50,906 bases of DNA from Actinomycetota bacterium (GTDB taxonomy: Bacteria > Actinomycetota > Thermoleophilia > Gaiellales > F1-60-MAGs149), in assembly GCA_005798855.1 (NCBI GenBank), contig SYIF01000134.1, positions 1-50,906 of the forward strand. The letters are read 5' to 3'. A model generated the notes under the pieces. That model was not told where the DNA came from, made no database searches, and was given only the letters and a program-made list of their open reading frames with translations. Positions 1 through 50,906 of the stretch are shown here, piece after piece (the first letter of the stretch is position 1; the number at the start of each line of letters is the position of its first letter). The translations under genes were made by a program, and so were the position numbers.

Positions 1-112
1 GGAGGACATGACAACCGCGCGGATGTGGTGTCCTCCCCACAATCTCCGGTGCTGAACTGATTTGCCCCTCCTCTAGGGAGGACACCACATCCGCGCGGTT
101 GTCATGTCCTCC
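1..112. repeat. Inverted pair of ~37-bp elements (1-37 and 76-112), each arm itself partly palindromic (GGAGGACA...CCGCGCGG...TGTCCTCC); REP/BIME-like or terminator
   Basis: Bases 76-112 are the exact reverse complement of 1-37; lies downstream of the minus-strand gene ending at 157. Confidence 0.85.
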
Positions 113-156
113 CCGCCCGAGCGATTCGTCGTCCCGCAGGCTCAGAGCGAGAACAC

Positions 157-1749
157 CTAGGAGGAGAACGGCGAGCGCAGCGCGCGGCCGGGGCAGTGCT
201 CTGTCCGCTTGCCGTCGAAGACCGTCGGTACGCCGCCGAGCCAGACGTGGGGAATACCGTCGGGAGTCTGGCGCGGGTTCTCGTACGTGGCTGTGTCGTT
301 GATGCGCTCTGGATCGAATGCGACGAGGTCGGCGACCATGCCCGAGCGCACGAGGCCGCGATCGGCCAGGCCGAGACGGGCAGCCGGAGCGCTCGTCATG
401 TGGCGGACCGCCTCCTCGAGTGTGAGGATGCCGAGCTCGCGAGCGTAATGGGCGAGATAGCGCGGGAACGTTCCCCAACCACGCGGATGCGGTCGGCCTC
501 CAACGAGAATGCCGTCGCTGCCAGCCGTGTGGGCAGGGTGCTGCATAATCGCCCGGACGTTCTCCTCGTTGCCAATCTCGTGCAACGCCGTCGCCATCAG
601 GTGATCATCGGCCGCCAAACTACAGAAGAGATCGACCGGACGCTCGCCGCGTTGGGTCGCGAGCTCGGCAATCGAGTGGCCGACGGCCCAGCTCTGCGCA
701 GCATCGCCGACGCCACCAACAACGATCCACGACCAGTCGATCGGTACGCCGTGGAAGCCATCGGTGCCGGTCTCTTCGAGCTCGACCCGGAGCTGCTCGC
801 GCAGGCTGGGGTCGCGAAGGCGAGCGATCGTGGCATCTGCACCTCCGGCAAAGGCCCAGCCCGGCAGGACCGAATGGAGGTACGTATTGCCGGCGAGGTA
901 CGGGTAGGTGTCGAAGGTGATGTCGACCCCGCGCGAGCGGGCCGCATCGATGATTGCCAACAGCTCGGGAGCGCGTTCCTTGTTGTTTGGAAAGCCAAGG
1001 TGCGTGTGCGCGAGGTGAAGAGGAATCGCCGCAGCCTCAGCGGTGGCGATCGCCTCGGTGTACGCCTCGATTGCGTGCGCGCCGTAGTTGCGATGGTGGG
1101 GAGAATAGAACGCGCCCGTGCCACATAACACGCTACAGAGCGCGATCATCTCGTCCTCGTCGGCGAACATGCCGGGCGCGTACGTGAGACCCGCCGACAG
1201 GCCGAACGCTCCCTCGGTGAGGGCCCGGCGCACAAGGTCCTGCATCTGCTGCAACTCGTCGGCCGTCGGTGCGCGGTCGTCCGCGCCCATCACGAGCATG
1301 CGGATCGTGCCGTGACCGACAAGAAAAGCGATGTTCGTTGGCACGCCGGCGTCGAAGCGCGCGAGATAGTCGGCCACGCTCCGCCAACCGCGCGGGTAAT
1401 CGGGATCGCCGTTCCAGCCGGCCAGCGCACTGCGCAGCTCGGTCTCGACGGCCTCATCCGCAGGCGCGAGGCTGAGCCCATCCTGGCCAATCACCTCGAG
1501 CGTCACGCCCTGACAGGCCTTTGCCTCGTGGGTCGGGTCGGCGAGCTGGACGAGGTCGCTGTGCGTGTGCATGTCGATAAACCCGGGAGCGATGGCGAGA
1601 CCGTCGACATCGAGCGTCGTCGTCGCATCGCCCGCAATCTCGCCGACCGCCACGATCTGCCCGTCACGGACCGCGACATCGGCGCGCACCGCCGGTGTGC
1701 CCAAACCGTCGATCACCTGGCCGCCGCGCAGCAGCAGGTCAAACGTCAT
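157..1749 (-). CDS. N-acyl-D-amino-acid deacylase / D-aminoacylase family amidohydrolase
   Basis: MTFDLLLRGGQVIDGLG...GFIDMHTHSDL metal-site motif, C-terminal HPRGWGTFPRYL and TSAPAARLGLADRG motifs. Confidence 0.9.
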   Translation of the reverse strand: MTFDLLLRGGQVIDGLGTPAVRADVAVRDGQIVAVGEIAGDATTTLDVDGLAIAPGFIDMHTHSDLVQLADPTHEAKACQGVTLEVIGQDGLSLAPADEAVETELRSALAGWNGDPDYPRGWRSVADYLARFDAGVPTNIAFLVGHGTIRMLVMGADDRAPTADELQQMQDLVRRALTEGAFGLSAGLTYAPGMFADEDEMIALCSVLCGTGAFYSPHHRNYGAHAIEAYTEAIATAEAAAIPLHLAHTHLGFPNNKERAPELLAIIDAARSRGVDITFDTYPYLAGNTYLHSVLPGWAFAGGADATIARLRDPSLREQLRVELEETGTDGFHGVPIDWSWIVVGGVGDAAQSWAVGHSIAELATQRGERPVDLFCSLAADDHLMATALHEIGNEENVRAIMQHPAHTAGSDGILVGGRPHPRGWGTFPRYLAHYARELGILTLEEAVRHMTSAPAARLGLADRGLVRSGMVADLVAFDPERINDTATYENPRQTPDGIPHVWLGGVPTVFDGKRTEHCPGRALRSPFSS

Positions 1750-2546
1750 CGCACGTCAGCTCCAGACTCGATCACGAGCTCGCGCGTCATCACACCGTTG
1801 CCGGCCGTCAGACCACCATCGACCGGCAAGACGGCGCCCGTGATCCAGTCCGCAGCATCGGAGGCGAGGAAGGCCACCGCCTGCGCGATGTCCTCGGGTT
1901 CGCCGATGCGCCCCAACGGGTACCAGCGCTCGAGTCGCTCGAAGAAGCTCGGATCGAGGGCCTGCCGGTCCTCTTGGACAGACGTGCGGATCGAGCCGGG
2001 CATGACCATGTTGGCGCGTACGCCATGTGGGCCGTACCGAACCGCGAGCGATTGGGTCAGGTTGATCAACCCGGCCTTGCCAGCCGAGTAGGCCTCGCCA
2101 CCGTAATACCCGGTCGAGTTGATGGACCCGATCGTGACGATCACGCCACGCCGCTTGGCCACCATCGAGGGCAGCGCGCGCTGCGTGGCGATAAAGGCGG
2201 AGGTGAGGGTGCCGTGCAGATCGCGCTCCCACTCTTCGAGCGACATCGTCATGGCGCCATCGGCACGCGCCGAGAAGGCATTGCAGACGACAAGGTCGAT
2301 GGGACCGTAGGTCGTTTCGGCGAGCGTAAAGAGCTCGTCGACACCGGCCTCGGTGCTGGCATCGCCCGCTACGCCAACGACACGTCGTCCAGCGGCTCGA
2401 TGTTTCTCGACGAGTGGAGCGCAGCGCTCGGGCAGCAGGTCGTTGAAGGCCACGGCGGCACCCTGGTCTGCGAGCAGGCTGACGATCGCGTGCCCAATGC
2501 CGGCTCCCCCGCCCGTTACTACTGCCACTCGTCCATCAAGCGTCAT
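1746..2546 (-). CDS. SDR family oxidoreductase
   Basis: VAVVTGGGAGIGHAI Rossmann motif, YSAGKAG catalytic motif; stop overlaps start of the amidohydrolase gene. Confidence 0.93.
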   Translation of the reverse strand: MTLDGRVAVVTGGGAGIGHAIVSLLADQGAAVAFNDLLPERCAPLVEKHRAAGRRVVGVAGDASTEAGVDELFTLAETTYGPIDLVVCNAFSARADGAMTMSLEEWERDLHGTLTSAFIATQRALPSMVAKRRGVIVTIGSINSTGYYGGEAYSAGKAGLINLTQSLAVRYGPHGVRANMVMPGSIRTSVQEDRQALDPSFFERLERWYPLGRIGEPEDIAQAVAFLASDAADWITGAVLPVDGGLTAGNGVMTRELVIESGADVR

Positions 2547-2566
2547 CTGGTTATCACCCCGCAGTA

Positions 2567-2578
2567 GATTCTAGAATC
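2567..2578. promoter_or_regulatory. Perfect palindrome GATTCTAGAATC in the 37-bp divergent intergenic space; contains TAGAAT on both strands (candidate bidirectional -10)
   Basis: Direct reading; TAGAAT (2572-2577) is exactly 6 nt upstream of ATG 2584. Confidence 0.5.
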
Positions 2579-2583
2579 AGCGC

Positions 2584-3852
2584 ATGGACATTGTCGCCTT
2601 CGAGCAGTTGCTCGACGACCCGATCGACTGGCGCTACAAGGGCTTCCCCGTTGTGGACCCACCCACCACACCGCGCACGATCGCGACCAAGGGCTGGAAT
2701 ATCGTGCGTGGCGATGTGCCGCTGCCGCTCTTGGCGATCCGCGAGGACGCGGTCGCTGCGAACATCGCAACGATGAAGGCGTGGTGCGCGACGCACGATG
2801 TGTCGCTCGCACCGCACGGCAAGACGACGATGTCGCCCGAGCTTTTTCGTCGCCAGCTCGATGCGGGCGCGTGGGCGATTACGGTCGCGCACGCCGCGCA
2901 GGGTCGAGTCTGCGCAGCCTTCGGCATTCCCCGCGTGCTGATCGCAAACGAGGTGGTCGAGGCGGCGGCTGTGCGCTGGATCGGCGATGCGCAGCGGGCT
3001 GGCACTGAGGTTTGGTTGCTGGTTGATTCGGTCGCCGGCGTCGAGCGTTTGGCCGCGGCTCGCGGTGCAGACGATCCGCCAATCCGGGTGCTGATCGAAC
3101 TCGGTATGGACCAGGGACGTGCGGGGGCGCGAACGCAGGAGGTGGCCGAAGCGGTCGCCGCCGCGGCCGTCGCTGCCGATGGACTGATTCTCTCGGGCGT
3201 GGCAGGCTGGGAGGGCCATATTGGTGGGCCCGAGCTCGACGTCGTTGAACAGCGAGTCGACGCCTATCTGATGCGCCTGCGCGAGCTGGTCGAGACGCTT
3301 GCAGCGGCTGGGCAGTTTGCCGATTGCGACGAGGTCGTCGTGACGGCCGGTGGCAGCGCCTGGTTCGATCGCGTCTCGGCACTGTTGCGACCGGAGATCG
3401 ATCGGCCGACCCGGCTGGTCGTGCGCTCGGGCTGCACGGTTTCGCACGACGATGGTCTCTACCGTCGCCTGTCGCCCTTCGAACGTAGAGCAATTACGGG
3501 CGAGGGTCGCCTGACGGCAGCGCTCGAAGCCTGGGGAGTCGTCTTGTCCGTGCCCGAGCCAGAGCTCGCGATCGTTGGCTTCGGCAAACGTGACGTGCCG
3601 TTTGATATCGAGTTGCCGATCGTGCGCTGGCACGCACGCGACGGCGTCGTGCGGGAATCCGCGGGGTGTGAGGTCACGGCCCTCAACGACCAGCATGCGT
3701 TCGTGCGTGGCAGCGGGATCGCCGACCTCGCAGTGGGCGATCTGATCGGGTGTGGCATCAGTCACCCCTGCACGGCCTTCGACAAGTGGCGGCTGCTCCC
3801 ACTGATCGACGCCGATCGCACCATCACCGGCGCCGTCCACACGTACTTCTGA
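2584..3852 (+). CDS. D-threonine aldolase / D-serine dehydratase-like PLP enzyme (alanine racemase N-terminal fold)
   Basis: LAIREDAVAANIATMKAWCATHDVSLAPHGKTTMSPEL PLP-lysine region; C-terminal HPCTAFDKWR metal-site-like motif. Confidence 0.85.
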   Translation: MDIVAFEQLLDDPIDWRYKGFPVVDPPTTPRTIATKGWNIVRGDVPLPLLAIREDAVAANIATMKAWCATHDVSLAPHGKTTMSPELFRRQLDAGAWAITVAHAAQGRVCAAFGIPRVLIANEVVEAAAVRWIGDAQRAGTEVWLLVDSVAGVERLAAARGADDPPIRVLIELGMDQGRAGARTQEVAEAVAAAAVAADGLILSGVAGWEGHIGGPELDVVEQRVDAYLMRLRELVETLAAAGQFADCDEVVVTAGGSAWFDRVSALLRPEIDRPTRLVVRSGCTVSHDDGLYRRLSPFERRAITGEGRLTAALEAWGVVLSVPEPELAIVGFGKRDVPFDIELPIVRWHARDGVVRESAGCEVTALNDQHAFVRGSGIADLAVGDLIGCGISHPCTAFDKWRLLPLIDADRTITGAVHTYF

Positions 3853-3871
3853 CCAGCGCTGCAGCGGCAGT

Positions 3872-3904
3872 GGCCGCGGACTCGACAAACGCGAGCCCGC
3901 GGCC
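3872..3904. terminator. Bidirectional hairpin between convergent genes (GGCCGCGGACTCG / CGAGCCCGCGGCC, 1 mismatch)
   Basis: 13-bp inverted repeat in the 58-bp convergent intergenic gap. Confidence 0.65.
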
Positions 3905-3910
3905 GGAGCA

Positions 3911-5464
3911 CTAGTCGCCCTTGACGGGCGTGCGATTACGGGTGCGCTCGGCACGCGACGAGGGGACCCAGCGGTCTGGATCGTCCAACGCTGCGGCATC
4001 GATGCGACGACACGCATTGTTGTACGGGCCGTTGATGACGTCGTCCGGATCGGCCTGTGCGCGGCGGGCAATATCCAGGAAGGCATTGCCAAACGTGTCG
4101 AGGTCGTCCTTCGAGAACGACTCGGCTGGCTCGGGCGTGATCGGCTCGGGCACCAAGTACGGGTGGTGGCTCGTAAAGACCGGCTGCAACCCGTAGTCCG
4201 AGAGGTTGCGGGAGAGGTCGGAACTGCCGACGCCCGTCTCTTCCTTGAACCCTTCGAGCGACCAGCGGAACTGCTCGAGCGGCGTGTTCGATGTTGGGAA
4301 CGGCTGCGACATTCCTGGCACCTCACGCAGGAGCGCTGCAAGGTAGTTGGCGTTGAGGACAGCCGTCTCGGCGACCTCGCGAATGCCGTCAGGGCCGAGC
4401 GCGAGGATCCACGAGTACGAGCGTACTGCAATCTGCGCGTTGCCAACGAAGCTGCGGATCTTGCCAATCGAGTCGGGTCGATTCCAATCCAGCTCGAACC
4501 GATCACCACGCTTCTCGACGACGGGAGCGGGGAGGAAGCGCACGAGATCCTCACGCACACCGGAGGCGCCCATTGCCGGACCCATGCCATTATGCGGCGA
4601 CGAGAAGGTCTTGTGCATGTTGAAGTGGCAGAGGTCGAAGCCTGCCTCCTTCGCACGCGCGATGCCCATCATCCCGTTGGCGTTGGCCTGGTCGTAGACG
4701 CAGAGTCCGCCTGCTTCGTGGACGAGGCGCGTGAACTCCTTGATGTGCGGGTTGTAGATCCCGGTGTCTTCGGGGTTCGTGATCACGATGCCCGCCGTAC
4801 GATCGGACAGCGCGGCCTTCAGCGCATCGACCTCGGGGTAGCCATTTGGGCCGGGGTAGAGTTGGACGATCTTGTAGCCGGCCGAGTACGGACCCGACTG
4901 GTCGCAGGGGTGCGAGAAGATCGACGAGATGATCTCGTTGCGCTGCTCACCCTCGCCGCGCGAGCGATGGTACGCACGCACGATCGAGGCGTTGGTGTAG
5001 ACAGCCGCCGAGCCAGAGGGGGGCTGCAGCGTGAAGCGGTCGAGGCCCGAGATCGCGCACAACATCTGCTCGAGACGCCAGAGGATCTCGAGGATCCCCT
5101 GCACCGTGTCGACGTGCTGGAGCGGATGCAAGCCAGACACCTCGGGCAGACGCACCAGATGCTCATTGACCTTCGGCGAGTACTTCATCGTGCAGGTGCC
5201 AAGGCCAAAGTCGACGGCGACGTCATTACCCATCGTCTCCTGCGAGAGACGCATGAAGTGGCGCATCAACTGCGGCTGGGCGACCTCTGGCAGGCGCGGT
5301 GGCTCGGCGCGCTGGAAGCTCGCGGGGATCCCGCTGAGCGTGTCGGGCACTCGAGCAACGATCTCCGCCTCGGGTGCCGAGGGGATGAAGCCTCGCTCAC
5401 CGGGCGTACCGATATCCGAGAGCAGGGGCTCGTTCCAACGAGCCTGCTGAAACTGCGCGGTCAT
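3911..5464 (-). CDS. gcvPB: Glycine dehydrogenase (decarboxylating) subunit 2-like, divergent
   Basis: Overall GcvPB architecture with PLP-lysine region NMHKTFSSPHNGMGPAMGASGV; motif diverges from canonical LHKTFSTPHGGGGPG. Confidence 0.82.
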   Translation of the reverse strand: MTAQFQQARWNEPLLSDIGTPGERGFIPSAPEAEIVARVPDTLSGIPASFQRAEPPRLPEVAQPQLMRHFMRLSQETMGNDVAVDFGLGTCTMKYSPKVNEHLVRLPEVSGLHPLQHVDTVQGILEILWRLEQMLCAISGLDRFTLQPPSGSAAVYTNASIVRAYHRSRGEGEQRNEIISSIFSHPCDQSGPYSAGYKIVQLYPGPNGYPEVDALKAALSDRTAGIVITNPEDTGIYNPHIKEFTRLVHEAGGLCVYDQANANGMMGIARAKEAGFDLCHFNMHKTFSSPHNGMGPAMGASGVREDLVRFLPAPVVEKRGDRFELDWNRPDSIGKIRSFVGNAQIAVRSYSWILALGPDGIREVAETAVLNANYLAALLREVPGMSQPFPTSNTPLEQFRWSLEGFKEETGVGSSDLSRNLSDYGLQPVFTSHHPYLVPEPITPEPAESFSKDDLDTFGNAFLDIARRAQADPDDVINGPYNNACRRIDAAALDDPDRWVPSSRAERTRNRTPVKGD

Positions 5465-6843
5465 GCCAACACCTCCGTCAGAACTTCGACAAGTCGATCG
5501 ATGTCGTCCTTCGTGTGTACCTCAGTGACTGCCCACAGCGACGCGCGACCGAGGGTCGGGAAATCGACGGACAGATCCTTGCCGCCGAAGATGCCACGAG
5601 CGCGCAGTGCGTCATCGACGGCGGCGACCTCGTGGTTGTCGTACGTGATCACAAACTCTTTAAGGATCGGACCACTGAATCGCGGCCCCGTCACACCAGG
5701 GATCTCGCCCAGGCGCTCCGCTGTATAGCGCGAGCGCTGCATCAGGCCCTCACCAAGTTCGCGCAGTCCCTGCGGTCCAAGAAGGCCGAGGTAGGCCGCG
5801 GCCGTGATTGCCCACAGTGCCGTGGTGGTGCCGCCGTTCTGCGACCCCTCACCACGCTTGACGTAGTGCGTGCGATCAAAGTTGAGGTAGCCAAAGCCGT
5901 TCTGGCCAGGCTCCAGTGTCTCCGTCTTCGCAAAGATGAAAGCCGGGCAGCTCTCGATCACGGCGGGATCGTTGTGGAACGCGAGGTAGCCAGAGAGGCC
6001 GCCGCCGTAGCTCATGTGCATGCCGAGCGGCTGGACATCGCCGACCGCAAAGTCGGCACCAAACGAGCCGGGTGCGGCGAGCAGACCGAGGCCCGTCGGG
6101 TCGGCACCAACGACAGCGAGTGCACCATGCTCGTGGGCGAGCTCGACAACCTCGGGAGCCTGGTGGTCGACAACACCGAGGGCGTTCGGGTACTCGATGT
6201 AGACCGCAGCGACATCGTCGGCAAGCGCGGCGCGCAGCGCGTCGAGATCGAGCAGCCCGGTCTCCTCATTGAAGGGGATCTCGTCGAGCTGAACGTCGTG
6301 GCTGAGATAGTCGGCAAAGACGAGCCGGCGATCGAGCAAGAGGGCTGCCGGAACGAGGACGCGCTTGCGTCCCGTCAGCATCACGCTGCTGCGCAACGCC
6401 ATCGCGGCGGCGGTCGACCAGTCGTAGTTCGGCGTCGTGACAACGTCGAGCTCGACGAGTTCGGCCATCAGATCCTGGAACTCCCAGAGCGCCTGCAGAC
6501 GCCCATGGTCGCCGTAGGTGTCGCCCGCGTAGGAGGTGACAAACTCGCCGCGCCGATTGATCTCGTCGCAGACGGCAGGTACCTCGTGCTGGTAGCAACC
6601 GGCGCCAAGAAAACTCAGCATCTCGGACGCAGGCGTGTTCTTGTTGAGAATGCTGGTGACGTGGCGCCGCAGTCGTCCCTCTTCGGGGATGCCCTCCTCC
6701 ATTGGCAGGCGCTCGGTATAGCGCAGCTCTTTTGGCACCGTCGTGTAGAGGTCGTCGATCGACTTGGCACCGATAATCCGCAACATCTCTGCACGCACCT
6801 CAGAGGCCGAGTTCGGGATGTAAGGATGGGGCATAGCAGTCAC
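5461..6843 (-). CDS. gcvPA: Glycine dehydrogenase (decarboxylating) subunit 1-like, divergent
   Basis: FLGAGCYQHEVPAVCDEINRRGEFVTSY and QALWEFQDLMAEL typical of GcvPA; canonical TSNICTNQ region replaced by GSQNGGTTTALWA. Confidence 0.83.
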   Translation of the reverse strand: MTAMPHPYIPNSASEVRAEMLRIIGAKSIDDLYTTVPKELRYTERLPMEEGIPEEGRLRRHVTSILNKNTPASEMLSFLGAGCYQHEVPAVCDEINRRGEFVTSYAGDTYGDHGRLQALWEFQDLMAELVELDVVTTPNYDWSTAAAMALRSSVMLTGRKRVLVPAALLLDRRLVFADYLSHDVQLDEIPFNEETGLLDLDALRAALADDVAAVYIEYPNALGVVDHQAPEVVELAHEHGALAVVGADPTGLGLLAAPGSFGADFAVGDVQPLGMHMSYGGGLSGYLAFHNDPAVIESCPAFIFAKTETLEPGQNGFGYLNFDRTHYVKRGEGSQNGGTTTALWAITAAAYLGLLGPQGLRELGEGLMQRSRYTAERLGEIPGVTGPRFSGPILKEFVITYDNHEVAAVDDALRARGIFGGKDLSVDFPTLGRASLWAVTEVHTKDDIDRLVEVLTEVLA

Positions 6844-7931
6844 TCCACTCGGTAAATGGTCTCTTCGTCATAGCCCGTGACCAGCTTGTGCCAGCCGCGC
6901 AACTCGCTATCTGTCGCTTCGTCTCCGGTATCGACCAACAATGGCCGACCTCCCAGTGCAGCGAGTTTGGCAGGTGTGGCGACCACGGTCAATCTCCCGA
7001 TCCCAGCCCGTCGTAAAACGGCGGGGGAGAGTTGCTGGTTGCCGCGGCCTAGGACAAACCCCTGGCCGCCGATCGGCGTCACCACGATGTCCGCACCGTC
7101 ATCGGTGAGTGCTGCCAGCAGCTCAGCCTCCGACCCATCATGGACGACGACCGCACCATTGCGAACGAGGTCGACGCCGAGCAGCGAGGTCTGCAGTCCG
7201 AGGGCTGCACCGACGGCCGCGAGTGTCGTGCCACAGCCGAGCAATAGCGTCGTGCCTTGCGTGCGTTCGGCAACGCGATCCGCGATACCGCTCACGGTCG
7301 CCTGGTCCTCGTCGTTGCTTGGCGACTTGGTCCCAGCGACGAGACCCGGACCGAGTGGGACGCGAAGGGCGCCGTAGAGACGCGGGCCAACCCGACCATG
7401 GGCCATGCCGCTGTCGTCGAGATCGACCACCTCCGCCACGCGCTCGCGGCGACGACCTACGTACCACGCGGCCGCCAACTCGCCGGCCGCGCGTGGCGAC
7501 TGAGCAAACGTTGCGCTCTGGATCTTGACGCCCGCCGGGATGCCGAGCGCGACGATCGTGTCCCCAACCGTGCTGCAGACATCGCGTGCCGTGCCATCGC
7601 CGCCGGCGAAGAGGATCAGCTCGACGCCTGCCGCTGCAAGGGCGGCAACGGCGGCACAGGTATCGGCTGCCGTGGATTGTGTCCCGTCAATGGCTGCTCC
7701 CACAACGAGCGTTGGCTCGCGCCCTGCGAGGAGCATGCTGGTCTCGCCCATGTCGCCCCCCGCGCAGGCGATCGGCAGGTCGGGTGGAAGTTGTCGGAGC
7801 GCGAGCGCGGCGCGTTCGTGCGCGTGGGGGACAGCACCTAACGCTCGCGCCTGCTCGACGAGCCCGTCGGTGCCCTTCAGTCCCACGCTGCCGCCGAGGC
7901 CCGCGACGGGATTGACGACGAGACCGATCAT
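6840..7931 (-). CDS. ATP-NAD kinase family protein (AcoX-like)
   Basis: MIGLVVNPVAGLGGSVGLKG and LILFAGGDGTARDV motifs. Confidence 0.85.
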   Translation of the reverse strand: MIGLVVNPVAGLGGSVGLKGTDGLVEQARALGAVPHAHERAALALRQLPPDLPIACAGGDMGETSMLLAGREPTLVVGAAIDGTQSTAADTCAAVAALAAAGVELILFAGGDGTARDVCSTVGDTIVALGIPAGVKIQSATFAQSPRAAGELAAAWYVGRRRERVAEVVDLDDSGMAHGRVGPRLYGALRVPLGPGLVAGTKSPSNDEDQATVSGIADRVAERTQGTTLLLGCGTTLAAVGAALGLQTSLLGVDLVRNGAVVVHDGSEAELLAALTDDGADIVVTPIGGQGFVLGRGNQQLSPAVLRRAGIGRLTVVATPAKLAALGGRPLLVDTGDEATDSELRGWHKLVTGYDEETIYRVE

Positions 7932-8668
7932 GCGTCGGTCAGATGGGCGGCGAGGCGATCAGCTGCCGTTTCGATCATCAGCTCGCCGAGCTCACGCGTG
8001 GCGGTGGTTGGGTTGCCGTAGACACCGCTGGGGGCCTCGGTCAGGGGACGGGGCGCACGGATGATCGGGTCGCTCGAGCCCGGTCCTTCCGACAACTCCT
8101 TGCCTGCCGGCGCCGGCAGGCGTTCGTCGACGGCGAGTCCACCGAGGTGCAGCGCGATCGAGGTCTCGACCTCACCGGCATGCCCCACGCCACCACCATC
8201 GCTTGGTGACAGTGCCTTGACGCGCTCGGGGTCGACGAGCGTCCAGTAGGAGAGGAACTCGACGACTGTGGTGTCCGCGACGAGGCCGCCGACAGCCGTC
8301 ACGGCTGGCCCGATATTGCCGGCATGGCCGTTGACGATTGTCAGTCGCTGAAAGCCCGCGGCGGCAGCCGAGCGTGCCACGTCGCTGACGAGCGAGACCA
8401 GCGTCGCGGGTGAGAGCGACCAGGTCGCACCGAGCGGGAGCCAGTGGTCGGACGAGCCGAACGGCAGGCCGGGCAACAGCGCGACATCGCGCGGACAGCG
8501 CTCGGCGGCGCGATCACAGACGGCCTGCGCCGAGGCGAGATCAAATCCCGTCACGAGGTGGGTGCCGTGCTGCTCGGTCGAGCCGATCGCCCACAGTGCG
8601 GGTGCGCCGGCGGCGGCGAGGGCGCGTACTTCGGGGGCAGCGAGCAGAGCGAGACGATGCGCAGTCAT
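7928..8668 (-). CDS. Creatininase family protein
   Basis: ALWAIGSTEQHGTHLVTGFD, GLPFGSSDHWLPLGATWSLSP, IVNGHAGN motifs; start taken at 8668 from the -10/ATG architecture. Confidence 0.88.
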   Translation of the reverse strand: MTAHRLALLAAPEVRALAAAGAPALWAIGSTEQHGTHLVTGFDLASAQAVCDRAAERCPRDVALLPGLPFGSSDHWLPLGATWSLSPATLVSLVSDVARSAAAAGFQRLTIVNGHAGNIGPAVTAVGGLVADTTVVEFLSYWTLVDPERVKALSPSDGGGVGHAGEVETSIALHLGGLAVDERLPAPAGKELSEGPGSSDPIIRAPRPLTEAPSGVYGNPTTATRELGELMIETAADRLAAHLTDA

Positions 8669-8673
8669 GGCGA

Positions 8674-8679
8674 TACGAT
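8674..8679 (+). promoter_or_regulatory. Candidate -10 TACGAT, 6 nt upstream of GTG 8686 (leaderless)
   Basis: TACGAT-AGAGCG-GTG on plus strand; overlaps the opposite -10. Confidence 0.45.
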
Positions 8680-8680
8680 A
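8675..8680 (-). promoter_or_regulatory. Candidate -10 TATCGT, 6 nt upstream of ATG 8668 (leaderless)
   Basis: TATCGT-ATCGCC-ATG on minus strand. Confidence 0.45.
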
Positions 8681-8685
8681 GAGCG

Positions 8686-9330
8686 GTGCCTCCAACCGTC
8701 AACACAATGCTCGCGGCGTTGAGTGCCGCCTTGGTGTCGGATTGTCTTGATCGCCTTGGTCTTGGCGGCCGCGTGCTCGATGCGCGCGTGGCTGCGCTCG
8801 AGCCGGGCATGCGTGTCGTCGGGCCGGCGCATACGCTGCATGCGAGCGACCAGCCGGGTGCTGTGGGCGACCCCTACGCAGGCGAGATCGCAGCCATCGA
8901 TGCGACTGAGTCGGGCACGGTCGTCGTCATCAGCGCCTGCCGCGAGGCCGCGATCTGGGGCGAGCTACTCGCCACCAGCGCGACGGCGCGCGGTGCGGTC
9001 GGCGTGGTCAGCGACGCGCCCGTGCGCGACACGCAGCAGCTCTGTGCGATGGGTTTCGCGACCTTCTGCGTTGGGGCCTCGCCGCTCGATTCGCAGGGCC
9101 GTGTCTCGATCCTGGCGCACGGCTCGACGGTTACGTGTGCGGGTGTCGAGATCGCTCCGGGCGATCTGATCGTCGGCGATCGTGATGGTGTCGTGGCGAT
9201 CCCTGAGGCCGCGATTGACGAGGTTGTCCGGCTCGTCAACGAGAAGCTGCAGGGCGAGGACACGGTGCGTGCTGCACTCGCCGCGGGACAGTCGTTGCGT
9301 AGCGTCTTCGACGACCACCGCATTCTCTAG
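8686..9330 (+). CDS. RraA family protein (HMG/CHA aldolase-like)
   Basis: Regular RraA fold sequence, AALEPGMRVVGPAHTLHA, GDRDGVVAIPEAAIDEVV; GTG start, ORF extended upstream in the track. Confidence 0.88.
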   Translation: MPPTVNTMLAALSAALVSDCLDRLGLGGRVLDARVAALEPGMRVVGPAHTLHASDQPGAVGDPYAGEIAAIDATESGTVVVISACREAAIWGELLATSATARGAVGVVSDAPVRDTQQLCAMGFATFCVGASPLDSQGRVSILAHGSTVTCAGVEIAPGDLIVGDRDGVVAIPEAAIDEVVRLVNEKLQGEDTVRAALAAGQSLRSVFDDHRIL

Positions 9331-9352
9331 TCGCCCTCGAGTTTCGCCGCCT

Positions 9353-9391
9353 TCAACTTTGCATAGGGGCCTGACCCCAAAGCAAAGTTGA
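9353..9391. repeat. 39-bp repeat copy A: TCAACTTTGCATAGGGGCCTGACCCCAAAGCAAAGTTGA
   Basis: Identical 39 bp occurs at 23248-23286; nested inverted repeats. Confidence 0.9.
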
Positions 9392-9449
9392 CCTGCGCCT
9401 ACTCGCCGTGCTTGGATTGCGTCCACGAAGGCGCGGAGGAGTAGGAGCC

Positions 9450-9806
9450 ATGGGTGGATTCGAGCGAGGCCAGTTCGATCACATCGGAGTCGTCACCGAG
9501 GAGCATCAGCACGGTGAGACGTGGGTCGAGGCGACGCGGGTGTGGGTCACCAACCCGCGTGCTCATTCTCACCACGTCGAATTTTTGCGCTTCGAGCCCG
9601 ACACGCCCGTCACCGGACCACTCCGCACCGACCCGCACGTTGCGTACCGCGTGACAGATCTCGAGGCCGCGATTGGTGACGACGAGGTGCTGCTCGAACC
9701 GTTTGTGGTGGGCGATGGCTTTGCCCGCGTTGCCTTCGTTCGTGTCGGCGGAGCACTCGTCGAGTACATGGAATATGCAGACCCCAATGAGGAGGGATGG
9801 TTCTGA
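9450..9806 (+). CDS. Small conserved protein, VOC/glyoxalase-like
   Basis: FDHIGVVTEEH...HHVEFLRFEPDTPVTGP...; SD GGAGGAG; stop overlaps next start. Confidence 0.55.
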   Translation: MGGFERGQFDHIGVVTEEHQHGETWVEATRVWVTNPRAHSHHVEFLRFEPDTPVTGPLRTDPHVAYRVTDLEAAIGDDEVLLEPFVVGDGFARVAFVRVGGALVEYMEYADPNEEGWF

Positions 9807-10600
9807 TGAACAACCGACTGGCAGGACACACGAACTCGTACCACACGTACGACTTCGATCAGGCGTTGACAGGCATCGTCGAAGCCGGCTACGACGCGGT
9901 CGAGTTGACCGCCGTCCTCGGCTGGACTGAGCACGTCGATCTCGATGCTCCCCAGGCCGAACTACGTGCGCGTCTCGCGGACTACGGTCTTGACCTGACG
10001 GTGCTCAGCGCGCATTCGGACCTGACGACTCCCGAGGGCGTCGAGCTTGGCATCAAGGCCGTCCACTGGTGTGCCGACTATGGCGTCCCCGTCATGAACA
10101 CCGCGATCGGTGGGCACTCGAGCCAGGACGAGAACGAGTCGGCCTTCCTCGACGGCATCACGCGCCTTGCGGAAGCAGCTGACGACGCTGGCGTCGATGT
10201 CGCCCTCGAGATCCACGGCGACATCATGGCCACCGGCGCGAAGACGCTGCCGCTGCTCGAGCGGATCAGCCACCCACGTGTGCTGGTTGCCTACGACACC
10301 GCGAACTGCGAGTTCTACGGTGACACCGCCGCGGCCGACGATATCGCGACGATGCTCCCGTACCTCAGCAACGTCCATCTCAAAGACAAGCGCGGCGGTC
10401 CTGGCGTCTGGGACTTTCCTGGTCCAGGCGATGGTCACGTCGACTTCACCGCCATCCTTAGAGTGCTCGAAGCCGGCGGCTACACCGGCCCAATCTCCGT
10501 TGAGATCGAATTCCAAGGCGAGCCGTGGCCGCCACTGGCGGAGGTGACAGAGGCAATGGCGCGCTCGCGCGTGCATCTCAACGCGCTCGGGCTCGGATGA
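9806..10600 (+). CDS. Sugar phosphate isomerase/epimerase (TIM barrel, xylose isomerase-like)
   Basis: GIVEAGYDAVELTAV, LEIHGDIMATG, VHLKDKRGGPGVWDFPGPGDG. Confidence 0.88.
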   Translation: MNNRLAGHTNSYHTYDFDQALTGIVEAGYDAVELTAVLGWTEHVDLDAPQAELRARLADYGLDLTVLSAHSDLTTPEGVELGIKAVHWCADYGVPVMNTAIGGHSSQDENESAFLDGITRLAEAADDAGVDVALEIHGDIMATGAKTLPLLERISHPRVLVAYDTANCEFYGDTAAADDIATMLPYLSNVHLKDKRGGPGVWDFPGPGDGHVDFTAILRVLEAGGYTGPISVEIEFQGEPWPPLAEVTEAMARSRVHLNALGLG

Positions 10601-11616
10601 TCGGCGTCGCGATTCTCGGCTCGGGCTTTATGGCCCGTACGCATGCCGCCGCTTGGGCGGAGCATGCGGACCGAGCCGAGGTTCGCGTCGTCGCCTCGCG
10701 GACGATCGAGGGGGCGGCCCGGGTCGCCGAGGTCTGCGGGGCCGAGGCCTCGGATGATCTGCTGGCAACGCTGGCACGTGACGACATCCAGGTTGTCGAC
10801 ATCTGCCTGCCGACGCCGCTCCATCGTCCGATCGCCGAGGCGGCGTTCGCGGCCGGCTGTGACGTATTGCTTGAAAAGCCGATTGCCTTGACGATCGAAG
10901 ATGCCGAGGCGATTATCGCGGCGCGCGATGCGAGTGGTCGCAAACTGCTGCTCGGATTCGTACTGCGCTTTTGGGCCGAGTATGAGGAGCTCGTGCGTCA
11001 GGTCGCGGCTGGCACCATCGGCACGCCGCAGGTCGTCAGCACCTTGCGTCTATCGGCACCGCCCGACTGGAACGAGTGGATGTCTGATCCCGCTGTATCG
11101 GGAGGTGTGGCCGTCGATTTCCTGATCCACGACATCGACCAGATCAACCTTCTGCTCGGCCGGCCACTGTCGGTGCACGCCCGTGCCGTCAACGCCGGTC
11201 CGCACGATGCGCCGCAGCACATGATCGCGACGATCACGTGCGAGGGTGGTATCGCGACGGCCGAGGGCGGGCTGCTGCTGCCCGCCAGTTACCCCTTCAC
11301 GAGCGGCATGCGCGTGCTGGGAACGGGCGGCGTGATCGAGTATCCGTTTTCGGCTGCACCGAGCGAAGATGGCGGAAACATCGGTGGCGTCGACCAAGCG
11401 GCGAATGCGCTGACGGTCTATCCCACGACTGGTGCGGCACGCACGATTGACGCTGCGGGATCCGATCCATGGGGCCGCGAGGTCGGCTACCTGATCGACT
11501 GCATTGCCTCTGAGACGACCCCTCAGCGCGCGACGGGCGAGGACGCGCTGCTCGCCTTGCGGGTCGCCGTGGCCGCCAATCGCTCGTTGCAGAGTGGACA
11601 GTCTGAGCAAATTTAG
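10597..11616 (+). CDS. Gfo/Idh/MocA family oxidoreductase
   Basis: IGVAILGSGFMARTHAAAW Rossmann, LLEKPIALTIEDAEAII; ATGA overlap with previous gene. Confidence 0.93.
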   Translation: MIGVAILGSGFMARTHAAAWAEHADRAEVRVVASRTIEGAARVAEVCGAEASDDLLATLARDDIQVVDICLPTPLHRPIAEAAFAAGCDVLLEKPIALTIEDAEAIIAARDASGRKLLLGFVLRFWAEYEELVRQVAAGTIGTPQVVSTLRLSAPPDWNEWMSDPAVSGGVAVDFLIHDIDQINLLLGRPLSVHARAVNAGPHDAPQHMIATITCEGGIATAEGGLLLPASYPFTSGMRVLGTGGVIEYPFSAAPSEDGGNIGGVDQAANALTVYPTTGAARTIDAAGSDPWGREVGYLIDCIASETTPQRATGEDALLALRVAVAANRSLQSGQSEQI

Positions 11617-11697
11617 ACTCTGGAGAAACTGCCACTTGCATTCTAAAAGTTGCGGAGGTTACAGTACCGTCGAGCGGAGACGAGGGAAAGAGATCGG

Positions 11698-12801
11698 ATG
11701 AAGACCGGACTTGTTTGGGACGAGCGTTACATGTGGTGGGACACCCGTTCGGGTGCTGCCTTCATGCCGGCCGGCGGTTGGCTCGAGCCGGGTGAGCACG
11801 CCGAGAACCCCTCGACCAAGCGCCGCTTTAAGAACCTGATCGACGTCAGCGGCATGGCCGATCACCTCGTCCCGGTCAAGCCTCGCATGGCGACGGTCGA
11901 AGAAGTTGAGCGCTACCACACCAAGGAATACGTCGCTCGCATGAAGGAGTTGAGCGACACCGGTGGTGGTGACGCCGGCGAGATCACGCCGTTCGCCGGT
12001 GGTGGTTTTGAGATCGCCCTGCTGGCTGTCGGTGGCACGTTGATTGCGATCGAGAAGGTTGTCAGCGGCGAGCTCGATACGGCCTACGCACTCGTGCGGC
12101 CACCTGGCCATCACGCACAGAAAGATCTTGGCCGCGGCTTCTGCATGTTCTCGAATGCTGCTCTTGGTGCGATGCATGCGCGTCAGGCGCTCGGGCTCGA
12201 GCGCGTCGCCGTCGTCGACTGGGACGTGCACCATGGAAATGGCACGCAGTGGGCGTTCTATGACGACCCGTCGGTGCTGACGATCTCGCTGCATCAAGAT
12301 CGCTACTTCCCGACGGACTCCGGCATGGTCGACGAGGTCGGCGAAGGGGCGGGCGTTGGTGCCAACATCAATGTGCCGCTCCCAGGAGGGTCGGGTGTCG
12401 GTGCGTACGTCAGCGCCTTCGAGCGCGTCGTGGCACCAGCACTCAATCGCTTCCAGCCCGACCTGATCCTCGTGGCCTCGGGCCTCGACGCCAGCGCACT
12501 CGATCCGTTGGCACGACAACAAATGCACTCTGACGGGTACCGCCAGTTGACGCGGGTGTTTATGGACACCGCCGCGGCCAACAAGTCGCACCTCGTCTTT
12601 ACGCATGAGGGCGGCTACTCCGCGGCATACGTGCCGTTTTGCGGACTAGCCGTACTCGAAGAACTGACCGGGCATCGCACGCCGGTCGAAGATCCGTACC
12701 TGCCGATCTTTGCAGGGATCGGTGGACAGGATCTGCAGCCGCATCAAGCGGCTGTGATCGATCAGTCGGCTGCGCTTGTGGAGAACGTACCGACGCGTTA
12801 G
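11698..12801 (+). CDS. Histone-deacetylase/acetylpolyamine amidohydrolase superfamily (class II-like)
   Basis: RPPGHHAQKDLGRGFCMFSNAALGA and VDWDVHHGNGTQWAFY catalytic motifs. Confidence 0.93.
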   Translation: MKTGLVWDERYMWWDTRSGAAFMPAGGWLEPGEHAENPSTKRRFKNLIDVSGMADHLVPVKPRMATVEEVERYHTKEYVARMKELSDTGGGDAGEITPFAGGGFEIALLAVGGTLIAIEKVVSGELDTAYALVRPPGHHAQKDLGRGFCMFSNAALGAMHARQALGLERVAVVDWDVHHGNGTQWAFYDDPSVLTISLHQDRYFPTDSGMVDEVGEGAGVGANINVPLPGGSGVGAYVSAFERVVAPALNRFQPDLILVASGLDASALDPLARQQMHSDGYRQLTRVFMDTAAANKSHLVFTHEGGYSAAYVPFCGLAVLEELTGHRTPVEDPYLPIFAGIGGQDLQPHQAAVIDQSAALVENVPTR

Positions 12802-12844
12802 TACCCTGCTTCCAGTTGGAGGCACAACCTTGGAGGGAAGATTC

Positions 12845-14212
12845 ATGATCGAACGAGAAGAGGGCGCAACCCCCGCTGACGAGATCGTTCAGCAGTCGGT
12901 TCGACGTCGCACATTCCTGAAGGGTGGTGCCGTTGCCGGTGCCACGCTGATGGTCGGTGGCGTGCTCGCCGCCTGTGGAGCCGCCGATGACAGCAGCGGT
13001 GGTGGTGACGCAGCCGCCAGCGGTGACGGGGGCGGTGGTTCGAAAGCCGACTACGTGATCGGCTGCCTGTATCCGCTGACGGGTCCGAATGCTGCTGACG
13101 GTGAGCAGATGACGAACGGCTCTGACCTCGCTGTGCAGGAGATCAATGCAGCAGGCGGCGTTGGTGGTCGCATGATCAAGCGCGAGGTGCTCGATACCGA
13201 CATCACCTCGCCGGAGCAGATTCAGCAGAACTACCAGAAGCTGATCGACATGGGTGCTGACGCCGTCATCAACGGCTACCTACTCTCGTGGGACGCAGCC
13301 ATGGATATCGCTGCACAGTACGGCGCACCGTTCCTCAACGCGTCGACGTCTCAGGCCCAGTGCGACATGATCAACTCGGATCCGAAGTACAACTGCGTCT
13401 TCCAGATCGACCCACCGGAGACGTGGTACGGCAAGGGCTTCCCGAAGTTCCTCAACGATCTTGAGGCTACCGGCGCTTGGAAGCCGCGTAACAAGAAGAT
13501 CTACATCGTCGAGGGCAACGTCCCGTACTCCCAGGTGATCTCGAAGGTCACGCAGGAGACTGCTCCCGAGTACGGTTGGGAAATCGCTGGCGTCGAGCCG
13601 ATGGGTGCTGGTGCCATGGCGGACTGGGGCCCGATCCTCTCGAAGGTCAAGGCAGCCGATGCGGCAGTGGTTATGAACACGCACTACTTGCCGTCCGAGC
13701 TGGCGACGTTTACGACCGGCTTTGCGGCCGATCCGACCGACTCGCTGTTCTACGTGCAGTACGGCGCTTCGGTGCCGGAGTACCTCGAGCTGGCAAAGGA
13801 TGCTGCCAATGGTGCCATCTGGGCGACGGTCACGGGCGTCTATGGCGACGCAATTGGCACGAGCTTCGCCGAGCGGTATCAGACGGCGTTCAGCAAGCCC
13901 GCTGGTTATTCCAACTCGGGCTCCGGCTACGACGAGGTCTACATGCTGGCCAACGTCTGGGCGATGCTCGGCGATTCGAAGGACTTCAAAAAGGTTAACG
14001 ACTCGCTGCGCAAGATCATCTACCGCGGTGTCAACGGTGGCTACTACCTACCGGAGAACTTCGGCCTGTCCTTCCCGGCCGAGACGCCGGACATGAGCAT
14101 CTCGCAGGCTCACCTGTTCTTCCAGATCCAGAACGGTGCGAACGGCACGATCATCGCGCCGGCACCGTTTACGAACGGCGAGTACGCTCCTGCCCCTTGG
14201 CAGAAGAGCTAG
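12845..14212 (+). CDS. ABC transporter substrate-binding protein (HAAT, branched-chain amino acid/amide type), Tat lipoprotein
   Basis: RRRTFLKGGAVAGATLMVGGVLAACG twin-arginine + lipobox; YPLTGPNAADGEQMTNGSDLAVQEINAAGGVGG. Confidence 0.92.
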   Translation: MIEREEGATPADEIVQQSVRRRTFLKGGAVAGATLMVGGVLAACGAADDSSGGGDAAASGDGGGGSKADYVIGCLYPLTGPNAADGEQMTNGSDLAVQEINAAGGVGGRMIKREVLDTDITSPEQIQQNYQKLIDMGADAVINGYLLSWDAAMDIAAQYGAPFLNASTSQAQCDMINSDPKYNCVFQIDPPETWYGKGFPKFLNDLEATGAWKPRNKKIYIVEGNVPYSQVISKVTQETAPEYGWEIAGVEPMGAGAMADWGPILSKVKAADAAVVMNTHYLPSELATFTTGFAADPTDSLFYVQYGASVPEYLELAKDAANGAIWATVTGVYGDAIGTSFAERYQTAFSKPAGYSNSGSGYDEVYMLANVWAMLGDSKDFKKVNDSLRKIIYRGVNGGYYLPENFGLSFPAETPDMSISQAHLFFQIQNGANGTIIAPAPFTNGEYAPAPWQKS

Positions 14213-14230
14213 TCGCGGTACGGCCCCAGA

Positions 14231-14947
14231 ATGCTTAGCGGACAAAACATCCGAAAAACGTACGGGGCCTTCGTCGCCCTCGGCGGAGTCTCAATCTCCG
14301 TCGAGGGCGGCAAAATCCTTGGTGTGGCTGGGCCTAACGGCGCTGGCAAAACCACACTCTTCGACGTACTGATGGGGCGGGTCAAGCCCGACTCGGGCAC
14401 GGTCATGCTCGACGGAGTCGATGTCACCCGGCAGGGCGCGTTCAGGCGGGCTCGGCGCGGACTGGCCCGCACCTTCCAAGCCCCGCTCGTGCCGACGTCG
14501 TTGACCGTTGGCGAGACACTCGAGGTGGCCCGCAAGGCGTATTCGCCGCGGATCGAAAAGGCCGACGAGGCTGCACTTCGCGCCCTCACCAATTTCACTG
14601 CACCAGACAGCAAGCTCGCCGGCTCGCTCGACACGCTCGATCGCCGTAAGCTGCTGCTCTGCTCGGTACTGCTCCACAAGCCAAAGGTGCTCCTGCTCGA
14701 TGAGCCCTGCTCCGGACTGTTGTCCGACGAGATCAAGGAGATCGAGACGATTATTCGCCGTCTCGTCGACGAGACGGGCATGGCGGCCTGTGTCGTCGAG
14801 CACCGGCTCGAGATCCTCGAGGCACTCGCCGGGCAGGTGCTGGTGCTCGATGCTGGCGACGAGATCGCGCTTGGCTCGCCCCACGACGTCTTCCAGGACC
14901 CGAAGGTGCGCGAAGCCTACTTCGAGGCTCCGGGAGCTGCCGCATGA
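14231..14947 (+). CDS. livG: HAAT ABC transporter ATP-binding protein (LivG type)
   Basis: Walker A GPNGAGKTTLFDVLMG; LLLDEPCSGL. Confidence 0.88.
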   Translation: MLSGQNIRKTYGAFVALGGVSISVEGGKILGVAGPNGAGKTTLFDVLMGRVKPDSGTVMLDGVDVTRQGAFRRARRGLARTFQAPLVPTSLTVGETLEVARKAYSPRIEKADEAALRALTNFTAPDSKLAGSLDTLDRRKLLLCSVLLHKPKVLLLDEPCSGLLSDEIKEIETIIRRLVDETGMAACVVEHRLEILEALAGQVLVLDAGDEIALGSPHDVFQDPKVREAYFEAPGAAA

Positions 14948-15621
14948 CCCCTGTTTTAGAGATCAAGGGCCTCGAGGCCGGCTACGGTCCGCTGCGCGTC
15001 CTGCACGGCATCGACCTGACAGTTGCGGAAGGCGAACGCGTTGGCATTCTCGGCCTCAACGGCCACGGCAAGACCACAATGCTGCGGGCAATTGTCGACC
15101 TCGTCGATTGGCGACAGGGCGAGATTCTCTATGACGGTGAGTCGATCATGAAGGCGCCGACGTTCGCGCTGGCGCGGCGTGGCGTCGTCTTGATGCCGCA
15201 GGGCGATGCCCTGTTTCCTGGCCTGTCCGTCAAGGACAACCTCGACTCTGGTGCCTATCCCGGTGGCTCGTGGCGCAAGCGCAAGGAGCGTCGCGACTAC
15301 GTCTGCGAAATCTTCCCGCGACTCAGTGAGCGTCTCAACCAAGTGGTCGGCACGCTTTCTGGTGGCGAGCGGCGCATGTGCTCGATTGGTCGCGGACTCA
15401 TGAGTGAGGCTCGCCTCTACCTTGTTGATGAGCCCTCGTTGGGGCTTGGGCCGGGCATTGCCAAAGGTATTTGTGACACCCTGATGACCCTTGATCTGCA
15501 AGGGGGGGCCTTGCTTATTGCGGAACAGAATCGTCCGCTGATTGACGGCAAGATTGATCGTGCGTTCCGCATGCATGGTGGAGAACTGACGCCGGACACC
15601 GGCGAGGATGGGGGGCACTGA
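14944..15621 (+). CDS. livF: HAAT ABC transporter ATP-binding protein (LivF type)
   Basis: Walker A GLNGHGKTTMLRAI; LSGGERRMCSIGRGLM; LVDEPSLGLGP. Confidence 0.9.
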   Translation: MTPVLEIKGLEAGYGPLRVLHGIDLTVAEGERVGILGLNGHGKTTMLRAIVDLVDWRQGEILYDGESIMKAPTFALARRGVVLMPQGDALFPGLSVKDNLDSGAYPGGSWRKRKERRDYVCEIFPRLSERLNQVVGTLSGGERRMCSIGRGLMSEARLYLVDEPSLGLGPGIAKGICDTLMTLDLQGGALLIAEQNRPLIDGKIDRAFRMHGGELTPDTGEDGGH

Positions 15622-16496
15622 TGACTGGTGTGATCGTGACGACTATCAATTTGACGGCAATCTACGCACTGGTCGCACTGGGAATCTCGCTGACGTGGGC
15701 GGGTCTCGGCTTTCTCAATATGTCGGCTGGCGTCATGTATGCCGGAGCGGCCTATGGAGCCTGGCTCGTCTCCACAGAAATCAGTACGAACGTGGTTGTC
15801 GTACTCTTGGGTGGAATTCTGACCGGTATCGTCTTCGGCGCTTTGGTTTGTCTGACGGTGTTTCTACCCCTCGATGGCAAGCCAAACTGGGAGATTCGTA
15901 CGATCACGGCAACGTTGGCGTTGAGTTTTGTCGGGGTGAATATTTACCAGTGGAAATTCGGGCCGCAATTCAAGCAGTTCGAGCCACTCTTTTCCTGGCT
16001 GCCTCAATTCCGCCTCGGTGATGCGCTCGTCAAGTCAACGGTGACGGGCACGGTTATCGCCACGGCTGTTGTTGTCACCATCGTCCTCATCTACATCGGC
16101 TCATCGAGGATCGGGCTTGGAGTTCGTGCACTTACGCAGAGCGCGGAGGGAGCCGCGCTTGTTGGCATCAACCGTCGGACTGCGGCCTTCGCAATCCTCG
16201 GTGTTTCCGGAGCCTTTGTCGGGCTTGCCGCTGTGCTGCTGGGCCAGACCTTCTTCGTCGAGCCCAACTCGGGCTATGTGCCGCTCATCAAGGGACTGAT
16301 CGTGGCGCTGCTGGGCGGTCTCGGCTCGTTGCGCGGCGCAGTCATCGCGGCCTTCATGGTTGCTCTCTGCGAGGCGCTGACACTGCAGTACTTTGGTGGC
16401 GCTTGGGTTCTAATCACCCTCTTCCTGCTGATCTCGATCGTCTTGATTATTCGTCCGCGTGGCGTGGCGGGCGTCCTGGAGACGACTCGTGCCTAA
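15621..16496 (+). CDS. livH: HAAT ABC transporter permease (LivH type)
   Basis: Hydrophobic protein with GLGVRALTQSAEGAALVGINRR permease loop. Confidence 0.9.
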   Translation: MTGVIVTTINLTAIYALVALGISLTWAGLGFLNMSAGVMYAGAAYGAWLVSTEISTNVVVVLLGGILTGIVFGALVCLTVFLPLDGKPNWEIRTITATLALSFVGVNIYQWKFGPQFKQFEPLFSWLPQFRLGDALVKSTVTGTVIATAVVVTIVLIYIGSSRIGLGVRALTQSAEGAALVGINRRTAAFAILGVSGAFVGLAAVLLGQTFFVEPNSGYVPLIKGLIVALLGGLGSLRGAVIAAFMVALCEALTLQYFGGAWVLITLFLLISIVLIIRPRGVAGVLETTRA

Positions 16497-17787
16497 GCGC
16501 TCTGCTGATCTTGTGCATTACGCAGTACTGGCGGTCGTCTTTCTGATCGCGCTCGCGGTGCCCTTTGTCTTCGGGACACTCTCGATCCTCGGCTCGATGA
16601 CCGTGTTCTTGCTTCTGCTGTCCTGGAGCATCTCGTGGCGGCAAGGAGACAAGGTGTCTTCGGACGGCAAGCCAGATCGCTCTTCGTGGCTGTTCTGGGC
16701 GATGGCGGGTGTGATCGCAATCGTAATTCCGATCATCGCCGGCACACCGTTTCTGTTGGCGACGATGGTCGCATTCTTTATCTATCTGACGTGGAACACG
16801 ATGTGGGGTCTCGTGCTTGGCACGGCGGGTCTGCAGAGCTTTGCGACCGTTGCTGTAGCCGGCATTGCCGGCTACGCCGCAGCCTATATGACGATTGATA
16901 TTGCGAACTCGAATGCCGCGGCTGCTGGTGCCGAGTGTTCTGGCAACCGCCTGCTCGGACTTCCGGTAGTCGATTGGTGGCTTGCGATTCCGATCGCGGC
17001 TGTGGTGGGTCTGGTCGTCGGCTTCCTGATTTCGCTGCCGGCGATTCGCCTGCGTGGCATCTACTTTGCCTTGCTCACGATTGGCCTCGTCGAACTCTGC
17101 CGGGCCTACACAGGCCAGGACAAGTGCAACCTTGGTGGCGCGCAGGGTCTGTTCGGAGCATCGAGCTTCATTCCCAGTGAAATGATGGGTTCGGCGACGG
17201 GGTATCGCTATGCCTATGCGGCAGCCGTGCTGCTGGCGATCGTGACTTTGCTGATTTATTGGAAGGTCAACTACGGGCGGCTTGGATTGCTGCTGCGTAC
17301 AGCGCGCGAGAGTGAGCCGGTCGCGGAAGTGCTCGGCGTCGATGTGGTTCGTGCCCGTATGTGGGTGTTTTTGATCTCATCGTCAATGCTCGGTGTCGCC
17401 GGTGGCTTTTACGTGTCCTACTACAAGTCGATCTCGCCGAATTTCTTCAACTTTTCGACTGTGCTGTTGCTTTTCGCGATGGTTGTGATCGGTGGTCTCA
17501 ATTCGCCACGAGGCATCTTGATTGGCACGATGCTGTTGATGTTCGTCGATCGGCGTTTTGTCGATGTCAGTCCGCCTGAGGCGCGCTTTATTTTTATTGG
17601 CCTGCTCTTGCTCGTAGTGACGCTGCTTGCCTCTGGAGGCCTCGTATCGGTGCCTGATCAGCTTCGCCATCGCCTGATGAGCAAAGGCAAACGGGGGTCC
17701 GGTCCTTCAGCGGGCCTACCAGAGGAAGTCGGGGCGATCGCGCAGGAAGCCAACATGCCGCCGGGGTCTCGCCCCGGTACTGGCTAG
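16489..17787 (+). CDS. livM: HAAT ABC transporter permease (LivM type)
   Basis: GRLGLLLRTARESEPVAEVLGVDVVRARMWVFLISSSMLGVAGG; GTG start overlapping livH. Confidence 0.9.
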   Translation: MPKRSADLVHYAVLAVVFLIALAVPFVFGTLSILGSMTVFLLLLSWSISWRQGDKVSSDGKPDRSSWLFWAMAGVIAIVIPIIAGTPFLLATMVAFFIYLTWNTMWGLVLGTAGLQSFATVAVAGIAGYAAAYMTIDIANSNAAAAGAECSGNRLLGLPVVDWWLAIPIAAVVGLVVGFLISLPAIRLRGIYFALLTIGLVELCRAYTGQDKCNLGGAQGLFGASSFIPSEMMGSATGYRYAYAAAVLLAIVTLLIYWKVNYGRLGLLLRTARESEPVAEVLGVDVVRARMWVFLISSSMLGVAGGFYVSYYKSISPNFFNFSTVLLLFAMVVIGGLNSPRGILIGTMLLMFVDRRFVDVSPPEARFIFIGLLLLVVTLLASGGLVSVPDQLRHRLMSKGKRGSGPSAGLPEEVGAIAQEANMPPGSRPGTG

Positions 17788-17805
17788 ACCATTCGCCCCG
17801 GCGGC
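17757..17805 (+). promoter_or_regulatory. Two mutually exclusive hairpins across the livM stop and just before the SD of the next gene
   Basis: CCGGGG (17761-17766) can pair with CCCCGG 17772-17777, or as GCCGCCGGGG 17757-17766 with CCCCGGCGGC 17796-17805. Confidence 0.5.
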
Positions 17806-17823
17806 ACGAGGAGGATCCCGACC

Positions 17824-19146
17824 ATGGCCGAACAGGAACTCGTCACCAAGGTGTCGACTGCGATTGACGCATTCGCATCCGAAATGATCGACGCCCTCGC
17901 CGAGGTTGTGCGGATTCCCAGTGTCAATCCGAAGTACCCGGGCCAGGTCTACGACGAGGTCGTTGGTGGAGAGGGCGAGGTCAGCAAGGTCTTCGCCCGG
18001 CACTACGAGGCGCTTGGTGCGACTGTCGATCTGTTTGCGATCGAGCCAGGGCGCGAGAATGCTGTCGGCGTCGTCAAGGGCGCTGGCGGTGGACGCTCGC
18101 TGATTTACAATGGTCATGTCGACGTCGTCCCGGTCGGCGATTCCGCCAACTGGACGGGCGGTGATCCGTTTAGCGGCACGATCGACCACGACCGCGTCTG
18201 GGGACGTGGTGCGACCGATATGAAGTCCGGCATCATGGCCCAGGCCTTTGCTGCACGTGCACTGAAGGAGTGCGGGATCTCGCTGAAGGGCGACCTGATC
18301 CTCGAGGCTGTTGTCGGCGAGGAGGTGATGGACCACGAGTGTGGCGTCACCGCGACGATCAAGCGTGGCTACACCGCGGATGCCGCAATTGTCTCGGAGC
18401 CGAGTTCGCCGCCGTCGCCGTTGGCGGTGGTGCCGATCTCGCCGGGGCTCCTCTGGTTTTCGGTGACGGTCTCTGGCAAGTCGTCGCACTCGTCGATGCG
18501 CGGTAACTCGTTCCGTGCCGGTGGCGATGGTGCGAGCGTTGGCGTCAATGCGATCGACAAGGGCGTGCTGATCTTCAATGCACTGCGGCAGCTCGAAGAC
18601 GAGTGGGGTCTCACCAAGCAGCATCCACTGTTCCCGCCCGGGCACTTCACGATCCATCCGGGTGTCGTCGTTGGCGGTCCACATGGCGTGATGGTGCCGT
18701 TCTTTCTGAGTGAGTTTATGACGATCGACTATTGCGTCTGGTATTCGCCGGATGACAATCCCGAGGACGTCAAGAAGGAAATCGACCTCCATATCCATCG
18801 CGCAGCTCAACTCGACACGTGGCTGCGAGAGCATCCGCCAGTCGTTGACTGGAAGATGAACTGGCCGGCCAACACGCCGGATGCCGAGGAGATTACTGGC
18901 ATCACGGTGAAGGCGCACGAGCAGGCCGCGGTCGGGTCGCGCTTCGCTGGCACGCCCGACATCGTTGGGTTTGCCGCGGTCGAGGATGCGACGTGGTTGA
19001 CGCTCGGTGGCGTGCCCGCAATCTCGTATGGGCCGGGCGATCTGCGCGTCGCCCATGCGGATGACGAGTACGTGATGATCGACGAAGTAGTGACGGCCTG
19101 CAAGACCTTTGCGGTGGCTGCCATGGATTGGTGCGGGGTAGCCTGA
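17824..19146 (+). CDS. M20 family metallopeptidase (ArgE/DapE deacylase)
   Basis: YNGHVDVVPVG...WGRGATDMKSG...AVVGEEVMDHECG. Confidence 0.92.
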   Translation: MAEQELVTKVSTAIDAFASEMIDALAEVVRIPSVNPKYPGQVYDEVVGGEGEVSKVFARHYEALGATVDLFAIEPGRENAVGVVKGAGGGRSLIYNGHVDVVPVGDSANWTGGDPFSGTIDHDRVWGRGATDMKSGIMAQAFAARALKECGISLKGDLILEAVVGEEVMDHECGVTATIKRGYTADAAIVSEPSSPPSPLAVVPISPGLLWFSVTVSGKSSHSSMRGNSFRAGGDGASVGVNAIDKGVLIFNALRQLEDEWGLTKQHPLFPPGHFTIHPGVVVGGPHGVMVPFFLSEFMTIDYCVWYSPDDNPEDVKKEIDLHIHRAAQLDTWLREHPPVVDWKMNWPANTPDAEEITGITVKAHEQAAVGSRFAGTPDIVGFAAVEDATWLTLGGVPAISYGPGDLRVAHADDEYVMIDEVVTACKTFAVAAMDWCGVA

Positions 19147-19183
19147 GTCTGGCCCATGCCAGATCACATCGAAGGGATTCGGC

Positions 19184-20656
19184 ATGAACGCGAACGAGTT
19201 TTCGTATCAGACGACGGCAGAGTTGGCACGGCTGGTCGCGACCAGTGAGGTGACGCCCGTCGAGCTCGTCGAATGTGCAATCGAGCGCATCGAAGAGCGC
19301 AATCCGTCGCTCAACGCCGTCATCTACAAGGGCTATGACACGGCGCGCGCCGAGGCGAAGGTAGCCGAGGCTGCCGTCCGCGATGGAGCGCCGCTTGGTG
19401 TCTTGCATGGTGTGCCGACGCTGATGAAGGATCTCTTCGACTTCAAGCCGGGTTGGAAGTCCACGATGGGTGGCATCCCCGCGCTCAAGGATCTCGTGAT
19501 CGACGCCTATTGCGTCTGGGCTGAGCGCGTCGAAGCCGCTGGTGGCATCATCGTCGGCAAGACGAATAGTCCCGTGATGGGCTACCGCGGCGTCACCGAC
19601 AACCCGTTGTTCGGTGCCACGTGTAACCCCTTCGATACGACGCGTAACCCAGGCGGCTCGTCCGGCGGCAGCGCTGCGGCGGTGGCTGATGGTCTGGTCT
19701 CGTTCGCCGAGGGGACCGACGGGGGTGGCTCGATTCGTATCCCATCCGCCTGGTGTGGCACCTACGGCTACAAGGCGTCGTTCGGTCGGGTGCCGCTCGT
19801 GATGCGCCCGAATGCCTTTGCTGGGACGCAGCCAACGATCGTCGAGGGTCCGATTACCCGCACGGTTGAGGATGCCGCGCTCGTGATGACTGCGCTTGGC
19901 GGTTTCGACGGGCGCGATCCGTATAGCTCGCGCGAGACCGTCGACTACTTGGGAGCGCTTAACCAGTCGATCGAGGGCATGCGTATTGCCTACAGCCCCG
20001 ACCTGGACGTGTTTCCAATCGATCCACGCGTCGCCTCAACCGTCGCCACTGCCGTCAAGATCTTCGAGGAGGCTGGCGCGCATGTCGAAGAGGTCAAGCT
20101 TGGCCTCTCGATCGATCAGCTCGAATTGGCGCGCCTGTGGTGCCGCATGATCATGCCGCTCAACATCGCCGGCCTCGACGCCTTTGCGGCGGGTGGGCTC
20201 GACCTGATGGAGGGCGACAACTTGCCGCCCGTCTATCGCGAGTGGGTCGAGACCTGCCGCACCATGGGCCTCGCCGATCTGCAACGCGATAACGTCATGC
20301 GCACTGAGGTCTTCGACGCGATCCAGGGTGTCTTTGCCAACCACGACATGCTTGTCACACCGACGCTGTCGGCAATGCCACCGCTCAATCAGCCTGGCGG
20401 CGACACGATGGGTCCGTGCGAGGTCAACGGTGTTGCAATTGATTCGAGCATCGGGTTCTGCCTGACGTACATCACGAACTTCTCGCATCACCCGTCGGCG
20501 TCGATTCCGGCCGGATTGTCCGAAGGGTTGCCGGTTGGCATGCAGCTGATTGGGCCGTCCGGGGACGATTCGGCGGTACTCGCAGCGAGTGCAGCCTACG
20601 AGCGCCTCCGCCCGTGGCTCGACACGTATGAGATTTGCCGTCAGCGGCCGATCTAG
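19184..20656 (+). CDS. Amidase (amidase signature family)
   Basis: GVPTLMKDLFDFKPGWKSTMG; NPFDTTRNPGGSSGGSAAAVADGLVSFAEGTDGGGSIRIPS. Confidence 0.95.
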   Translation: MNANEFSYQTTAELARLVATSEVTPVELVECAIERIEERNPSLNAVIYKGYDTARAEAKVAEAAVRDGAPLGVLHGVPTLMKDLFDFKPGWKSTMGGIPALKDLVIDAYCVWAERVEAAGGIIVGKTNSPVMGYRGVTDNPLFGATCNPFDTTRNPGGSSGGSAAAVADGLVSFAEGTDGGGSIRIPSAWCGTYGYKASFGRVPLVMRPNAFAGTQPTIVEGPITRTVEDAALVMTALGGFDGRDPYSSRETVDYLGALNQSIEGMRIAYSPDLDVFPIDPRVASTVATAVKIFEEAGAHVEEVKLGLSIDQLELARLWCRMIMPLNIAGLDAFAAGGLDLMEGDNLPPVYREWVETCRTMGLADLQRDNVMRTEVFDAIQGVFANHDMLVTPTLSAMPPLNQPGGDTMGPCEVNGVAIDSSIGFCLTYITNFSHHPSASIPAGLSEGLPVGMQLIGPSGDDSAVLAASAAYERLRPWLDTYEICRQRPI

Positions 20657-20680
20657 TCTCGCTGCGCGACGCGGCTCGCG

Positions 20681-21484
20681 CTAAATCCCGAGTCCGTCCC
20701 AATAGGCCTTCGAGCGGCGTGCTTCGGTGATGCACTCCTCGAAGGGGGGCCAGTTGTAATCCGTAAACTCGATCTCCATCGAGACGGGTCCCGCATAGCC
20801 GGCGTCATCGAGCGTGTGCAGGATGCGCGGAATGTCAATCTCGCCGTCACCAAGGGGCGGGAAGTCGGCAATGCCCTTGCCGCCGCGCTTGTCCTTCAGA
20901 TGGACATGGCCAAGGTGGGGAAGGGCCAACACGATGTCCTCTTCAGGAATCGCCTCGGTGTAGTAGATGACGTTGCCTGGGTCGTAGTTGATGCCGACCC
21001 ACGGATTGTCGATCTGGGCGAGGATCTCGCGTCCGATCTCGGCGGTGGGCAGCAGGTTTGAGTCGGTCTCGATGCAGAGTCGAATTCCCGCCTCCTCGGC
21101 CTCTTCGGCGATGGCGCGCACGTTCGTGATAAACGCGGCGACCTCCTCGGGCGTTTCGGCGTCGCCGGTAAACGTATTGAGCACACTGATGCCGAGCTCT
21201 TTGCCAGCCCGCAGCACGTTCGTCAGGCGCTGACGCCCGATCTCGAGATGGAGTGGTGCGTGTCCACTCATCGAGATGCAGTTGAGACCGTACTGATCGA
21301 GCAGGCGCTGACAGTTCGCAATCTCAGCCGGGCCAAGATTGTCGGGGTCGAGGTGCTCAAGGAAATCCTTGACGGCGCCAATCTCGACGTTCTTGAAACC
21401 CGCTTCCGAGAGGCCCTGAAGCGCCTGTTCAAGCGTGTAGGGCAAGAAGATGATCGACGAGCCGGTCTGAGTCCAAGCAGCCAT
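20681..21484 (-). CDS. Sugar phosphate isomerase/epimerase (TIM barrel)
   Basis: LSEAGFKNVEIGAV, LCIETDSNLLPTAEIGREILAQIDNPWVGINYDPGN, VHLKDKRGGKGIADFPPLGDGEID. Confidence 0.9.
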   Translation of the reverse strand: MAAWTQTGSSIIFLPYTLEQALQGLSEAGFKNVEIGAVKDFLEHLDPDNLGPAEIANCQRLLDQYGLNCISMSGHAPLHLEIGRQRLTNVLRAGKELGISVLNTFTGDAETPEEVAAFITNVRAIAEEAEEAGIRLCIETDSNLLPTAEIGREILAQIDNPWVGINYDPGNVIYYTEAIPEEDIVLALPHLGHVHLKDKRGGKGIADFPPLGDGEIDIPRILHTLDDAGYAGPVSMEIEFTDYNWPPFEECITEARRSKAYWDGLGI

Positions 21485-22815
21485 CACGAGTCTCCAGTGG
21501 TGGTTCCACACCAGTCAAGTACGGCAAGGGCAAGCGCCTTAGCCGAGAGAGTGAGTTCATCGACGAGCACAAATTCGTTCATGCCGTGCGCGATCCGCAG
21601 CTCGCCCGGGCCATAGACAACTGCCGGAATGCCCTCGCGCTGATAGAACGTCGCATCGCACGCTGCGCCAAAGTTGGAGGGGTAGTCGGGCGTCGGGTCG
21701 GGCTGTCGCGTACCGGAGATCTCGGCGTGCGCGGCGACCATCGTCTGGGTAATCGACGCCGACCAGGGCTGCTCATAGCCCTGCCAGGAGAGGTGCCACG
21801 TCAATTCGGGCGGGTTTTCGCGCAGCCACGGGTCGAGCTGGGCTGCATGGTGAACCTGGGCCGCGATTTGGGTCTTGATCAGCTCGGGATCGATCGATGG
21901 GCTATGCCACGCGACGTACTCCACGCGGGCGCGGTCGGCCAGCGAGGCGGGGAACGGCATTCCAGCATCGGCGTGGAGCACGTTGGGTCCGATCGTGAAC
22001 CACCCGTGGGAAAAATCGGGGTGACGCATGTCAACGCTCCACTCAGCCTCGAGCTGCTGGAGGGCTTGCACGAGTGGGATCACCTTCTCGACGGCATTGA
22101 CACCAATCGATGCGCCTGGTCCACCGGGGCGCGTTGCCAGCGGGCGATTACCGCAGTGGGTGGCCTTGCCGACGATGGAGAGGGTAAACACGAGTGCGCT
22201 CGGAGCGACCGAGTTGATGCTGAGCGGGTACGGAATCGACGAAGGCTCCGTGACGATCGCACCGTCGGTGCGGTTGCCTGCGCGAATCACGGCGGAGGTT
22301 CCAAGATCGTGCTCCATCATCTCCTCGCCGATCACCGAGTGGAGATGTAGATCGCCGGCGAGCTGCACACCACAGTCTTCGAGCGCTTGGACGACAGTCC
22401 ACATGGCGGCGCCAGAGCCCTTCATGTCGGTCGAGCCAATGCCGTAGAGGCGACCATCGATGACCTGGGGATCCCACGGATTGCCGGTGACCCAGCCTGC
22501 CGGCTCGACGGGGGAGACGGTATCGACGTGTCCGTTGAGTGCGAGCGAACGACCACCGCCTGTGCCTTTGCGAATGCCCACGAGGTTCGAGCGCTGAGCA
22601 TCCTCCGCCACTCGACTGACTGTTAGCCCTGCCGCCCGGTACGACTCTTCGAGCAGATCGTTGACCTTTGTCTCGCCGCCAATCACCTCGTCGTGGACGA
22701 CGCCGGGCAGCGTGGGGTTACGCGAGTCAATGCGCACCATCGCCTGCGTCAGCGCGATTGTCTCCGACGCCAATTCCTCAATTCGACGGACGACTGCAGC
22801 TTCGATGTCATTCAC
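21484..22815 (-). CDS. M20 family metallopeptidase (ArgE/DapE deacylase), GTG start
   Basis: LNGHVDTVSPVE...GIGSTDMKGSG...SVIGEEMMEHDLG. Confidence 0.92.
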   Translation of the reverse strand: MNDIEAAVVRRIEELASETIALTQAMVRIDSRNPTLPGVVHDEVIGGETKVNDLLEESYRAAGLTVSRVAEDAQRSNLVGIRKGTGGGRSLALNGHVDTVSPVEPAGWVTGNPWDPQVIDGRLYGIGSTDMKGSGAAMWTVVQALEDCGVQLAGDLHLHSVIGEEMMEHDLGTSAVIRAGNRTDGAIVTEPSSIPYPLSINSVAPSALVFTLSIVGKATHCGNRPLATRPGGPGASIGVNAVEKVIPLVQALQQLEAEWSVDMRHPDFSHGWFTIGPNVLHADAGMPFPASLADRARVEYVAWHSPSIDPELIKTQIAAQVHHAAQLDPWLRENPPELTWHLSWQGYEQPWSASITQTMVAAHAEISGTRQPDPTPDYPSNFGAACDATFYQREGIPAVVYGPGELRIAHGMNEFVLVDELTLSAKALALAVLDWCGTTTGDS

Positions 22816-22899
22816 GTTTTGCCCCTCACGATCGCTACCTGATGACTCTAAACCACGCCGATCGCAGATGGAAGGGCGCGTTTCTGAGGTGTGTCGTGG

Positions 22900-23205
22900 C
22901 TATGCGGGCAGTACGCCTTCGAGGATCACGAAGTCGAACGCTGCGATGTCTTTACGCAGCGCTATGGCCGTTTGGTAGGCCTCGGAGTGATAACACTCAA
23001 CCGCGGCGGCATAGCTCTCAAACTCGATCACGACGGTCGCGTCTCGCCCGGAGCCCTCTGCCTGTTCAAACTGCCCACCCATTGCCAGCACCTTCGGCGA
23101 GTAGGCGGCGAGTGCAGGCCCTGCTGCAGCCCTGTAGTTCTCAAATTCCACCGCGTCAAACACGGTGTTGTGGACGACCCAGTAACCCTTTGCGATATCA
23201 GTCAT
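22900..23205 (-). CDS. DUF1330 domain-containing protein
   Basis: GYWVVHNTVFDAVEFENYRAAAGPALAAYSPKVLAMGGQFEQAEG...RDATVVIEFES. Confidence 0.85.
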   Translation of the reverse strand: MTDIAKGYWVVHNTVFDAVEFENYRAAAGPALAAYSPKVLAMGGQFEQAEGSGRDATVVIEFESYAAAVECYHSEAYQTAIALRKDIAAFDFVILEGVLPA

Positions 23206-23211
23206 GGCGCG

Positions 23212-23217
23212 AGTATA
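23212..23217 (-). promoter_or_regulatory. Candidate -10 TATACT, 6 nt upstream of ATG 23205 (leaderless)
   Basis: TATACT-CGCGCC-ATG. Confidence 0.5.
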
Positions 23218-23241
23218 GACACCCGTCTGAATGCTCGACAG

Positions 23242-23292
23242 CCTCGATCAACTTTGCATAGGGGCCTGACCCCAAAGCAAAGTTGATCGAGG
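23242..23292. repeat. 39-bp repeat copy B (23248-23286) inside a longer perfect inverted repeat CCTCGATCAACTTTGC...GCAAAGTTGATCGAGG
   Basis: 16-bp perfect arms, inner GGGG/CCCC stem; 39-bp core identical to 9353-9391. Confidence 0.9.
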
Positions 23293-23304
23293 CGGGGAGA
23301 CGGG

Positions 23305-23586
23305 CTAGATCCCGAGGATCTGAGCCTTCTTGGCCGAGAATTCGTCTTCGGTCAGGATGCCCTGATCACGCAGTTTGGCCAGCGCTTCGAGCTGAGCCGT
23401 AAGGTCGTCCGCTGGGGCTGCTGCGGGAGCGGCCTCCTGAACGGGAGCGGCCTGCTCCGCACTGGCGGCATTCTGCGCCGCGTCCTTCTGCTGCTGCTTG
23501 TTCGAGACCGCGTTGGCGGTACCAACCACAACTGCGGTGCGCGCCATGGCGCCCACCAAGCCGGGTCCTCGTCGTCGTCCCATCAT
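23305..23586 (-). CDS. SHOCT domain-containing small protein
   Basis: C-terminal DDLTAQLEALAKLRDQGILTEDEFSAKKAQILGI. Confidence 0.85.
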   Translation of the reverse strand: MMGRRRGPGLVGAMARTAVVVGTANAVSNKQQQKDAAQNAASAEQAAPVQEAAPAAAPADDLTAQLEALAKLRDQGILTEDEFSAKKAQILGI

Positions 23587-23599
23587 GGTGCTGTTCCTC

Positions 23600-24016
23600 C
23601 TACGCGTTTTCGACCGCGGCAAAGGCAGCCGCGACGATGGATTCGGGGATGTACTCACGAGCGACGACGAAGCCGCCGGAGTCTTCGATGGCGCTGGAAA
23701 GGCGCTTGGCCCAGGTGTGCTCCCAGACGATGATCGCGGCGGACGAGCCGGGTGCGACCTCTTCGGCCAGCAGGTGAATGTCTTCGGCGCTGAGCAGGTC
23801 GACGGGATCGTCGTGGAATCCGGCAAACTCCGGTGCGTGGATGCTGGCGTCCTCGATTTCGAACCAGGCCATGCTCCCGTCCTCACCCTTGGTGACGAAG
23901 GCGAGATCGAGCACGCGGATCGTGTCGTTGTCCATCAATTCTCGGAGGGCTGGGGCGATCTGACCATTAAATTGGCTTCCCGGAAACGAGAAGACGGCGA
24001 TTTCTACGGGGCTCAC
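23600..24016 (-). CDS. DUF6325-like conserved protein
   Basis: VSPVEIAVFSFPGSQFNGQIAPALRELMDNDTIRVLDLAFVTKGEDGS; GTG start at 24016 behind GGGAG chosen. Confidence 0.7.
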   Translation of the reverse strand: MSPVEIAVFSFPGSQFNGQIAPALRELMDNDTIRVLDLAFVTKGEDGSMAWFEIEDASIHAPEFAGFHDDPVDLLSAEDIHLLAEEVAPGSSAAIIVWEHTWAKRLSSAIEDSGGFVVAREYIPESIVAAAFAAVENA

Positions 24017-24114
24017 AGGCACTCCCAAGTCGGCGTTACTCCATAAACTATAGCCATTGCTTGATGGTGAGGATGGACTCGCTACCGGTCCGATGCACGT
24101 GTGCCGCGGATCTC

Positions 24115-24747
24115 TTAGAGGTTGTTCTCGTAATCGTCAGATACAAACGCTTCGACGGCCGCCTCGTCGAGCTCGCTCAGAGCGATGTGGTCGCTCCAGA
24201 CCTGCGCGGGGCGCGGCAGAGCGTCGGTGCTTGGCCACTGCTCAGGCTTCCAGAGGCCCGAGCGCATAAATGCTTTTGCACAGTGCTGAAACACACACTC
24301 GACCGTGACGCCGATACCGATTTCGGCTGGCTTGCCACCCGTTTCGAGGCCTTCTAACAGGGCGGCGTCGCTTGTCACACAGGCGCGACCACGAATCCGC
24401 AGCGTCTCGCTGCGGCCCGGGATGACAAAGAGGATTGCGACGTCGCCGCCACCAACGATGCGGTGGAGAATGTCGATCGTCTTATTGCCCGCAGCATCGG
24501 GGATCACCAGTCGGTTGCGGTCAAGCACGCGGACGAAGCCAACCGGGCCGCCGCGCGGCGAAACGTCGGTGCCATCAGCATCACTGGCGGCGATCACCAG
24601 AAACGGCGAGTGGGCGATCAGGGTCTGGCAGTGCTGATCAAGATGATCGATCGCCTTCTGTTGAACCGCATCGTTCGGCGGGCCGTAGATAGCCTCGAGG
24701 TCGGCGATCGAGGTGATTAGGCTCGGAAACTCCGGTGGCGTTGGCAT
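24115..24747 (-). CDS. Pyridoxamine 5'-phosphate oxidase-like FMN-binding protein
   Basis: CQTLIAHSPFLVIAASDADGTDVSPRGGPVGFVRVLDRNRLVIPDAAGNKTIDILHRIV. Confidence 0.88.
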   Translation of the reverse strand: MPTPPEFPSLITSIADLEAIYGPPNDAVQQKAIDHLDQHCQTLIAHSPFLVIAASDADGTDVSPRGGPVGFVRVLDRNRLVIPDAAGNKTIDILHRIVGGGDVAILFVIPGRSETLRIRGRACVTSDAALLEGLETGGKPAEIGIGVTVECVFQHCAKAFMRSGLWKPEQWPSTDALPRPAQVWSDHIALSELDEAAVEAFVSDDYENNL

Positions 24748-24753
24748 GCGTCG

Positions 24754-24759
24754 ATGTTA
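24754..24759 (-). promoter_or_regulatory. Candidate -10 TAACAT, 6 nt upstream of ATG 24747 (leaderless)
   Basis: TAACAT-CGACGC-ATG. Confidence 0.45.
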
Positions 24760-26064
24760 GCGGTTTGGCGCGTGCAAATCCGGCTCGATTGGACTCACAG
24801 TCGAGCGGGCATCGCGACGATCAGCGGCGAGGCGGATGCCGAGGCCGATCACGGCGCCAAGAATCGCGAATGGTGCGATCGCACTACCCGAGCCGCCAAT
24901 CAACAGCGCACCGAGGAGTGCCGACGTTGCCGGCAACTTGATCATCGCCGCGGTTGCCGCAGCAATGCCCGCTGCAGCGAGCGCACTGACGGAGACATCG
25001 GGCAGAAGCAACGCACCGCCAACGGCAACAGCGACGCCGAGGAAGGTGGCAGGGAAGATCGGTCCACCACGAAAGCCACCGCCGAGCGCAACGGTGTACG
25101 CGATCGCTTTAAAGATCAGGATGGCGAGCACGGTAATGACCGATGTCTCCGTGATCAGCCCGGCCATCCCATACTCGCCGCTGAAGAGGATCTGGTCGAT
25201 CTCGACGTCGAAGCCAAGCATCGCGGCGGTGAGCGCGGCGGCGGTCACGAGTGCGCCGATGTAGAGCGCGGGTACCGGTCTGCGTTCGGCGATTCGGCCA
25301 AACCTCAGGCCGCCCTCGCGTGCGATCAGCGTCACGATTCCTGCGAGGATTGCGACAGCTGCCGCACCAGCAAGATCGCCAACCGCGATGTCGTTGTACG
25401 CCGGCATGCCCGGCACGCCAAGGCTGTGCGTGCCCACGCCGGGAATGCCTCCGATCCCGACCTGCACGAGATAGCTCGCACCGAGCGCAACGAGGACCGG
25501 CAAGATGAGAGCGCTAGGGGCCAGACCGAGTGCCGCAAACTCGAGGATCATGAAGGCGGTGATGAACGGGTTGCCAAAGACGGCGCCGATCGCCGCCGTG
25601 CCACCGAGGAAGGCGCCGGCCTGCTTAGCCTAAGCATTTTTAGAGCGACTCAGCAGGATCAGTCCGAGGGCCGAGCCGAGCACAATCAGCGGCGCCTCCG
25701 GGCCGAGGGCGATACCAAAGACGAGCGACGCGATCGCGGCCAAGAGGATGCTCGGCACGATCCGCAGCGGATTATCGAAGTGGAAGCCCGTCAGTGGCCC
25801 GCTCCCGGTGTGGCCCGGCAGTCGCTGTGCGACCGCCACGAGTGAGGCGCCGATCAGCAGCAGAATTGCTGCCCACCACCACGGTGCCGATGCGTAGCCC
25901 ATTGCATCGGGCAACGACGAGAAGACGAGTGTCTGAAGTTCGTGCACAACCAAGAGAAACGCTGTTGCACCGATTGCGGCGACGATGACGGCGATCAGCA
26001 GCAGTCGACGCATGGCCTTGAGATCGGGTGCGCGTTCGGCGAGGATGGCGGCGTTGTCATTCAT
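24757..26064 (-). pseudogene. ClC-type chloride channel/transporter gene interrupted by a single in-frame TAG (25630-25632)
   Basis: Two ORFs in the same frame (26064-25630 and 25629-24757): LGPEAPLIVLGSALGLILLSRSKNA*AKQAGAFLGGTAAIGAVFGNPFITAFMILEFAALGL. Confidence 0.8.
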
Positions 26065-26176
26065 GGTGCGGATTGTCGCAGGCTGGGGGCGCTGAAGCGG
26101 ATTCGTGTCGATCTTTGGCGCGCTCGGGTGACAGCCCAGAGTCACGCTATGGTGTTTACACGGAAAAAGTCTCTTA

Positions 26177-27574
26177 ATGCACGAGCTCATTATCCAAAGT
26201 GTCAATCCCGCGCAGCTTGACGAGACGGTCGGCGCGGTCGCTGCGGACGATGCCGCTGCCGTTGGTGCCGCCGTTGAGCGTGCCCGAGCTGCGCAGATCG
26301 GCTGGCGCGAGCTGGGCATCATCCGTCGCGGGCGGATACTGCGTGCCTGTGCCGACGAGGTTGCGCGTCGTGCGGAGGATCTCGCACGGCTGATGACGCT
26401 GGAGGAGGGCAAGACGATTGGCGAGGCGCGCGGCGAGCTCGAGGGTGCCGTCGAGACGATGCATTACCACGCTGGCCACGCCCGTGATGCGGATGGGCGT
26501 ACGTTTCCGTCTTCCACGCCGGACGAGCTCGTGCGGACTCTGCGTGTGCCCGTTGGCGTGGTCGCTGCGATCACGCCATGGAACTTTCCTGTTCAGATCC
26601 CTGCGTGGAAGATCGCGCCTGCGCTTCTATGGGGCAATGCTGTCGTCTGGAAGCCGAGCACGGAGACGCCGATGCTTTCGCAGGCGCTCGCTGACGCGCT
26701 TGCTGATGCTGGTCTCCCTGATGGCGTGCTCGAGCTCGTGCTTGGCGACGCCGAGGCTGGGCAGGCGCTTGTTTCCCATTCGGGCGTAGACGCGGTCACC
26801 TTTACCGGCTCTGTCCCGGTTGGGCGCTCGATCGCAGCGATCACGTCTGCCCGTGGCGCCAAGGTGCAGCTCGAGTTGGGTGGCCATAACGCGGCGATCG
26901 TGTGTGGCGATGTCGATCCTGTCTGGGCGGCATCGATTGTGGTTGGGGGTGCGATGGGCGGGACGGGCCAGAAGTGCACGGCCACACGACGCGCGGTCGC
27001 GGTTGGTGACGCGTATGAGCCATTGCTAACGGAGATCGTCAGGCAGACTGAGTCGCTTGTCGTCGGCGACGGCATGGATCCGGCCACGCAGATCGGACCG
27101 CTCGTGTCGGAGCGCGCCAGGGAAGATGTTGCGGCCGCGGTCGACGCTGCGCTCGCTGAGGGGGCACAGATTGCGGCTCAGGCTCAAGCGCCGACGGGCG
27201 GCGCTTACTTCCCACCGACGATCCTGACCGGGGACTCTGGGCTTGCGATCTGTCGTGAGGAGGTCTTCGGCCCGGTGTTGACTGTGCTCGGTGTCGACAC
27301 CGTCGACGATGCGATCGCGCTAGCCAACAGCACGCCGTTTGGATTGTCGGCGACGGTCCTGACACACGACGAGCGCACAATTCGTCGCTGCATTGAGCGG
27401 CTCGATGCCGGTGTGGTCAAGGCCAACGCGCCGACGACCGGCACCGAACTCCATGTGCCCTTTGGTGGCCTCAAGGACTCCACGTACCCGGCGCCACGCG
27501 AGCAGAACGCCGAGACCGTCGTGGACTTTGTGACGTGGACGAAGAGCGCGTACACACGCTTGGTGCCGGAATGA
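26177..27574 (+). CDS. Aldehyde dehydrogenase family protein (NAD(P)+)
   Basis: AITPWNFPVQIPAWKIAPAL, FTGSVPVGRSI, LELGGHNAAIV, GGTGQKCTATRRAV. Confidence 0.94.
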   Translation: MHELIIQSVNPAQLDETVGAVAADDAAAVGAAVERARAAQIGWRELGIIRRGRILRACADEVARRAEDLARLMTLEEGKTIGEARGELEGAVETMHYHAGHARDADGRTFPSSTPDELVRTLRVPVGVVAAITPWNFPVQIPAWKIAPALLWGNAVVWKPSTETPMLSQALADALADAGLPDGVLELVLGDAEAGQALVSHSGVDAVTFTGSVPVGRSIAAITSARGAKVQLELGGHNAAIVCGDVDPVWAASIVVGGAMGGTGQKCTATRRAVAVGDAYEPLLTEIVRQTESLVVGDGMDPATQIGPLVSERAREDVAAAVDAALAEGAQIAAQAQAPTGGAYFPPTILTGDSGLAICREEVFGPVLTVLGVDTVDDAIALANSTPFGLSATVLTHDERTIRRCIERLDAGVVKANAPTTGTELHVPFGGLKDSTYPAPREQNAETVVDFVTWTKSAYTRLVPE

Positions 27575-29283
27575 CCTCGACTCGTCCAACGCCACAACTC
27601 GTTCACGCGCAAGACGTGGCGCGGTCGCGTGCCGAGGCACTCGACCTAGCCGAGCTCGGTAGCGCGCGGCTGACGCGCCACAGTTTTTCGCGCTCGTTCA
27701 TCCGGGCTGCCGCTCGCGGGCACTGGACCTGCGCGCGGGAGCGCTGGGATCTCGATGCGGCTGGTCGTGGCACGGTTGTGTATCGCGTGGAGATGTCGAC
27801 GTACACGTGTCATTTCGTCGCGTTCTCCGACGCGATTGGCGAGGACGAGCGTGACGATCGTGTGATCGCTAAGCGGTGGGATCTAGCCGTCGCTCTTGTT
27901 GAGGGCGAGATCGACGAGGAGCTGCTCGCCGACATGCGCGCCAATGTTACGAGGCAGGAGGATGGGCGGGCGTGCCCTGGCATTCTCGTTTGGGGGCGTG
28001 CGAACCGCAGTGAGCGGTTTTTCGATTACGCCGTCGAACGCCTCGCCGCGGGACAACAACCTGAGGCCGAACGCATTGGCGATGCGGCGTACCTGATGCG
28101 TTCGACTGCGTTCTACGCCAACGGCAAGTTTGGGCTCGTCGATTACGACGGCATCGGCGAGAACCATCCGCTGCGATTGCCCTACCGGGCGCAGATGCTT
28201 GCGGCTTGGCTTGCGCGTGAGGTTTCGATCGACCTTGCCGAGCACTGTGCGGCGGCGATCAATCCCGCCGCCGCTCGTTTCGATGATCAATGGCGTCGTT
28301 TTTTCGGTTTGGGCAACGCTACCGGCCTCGGCATGGTGCCGTACGTGATCCGTCATCCGAAGGTGCTCGATGCGTGGGTGGCGTTGCGCGAGTTGCCGCT
28401 TGCCCACGCGCTTGAACGCGACCTCGATGCAGCCGCTGCGGAGCGCCTCGCCGAGCTGCTCGACCGTGCCCGTCGCCGTTTTGCAGAGCAGACGAATCTG
28501 GTGACGGCGCCGTATCCGACCGGTCCGGAGATCGCCAACGGACTCGAAGTCGTGGCCGATCTGCTGGAGGGGGTCCGCAACGGCGCCGAGCCGCAGAGCG
28601 CGCCGCTTGGACGCATGCTGCATGCCGCCGCCATGAACGAGGGAATCGAGGTGCGGCAGGTCGTTGACTCGCTGCTCGTCGAGCTCGACGACACGCTCGA
28701 TGCCGATGTCGAGTGCCTGTTGCATTGTGAGGAGCGGCTCGGGGTCGACCTGGCCGGATCCTGCGGCGCCTTGTGTGACACGATCGATCGCGATTACGCC
28801 TGGATTCGGCGCTTCGACTTCACCGATCCAGATGCGGCGGCGATGTTCTGGTTTTTTTCGGCCAACAACATGGAGCCGCGTCGTCACCGCCGCGGCTTTG
28901 ATCCGGGCGAGGATGTCCAGATGAGCGTCGGCATCCCGCGGATGGTGCAGGAGCTTGAGAAAGACCTGCGTGGTGTCGATCCAACCATGACGATCGCCGA
29001 GTTTCTGATCGCGCACCCTTGGCAGCGAGCTGCTGTCGAACGTGTTGCCGGTCTGGCTGATGTTGTCTACGGCGAGAGTCATGGCAACCCGCTGGCCAGC
29101 GACTACGTGCCGCTCGATCTTCAGCGTTTCCAACTTGCCGTCTACGGGATGGATAATTTTTGTCCACAGTCGACTGATTGGGTTCGCGTGACGCTGTTTG
29201 GTGGAGCACCGCGGGCTAGCGACGTTGCGGCTGGCGTGGACGATGATTGGCTGTTCGCACCGAAGCCGATTGCGGTGTCGTAG
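27571..29283 (+). CDS. Uncharacterised ~570-aa protein, translationally coupled to the aldehyde dehydrogenase
   Basis: Long ORF with ATGA overlap and coding-like composition; no family recognised. Confidence 0.85.
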   Translation: MTSTRPTPQLVHAQDVARSRAEALDLAELGSARLTRHSFSRSFIRAAARGHWTCARERWDLDAAGRGTVVYRVEMSTYTCHFVAFSDAIGEDERDDRVIAKRWDLAVALVEGEIDEELLADMRANVTRQEDGRACPGILVWGRANRSERFFDYAVERLAAGQQPEAERIGDAAYLMRSTAFYANGKFGLVDYDGIGENHPLRLPYRAQMLAAWLAREVSIDLAEHCAAAINPAAARFDDQWRRFFGLGNATGLGMVPYVIRHPKVLDAWVALRELPLAHALERDLDAAAAERLAELLDRARRRFAEQTNLVTAPYPTGPEIANGLEVVADLLEGVRNGAEPQSAPLGRMLHAAAMNEGIEVRQVVDSLLVELDDTLDADVECLLHCEERLGVDLAGSCGALCDTIDRDYAWIRRFDFTDPDAAAMFWFFSANNMEPRRHRRGFDPGEDVQMSVGIPRMVQELEKDLRGVDPTMTIAEFLIAHPWQRAAVERVAGLADVVYGESHGNPLASDYVPLDLQRFQLAVYGMDNFCPQSTDWVRVTLFGGAPRASDVAAGVDDDWLFAPKPIAVS

Positions 29284-29284
29284 C

Positions 29285-30241
29285 GTGCACGAGGTGGTGA
29301 TCGATGGTCTCCAGATCAACGACTGGAGCCGGGAGATCCTGCTCGAGTGTCGGACCGGTGGCATCGATGCCGTCAACGCGACCTGCGCCGTCTGGGAAGA
29401 GGCCGCTGCGACGCGCAGGGAGATCGATCGCCTGCGTGCGTTTGTTGAGGCGAATGCCGACATCGCCACGATCGTTGAGCAGTCCGCTGATATCGATGCC
29501 GCCCACGACGATGGCCGCGTGGGGATCATGCTCGGCTTCCAGAACGGTTCGCCGTTCGAGGACCGTCTCGAGCTCGTTGCCGACTTCCATGCGCGTGGCG
29601 TGCGGGTCGCGCAACTGACCTACAACGCGCGCAACCTGATCGGAGGGTCCTGCTACGACGCTGTCGACGAGGGACTGACGCCTTTCGGGGATGACGTGAT
29701 CGCGGAGATGAACCGCGTTGGCATGCTCGTTGACCTCTCTCACGTCGGCGATCGTACGTGTCTGGAGGCCGTCGCCGCCTCGACCCAGCCCGTTGCTATC
29801 ACCCACGCGAACCCACGCTCGTTCGTCGACGTGTCGCGCAACAAGCCGGATCATGTAATCCGTGCCGTCACCGAGCGGGGTGGCATCGTCGGCGTCTGTC
29901 TCTATCCCGTTGTCGCCGGTGGGGCCGAAGCGACGCTGGCGGACTTCGTGGCGATGATCGTGCGACTGATCGAGGACGTTGGTGTCGACCATGTTGGTAT
30001 CGGGTCCGACTGCACGCGAGGCTGGGGTCGAGACTATCTGTTGTATCTGCGCACTGGCCGCCGTGAGCCACTGGCGGGCGAGACGCTGCCTGACTGGCCC
30101 GCCTGGCCCGACTGGTTTGCGGGCCCCGCCGACTTCCGCGTGCTCGACGCGGGGCTTGCCGCACAAGGACTCGCCGCAGGCGAAATCGCCAAGGTGCTCG
30201 GTGGCAATTGGCGACGGCTGCTCGGCGAGGTGATCGGGTGA
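29285..30241 (+). CDS. Membrane dipeptidase family (M19)
   Basis: VVIDGLQINDW, GIMLGFQNGSPFEDRLELVADFHARGVRVAQLTYNARNLIGGSCYD, LVDLSHVGDRTCLEA, HANPRSFVDVSRNKPDHVIRAV. Confidence 0.93.
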   Translation: MHEVVIDGLQINDWSREILLECRTGGIDAVNATCAVWEEAAATRREIDRLRAFVEANADIATIVEQSADIDAAHDDGRVGIMLGFQNGSPFEDRLELVADFHARGVRVAQLTYNARNLIGGSCYDAVDEGLTPFGDDVIAEMNRVGMLVDLSHVGDRTCLEAVAASTQPVAITHANPRSFVDVSRNKPDHVIRAVTERGGIVGVCLYPVVAGGAEATLADFVAMIVRLIEDVGVDHVGIGSDCTRGWGRDYLLYLRTGRREPLAGETLPDWPAWPDWFAGPADFRVLDAGLAAQGLAAGEIAKVLGGNWRRLLGEVIG

Positions 30242-30876
30242 GGGTCCGCGTCGCGGTCGCCGAGATTCGGACGGCTGTCTATCGTGCGCTCGTCGTGCAG
30301 GGCGCGTCGACCGGCGAGGCGGAGACCGCCGCGGAGGCCTGCGCGATCACGGAGGTCGATGGTGGGGGTGGCATCGTCCTCGCGGTGGCGGCCCTCGAGC
30401 GAATTCCGCGCGAGCGTGTTGGTGCTTGGGTCGAGGACGGCTCGCCGGCCCGCCTTGTCGACCCTGCGGCGCGGGCTGTCGTGTTGCAGGCGCGGATGGC
30501 TCTCGATTGGTTGGCTGTGCATCGGGACGAGGCGATTGCCCTGCCCGGCGCGGACGGTGCGACGATGCTTAGTGGTGTGTTGCCGGCCGGTTCGATGGCT
30601 GTCGAATTCGCTGGTGGGGTGGCCATCGGTGGCTGCGCCGTCACGGCCGTCGGCGACGTCGTCGTCTTCGGCGCCGACGAGGATTCTGTTGTGCCGGCGA
30701 TAGCCGACGGGATCGTGCTGCTCGTCGCTGCTCCCCGTGGCGGGGTGGTGATCGAATCGTCTGAGCGCGATCAGCGCTGGGCCGCTGCCTGTCGGAGTGG
30801 CGTGCAGGTCGACGAGGTGATCTGGGGCGCATTGATGGGGATTGCGAATCTTTACCTCGTGCCCGAAGTTGAGTGA
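30238..30876 (+). CDS. DUF3726-like conserved protein
   Basis: GTGA overlap with dipeptidase gene; sequence style of DUF3726, tentative. Confidence 0.5.
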   Translation: MRVRVAVAEIRTAVYRALVVQGASTGEAETAAEACAITEVDGGGGIVLAVAALERIPRERVGAWVEDGSPARLVDPAARAVVLQARMALDWLAVHRDEAIALPGADGATMLSGVLPAGSMAVEFAGGVAIGGCAVTAVGDVVVFGADEDSVVPAIADGIVLLVAAPRGGVVIESSERDQRWAAACRSGVQVDEVIWGALMGIANLYLVPEVE

Positions 30877-30881
30877 GGCTG

Positions 30882-30900
30882 TTGACTGACCAGTCAGTAA
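30882..30900. promoter_or_regulatory. TetR-type operator-like dyad TTGACTGACCAGTCAGTAA overlapping a candidate -35 (TTGACT)
   Basis: ACTGAC-CA-GTCAGT dyad; TTGACT 18 bp from TAGAGT (30906-30911), which is 6 nt from ATG 30918. Confidence 0.6.
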
Positions 30901-30907
30901 TGCTTTA

Positions 30908-30951
30908 GAGTGCCGGTATGGAGAGTCTTTTGAGTGCCGGTATGGAGAGTC
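30908..30951 (+). repeat. 24-bp-period tandem duplication GAGTGCCGGTATGGAGAGTC(TTTT) spanning the start codon
   Basis: 20 bp identical at 30908-30927 and 30932-30951, giving MESLLSAG-MESRHV in frame. Confidence 0.9.
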
Positions 30952-32042
30952 GCCACGTAGCCCTTCCCGCCGCCTTGTACCGATCGCCGGCCGCCTTCGA
31001 GAGCGAGATCGACAGCGTCTTTCGGCACAGTTGGGCTTGCATCGGACGTGCCGAGCATGTCGCCGAGCCTGGCGCCTACTGGGCGACGGATGTCGCGGGC
31101 CAAAACATCGTCATCGTGCGCGACCACGACGGCACGTTGCGGGCGTTCCACAACGTCTGCCGCCACCGCGGTTCACTGCTCTGCAACGCCGGTACGGGCT
31201 CGCTCAAGCGTGCGATCAAGTGCCCGTATCACTCGTGGGCGTATGCGCTTGACGGAGAGCTGATCGGCACGCCGAACGTGCGGCCCGACGAGATTGATCG
31301 TTCCGCTTATGGCCTGCTCGACATGCCGGTCGCTGAGTGGCAGGGCACGCTCTTTGTCGACCTCGGCGGCGAGGCCGGATCGTTCGACGACTACCTCTCG
31401 TCGCACGACGATGAGCCACGCACGATGGAGCGCTTCAACCTCGGCGAGCTGCGCATTGCGCGCACCACGACGCGCGAGGTCGCAGCCAACTGGAAGATCG
31501 TCGTCGAGAACTACCGCGAGTGCCTGCATTGCCCGACCGTGCACCCGGAGCTCGTCGACTTGGTGCCCACGTATCGCTCGGGTCGCATTGCCGACGGCGC
31601 GCGCTCCGACAATGGCGTGAGCCTCAAGGAAGAGGCCACGGCATTGACGTTGTCGGGCACGAGCCCGGTGCCGTACCTGCCGGGCCTAACGGAAGAAGAG
31701 GGACGTTCCGTCTACGGTGCACACCTGTTTCCCAACTCGATGGTCGATGTCTTTGGCGCGTACGCGAACATCACAACGCTGTATCCGCGTGGTGCCGATC
31801 GCACCGTGATCGTGACGGATTACCTGATGGCGCCCGACACGATCGCTGACGCCGCGCTAGCAGACGGCATCGACGGCCTCGTCGAGTTTATGGAGATCGT
31901 GATTGCGCAAGACGCCGACGTCGCCGAGCGCGCCCAGCAGGGCATCGTCTCGCGCGCCTTCGTGCAGGGGATCTATCCCGAGAAGGACGACCCGCTGCAT
32001 GAGTTCAACGAGCGCTACCGCGCGCTCGTGGGCAGCAACTAG
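30918..32042 (+). CDS. Rieske [2Fe-2S] aromatic ring-hydroxylating-type oxygenase alpha subunit (possible N-demethylase)
   Basis: CRHRGSLLCNAGTGSLKRAIKCPYHSWAYALDG Rieske site; NYRECLHCPTVHPEL mononuclear iron site. Confidence 0.92.
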   Translation: MESLLSAGMESRHVALPAALYRSPAAFESEIDSVFRHSWACIGRAEHVAEPGAYWATDVAGQNIVIVRDHDGTLRAFHNVCRHRGSLLCNAGTGSLKRAIKCPYHSWAYALDGELIGTPNVRPDEIDRSAYGLLDMPVAEWQGTLFVDLGGEAGSFDDYLSSHDDEPRTMERFNLGELRIARTTTREVAANWKIVVENYRECLHCPTVHPELVDLVPTYRSGRIADGARSDNGVSLKEEATALTLSGTSPVPYLPGLTEEEGRSVYGAHLFPNSMVDVFGAYANITTLYPRGADRTVIVTDYLMAPDTIADAALADGIDGLVEFMEIVIAQDADVAERAQQGIVSRAFVQGIYPEKDDPLHEFNERYRALVGSN

Positions 32043-32049
32043 TCGAGTC

Positions 32050-33378
32050 ATGGGCATGCGAGCGGACGTAATCGTGGTCGGTGCCGGTCTTGGTGGGTTG
32101 TGCTGCGCGCGCGATTTGGCGCTCGCGGGTACCGACGTCGTCGTGGTGGAGGCTCGTGCTCGCAGCGGTGGGCGCGTCGAGGGCATGCGCTTCGACGACG
32201 GCCGCATTGTGCAGTTGGGCGGCGAGATCGTCGGGACCGTGCATCATGCCTATCTGGAGCTGGCAGCCGAACTCGGGCTCGAGATTGTGCCGAGCTATGG
32301 CGGCGAGGCGGGTGAGAACGGCTACGACATGCTCGACGGGGCCCACATCGGCGAGGACTGGCTGACGGCTGCCGATCGAGCCTGCATGGATCGTGTCGAG
32401 GCGGAGCTCCAGCGGATTGCCGCCACGGTCGATCCGGCGGATCCGTGGTCGCATCCCGATGCCGAGCACCTCGATCGGCTCTCCGTCGGTGAACTGATCC
32501 GCTCGCTCGATCCGACCTGGCTGGCCTACCGCCTATTCGAGGCCGAGGCTGGAGCGGCAGGCGGTCTTGGGATCGAGCGCGCGTCGGTGCTCGCCGAGGC
32601 GCGTGCCGCGGCTGCGGTTGGTGGTGTGCTCAGCTCGGACTACGAGCAGTGGGAGAACCTCAAGGTTGCCGGCGGTGCGAGCGTGCTCGTTGACGCTCTG
32701 GAGCAAGATGTTGCTGGGCGGATTCGCTACAACGCTCCCGTCGTGTCGATCGATGTGGCTACGCCTTGCACGGTCACACTCGCAACGGGCGAGGTACTGA
32801 TCGCTGAGGTTATCGTCTGTGCTCTTCCGGTCGGTCCACTGCGCAACGTTGCCATCACCGGCGTCTCGTCGGCACGGCTCGGGTCGCTGCATCGTCAGCG
32901 TCAGATTATGGCGTCGAAAGCCGTGACCGTGCTCGACGAGCCGGTCTGGACGCGCGTCGGCTGGAATGGCCTCGCCGTGTCAGAGCACCAGACGGGTGGC
33001 TATTGGGTGCAGGGCGAGAGCACCCTGTCGTCGCTGCTCGGCCCGAGCCTACGCACGTACATCGACATGGCGCCACCCGGCGTGCCAACCCGAGATCTGT
33101 TGGCGGGGATCGAGCGTCTCTGTGGTCCCGTTGAGGCGCGGGCCGTGCTGTGGCGTCATTGGGGGTCGGATCCGTACACGCTCGGCTACGTGACGGCGTG
33201 GGAGCCGGGCGATCTGCTGGCGGTCGGCCCGCTGCACGGCAGCCACGAGCCGCCGTTCTACGTCACCGGATCGGACCACTGGGCGGCTGGCTACATGGAG
33301 GGCGCCGTGCGCACGGGTCGCGCCACCGCCCGCACCATCCTCGGGCAACCACCCGTCTCGCTGTTTGTCGAGCCCTGA
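32050..33378 (+). CDS. FAD-dependent amine oxidase/flavin monoamine oxidase family
   Basis: ADVIVVGAGLGGLCCARDLALAGTDVVVVEARARSGGRVEG; C-terminal TGSDHWAAGYMEGAVRTGRATA. Confidence 0.93.
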   Translation: MGMRADVIVVGAGLGGLCCARDLALAGTDVVVVEARARSGGRVEGMRFDDGRIVQLGGEIVGTVHHAYLELAAELGLEIVPSYGGEAGENGYDMLDGAHIGEDWLTAADRACMDRVEAELQRIAATVDPADPWSHPDAEHLDRLSVGELIRSLDPTWLAYRLFEAEAGAAGGLGIERASVLAEARAAAAVGGVLSSDYEQWENLKVAGGASVLVDALEQDVAGRIRYNAPVVSIDVATPCTVTLATGEVLIAEVIVCALPVGPLRNVAITGVSSARLGSLHRQRQIMASKAVTVLDEPVWTRVGWNGLAVSEHQTGGYWVQGESTLSSLLGPSLRTYIDMAPPGVPTRDLLAGIERLCGPVEARAVLWRHWGSDPYTLGYVTAWEPGDLLAVGPLHGSHEPPFYVTGSDHWAAGYMEGAVRTGRATARTILGQPPVSLFVEP

Positions 33379-33415
33379 TCGCCCGACGCTATGGGAGTCG
33401 CGATCCGCGCACGCA

Positions 33416-33991
33416 CTAGCGAATAAACTGGTCGACGAAGTCCTCGCCGAGACCATTGGCTTTGTAGGCCTTCTTGCAGTGTTCGATCAGGCCGACGTTG
33501 TCTTCGACGTGCTCGACCTTGCCGTCGTCGTCGATGTACAGGACGGGGCCGAGGATGGCGAAGAACGTCTGCATCTCGTCACAGTCGTCGGCGACAGTCA
33601 GCGTATGGACCTCGCCCGGCGGCTCGAAGACGTAGCTGCCGGTTTCGGCGACCCACGTGTGCTCGAGGTAGTGCCAGCGACCCTTCAAGACGAAGCCGTG
33701 CACGGGGGCGGGGTGGCGATGCCGCGAGAGCACGCCGCCTTTGCGGACACGGAGCACCTCGCCGTGACCACCGGTGTTCATGTCGAAGAAGAGAGGACGA
33801 AACCAGACGTTGGGTTCGATCTCGACCCAGATGCGCTCATCCGTTGGCTCGGGTACGACGATCTCGGGCTTCATGCCGAGGTGCCCCATCACGGGCGGAT
33901 CGTAGTGGACGTGCGCCGACTGGGGTGGCACCCAGCCGATCATGCGGTTGGTATCGATCTCGACGTTCGCGAGATCTGGCATTTCAGGCAT
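33416..33991 (-). CDS. Cupin protein, 2,4'-dihydroxyacetophenone dioxygenase-like
   Basis: WFRPLFFDMNTGGHGEVLRVRKGGVLSRHRHPAPVHGFVLKGRWHYLEHTWVAETGSYVFEPPGEVHTL. Confidence 0.8.
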   Translation of the reverse strand: MPEMPDLANVEIDTNRMIGWVPPQSAHVHYDPPVMGHLGMKPEIVVPEPTDERIWVEIEPNVWFRPLFFDMNTGGHGEVLRVRKGGVLSRHRHPAPVHGFVLKGRWHYLEHTWVAETGSYVFEPPGEVHTLTVADDCDEMQTFFAILGPVLYIDDDGKVEHVEDNVGLIEHCKKAYKANGLGEDFVDQFIR

Positions 33992-35393
33992 CTGTGGTCT
34001 CCTCGGTCTCGCTCTGCAGACGAGCAATCAACGCGTTCTTTTGTTCATTATCCAGCTTTGACAACTCGTTATTGAGAGTGGGCTCGTCGACATGCTGATT
34101 CCACCAGTCGACTGCATCCGCACCAAACAGCGCCCACTTGCCAACCAGGATGCGCGTCACCTCGTTCGACGGAGCCATGATCCAGCCGGCCTTGCCGTCG
34201 CGGAGGATGCGTTCGACCTCGAGCCCCTTGCCGTAGCCGCGGCCGCCGCAGACCTGCAGCATCTTGTCCGAGGTTTCCCAAGCGGCCTTCGCCGCCAGCA
34301 CCTTTGCGGGCAACGACCATTGGGTCATGCTCGCTCGCGGACGCGCGTCGGGATCGGCCTCGTACATCTCCCACGAGCCGTTGTCGGTGCGACGATCGAG
34401 TTCCTGAGCGAAGGAATACGCGTAGAGGCGCGAGGCAAGCACGTCGGTCAGGCACGAGCCGAACGTGTCTTGAGTCGTTGCGTAGTCGGCAATCGTGCGA
34501 CCGTACTGCGCGTGCGAACGCTGGGTTGCGTGCTGCTTGCCGACGTCGAGCGCCGCCATCGCGAGTCCGTTATAGGCACCCGCATACTGCACGAACGCCA
34601 ACGGGTCGATCGCCTCATCGTTGCTCGCCGCGCCATCACCAGGCCAGCCAACAATCCGGTCAGCGGGAATCACGGCATTGATCTCGACCGGCCCTGAATG
34701 GTTGGCGTGCATACCGAGCGCGTCCCACTGATCCTTCTTCGCATCCACCTCATCGGGGTAGAGCAGAAAGACCGCGAGGTCCGAGTAGTCGCCGGTAAAG
34801 TCGGGACTCGTTGTCTGCGTCAGGTACCACGTGGCGTAGCCGCACGAGGTTGTCCATGCGGCCTTCTTACGGACGTGCCAGCCCTCCTCAACACGCGTCG
34901 CGCCCGAGGTCTTCGGGTACCAGAAATGGCCGCCTGTCTCGGGGTCGGTATAGGAGGCCGTGCCGACGAGACAGTCCGAGTCGATCCGCGAGATCAGGTC
35001 CTCAATGTGGGCGTTACCCGGTGCGCGAAAGACGAGGCCCGCAAGCGCGACCATGTGCATCATGTAGATCACAGCCGTCGAGGGGCAGCCGTAGCGGGCG
35101 AGCGTCTCCGTCAGCATCAAGATGCCAACGTGGTTCTCGCCGCGGCCGCCATACTTCTTCGGCACGACCGCTCCGAGAATGCCGAGCTCGGCGAGTGCCT
35201 CGATGTTCGCCTGTGGGTAGGCGCCCGTCCGGTCGCCGATGATCGCCTGCGGACGAATGACTCGTTCGCAGACCTCAATCAACTGCTCTTGGATGGCTCG
35301 CTGATCGTCGGTCAGAAACCATTCGGGCTCCCACTCGCGATTGAGTCCGCCGTACGGACTCTCGCCCCACTGGTGTGCCAACGTCTCCGTCAT
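33984..35393 (-). CDS. Acyl-CoA dehydrogenase family protein
   Basis: LGILGAVVPKKYGGRGENHVGILMLTETLARYGCPSTAV; QVCGGRGYGKGLEVERILRDGKAGWIMAPSNEVTRILVG; SD GGAGG. Confidence 0.93.
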   Translation of the reverse strand: MTETLAHQWGESPYGGLNREWEPEWFLTDDQRAIQEQLIEVCERVIRPQAIIGDRTGAYPQANIEALAELGILGAVVPKKYGGRGENHVGILMLTETLARYGCPSTAVIYMMHMVALAGLVFRAPGNAHIEDLISRIDSDCLVGTASYTDPETGGHFWYPKTSGATRVEEGWHVRKKAAWTTSCGYATWYLTQTTSPDFTGDYSDLAVFLLYPDEVDAKKDQWDALGMHANHSGPVEINAVIPADRIVGWPGDGAASNDEAIDPLAFVQYAGAYNGLAMAALDVGKQHATQRSHAQYGRTIADYATTQDTFGSCLTDVLASRLYAYSFAQELDRRTDNGSWEMYEADPDARPRASMTQWSLPAKVLAAKAAWETSDKMLQVCGGRGYGKGLEVERILRDGKAGWIMAPSNEVTRILVGKWALFGADAVDWWNQHVDEPTLNNELSKLDNEQKNALIARLQSETEETTDA

Positions 35394-35504
35394 ACGAACC
35401 TCCGCTACTGAGTCTGGGTGAGGCGAGCAGCAATTGCTATCGATAAGGTGCTGCCTTGAGTGGAGTCGTGCGGTTGAGGAAATGCCCGCCGCTCGTTCGG
35501 GAAA

Positions 35505-36389
35505 CTACAACGCGTCGCGATACGCCGTCGGCGCGACGCCAACGTGACGCGTGAAGGTGGCCGCGAAGTGGCTCTGCGAAGCAAAACCGACAGCGTGAGC
35601 GACCTCTCCAACGGGAAGCGTGCTCGCGGCTAGGAGGGTGCGGGCACGATCGATGCGACGGATCGTCAAGTAGCGGTGAGGCGTAACGCCTGTGCTTTTG
35701 TGAAAACCGCGGGCGAAGTGGGCGCGGCTGACACCTGCAGCGGCCGCGAGGTCGTCGAGCGTGAGTGGCGCAGCGATGTCCTCGTCGATCAACGCGCGTA
35801 CATGTCGCAATTGTGCGGGTGAGAGCCCACCAGGAACGCGTTGCTCGCGCGGATTCATCGCGCAGTGTGTCCGTAGAAGGTGGAGGGCTACGGCGTGCCC
35901 CGTCGACTCGGCGAATAGATCCCCGGCGGACTGCGGCTCGCGCATTTCCTCGGCGAGCAGTCTTGTGGCCTGCCGCAGAAACGGGTCCTCGAAGGCAAAG
36001 CGTTCGATCAACTCGGGCGAATCGAAGCCTGCCTCGGTCGCGACGTCGACAAGAAAAGCCGGGTCGATATACAGGTGCAGCTCGTCGGTCGGCCGGTCCC
36101 AACGCCACGTATTCTCGCGCCCCGCGGCGATGATCAGCGAGTGCCCAGGACGAAAGTCGGCCTCAACACGCCCCTCGTCTGTATCACGCTCGACCCGCAA
36201 CGGACCCCGCACGGTGAACGAGATGTAGTGCATGTCGAGGCCCGGCAATGTGAGTCGATCAGGCAGCTCGCTAAAGCTCCACATGCCGACACCGACGCCG
36301 CGCCAACGGCGAGGGCGGGCCTGCAACAGGTCCTCGCCGCCGAGGTGGCCAACCCAGGTGGCGGGGGAGACGGGGGCGGCAGGCGTCAT
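35505..36389 (-). CDS. AraC family transcriptional regulator
   Basis: C-terminal HTH: TLDDLAAAAGVSRAHFARGFHKSTGVTPHRYLTIRRIDRARTLL...VGFASQSHFAATFTRHVGVAPTAYR. Confidence 0.95.
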   Translation of the reverse strand: MTPAAPVSPATWVGHLGGEDLLQARPRRWRGVGVGMWSFSELPDRLTLPGLDMHYISFTVRGPLRVERDTDEGRVEADFRPGHSLIIAAGRENTWRWDRPTDELHLYIDPAFLVDVATEAGFDSPELIERFAFEDPFLRQATRLLAEEMREPQSAGDLFAESTGHAVALHLLRTHCAMNPREQRVPGGLSPAQLRHVRALIDEDIAAPLTLDDLAAAAGVSRAHFARGFHKSTGVTPHRYLTIRRIDRARTLLAASTLPVGEVAHAVGFASQSHFAATFTRHVGVAPTAYRDAL

Positions 36390-36395
36390 CCCCAG

Positions 36396-36401
36396 ATCCT
36401 A
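36396..36401 (-). promoter_or_regulatory. Candidate -10 TAGGAT, 6 nt upstream of ATG 36389 (leaderless)
   Basis: TAGGAT-CTGGGG-ATG. Confidence 0.45.
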
Positions 36402-36418
36402 GTGCCAAGCGCGTTGCT

Positions 36419-37039
36419 TTAGTGTGAGAGTCGCCGTGCGGCAACCCACGCGAACGACTGTGACGTGCCGCTCGGCGTGGTGTGGAGCTCGTGGCGTTCT
36501 TCGACCACGTCGAACGTAGGCGCCAGAAAGCGCGTCAATTCTGCAGTGCCGTGACGCGTGACGGGGAGGCCAGAGCATTGCTCGGGCCCGTCGGGTGCAA
36601 AGGTCCCGAGGATCACGCAGCCACCGGGCGCCACGCTCCGTTTTAGTAGTTCTCGATAGGTGGTGACGTCCTCGCCCGACAAGACGTGCAGAACCGCACG
36701 GTCGTGCCAGAGGTCGTAGAGGCGGTCTGGCTGCCACGTCAGTAGATCCTGAGCAATCCACTCGACGCCGGCAGCGTCGCCAAGCCGAGTCTGGCTCTCC
36801 GCGAGCGCGGCCGGTGAGAGATCGAGGACGGTGAGATCGGTGTAGTCGGCCACGAGTAGGTGATCGACCAGACGTGAGGCACTCCCGCCAACATCAATAA
36901 CCGCGGCTTCATGAGGAATCCCAAGCAGTTCAACAAGTTCGAGCGTGACGGTGGGTTCGGGCTGAAACCAGCTGACGGTATCCGACTCGCGCGTGCGATA
37001 GACGCTGTCCCAGTGCTGGAAGCGATTATGTGCCGACAT
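36419..37039 (-). CDS. Class I SAM-dependent methyltransferase
   Basis: FQHWDSVYRTRESDTVSWFQPEPTVTLELVELLG; AAVIDVGGSASRLVDHLL. Confidence 0.92.
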   Translation of the reverse strand: MSAHNRFQHWDSVYRTRESDTVSWFQPEPTVTLELVELLGIPHEAAVIDVGGSASRLVDHLLVADYTDLTVLDLSPAALAESQTRLGDAAGVEWIAQDLLTWQPDRLYDLWHDRAVLHVLSGEDVTTYRELLKRSVAPGGCVILGTFAPDGPEQCSGLPVTRHGTAELTRFLAPTFDVVEERHELHTTPSGTSQSFAWVAARRLSH

Positions 37040-37045
37040 CGTCAG

Positions 37046-37051
37046 AGTCTA
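37046..37051 (-). promoter_or_regulatory. Candidate -10 TAGACT, 6 nt upstream of ATG 37039 (leaderless)
   Basis: TAGACT-CTGACG-ATG. Confidence 0.45.
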
Positions 37052-37226
37052 GTCCTCGCCAAAAAACGTAGTTGTCTGACTGAGGTATGTGCTGTCACCA
37101 AAGGGATATCGACGTGGTAAGTGGCGTTGGAATGATCTGCGGGCACCCAGTCGTCGTTGGATGTTTCTCCAAACAAAACCTTCGATGTTGTGCGCCACAG
37201 GGATTTCCACGAGTGTCACCTGACTA

Positions 37227-37250
37227 TATACAGAAACGTATTTCTGTGTA
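37227..37250. promoter_or_regulatory. 24-bp near-perfect palindrome TATACAGAAA-CGTA-TTTCTGTGTA; candidate operator upstream of the transporter operon
   Basis: 10-bp arms with 1 mismatch, in the ~295-bp divergent intergenic region. Confidence 0.6.
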
Positions 37251-37334
37251 CAAATCCGTTACTTTTGCCATTTCGTGCCCATAGGCTCGCCACACTTAAG
37301 TCCCTCTTTGTTGTCGAAGGAATAGAGGAGCACG

Positions 37335-38783
37335 GTGCCTACAGGCACACCACAACTCGCAGCGGATATCAAAGATGTGATTCTCGACGCGCGTGGAGTC
37401 GCGGTCACCATTGATGGCACCGCAATTCTTCACGGGGTTGACCTGTCGGTGCGGCGGGGTGAGATCCATGTCCTGATTGGCCCTAATGGAGCCGGCAAGA
37501 CCACGTTTGCCAATGCAATCACAGGGCATGTCACCGTCACGGGAGGTGCCATCGCACTTGACGGCATCCCGCTCTCGGGCTCAATCTCGAAGCGAGCTCG
37601 CAACGGAATAGGGCGCAAGTTTCAGGTACCACGCGTCTTCCAGAGGCTATCTGTTGCCCAGAATTTGTCCGTCGCATCAAATCGAAAAATGAGCGACAAC
37701 GCACGGGCAGCCGACCTGATCGATGTCGGCGACAGTGAGGCGCGTGCAGATTCGCTCGCACACGGCGCGCGACAGCGCCTAGAGATGAAGATGGTGCTGA
37801 GTGAGGGGCCGGCGATCGCAGTACTTGACGAGCCGACCGCCGGGATGACGCGCTCCGAGCGCACGGAACTGGCGGCGATCGTTCGAGAGCAGGCTGGTCA
37901 TCAGACCTTTCTGATTGTCGAGCACGACATGGACTTTGTGGCGGAGGTTGCCGACCGGGTTAGCTTTATGCAAAACGGTCTGGTGATCGCCTGCGGAACA
38001 TTTTCTGAAATCGCCGAAAACCCCGTGGTCCAGGAGGCATATCTCGGAACAACACTGACTGCCCGCGATAAGGGCCAGAAGGTTCGTAAAGGAGGTGAGC
38101 GGGGCGCAATTCGGACGACAGCACTATCGGTGCGCCGTGGCAATTTGGAGGTCGTTCGCAATGCATCGCTTGATGTTCCGGCAGGCACCGCGCTGGGGGT
38201 CTTGGGTCGTAACGGTGCGGGCAAAACGACACTACTGCTGGGGCTAATGGGGCTACTCCCGACCAGCGGTGATGTCGAGTTCGAAGGTCAGAAAATCGTC
38301 GACCTCCCAGCTTGGAAACGGGCTCGTGGAGGGATCGCCTTAGTTCCACAAGGGCGCCAATTATTTTCAGACCTAACGGTGCAAGAAAATTTGAACCTCG
38401 CGACTTTTGACAAGGGTGGCGATGGGAAAGTTTTTGATGTCAACGAGTTGTTCCCGGCGTTGGCACCACTGTCGGCACGTCGAGCAGGGTTGCTATCAGG
38501 TGGCGAGCAGCAGCAGGTTGCGATTGCTCGCGCACTTCTTCGGCGGCCGACACTTTTGATTCTCGATGAGCCGACTGAGGGACTAGCACCGGCAATTATC
38601 GAAGAAATCGCAGCAGTACTTCGGTTTCTATCGAGCGAGGGCCTTTCAATCGTCCTCGCCGAGCAACACCGATCGGTGGTTGAGGCGGTCTGCGACACGT
38701 TTTTGGTGCTGCGGAGCGGCGAGATCGTGGGGGCGGGTCCAGCAGATCCGCAGGAAATTGATCAGCACTACTTGGCTCTATGA
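37335..38783 (+). CDS. Fused tandem ABC ATPase (UrtD-like + UrtE-like domains in one polypeptide), urea/amide-type transporter
   Basis: Two Walker A motifs (GPNGAGKTTFANAITG, GRNGAGKTTLLLGLMG) and two Walker B (AVLDEPTAGMT, LILDEPTEGLAP); GTG start after GAGGAG. Confidence 0.92.
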   Translation: MPTGTPQLAADIKDVILDARGVAVTIDGTAILHGVDLSVRRGEIHVLIGPNGAGKTTFANAITGHVTVTGGAIALDGIPLSGSISKRARNGIGRKFQVPRVFQRLSVAQNLSVASNRKMSDNARAADLIDVGDSEARADSLAHGARQRLEMKMVLSEGPAIAVLDEPTAGMTRSERTELAAIVREQAGHQTFLIVEHDMDFVAEVADRVSFMQNGLVIACGTFSEIAENPVVQEAYLGTTLTARDKGQKVRKGGERGAIRTTALSVRRGNLEVVRNASLDVPAGTALGVLGRNGAGKTTLLLGLMGLLPTSGDVEFEGQKIVDLPAWKRARGGIALVPQGRQLFSDLTVQENLNLATFDKGGDGKVFDVNELFPALAPLSARRAGLLSGGEQQQVAIARALLRRPTLLILDEPTEGLAPAIIEEIAAVLRFLSSEGLSIVLAEQHRSVVEAVCDTFLVLRSGEIVGAGPADPQEIDQHYLAL

Positions 38784-38819
38784 GAACACCAAATCACGAG
38801 TGTAAAAGGAGAGTGCACG

Positions 38820-40133
38820 ATGGATCATGACAATGCGACACGGAAAGACTTTCTAAAAGCGGCAGGTGCTGTCAGCCTTGGCGGCGCGTTTCTAGCTGCT
38901 TGCGGATCGAGTTCCAGTAGCGGCAGCACCGAGGCGCCAGCAACGTTGGCAGATGCAGACACGGCGGTAGCGAGTGGGGGAGGCTCGACCGAAACGATCA
39001 AGGTTGGTCTACTGAACGCGCTGTCGGGAGTGTTGTCCATCACTGAGAAGTCGATCTATGACGGCTCGATGCTGGCAATTGAGCAAGTCAATGCTGCTGG
39101 TGGCGTGAATGGGCGGATGCTTGAGCCGATCACCGAGGACTACGCCTCCGACTTCACGATTGCTGTGCAGAAGGCGCAGAAGCTATTGACGGAGGACAAG
39201 GTTGCCATCGTAATCGGCGGCTACACCTCAGCTAGTCGCGTCGCAATGATTCCGACCTTCCAGAAGAACAATGCGTTGTTCTTCTACGGCACGTACTACG
39301 AGGGCTTGGAATGCGATCCGAACACGTTCTACGGAGGAGCCACGCCAAACCAGTTCCTCGTCGACTACGTCCCGTGGATTCTGGAAAACCTTGGTAAGAG
39401 CATTTACATCGTTGGCTCGGATTATCTCTACCCGCGAACCGTTTCGGCAATCGTCCAGAAGCTCGCCAAGGACAACGGCGGAAGCATCGTGGGTGACCAG
39501 TACTTCCCACTCGGCACTACCGACTTTGGTTCCGTGATCGCCGACATTGGGGCCAAGAAGCCCGACGTCGTCTTCTCGAACCTGGTTGGCGACTCGACGC
39601 CAGCGTTCTACAAGCAGTTTCGTGCAGCCGGCTATACCCCAGACAAGCTGCCGATCGCCGCAACCGTTACCACCGAGGTTGAGGTTCAGGCCATGGGAGC
39701 AGAAAACGCTGCTGGTAACTACATGACATCAACGTACTTCCAGTCGCTCGACAATCCTGCCAACACGGCATATGTCGCAGCGATGAAGGCGAAGTATGGC
39801 GAGGACACCGTCACGCACATGCCGCAGGTTGGCACGTACGACGCGGTGTGGCTGTTTGCCAACGCTGCAGCGAAGATCGATGGTGACATTACGACCGAAG
39901 CGCTCAGCGCTGCGCTGGTCGGGGCCACGTACGACGAGAACCCCGAGGGGCAGCCGATCACGGTGCTCGCGAATCACCACTGCAACCACCCTTCGTATGT
40001 GGGTATGGCAAACGCGGATGGTCAGTACGACGTGGTGGCAACGTTTGCGCCAACCGATGCTGATCCGTTCCCGTCGGTGATTGTGCCGGAGAACAAGCGT
40101 CCGACCTGTCCGACCCCGTTCAAGCCCCTATAA
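38820..40133 (+). CDS. Urea/amide-type ABC substrate-binding lipoprotein (Peripla_BP_5, UrtA/AmiC/FmdD-like)
   Basis: FLAACGSSS lipobox; LLNALSGVLSITEKSIYDGSMLAIEQVNAAGGVNGR; GGYTSASRVAMIPTF; YYEGLE; GATPNQ; SDYLYPR. Confidence 0.93.
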   Translation: MDHDNATRKDFLKAAGAVSLGGAFLAACGSSSSSGSTEAPATLADADTAVASGGGSTETIKVGLLNALSGVLSITEKSIYDGSMLAIEQVNAAGGVNGRMLEPITEDYASDFTIAVQKAQKLLTEDKVAIVIGGYTSASRVAMIPTFQKNNALFFYGTYYEGLECDPNTFYGGATPNQFLVDYVPWILENLGKSIYIVGSDYLYPRTVSAIVQKLAKDNGGSIVGDQYFPLGTTDFGSVIADIGAKKPDVVFSNLVGDSTPAFYKQFRAAGYTPDKLPIAATVTTEVEVQAMGAENAAGNYMTSTYFQSLDNPANTAYVAAMKAKYGEDTVTHMPQVGTYDAVWLFANAAAKIDGDITTEALSAALVGATYDENPEGQPITVLANHHCNHPSYVGMANADGQYDVVATFAPTDADPFPSVIVPENKRPTCPTPFKPL

Positions 40134-40156
40134 GACCTGTCGGGTATTTCCCTCCT

Positions 40157-40183
40157 CCCACCCCGCCTTCGTGGCGGGGTGGG
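40157..40183 (+). terminator. 11-bp perfect hairpin CCCACCCCGCC-TTCGT-GGCGGGGTGGG after the SBP gene (partial terminator/3' stabiliser)
   Basis: Perfect inverted repeat in SBP-permease gap; no U tract. Confidence 0.65.
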
Positions 40184-40207
40184 TCAAACCTTCGTCCGAA
40201 ATGATTT

Positions 40208-41062
40208 ATGCAGACACTCATCAACATCATCGCCCAGGGTCTCTCGCTCGGAGGCGTATATCTGATTGGAGCCCTCGGGCTCACGATCATTTATGGCGTG
40301 ATGGGCGTAGTGAACCTCGCTCACGGGGAACTCATCATGCTCGGCTCGTACGTGATGGCACTGACTGTCTCGACCGTGTCGTTTCCAGTTGCCGTCGTAT
40401 TGTCGTTTGTTCTGGTTGCAGGTTTCGGTGTGGTGCTCGACACGGTTTTGATTCGATTTCTGTACCACAAGCCGGTTGCTTCAATGTTAGGTACGTGGGG
40501 GTTGGCGATTGTCTTACGACAGGTGGTGATCCTTCTGCTCGGGCCACAATTGCGCTACGTAGCACTGCCCATCGGGGGCTCGTTTGCGCTTGGCTACGGG
40601 GCATTGGTGAGCTGGTGGAGCATGCTCCTATTCGTCGTCGCGATGCTAATTGCTGTCGCAATCGGACTGACTCTGGTGCGAACCCGGTTTGGATTGAAGA
40701 TGCGGGCTGTCACAGCAAATTCCGACGCGGCGGAAAGTATTGGTATTGCCACGCGCAATATCAATCGCTGGACGTTCGCGTTGGGCTGCGGGCTTGCAGG
40801 TGTCGCGGGTGCACTCGTTGCACCGCTACGAACGGTGTTTCCTGGCATGGGCCTGCCCTATCTCGTTGGGGCTTTCTTGGTGGTGATTTTGGCCGGGCTT
40901 GGCAACGTTCGATCGACGGTCATCTGGTCCTTGCTGATTGGGTTGACCTTCTCGGCCGTCGCCATCACTCGTGATGACATCACAGCCACGATTGTCGTGT
41001 GGTGTGCGGCGCTGATCGTGATCGCATTTCGGCGAACCTCTGTCGCGGTCTCGAGGGTGTGA
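40208..41062 (+). CDS. Urea/branched-chain-type ABC permease (UrtB/LivH-like)
   Basis: ALGLTIIYGVMGVVNLAHGELIMLGSYV; TRFGLKMRAVTANSDAAESIGI. Confidence 0.93.
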   Translation: MQTLINIIAQGLSLGGVYLIGALGLTIIYGVMGVVNLAHGELIMLGSYVMALTVSTVSFPVAVVLSFVLVAGFGVVLDTVLIRFLYHKPVASMLGTWGLAIVLRQVVILLLGPQLRYVALPIGGSFALGYGALVSWWSMLLFVVAMLIAVAIGLTLVRTRFGLKMRAVTANSDAAESIGIATRNINRWTFALGCGLAGVAGALVAPLRTVFPGMGLPYLVGAFLVVILAGLGNVRSTVIWSLLIGLTFSAVAITRDDITATIVVWCAALIVIAFRRTSVAVSRV

Positions 41063-41066
41063 ACTG

Positions 41067-42167
41067 ATGCTGCACTTCATTCAGCGGGCTCGCACTGCTG
41101 ACATTCGAGTTCAGATTGCGATTGGCGTCGTGCTGGTCGCGATCGCTATCGTCGCGCCGTTGGTGACATCGTCGTTTGTCATCAGTTTCTTTGCTCTCAC
41201 ATTTCCGCTCGCAATTCTCGCTCTCAGCGCGGACATGATGTGGGGCGAAGGTCGCCTTGTCAGCTTTGGTCAGGGGCTCTTCTTTGCGGCCGGTGGGTAC
41301 ATCGGCGGCTTAGTACTGATCGGCCAGCAATACGACGTCTCCGGTTCGGCACTGTCGTTCCTCAGCGAAGACACGCAGCAGCCATTGATGGATCGTGTCC
41401 TGCAGCAGCTCCACGACTTGGCGATCGCTGGTGTTCCCATTCCCGCATTGATCTTGCCCGCAATGATCTGTGGTGTCGTCGGGCTACTGATCGGAATGAT
41501 CGTCTTCCGCGTTGCGTCACCCGAAGTGTATTTCCCCCTCGTGACGCTTGGCATGGGCGTAGTCGGTGGACTGTGGTTTAACGACCTCAGCAATGTTGGC
41601 GCGTCGAATGGGCTTGGAGGTATTCCGTCGTTTACCGCTGAGATGGGCCCGCAACAAGATCCGATCTACAACTACATGTTCAACTTAGCGTTTGTGATTG
41701 TGGCATTCGCGGGTTGGGCGTACTTCCGGCGTTCTCGCAGGGGGCAGATTTGGCGAGGAGCTGGCGATGATGCTATTCGACTTGAGGCTCTTGGCTATTC
41801 CGTACGACGGCAGCGGGTTCTCGCGTTTGGTGCATCCGCAGCCTTGGCAGCGGTTGCCGGCGCTCTCTACGCAGGGACCTCCGGCTTCATGGGGCCATCG
41901 ATTGCAGGGGTAGCGTTCAGTGCGGAGGTACTGATTTGGGTCGCGGTTGGTGGCTCGGGTCGTGTCCTCGGACCGCTGGTTGGAGTGCTGGTCGTTCGAT
42001 GGGGACAACAGTTCTTGTCGTCGAACCTGGGGCTCCAGCAGAGCTGGCAGCTTTTCATGGGGCTTGCATTGATCTTGGTCGTCGTCGTTGCACCTGGTGG
42101 GCTGCTTGGCATTCGCATTGAACCGCTGCGCAAGCGACTATTCGAGCGAGGGGAGATCAAAGCATGA
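41067..42167 (+). CDS. Urea/branched-chain-type ABC permease (UrtC/LivM-like)
   Basis: LALSADMMWGEGRLVSFGQGLFFAAGGYIGG; GRVLGPLVGVLVVRWGQQ. Confidence 0.93.
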   Translation: MLHFIQRARTADIRVQIAIGVVLVAIAIVAPLVTSSFVISFFALTFPLAILALSADMMWGEGRLVSFGQGLFFAAGGYIGGLVLIGQQYDVSGSALSFLSEDTQQPLMDRVLQQLHDLAIAGVPIPALILPAMICGVVGLLIGMIVFRVASPEVYFPLVTLGMGVVGGLWFNDLSNVGASNGLGGIPSFTAEMGPQQDPIYNYMFNLAFVIVAFAGWAYFRRSRRGQIWRGAGDDAIRLEALGYSVRRQRVLAFGASAALAAVAGALYAGTSGFMGPSIAGVAFSAEVLIWVAVGGSGRVLGPLVGVLVVRWGQQFLSSNLGLQQSWQLFMGLALILVVVVAPGGLLGIRIEPLRKRLFERGEIKA

Positions 42168-43507
42168 TCGCGGGCCTTTACGACGATCTTTGCAAGAGGG
42201 CCGCAGAGGGCCGTCCGATCCGTGTCGCGCTGATCGGTGCCGGCACCTTTGGGGGCATGGCGATTCGTCAGTGCCTGCGGGTTCCGGGGATAGAACTTGT
42301 TGCCGTCGCCGATCTCGATGTGATTCGGGCTGCGACTGTGTTACGTGATGCAGGTGTCAATCAGCAGCGTTTGGCATTTAATCTGCCAACACTGAGTGAC
42401 AGCATTCTGGTGACGACTGATGCTGAGGCCGCGATTGCCTCGGAGCACATTGACATCGTGATTGAGGCGACAGGATCACCAATTGCAGCGATTCGGCATA
42501 TTCGGCTAGCGTTCGCGGCCGCGAAACACGTCGTCAACGTGACGGTTGAAGCTGATGCGTTGGTTGGTTCAGCACTGGCCGTAGAGGCCCATAGTCTTGG
42601 TCTGACGTACTCACTGGCGTATGGCGACCAACCAGCATTGATTTGCGAGCTGGTTGATTGGGCGCGCGTCAACGGATTCGATGTGATCTCGGCTGGCAAG
42701 GGGACCTTGCATAAGCCAGGATTCGAATGGACATCCCCCGATACGGTCTGGACGAGGTATGGGATGGATGCAACCCAAGCCGACGGTGCGGGCTATGACA
42801 GGCGCATGTTCACATCGTTCGTCGACGGAACCAAGTCGGCAATCGAGATGGCGGTTGTCGCCTCAGCGACGGGGCTCGTCGTCCCAAAAGCAGGCCTTGG
42901 GTTCCTGCCCGTGGGGATTGGCGAATTGCCGAGCACGCTCCGGCCTCGTCACGCTGGAGGCCAGTTGGAGCGCTCGGGTATCGTCGAGGTCATTTCGGCT
43001 ATCGAGGCCGACGGAGAGGCCGTCACGAATGACCTTCGCTGGGGCGTCTTCGTGGTCGTTGGGACTGACGACAATGAAGTCGCCCGTTGTTTTCGCGACT
43101 ATGGGTTGACGACCGACACCACCGGCAAGTTTGCTGCACTCTGGCGGAATAACCATCTCGTCGGCATGGAACTGATGACGAGCGTTGCCACAGTCGGTCT
43201 GCTCGGCCGACCGACAGGTGTCCCGAAGAGTCATTGCGCTGAAGTCGTGGCCGTCGCAAAACGCGATCTTCCCGAACAGATGGAGATCGATGGTGAAGGC
43301 GGCTACACCGTGTTCGGCAAATTGATGCCGGCAGAAAACGCCCGTTCGGAAGGCGCAGTTCCGATCGGGCTGGCTCGTGGATTGCGAACAGTTCGGCACG
43401 TCTCTCAAGACGACCTTCTGACGTGGGAAGACGTCAATGAGTCTGGGCCTGACGACATTCGCAGCCTGCGTGAATCCATGTTCAACAACGTATCCGTGAG
43501 CGCATGA
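42164..43507 (+). CDS. NAD(P)-binding homoserine-dehydrogenase-like/SAF-domain oxidoreductase
   Basis: IRVALIGAGTFGGMAIRQCLRVPGIELVAVADLD; C-terminal SAF-like LARGLRTVRHVSQDDLLTWEDV. Confidence 0.82.
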   Translation: MIAGLYDDLCKRAAEGRPIRVALIGAGTFGGMAIRQCLRVPGIELVAVADLDVIRAATVLRDAGVNQQRLAFNLPTLSDSILVTTDAEAAIASEHIDIVIEATGSPIAAIRHIRLAFAAAKHVVNVTVEADALVGSALAVEAHSLGLTYSLAYGDQPALICELVDWARVNGFDVISAGKGTLHKPGFEWTSPDTVWTRYGMDATQADGAGYDRRMFTSFVDGTKSAIEMAVVASATGLVVPKAGLGFLPVGIGELPSTLRPRHAGGQLERSGIVEVISAIEADGEAVTNDLRWGVFVVVGTDDNEVARCFRDYGLTTDTTGKFAALWRNNHLVGMELMTSVATVGLLGRPTGVPKSHCAEVVAVAKRDLPEQMEIDGEGGYTVFGKLMPAENARSEGAVPIGLARGLRTVRHVSQDDLLTWEDVNESGPDDIRSLRESMFNNVSVSA

Positions 43508-43559
43508 CCACCCGGCATGCATTCGCGGCGCACTCGCACGTGTTCCTGAAGGAGGATCA

Positions 43560-45608
43560 ATGAGTACTAAAGAAACCGACAACGGAGTTCGTGTTGCCGT
43601 GGACGTCGGTGGCACATTCACCGACGTCTTCGTGCTTGATGCTGACGGACATACACATGTCGCAAAGACACCATCGACACCCGATCCAATGGATGGTGTC
43701 CTCAAGGGTGTTGCTGCCGCCGGAGTTGATTGGAAAGACGTGACGCTGTTCTCGCACGGCACGACGATCGCAACAAACGCCTTGATCACACGCAAGTTCC
43801 CCCGCGCAGCAATGGTCATCACGGAAGGATTTCGTGATGTCATCGAAATCCGTCGTGGTAACCGCGATGACCTCTGGGACACCTACAAGGAGATAGCGCC
43901 ACCGTACATCGGTCGCCGCGATCGTCTCGTGGTCAAGGAGCGCATTAACTACGCCGGTGATGTCTTGACGCCGGTTGACGAGGTCCAGGCGCGCGCTGTC
44001 GCCAACGTGATTCGCAAGCGTGGAATCAAGACCGTGGCCGTCTGCTTTGCGAATTCCTACGCCAACCCCGACAACGAGAATCGTATGCGGGACATTTTGC
44101 TGGAAGAGCTGCCTGATCTGCGGGTGACGACGTCGAGCGAAGTGCATCCGGAGATCTTTGAGCACGAGCGCTTCTCGACGACGGTTGCAAATGCAGTGTT
44201 GTCGCCCATCATCGCTCCCTACACAGAAGGGCTAGCGCGCGAGCTCGCCGATCGAGGGTATGCCGGCGACGTGCTGCTTCTGCATTCGGGCGGCGGCGTC
44301 ATGACCGCCAAGATGGCCGAGAAGTTTGCTGCTCGTCTGGCAGCGTCGGGTATCGCAGCTGGTGCAATCGCGAGTCGAGAGATCGCAAGTCGGTGCGGCT
44401 TTGAAAACTCGATTGGCTTCGACATGGGTGGTACATCCACCGACGTGTCGCTTGCTGATCGTGGCGAACTTCGCATCACGACGGAGTGGTACGTGGAGTA
44501 CGGCTATCCAATCTGCTTCCCCTCGATTGAGGTTCTCACGATTGGAGCGGGTGGTGGCTCGATCGCCTGGATCGATGACGCGGGCTCGCTGCGCAACGGT
44601 CCTCAGTCTGCTGGTGCCAATCCCGGACCCGCCTGTTACGGATCTGGTAGTGGACTTGCCACAAACTGTGACGCAAACCTCGTGCTTGGTCGCATCGGTA
44701 CGCAGCTTGTTGGTGGAGCGATGACGCTCGATGTGGCTGCAGCCGAGGCAGCTGTCGTTGCGATTGGTGGTCCGCTTGGATTGAATGCGGAAGATGCAGC
44801 ACTGGCGATTATCCAAGTTGCCAACGCGAATATGGCTGATGCCGTGCGTCTTATCTCCATTCGACGTGGCTACGACCCACGCGACTTTGCGCTGGTGTCG
44901 TTCGGCGGTGCTGGGCCATTGCATGGTGTCGCGCTAGCCAAGGAGCTCGCAATTCCCACAGTGATCGTTCCGCCGCATCCTGGCGTCACATCTGCGCTCG
45001 GTTGCCTACTCGTCGACGTTCAGCACGACATCACCAAGATGTACCTGAAGAGCGCAAACGAGGCAGAGCCCGCTGTCGTGGAAGAGGCCTTTCAAGAGCT
45101 CGAGGCATCGGGACGAGAACGTCTCGAACACGAGGGTGTTACGCCGGAACAGATGTCGTTCCAACGGTTTATTGACATGCGTTACCAGGGCCAGTGGCGT
45201 GCAATGTCGGTTCGGGTGGGCTCGTCGATTGTCTCGATGGATGAGGCGATCAAGGAGTTCCATGCAGAGCATGGTCGAGAGCACAACTACAGCCGTGAGG
45301 ATGCTCCGGTTGAGATCTATCGCCTCTCGCTCCGTGCAATTGGCACCACACCAAAGCCCGAAATGGGACGCCGTGCAGTGATCGAAGGCTCGACCGCCGA
45401 GCCGTTTGAGTATCGCAATGCCCGTTATGACGAGCTACCTGACCGGGTGTCTACGCCGGTCTTCAATCGTGATGATCTTCCGCCTGGTTTTGAGATCGAC
45501 GGGCCAGTCATCATCGATCAGCTCGATTCCACGACAGTCGTGCCGCCAGGTTGCCGGGCACGGGTTGACGAGTGGATGAATATTCAAATCACCATTGAGG
45601 AGGTCTGA
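43560..45608 (+). CDS. hyuA: Hydantoinase/oxoprolinase family, A subunit
   Basis: VAVDVGGTFTDVFVLDADG, SHGTTIATNALITRK, GFDMGGTSTDVSL, PHPGVTSALGCLL. Confidence 0.95.
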   Translation: MSTKETDNGVRVAVDVGGTFTDVFVLDADGHTHVAKTPSTPDPMDGVLKGVAAAGVDWKDVTLFSHGTTIATNALITRKFPRAAMVITEGFRDVIEIRRGNRDDLWDTYKEIAPPYIGRRDRLVVKERINYAGDVLTPVDEVQARAVANVIRKRGIKTVAVCFANSYANPDNENRMRDILLEELPDLRVTTSSEVHPEIFEHERFSTTVANAVLSPIIAPYTEGLARELADRGYAGDVLLLHSGGGVMTAKMAEKFAARLAASGIAAGAIASREIASRCGFENSIGFDMGGTSTDVSLADRGELRITTEWYVEYGYPICFPSIEVLTIGAGGGSIAWIDDAGSLRNGPQSAGANPGPACYGSGSGLATNCDANLVLGRIGTQLVGGAMTLDVAAAEAAVVAIGGPLGLNAEDAALAIIQVANANMADAVRLISIRRGYDPRDFALVSFGGAGPLHGVALAKELAIPTVIVPPHPGVTSALGCLLVDVQHDITKMYLKSANEAEPAVVEEAFQELEASGRERLEHEGVTPEQMSFQRFIDMRYQGQWRAMSVRVGSSIVSMDEAIKEFHAEHGREHNYSREDAPVEIYRLSLRAIGTTPKPEMGRRAVIEGSTAEPFEYRNARYDELPDRVSTPVFNRDDLPPGFEIDGPVIIDQLDSTTVVPPGCRARVDEWMNIQITIEEV

Positions 45609-45609
45609 C

Positions 45610-47610
45610 ATGGCGAATCAGGAAACTAAAGCCGCGTATACGCTCGATCCAGTGACGTTCGAAGTACTCAAGAACGCATTCGTCAATATCGTCGATCAGA
45701 TGGCGGAGCAGATTCTACGAACGTGTTACTCGTTCGTCATCTACTCGCGTGACTTCTCATCGGCGCTCTGCGACCCAAATGGCGACACCGTCATGCAGGG
45801 CTCTGGCGATATCGCTGCTCACGTAGGCACACTTCATTTCACAGCTAAGGCCGTGATCGATGCGTTCGGCGATGACATTAATGCTGGTGACGTCTTCGTT
45901 GTCAACGATCCGTTCGCTGGTGGCACGCACTTCAATGACACGCGTGTGGTTCGACCGATCTTCTATCACGGCGAGCTGCTCGGATTCTCCCAGGCCAACG
46001 GGCACTGGGCAGATGTTGGCGGTGCGGTACCGGGGTCGTTCAACATCAAGGCCCTCGACCACATGGGCGAGGGGCTTCGTATTACGCCCGTTCGCGTGTG
46101 GGACAAGGACCGTTACCTTGCCGACGTAGCGCATCTGATTGCGAGCAACACGCGGGCACCGAAGGACATTATTGGCGACCTGCAGGCGCAGGCCGAGGCC
46201 ACGCGCTTGGCAGAGCGTGAGATTCAGCGGCTCTGCGACAAGTATGGGGTCAACATCATTCGAACGGCCTTTTCCGAAGTCCAAGACTACGTTGAGCAGC
46301 TCACGCGTGCGCGTGTGAAGAACCTGCCTGACGGAGAATGGGAGACCGAGGATTACATCGATCAGGATCCAGTCCTCGGTGAGGGCCTGATTCCGATCAA
46401 GATTCGCCTCAAGATCGAAGGCGACTCAATTCACTACGACCTGTCAGGGTCGCATCCGACGATCTCGACCTTTCTCAACGCGGCGTTCGGAGGTTCGTTC
46501 GCAGCGATTGTGGCTGGAACCAAGATTCAATTCCCCGACCTACCGCTCAACTCCGGGTTCTACCGAGTGGTCACTCTCGATTGGGGTCCGGAAGGAACGG
46601 TTGTCAACTCAGTCTGGCCAACGCCCTGTGCAGGATTCTGTTCGGGGCCATTCGAGAAGATCATGAACTCGGTGTTCGAACTCTGGGCGAGCATCCTGCC
46701 GGAGCGCGCCATGGCCTGCACCTTCAACCTTGAATATCTCTTGGTTGGTGGGCGCGACAAGCGCATCGAGGGTCTTCCGTACTTCATGTGGTATGACTGG
46801 ATGGTCGGTGGCTGGGGTGGTCGCAACGGCAAGGACGGGTACGGCGCAACAGGCCCGGTCTTCGGCGTCCAGCTCGGCACGCAGCCGTTTGAAGGACAAG
46901 AGCGGTTGGCACCAGTTCTGACCACGGGGCATGAGTTGATCCAGGACTCTGCCGGTCCAGGCAAGTGGAGAGGTGGCCTTGGAGCCGAAAAGGGTGGCAC
47001 GTTGTACTCGGCTGAACGCGCTGTTGTCTCGTACTGCTGTGACCGAGAGCGATCTGTTACGTGGGGGCTTTGGGGCGGCTTGCCGTCGATTCCTCACGGT
47101 GTATGGGTCAACCGTGGACTCGAAAATGAGCGCTATCTCGGGTCGATCTTCTCGGGTGAGCCAATCTTCGAAGGGGACGTCTTCACGCGCCCATCTGCTG
47201 GCGGTGGTGGTATCGGTGATCCACTGCTTCGCTCGGTTGATGATGTGCTCGAAGACGTCATCGATGAGTATGTTTCGATTGCTCGAGCCAAGACGGATTA
47301 CGGAGTCGTGGTACGAGAAACTGATGCCGACCTTTGTGAGTATGAGATTGATCACGAAGCGACGCAGGCCACGCGCATATCAATCGCTCAGGATCGAGAG
47401 GGTTGGCTTGATGTTGACGCTGAATCGATCGCTCAGAAGTATCGCGATCGAGAGTTGAACGAGATGGATCTTGTTCGGCAGTATGGCGTGATTTTGGATT
47501 GGGGTTCTGGCGAACTCCTACCGAAGACCACAGAGCAGTTCCGCACCATGTTGCGGCGTCGATCGTTCGACTTCTGGCGCAACGGCATGCCGACTGGAGC
47601 ACGCGCGTAG
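45610..47610 (+). CDS. hyuB: Hydantoinase/oxoprolinase family, B subunit
   Basis: DPVTFEVLKNAFVNIVDQMAEQILRTCYSFVI, NDPFAGGTHFNDTRVV, RPSAGGGGIGDPL. Confidence 0.95.
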   Translation: MANQETKAAYTLDPVTFEVLKNAFVNIVDQMAEQILRTCYSFVIYSRDFSSALCDPNGDTVMQGSGDIAAHVGTLHFTAKAVIDAFGDDINAGDVFVVNDPFAGGTHFNDTRVVRPIFYHGELLGFSQANGHWADVGGAVPGSFNIKALDHMGEGLRITPVRVWDKDRYLADVAHLIASNTRAPKDIIGDLQAQAEATRLAEREIQRLCDKYGVNIIRTAFSEVQDYVEQLTRARVKNLPDGEWETEDYIDQDPVLGEGLIPIKIRLKIEGDSIHYDLSGSHPTISTFLNAAFGGSFAAIVAGTKIQFPDLPLNSGFYRVVTLDWGPEGTVVNSVWPTPCAGFCSGPFEKIMNSVFELWASILPERAMACTFNLEYLLVGGRDKRIEGLPYFMWYDWMVGGWGGRNGKDGYGATGPVFGVQLGTQPFEGQERLAPVLTTGHELIQDSAGPGKWRGGLGAEKGGTLYSAERAVVSYCCDRERSVTWGLWGGLPSIPHGVWVNRGLENERYLGSIFSGEPIFEGDVFTRPSAGGGGIGDPLLRSVDDVLEDVIDEYVSIARAKTDYGVVVRETDADLCEYEIDHEATQATRISIAQDREGWLDVDAESIAQKYRDRELNEMDLVRQYGVILDWGSGELLPKTTEQFRTMLRRRSFDFWRNGMPTGARA

Positions 47611-47641
47611 CGGCTAGCACTAGGTTGCTCTGATACCAAAT

Positions 47642-47683
47642 CCCGGCTACGACGGCAGACTTCTCGCTGTTGTCGTAGCTGGG
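47642..47683. terminator. 17-bp stem (with GU pairs) CCCGGCTACGACGGCAG-ACTTCTCG-CTGTTGTCGTAGCTGGG after hyuB
   Basis: Fully paired arms in the 116-bp gap between hyuB and the SBP paralogue. Confidence 0.7.
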
Positions 47684-47726
47684 TGCTCAATCCCCTTTGA
47701 ACCTCTCGTGATGACAGGTCTCACAC

Positions 47727-48902
47727 ATGTCCCGATCGGAAAAAACCGATGGTGCCAGCAATCGTTGGGAACGTGGGACGGTTGTCCGTGTGGGTCTGCT
47801 GTACTCGACGACGGGCTACGCCGCTGCTGAGGAGACCTCGATTCGGCAGGGTGCAATTCTGGCCGCTGAGCAAATCAACGAACAGAGCGACTCGTTAGGG
47901 TTCCAACTCGAGCTGGTGCTCAGTGACTACGAGTCCGACTCGACGCAGGCAGGGCGCAACGCTGTTGACTTGCTGGCCCGTGACCGCGTCGACGTCTTGG
48001 TCGGCGGGTACACATCTGCGAGTCGCGTCGCAATCGTCGCAGCAACCGAGCATCTGGATTGTGCATACATCTATCCAACGTATTTTGAGGGACTCGAGAT
48101 ACAGCCCAACGTGCTGTACACGGGGGCCGTTCCAAACCAGTACTTCGAGACGTACTTGCGGTGGATATTTGAGACGCTTGGGAAAAAGATCTACGTGATT
48201 GGATCGGATTACGTCTATCCGCGCGCACTCAGCGTGATGATCCAAACGTTGGTCCAGACGGCCGGTGCTCAAATCGTGGCTGACCGCTACGTGCCACTTG
48301 GAACTCCGGACCTAAAACACATTGCCCAAGAGATCTGTGAGTTGCAGCCAGATGTCGTGATCTCCAACCTTGTCGGTGTTGACTCGCTGCGATCGCTGTA
48401 TCAGGAGTTTCATCGAGCTGGACTCGACTCAGGGAAACTCCCAATCGCTGCGACGGTCACAACGGAATTTGAAGTCAGCGAAATCGGTGCTGAGTACGTC
48501 CAAGGGCATTACATGGTCTCCACCTATTTCGGTTCGCTCACCAATGCGGCCAATGAGTCGTATGTCGCGTCCCTGAAGCATCGGTTTGGCGATGCGACGG
48601 TTCCCCACGTCGCCCAGGTCTGTGCGTATAACGCGATGTGGGTGTTGGCGGAAGCGATGCGGGACTGTGCTGTTCCGACGCCATCAGCGATCAAGCACGC
48701 GTTGAAGTCCGCCTCGTTTGACGGTAATCCCGAGGGTTGGCCGTTGGTTATGCGGGAGAACCAGCATTCGACCCATGGCTCGTATATCGGAGTGGCTGAG
48801 GGGGATGGCTCGTACACCGTTGTGATGACAATCCCACCATGCGACCCTGATCCATATCCGCCATCGATTGTGCCGGCAGAAAAACGCCCTCCCGCGACGT
48901 AA
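47727..48902 (+). CDS. Signal-less urea/amide-type ligand-binding protein (AmiC-like, Peripla_BP_5), probable cytoplasmic sensor
   Basis: Clear paralogue of the 38820 SBP but N-terminus MSRSEKTDGASNRWERGTVVRVGLLYSTTGY has no signal peptide or lipobox. Confidence 0.88.
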   Translation: MSRSEKTDGASNRWERGTVVRVGLLYSTTGYAAAEETSIRQGAILAAEQINEQSDSLGFQLELVLSDYESDSTQAGRNAVDLLARDRVDVLVGGYTSASRVAIVAATEHLDCAYIYPTYFEGLEIQPNVLYTGAVPNQYFETYLRWIFETLGKKIYVIGSDYVYPRALSVMIQTLVQTAGAQIVADRYVPLGTPDLKHIAQEICELQPDVVISNLVGVDSLRSLYQEFHRAGLDSGKLPIAATVTTEFEVSEIGAEYVQGHYMVSTYFGSLTNAANESYVASLKHRFGDATVPHVAQVCAYNAMWVLAEAMRDCAVPTPSAIKHALKSASFDGNPEGWPLVMRENQHSTHGSYIGVAEGDGSYTVVMTIPPCDPDPYPPSIVPAEKRPPAT

Positions 48903-48932
48903 CGTGAATCTGCACACACGAGGGAGTGACAA

Positions 48933-48968
48933 ATGCTATGCCGTTTTCTAATCTTTTTGCAGCGATAA
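48933..48968 (+). other. Candidate 11-aa leader ORF MLCRFLIFLQR upstream of the PucR gene
   Basis: ATG preceded by GAGGGAG Shine-Dalgarno at good spacing; stop 32 nt before GTG 49001. Confidence 0.35.
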
Positions 48969-49000
48969 GAACATTGCTCTTGAAGTGAACGAGTAATTCA

Positions 49001-50548
49001 GTGATCAGGCTAGAAGAACTCCTGAAGGTCAACGCTCTTGACATGAGTCTGATTGCCTGTGCGAATTCTGAAGACACATGGATTCGCTGGGTACATACGG
49101 TTGAGGATTTACGCGACGTTGAGCGCCTCAAAGGTGGAGAGCTTGTGGTCTCTTCTGGTCGCTGGTGTAACGACCGCTCGGCGGCCGATAGTTTTGTCTG
49201 TGGACTAACTCAGCGCGGTGTTGCTGCTCTAGGGATCAGTGAGCAGGTCGCCTTAGAGGCCGTCGTTGAGGCATGCGAACGGTGGCGGCTACCACTCGTG
49301 GAGATTCGATACCCGACAACGTGCGAGCGTGTTTCGGAAACGGCGGCCTCGCTGATCGTTGATCGACGCACGGCAATCCTCTCGGAATCCGTACAACGTG
49401 AGCGCGTCTTTGCCGCCGTGGCCGGCTCGGGTATTCGTGAGACGTTAGACCTGCTTCAGCGCGATTTGCGACACCCGGTTTGTCTGGTGACGCGTGGCGC
49501 AGTACATACGTCTTCGCGCGAGACCCTGCTCAGTTCGGACGATCTCCGATTGCTGGGAATGTCTTGTGGACGTTCCACTACCGTCTTGGAAGTTCCCTCG
49601 GCGACGTCGGGCAAGGTCACGACGTTTGCTGTCGAGAGGTCGTTTGCGAAAGACCGCCGCAACGTGGCGAGACTTGTCTGTGGCTGTCCGCGGGACGAAT
49701 TAGATTCGCACACGATCGCACTCTTCGAACAAGCGGCGCTGTTTCTTGGTCTTCAATTGCAGCACGGCGATGAGGTTCGTGCGTTGCGACGACGAGGTGA
49801 ATCGGAACTAATTCGCCGGATTTTGGCTGACGAGGCCTCGCCAGAAGAGACAGCTGCCTGGGTAGGAGCACTCCAAATCGAGTCGCTAGGTGCGGTCACA
49901 TGCGTGGTGATCAAGGGTGATGAACTCGACGAGTTACAACTTGCCGATTTTGCAGATGCACTCGACGACCTTGCGGATGCAACATCGTGCTCCCGCGTCT
50001 TTAGCCAGGGAGAGTCAGAGGTTGGTATCGCATTGATGCGATCGCCAGACGAGATCGCTGCACCGCTGGAGCACTGCCGCACCTTGATCGAGGATCAGCT
50101 CAACCGGTCGAATGCCTACTTGGGCTCAAGTTCGGCAGTAGCCACCTCCATCGGGGATGTCGCACGTCTGTTCTCCCAGGCGCGTCAGGTACTTCGCCTC
50201 GAATCGCTGCGACACTCTACAGTGAGGGGATTCGCCGTTGGAGCGGATATTCCGCTTGCAGCACTCATGTTGCAGACCGACATGGACGCTCGCCGGAGGC
50301 TGACATCGATTCTGCTTGACCCCTTGATCGAGTACGACGCGTCTCATGACTCAGATCTCATGAATACCCTTGATGAGTACTTGAGTGCAAACGGGCATTG
50401 GAATGTCGCGGCCGCGAGATTGGGCCTCCACGTCAACACGTTGCGCTACCGCGTGGCGCGGATTGAAGAGGTGACAAAGAGAGATCTGAGCACGATGCGT
50501 GATCGAGCCGATTTCTTTATCGCGCTGCGGTGTCGGATCGAACTGTAA
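49001..50548 (+). CDS. PucR family transcriptional regulator (GTG start)
   Basis: PucR N-terminal domain pattern (DVERLKGGELVVSSGRW...) and C-terminal HTH LDEYLSANGHWNVAAARLGLHVNTLRYRVARIEEVTKRDL. Confidence 0.94.
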   Translation: MIRLEELLKVNALDMSLIACANSEDTWIRWVHTVEDLRDVERLKGGELVVSSGRWCNDRSAADSFVCGLTQRGVAALGISEQVALEAVVEACERWRLPLVEIRYPTTCERVSETAASLIVDRRTAILSESVQRERVFAAVAGSGIRETLDLLQRDLRHPVCLVTRGAVHTSSRETLLSSDDLRLLGMSCGRSTTVLEVPSATSGKVTTFAVERSFAKDRRNVARLVCGCPRDELDSHTIALFEQAALFLGLQLQHGDEVRALRRRGESELIRRILADEASPEETAAWVGALQIESLGAVTCVVIKGDELDELQLADFADALDDLADATSCSRVFSQGESEVGIALMRSPDEIAAPLEHCRTLIEDQLNRSNAYLGSSSAVATSIGDVARLFSQARQVLRLESLRHSTVRGFAVGADIPLAALMLQTDMDARRRLTSILLDPLIEYDASHDSDLMNTLDEYLSANGHWNVAAARLGLHVNTLRYRVARIEEVTKRDLSTMRDRADFFIALRCRIEL

Positions 50549-50571
50549 GTCCACACCTAGGCGGTGCTGAC

Positions 50572-50802
50572 CTACGACGCGACGGGTTCGGGGCGTCGGA
50601 CCGTTGCCGACGCCTCGATCACGAGCTCGTCAAAGCCCTCACCACCCGCATCGATCAGTTCGAAGAACTGGCGGCGCATGCGCGGTTCCCAAAACTTGTT
50701 GATGTGCTCGGCGATGCCGGCCACGCCCTCGTCGTGGGGTTTCGAGCGGAAGAACGTGGCGATCTGATTCGCCATCCGGATCAGTTTGACCTCAGTCGCC
50801 AT
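50572..50802 (-). CDS. fdsD: Formate dehydrogenase delta subunit
   Basis: VKLIRMANQIATFFRSKPHDEGVAGIAEHINKFWEPRMRRQFFELI. Confidence 0.88.
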   Translation of the reverse strand: MATEVKLIRMANQIATFFRSKPHDEGVAGIAEHINKFWEPRMRRQFFELIDAGGEGFDELVIEASATVRRPEPVAS

Positions 50803-50906
50803 GAATCAGCTCGCCGTCATACTCGATGCGACGGGACTGCTCAGCCTGCTGGTTGTACTCCTCTTGCCAGTTCGAGCGACCCGTCGCCAAGGCAACCTGT
50901 ACGGCC
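50792..50906 (-). CDS. Formate dehydrogenase alpha subunit, C-terminal fragment (runs off window)
   Basis: Reverse translation ...AVQVALATGRSNWQEEYNQQAEQSRRIEYDGELIHGD*, overlapping the fdsD start. Confidence 0.7.
   Translation of the reverse strand, partial: AVQVALATGRSNWQEEYNQQAEQSRRIEYDGELIHGD

Follow-up and report, generated by a model that had tools for sequence, protein, structure and literature searches.

The window, as we call the whole stretch of 50,906 nucleotides analyzed here, comes from an incomplete draft genome of an Actinomycetota bacterium (1.93 Mb, 142 contigs, 72% complete) and carries an operon whose genes, all on the forward strand, stand in the order UrtD-UrtE fusion, substrate-binding protein (SBP), UrtB, UrtC, DRL-type oxidoreductase, HyuA, HyuB, a second SBP, referred to as SBP′, and a PucR-type regulator. 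The first gene (37335-38783) encodes a double ABC ATPase with two ABC_tran stretches, which scores 322 bits as UrtE and 296 bits as UrtD; UrtD-like and UrtE-like ATPases here form one fused polypeptide. It is followed by an exported transporter SBP with a lipobox (38820-40133), whose N-terminus, MDHDNATRKDFLKAAGAVSLGGAFLAAC, is a lipoprotein signal, and then by the UrtB-type (40208-41062) and UrtC-type (41067-42167) permeases, two BPD_transp_2 proteins scoring 213 bits for UrtB, below the equivalog cut-off, and 161 bits for UrtC, also below cut-off. A very stable GC-rich hairpin (40157-40183, fold z = -3.5) separates the transporter SBP gene from urtB and could possibly set an excess of SBP over permease. 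The DRL-type oxidoreductase (42164-43507; PF21135, 158 bits) precedes HyuA (43560-45608), a hydantoinase/oxoprolinase large subunit of the ATP-dependent lactam/hydantoin hydrolase type, and the corresponding small subunit HyuB (45610-47610). HyuA and HyuB belong to a family of ATP-dependent hydantoinases, oxoprolinases, and caprolactamases (PMC8453981); against the caprolactamase models, each with a cut-off of 1000 bits, HyuA reached 500 bits (alpha model) and HyuB 319 bits. Upstream of the operon, 85 bp before its first gene, is a 24-bp imperfect palindrome, TATACAGAAAcgtaTTTCTGTGTA (37227-37250), and an AraC-type regulator is encoded at 35505-36389.

SBP′ (47727-48902, 391 aa) is a Peripla_BP_5 protein (Pfam, 313 bits) that shares 48% identity over 371 aa with the transporter SBP, far above chance. 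The first-pass annotation had pointed to long stretches common to the two proteins, and most of the strings it quoted were found, the last of them reading PPSIVPAEKRP against PSVIVPENKRP. It had also described SBP′ as missing an export signal, which the DNA bears out: upstream of the ATG, the frame of SBP′ reads LS, two stops, and QVSHM, with TGA TGA at 47709-47714 followed by four codons and then the start, so that a longer protein with an in-frame signal peptide is impossible. SBP′ has neither the export signal nor the position before urtB that mark a transporter SBP, and we infer that it resides in the cytoplasm. Signal-less SBPs are easily misannotated as parts of transporters.

The same upstream DNA could be read differently: SBP′ would be exported like the transporter SBP, had a frameshift not recently removed its signal peptide, or the signal is only seemingly lost through an assembly error in the incomplete draft. 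A lipobox-like peptide, GRLLAVVVAGC, is encoded at 47654-47686 in the +1 frame, out of frame with SBP′, about 33 codons before the fold, and this spacing is near the 31 codons of the transporter SBP. However, no ATG, GTG, or TTG precedes the peptide in its frame, a stop lies there shortly before it, and the frame of SBP′ has two stops between the peptide and the SBP′ open reading frame, meaning that at least two errors would be required. The peptide also overlaps a strong 17-bp hairpin between hyuB and SBP′ (47642-47683, an inverted repeat without a T run, fold z = -3.2) that constrains the sequence, and its chance rate of 0.4-0.6% (0.56% of shuffles and 0.37% of stretches of the window yielded a peptide as good) was obtained post hoc. 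The peptide may be a relic of a lost signal or may have arisen by chance. If it were a relic, export would have been lost recently and SBP′ would have diverged mostly while exported, weakening the case for a sensor; we regard a lost or seemingly lost signal as quite unlikely.

In Pseudomonas, the cytoplasmic SBP homologue AmiC controls the antiterminator AmiR, which it frees when it has bound a small amide. In a tree of 42 SBPs of this and related genomes, together with AmiC (1pea), UrtA (7s6e), and 8tg1, SBP′ is the sister of the transporter SBP (support 100/99), with an end branch of 1.16 vs. 0.34 for its sister. The 15 SBPs that adjoin ANTAR genes, AmiC included, form a separate group (98/98). 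Forcing SBP′ into that group cost 51.6 log-likelihood units (AU test, p = 0.0013), and descent from AmiC was rejected. Given this rejection and the sister placement, SBP′ is a duplicate of the transporter SBP rather than an AmiC descendant, and one that arose independently and evolves faster. The earlier proposal that the transporter's own SBP had been duplicated is thus supported. No comparable protein was found among the 12 congeners searched, no SBP′ orthologue in two samples of 399 genomes, one drawn from the phylum and one from the class, and no close relatives in a pattern scan of 85,488 species genomes with SBP′ alone; with both SBPs, the scan returned 48 loci, the best of which were transporter SBPs, 34-38% identical.

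A branch as long as that of SBP′ might also be taken for the mark of a decaying copy without function. The reading frame, however, is open over its full length, and its codon use resembles that of the operon in frame only (log-odds of 0.196 per codon; the two shifted frames give -0.557 and -0.490). AlphaFold, which gave a useless model from the single sequence and needed an alignment for a usable one, produced from 33 aligned sequences a model with a pLDDT of 90 and a pTM of 0.89, poorly ordered only in the first dozen residues and at the very end. Foldseek searches with this model retrieved UrtA/urea-binding proteins first and AmiC next, with a TM score of about 0.87, and the match of SBP′ to PDB 1pea (AmiC) has an E-value of 4e-46. 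SBP′ is an intact protein with a confidently predicted UrtA/AmiC-like fold, its ligand-pocket residues are kept, and decay is in our judgment highly improbable.

The ligand pocket was compared through the nine residues surrounding urea in UrtA, taken from PMC10392092, where W120, S122, Q144, Y190, and N246 are urea pocket residues. Signatures read at these sites across 143 aligned SBPs are mainly of three kinds. SBP′ and the transporter SBP are identical at all nine sites, YSYYEYYVV, a signature found in 38 SBPs whose next gene is urtB, a count that includes the window's transporter SBP and one SBP beside an aliphatic amidase gene (L057); another SBP beside an amidase gene (L056) has the near variant YSYFEYYVV. 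The urea-type signature is WSYQEYFNS, and most AmiC-type sensors carry YSYLEYYVT, with variants in the others. Both window SBPs have Y, Y, and V where the urea pocket has W, Q, and N, and urea was rejected as their ligand on account of these residues. Since their pockets are identical, the two proteins probably share one ligand, which by their signature would be an amide and not urea. The presence of HyuAB suggests that this ligand belongs to the amides, lactams, or hydantoins.

Located 98 bp downstream of SBP′, the last gene of the operon (49001-50548, 515 aa, GTG start) had been called a PucR-type HTH regulator, and its domain matches agree: the N-terminal PF07905 domain (60.7 bits) and the C-terminal HTH_30 domain (PF13556, 66.6 bits) both score above cut-off, while a GGDEF-like domain stays below it (21.9 vs. 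24.5 bits). The accompanying remark that ANTAR proteins are missing nearby is correct for the window, the one ANTAR match of the genome being on contig C61. The ribosome sites of SBP′ and PucR are weak (-3.2 and -2.5 kcal/mol; -6.4 to -12.1 kcal/mol for the other operon genes except urtB), as expected of regulators. Signs of translational coupling are absent from the 98-bp gap. The order of SBP′ and regulator mirrors that of about 40 loci, mostly alphaproteobacterial, where an ANTAR gene comes after a signal-less SBP; most of these loci continue with the exported SBP and urt genes. Two of the ANTAR proteins were scanned, and both show AmiR_N-ANTAR architecture. The core of the palindrome upstream of the operon, ACAGAAAN4TTTCTGT, has an exact match nowhere else in the 1.93-Mb genome. 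Adjacency, operon logic, and this unique palindrome make PucR a plausible partner of SBP′. SBP′ might instead sense in the cytoplasm for another regulator, either the AraC-type protein or the ANTAR protein encoded on contig C61; both are present in the genome, and ANTAR proteins are the usual partners of signal-less SBPs. Neither gene adjoins SBP′, however, and the sole ANTAR match is on a different contig, so that we consider such a partner very unlikely.

A PucR neighbor is the unusual part of the SBP′ arrangement. In a sample of 399 genomes, no signal-less SBP was found in the stretches surrounding the 17 PucR genes most closely related to that of the window, and no second SBP′-PucR pair around these 17 relatives, several plasmid PucR genes, or any of the SBP matches. 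Conservation of the neighborhood in relatives is thus without support, in a comparison that is weak because SBP′ has no orthologues in the data. On plasmid pDND3A of Rhodococcus gordoniae (L183, 8725-15992), PucR adjoins HyuAB without an SBP, and HyuA is 62% identical to that of the window; two PucR genes lie side by side on this plasmid. PucR also adjoins HyuAB on a Pseudomonas amygdali plasmid (L208, 4930-12042), where the annotated ABC transporter is unrelated and there is no second SBP. Neighborhoods of this kind imply that PucR may need no partner. It could sense its effector alone and regulate hyuAB and the transporter, leaving SBP′ as a cytoplasmic binder with some different role, for example feedback on the UrtDE ATPases or buffering of the ligand. 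Both end domains of the window PucR are complete, and its retained N-terminal domain counts against the need for an SBP partner. On the other side, signal-less SBPs of the SBP′ family typically adjoin a regulator or are fused to one, and to our knowledge SBP roles such as ATPase feedback or ligand buffering have no precedent. That PucR acts alone seems to us unlikely, if less easily dismissed than a lost signal or a decaying copy.

Sensing by a cytoplasmic SBP is an established mechanism (PMC3795266), and several known systems resemble SBP′ in part. The AmiC/AmiR pair of the Pseudomonas aeruginosa amidase operon (PDB 1pea, 1qo0) likewise combines a signal-less Peripla_BP_5 protein with an adjacent regulator in an amide-type operon, and AmiC, besides its similar fold, has six of the nine pocket residues in common with SBP′, plus a hydrophobic V. 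However, the neighbor of SBP′ is PucR rather than an AmiR_N-ANTAR protein, and SBP′ stands outside the AmiC clade with the pocket signature of the transporter. In NasS/NasT, which acts in nitrate assimilation, NasS is also a signal-less cytoplasmic SBP homologue that resembles a transporter SBP and controls a regulator, but it belongs to the NrtA-like SBP family, has an ANTAR partner, and binds nitrate/nitrite (PMC3795266). UrtA and the amide-type UrtA-like SBPs of urtABCDE operons share family and fold with SBP′, the amide type also the exact nine-residue pocket, whereas they are exported and placed before urtB.

Outputs other than ANTAR proteins occur as well. AmiC homologues of Rhodococcus nitrile hydratase clusters work, as far as is known, without ANTAR proteins, and an AmiC homologue of M. 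smegmatis reportedly does so too. In Parageobacillus thermoglucosidasius, a gene on plasmid NZ_CP063415.1 (L058, 8992-11325) encodes a protein in which a Peripla_BP_5 domain lacking a signal is joined to a PAS domain, a sigma-54 activator domain, and a Fis HTH domain; the gene adjoins nitrile hydratase and aliphatic amidase genes, and its product would, from its domains and neighbors, be a one-protein amide sensor-regulator. Like SBP′, it is of the same SBP family, has no signal, and is tied to a DNA-binding regulator; unlike SBP′, it is linked covalently, uses a sigma-54 activator, and groups with the AmiC clade (98/95). Apparently signal-less SBPs on a distant branch were also seen in other Acidimicrobiia-class relatives (L139, 6839-7954, reverse strand; L142, 6485-7840, forward strand; L144, 1684-2829, reverse strand), those of L139 and L142 near HD domain-LuxR genes; a hydrolase-adenylate cyclase fusion likewise lies close to that of L139. 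These are possibly further cytoplasmic SBP sensors.

On the regulator's side, GabR, AdeR, and PutR share the PucR-type architecture of the window protein and bind inverted repeats of 17-24 bp, a range that includes the 24-bp candidate, which we infer to be an operator; GabR, too, is without a clear GGDEF-like domain (PMC7652997). No SBP partner is described for the three regulators in PMC7652997, and in vitro GABA left the affinity of GabR for DNA unchanged (PMC7652997).

On the likeliest reading of the locus, SBP′ is a cytoplasmic sensor that resembles AmiC but originated independently, probably with the adjacent PucR as its partner; a sensor role for SBP′ is likely. In the mechanism that we propose, the UrtABCDE-type ABC transporter would import a small amide, or a lactam-like one, which HyuAB would process as an ATP-dependent enzyme of the hydantoinase/lactamase type. 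SBP′, remaining in the cytoplasm, would bind the same compound after import and control PucR by protein contact. By analogy with AmiC/AmiR and NasS/NasT, empty SBP′ would most likely hold PucR and loaded SBP′ release it, and PucR would switch the operon from the palindrome. As a whole, this explanation, from the duplicated SBP through PucR to the palindrome, is tentative and falls just short of an even chance. The first-pass annotation had spoken of a possible new cytoplasmic amide-sensing module, which overstates the case: cytoplasmic SBP sensors were already known, and the PucR partner alone would be new. That an amide transporter SBP gave rise to such a sensor for a second time, one that controls PucR in a pairing not described before, is a real possibility about which we are somewhat more doubtful than convinced.

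If true, the conversion of a transporter binding protein into an intracellular sensor would be a repeatable evolutionary step, and SBP sensors could be wired to different outputs, namely RNA-binding ANTAR proteins, a sigma-54 activator, and PucR. PucR would gain a separate effector-sensing subunit, which would hint at how effector perception works in some PucR-type regulators, a point that in vitro work on GabR did not explain (PMC7652997).
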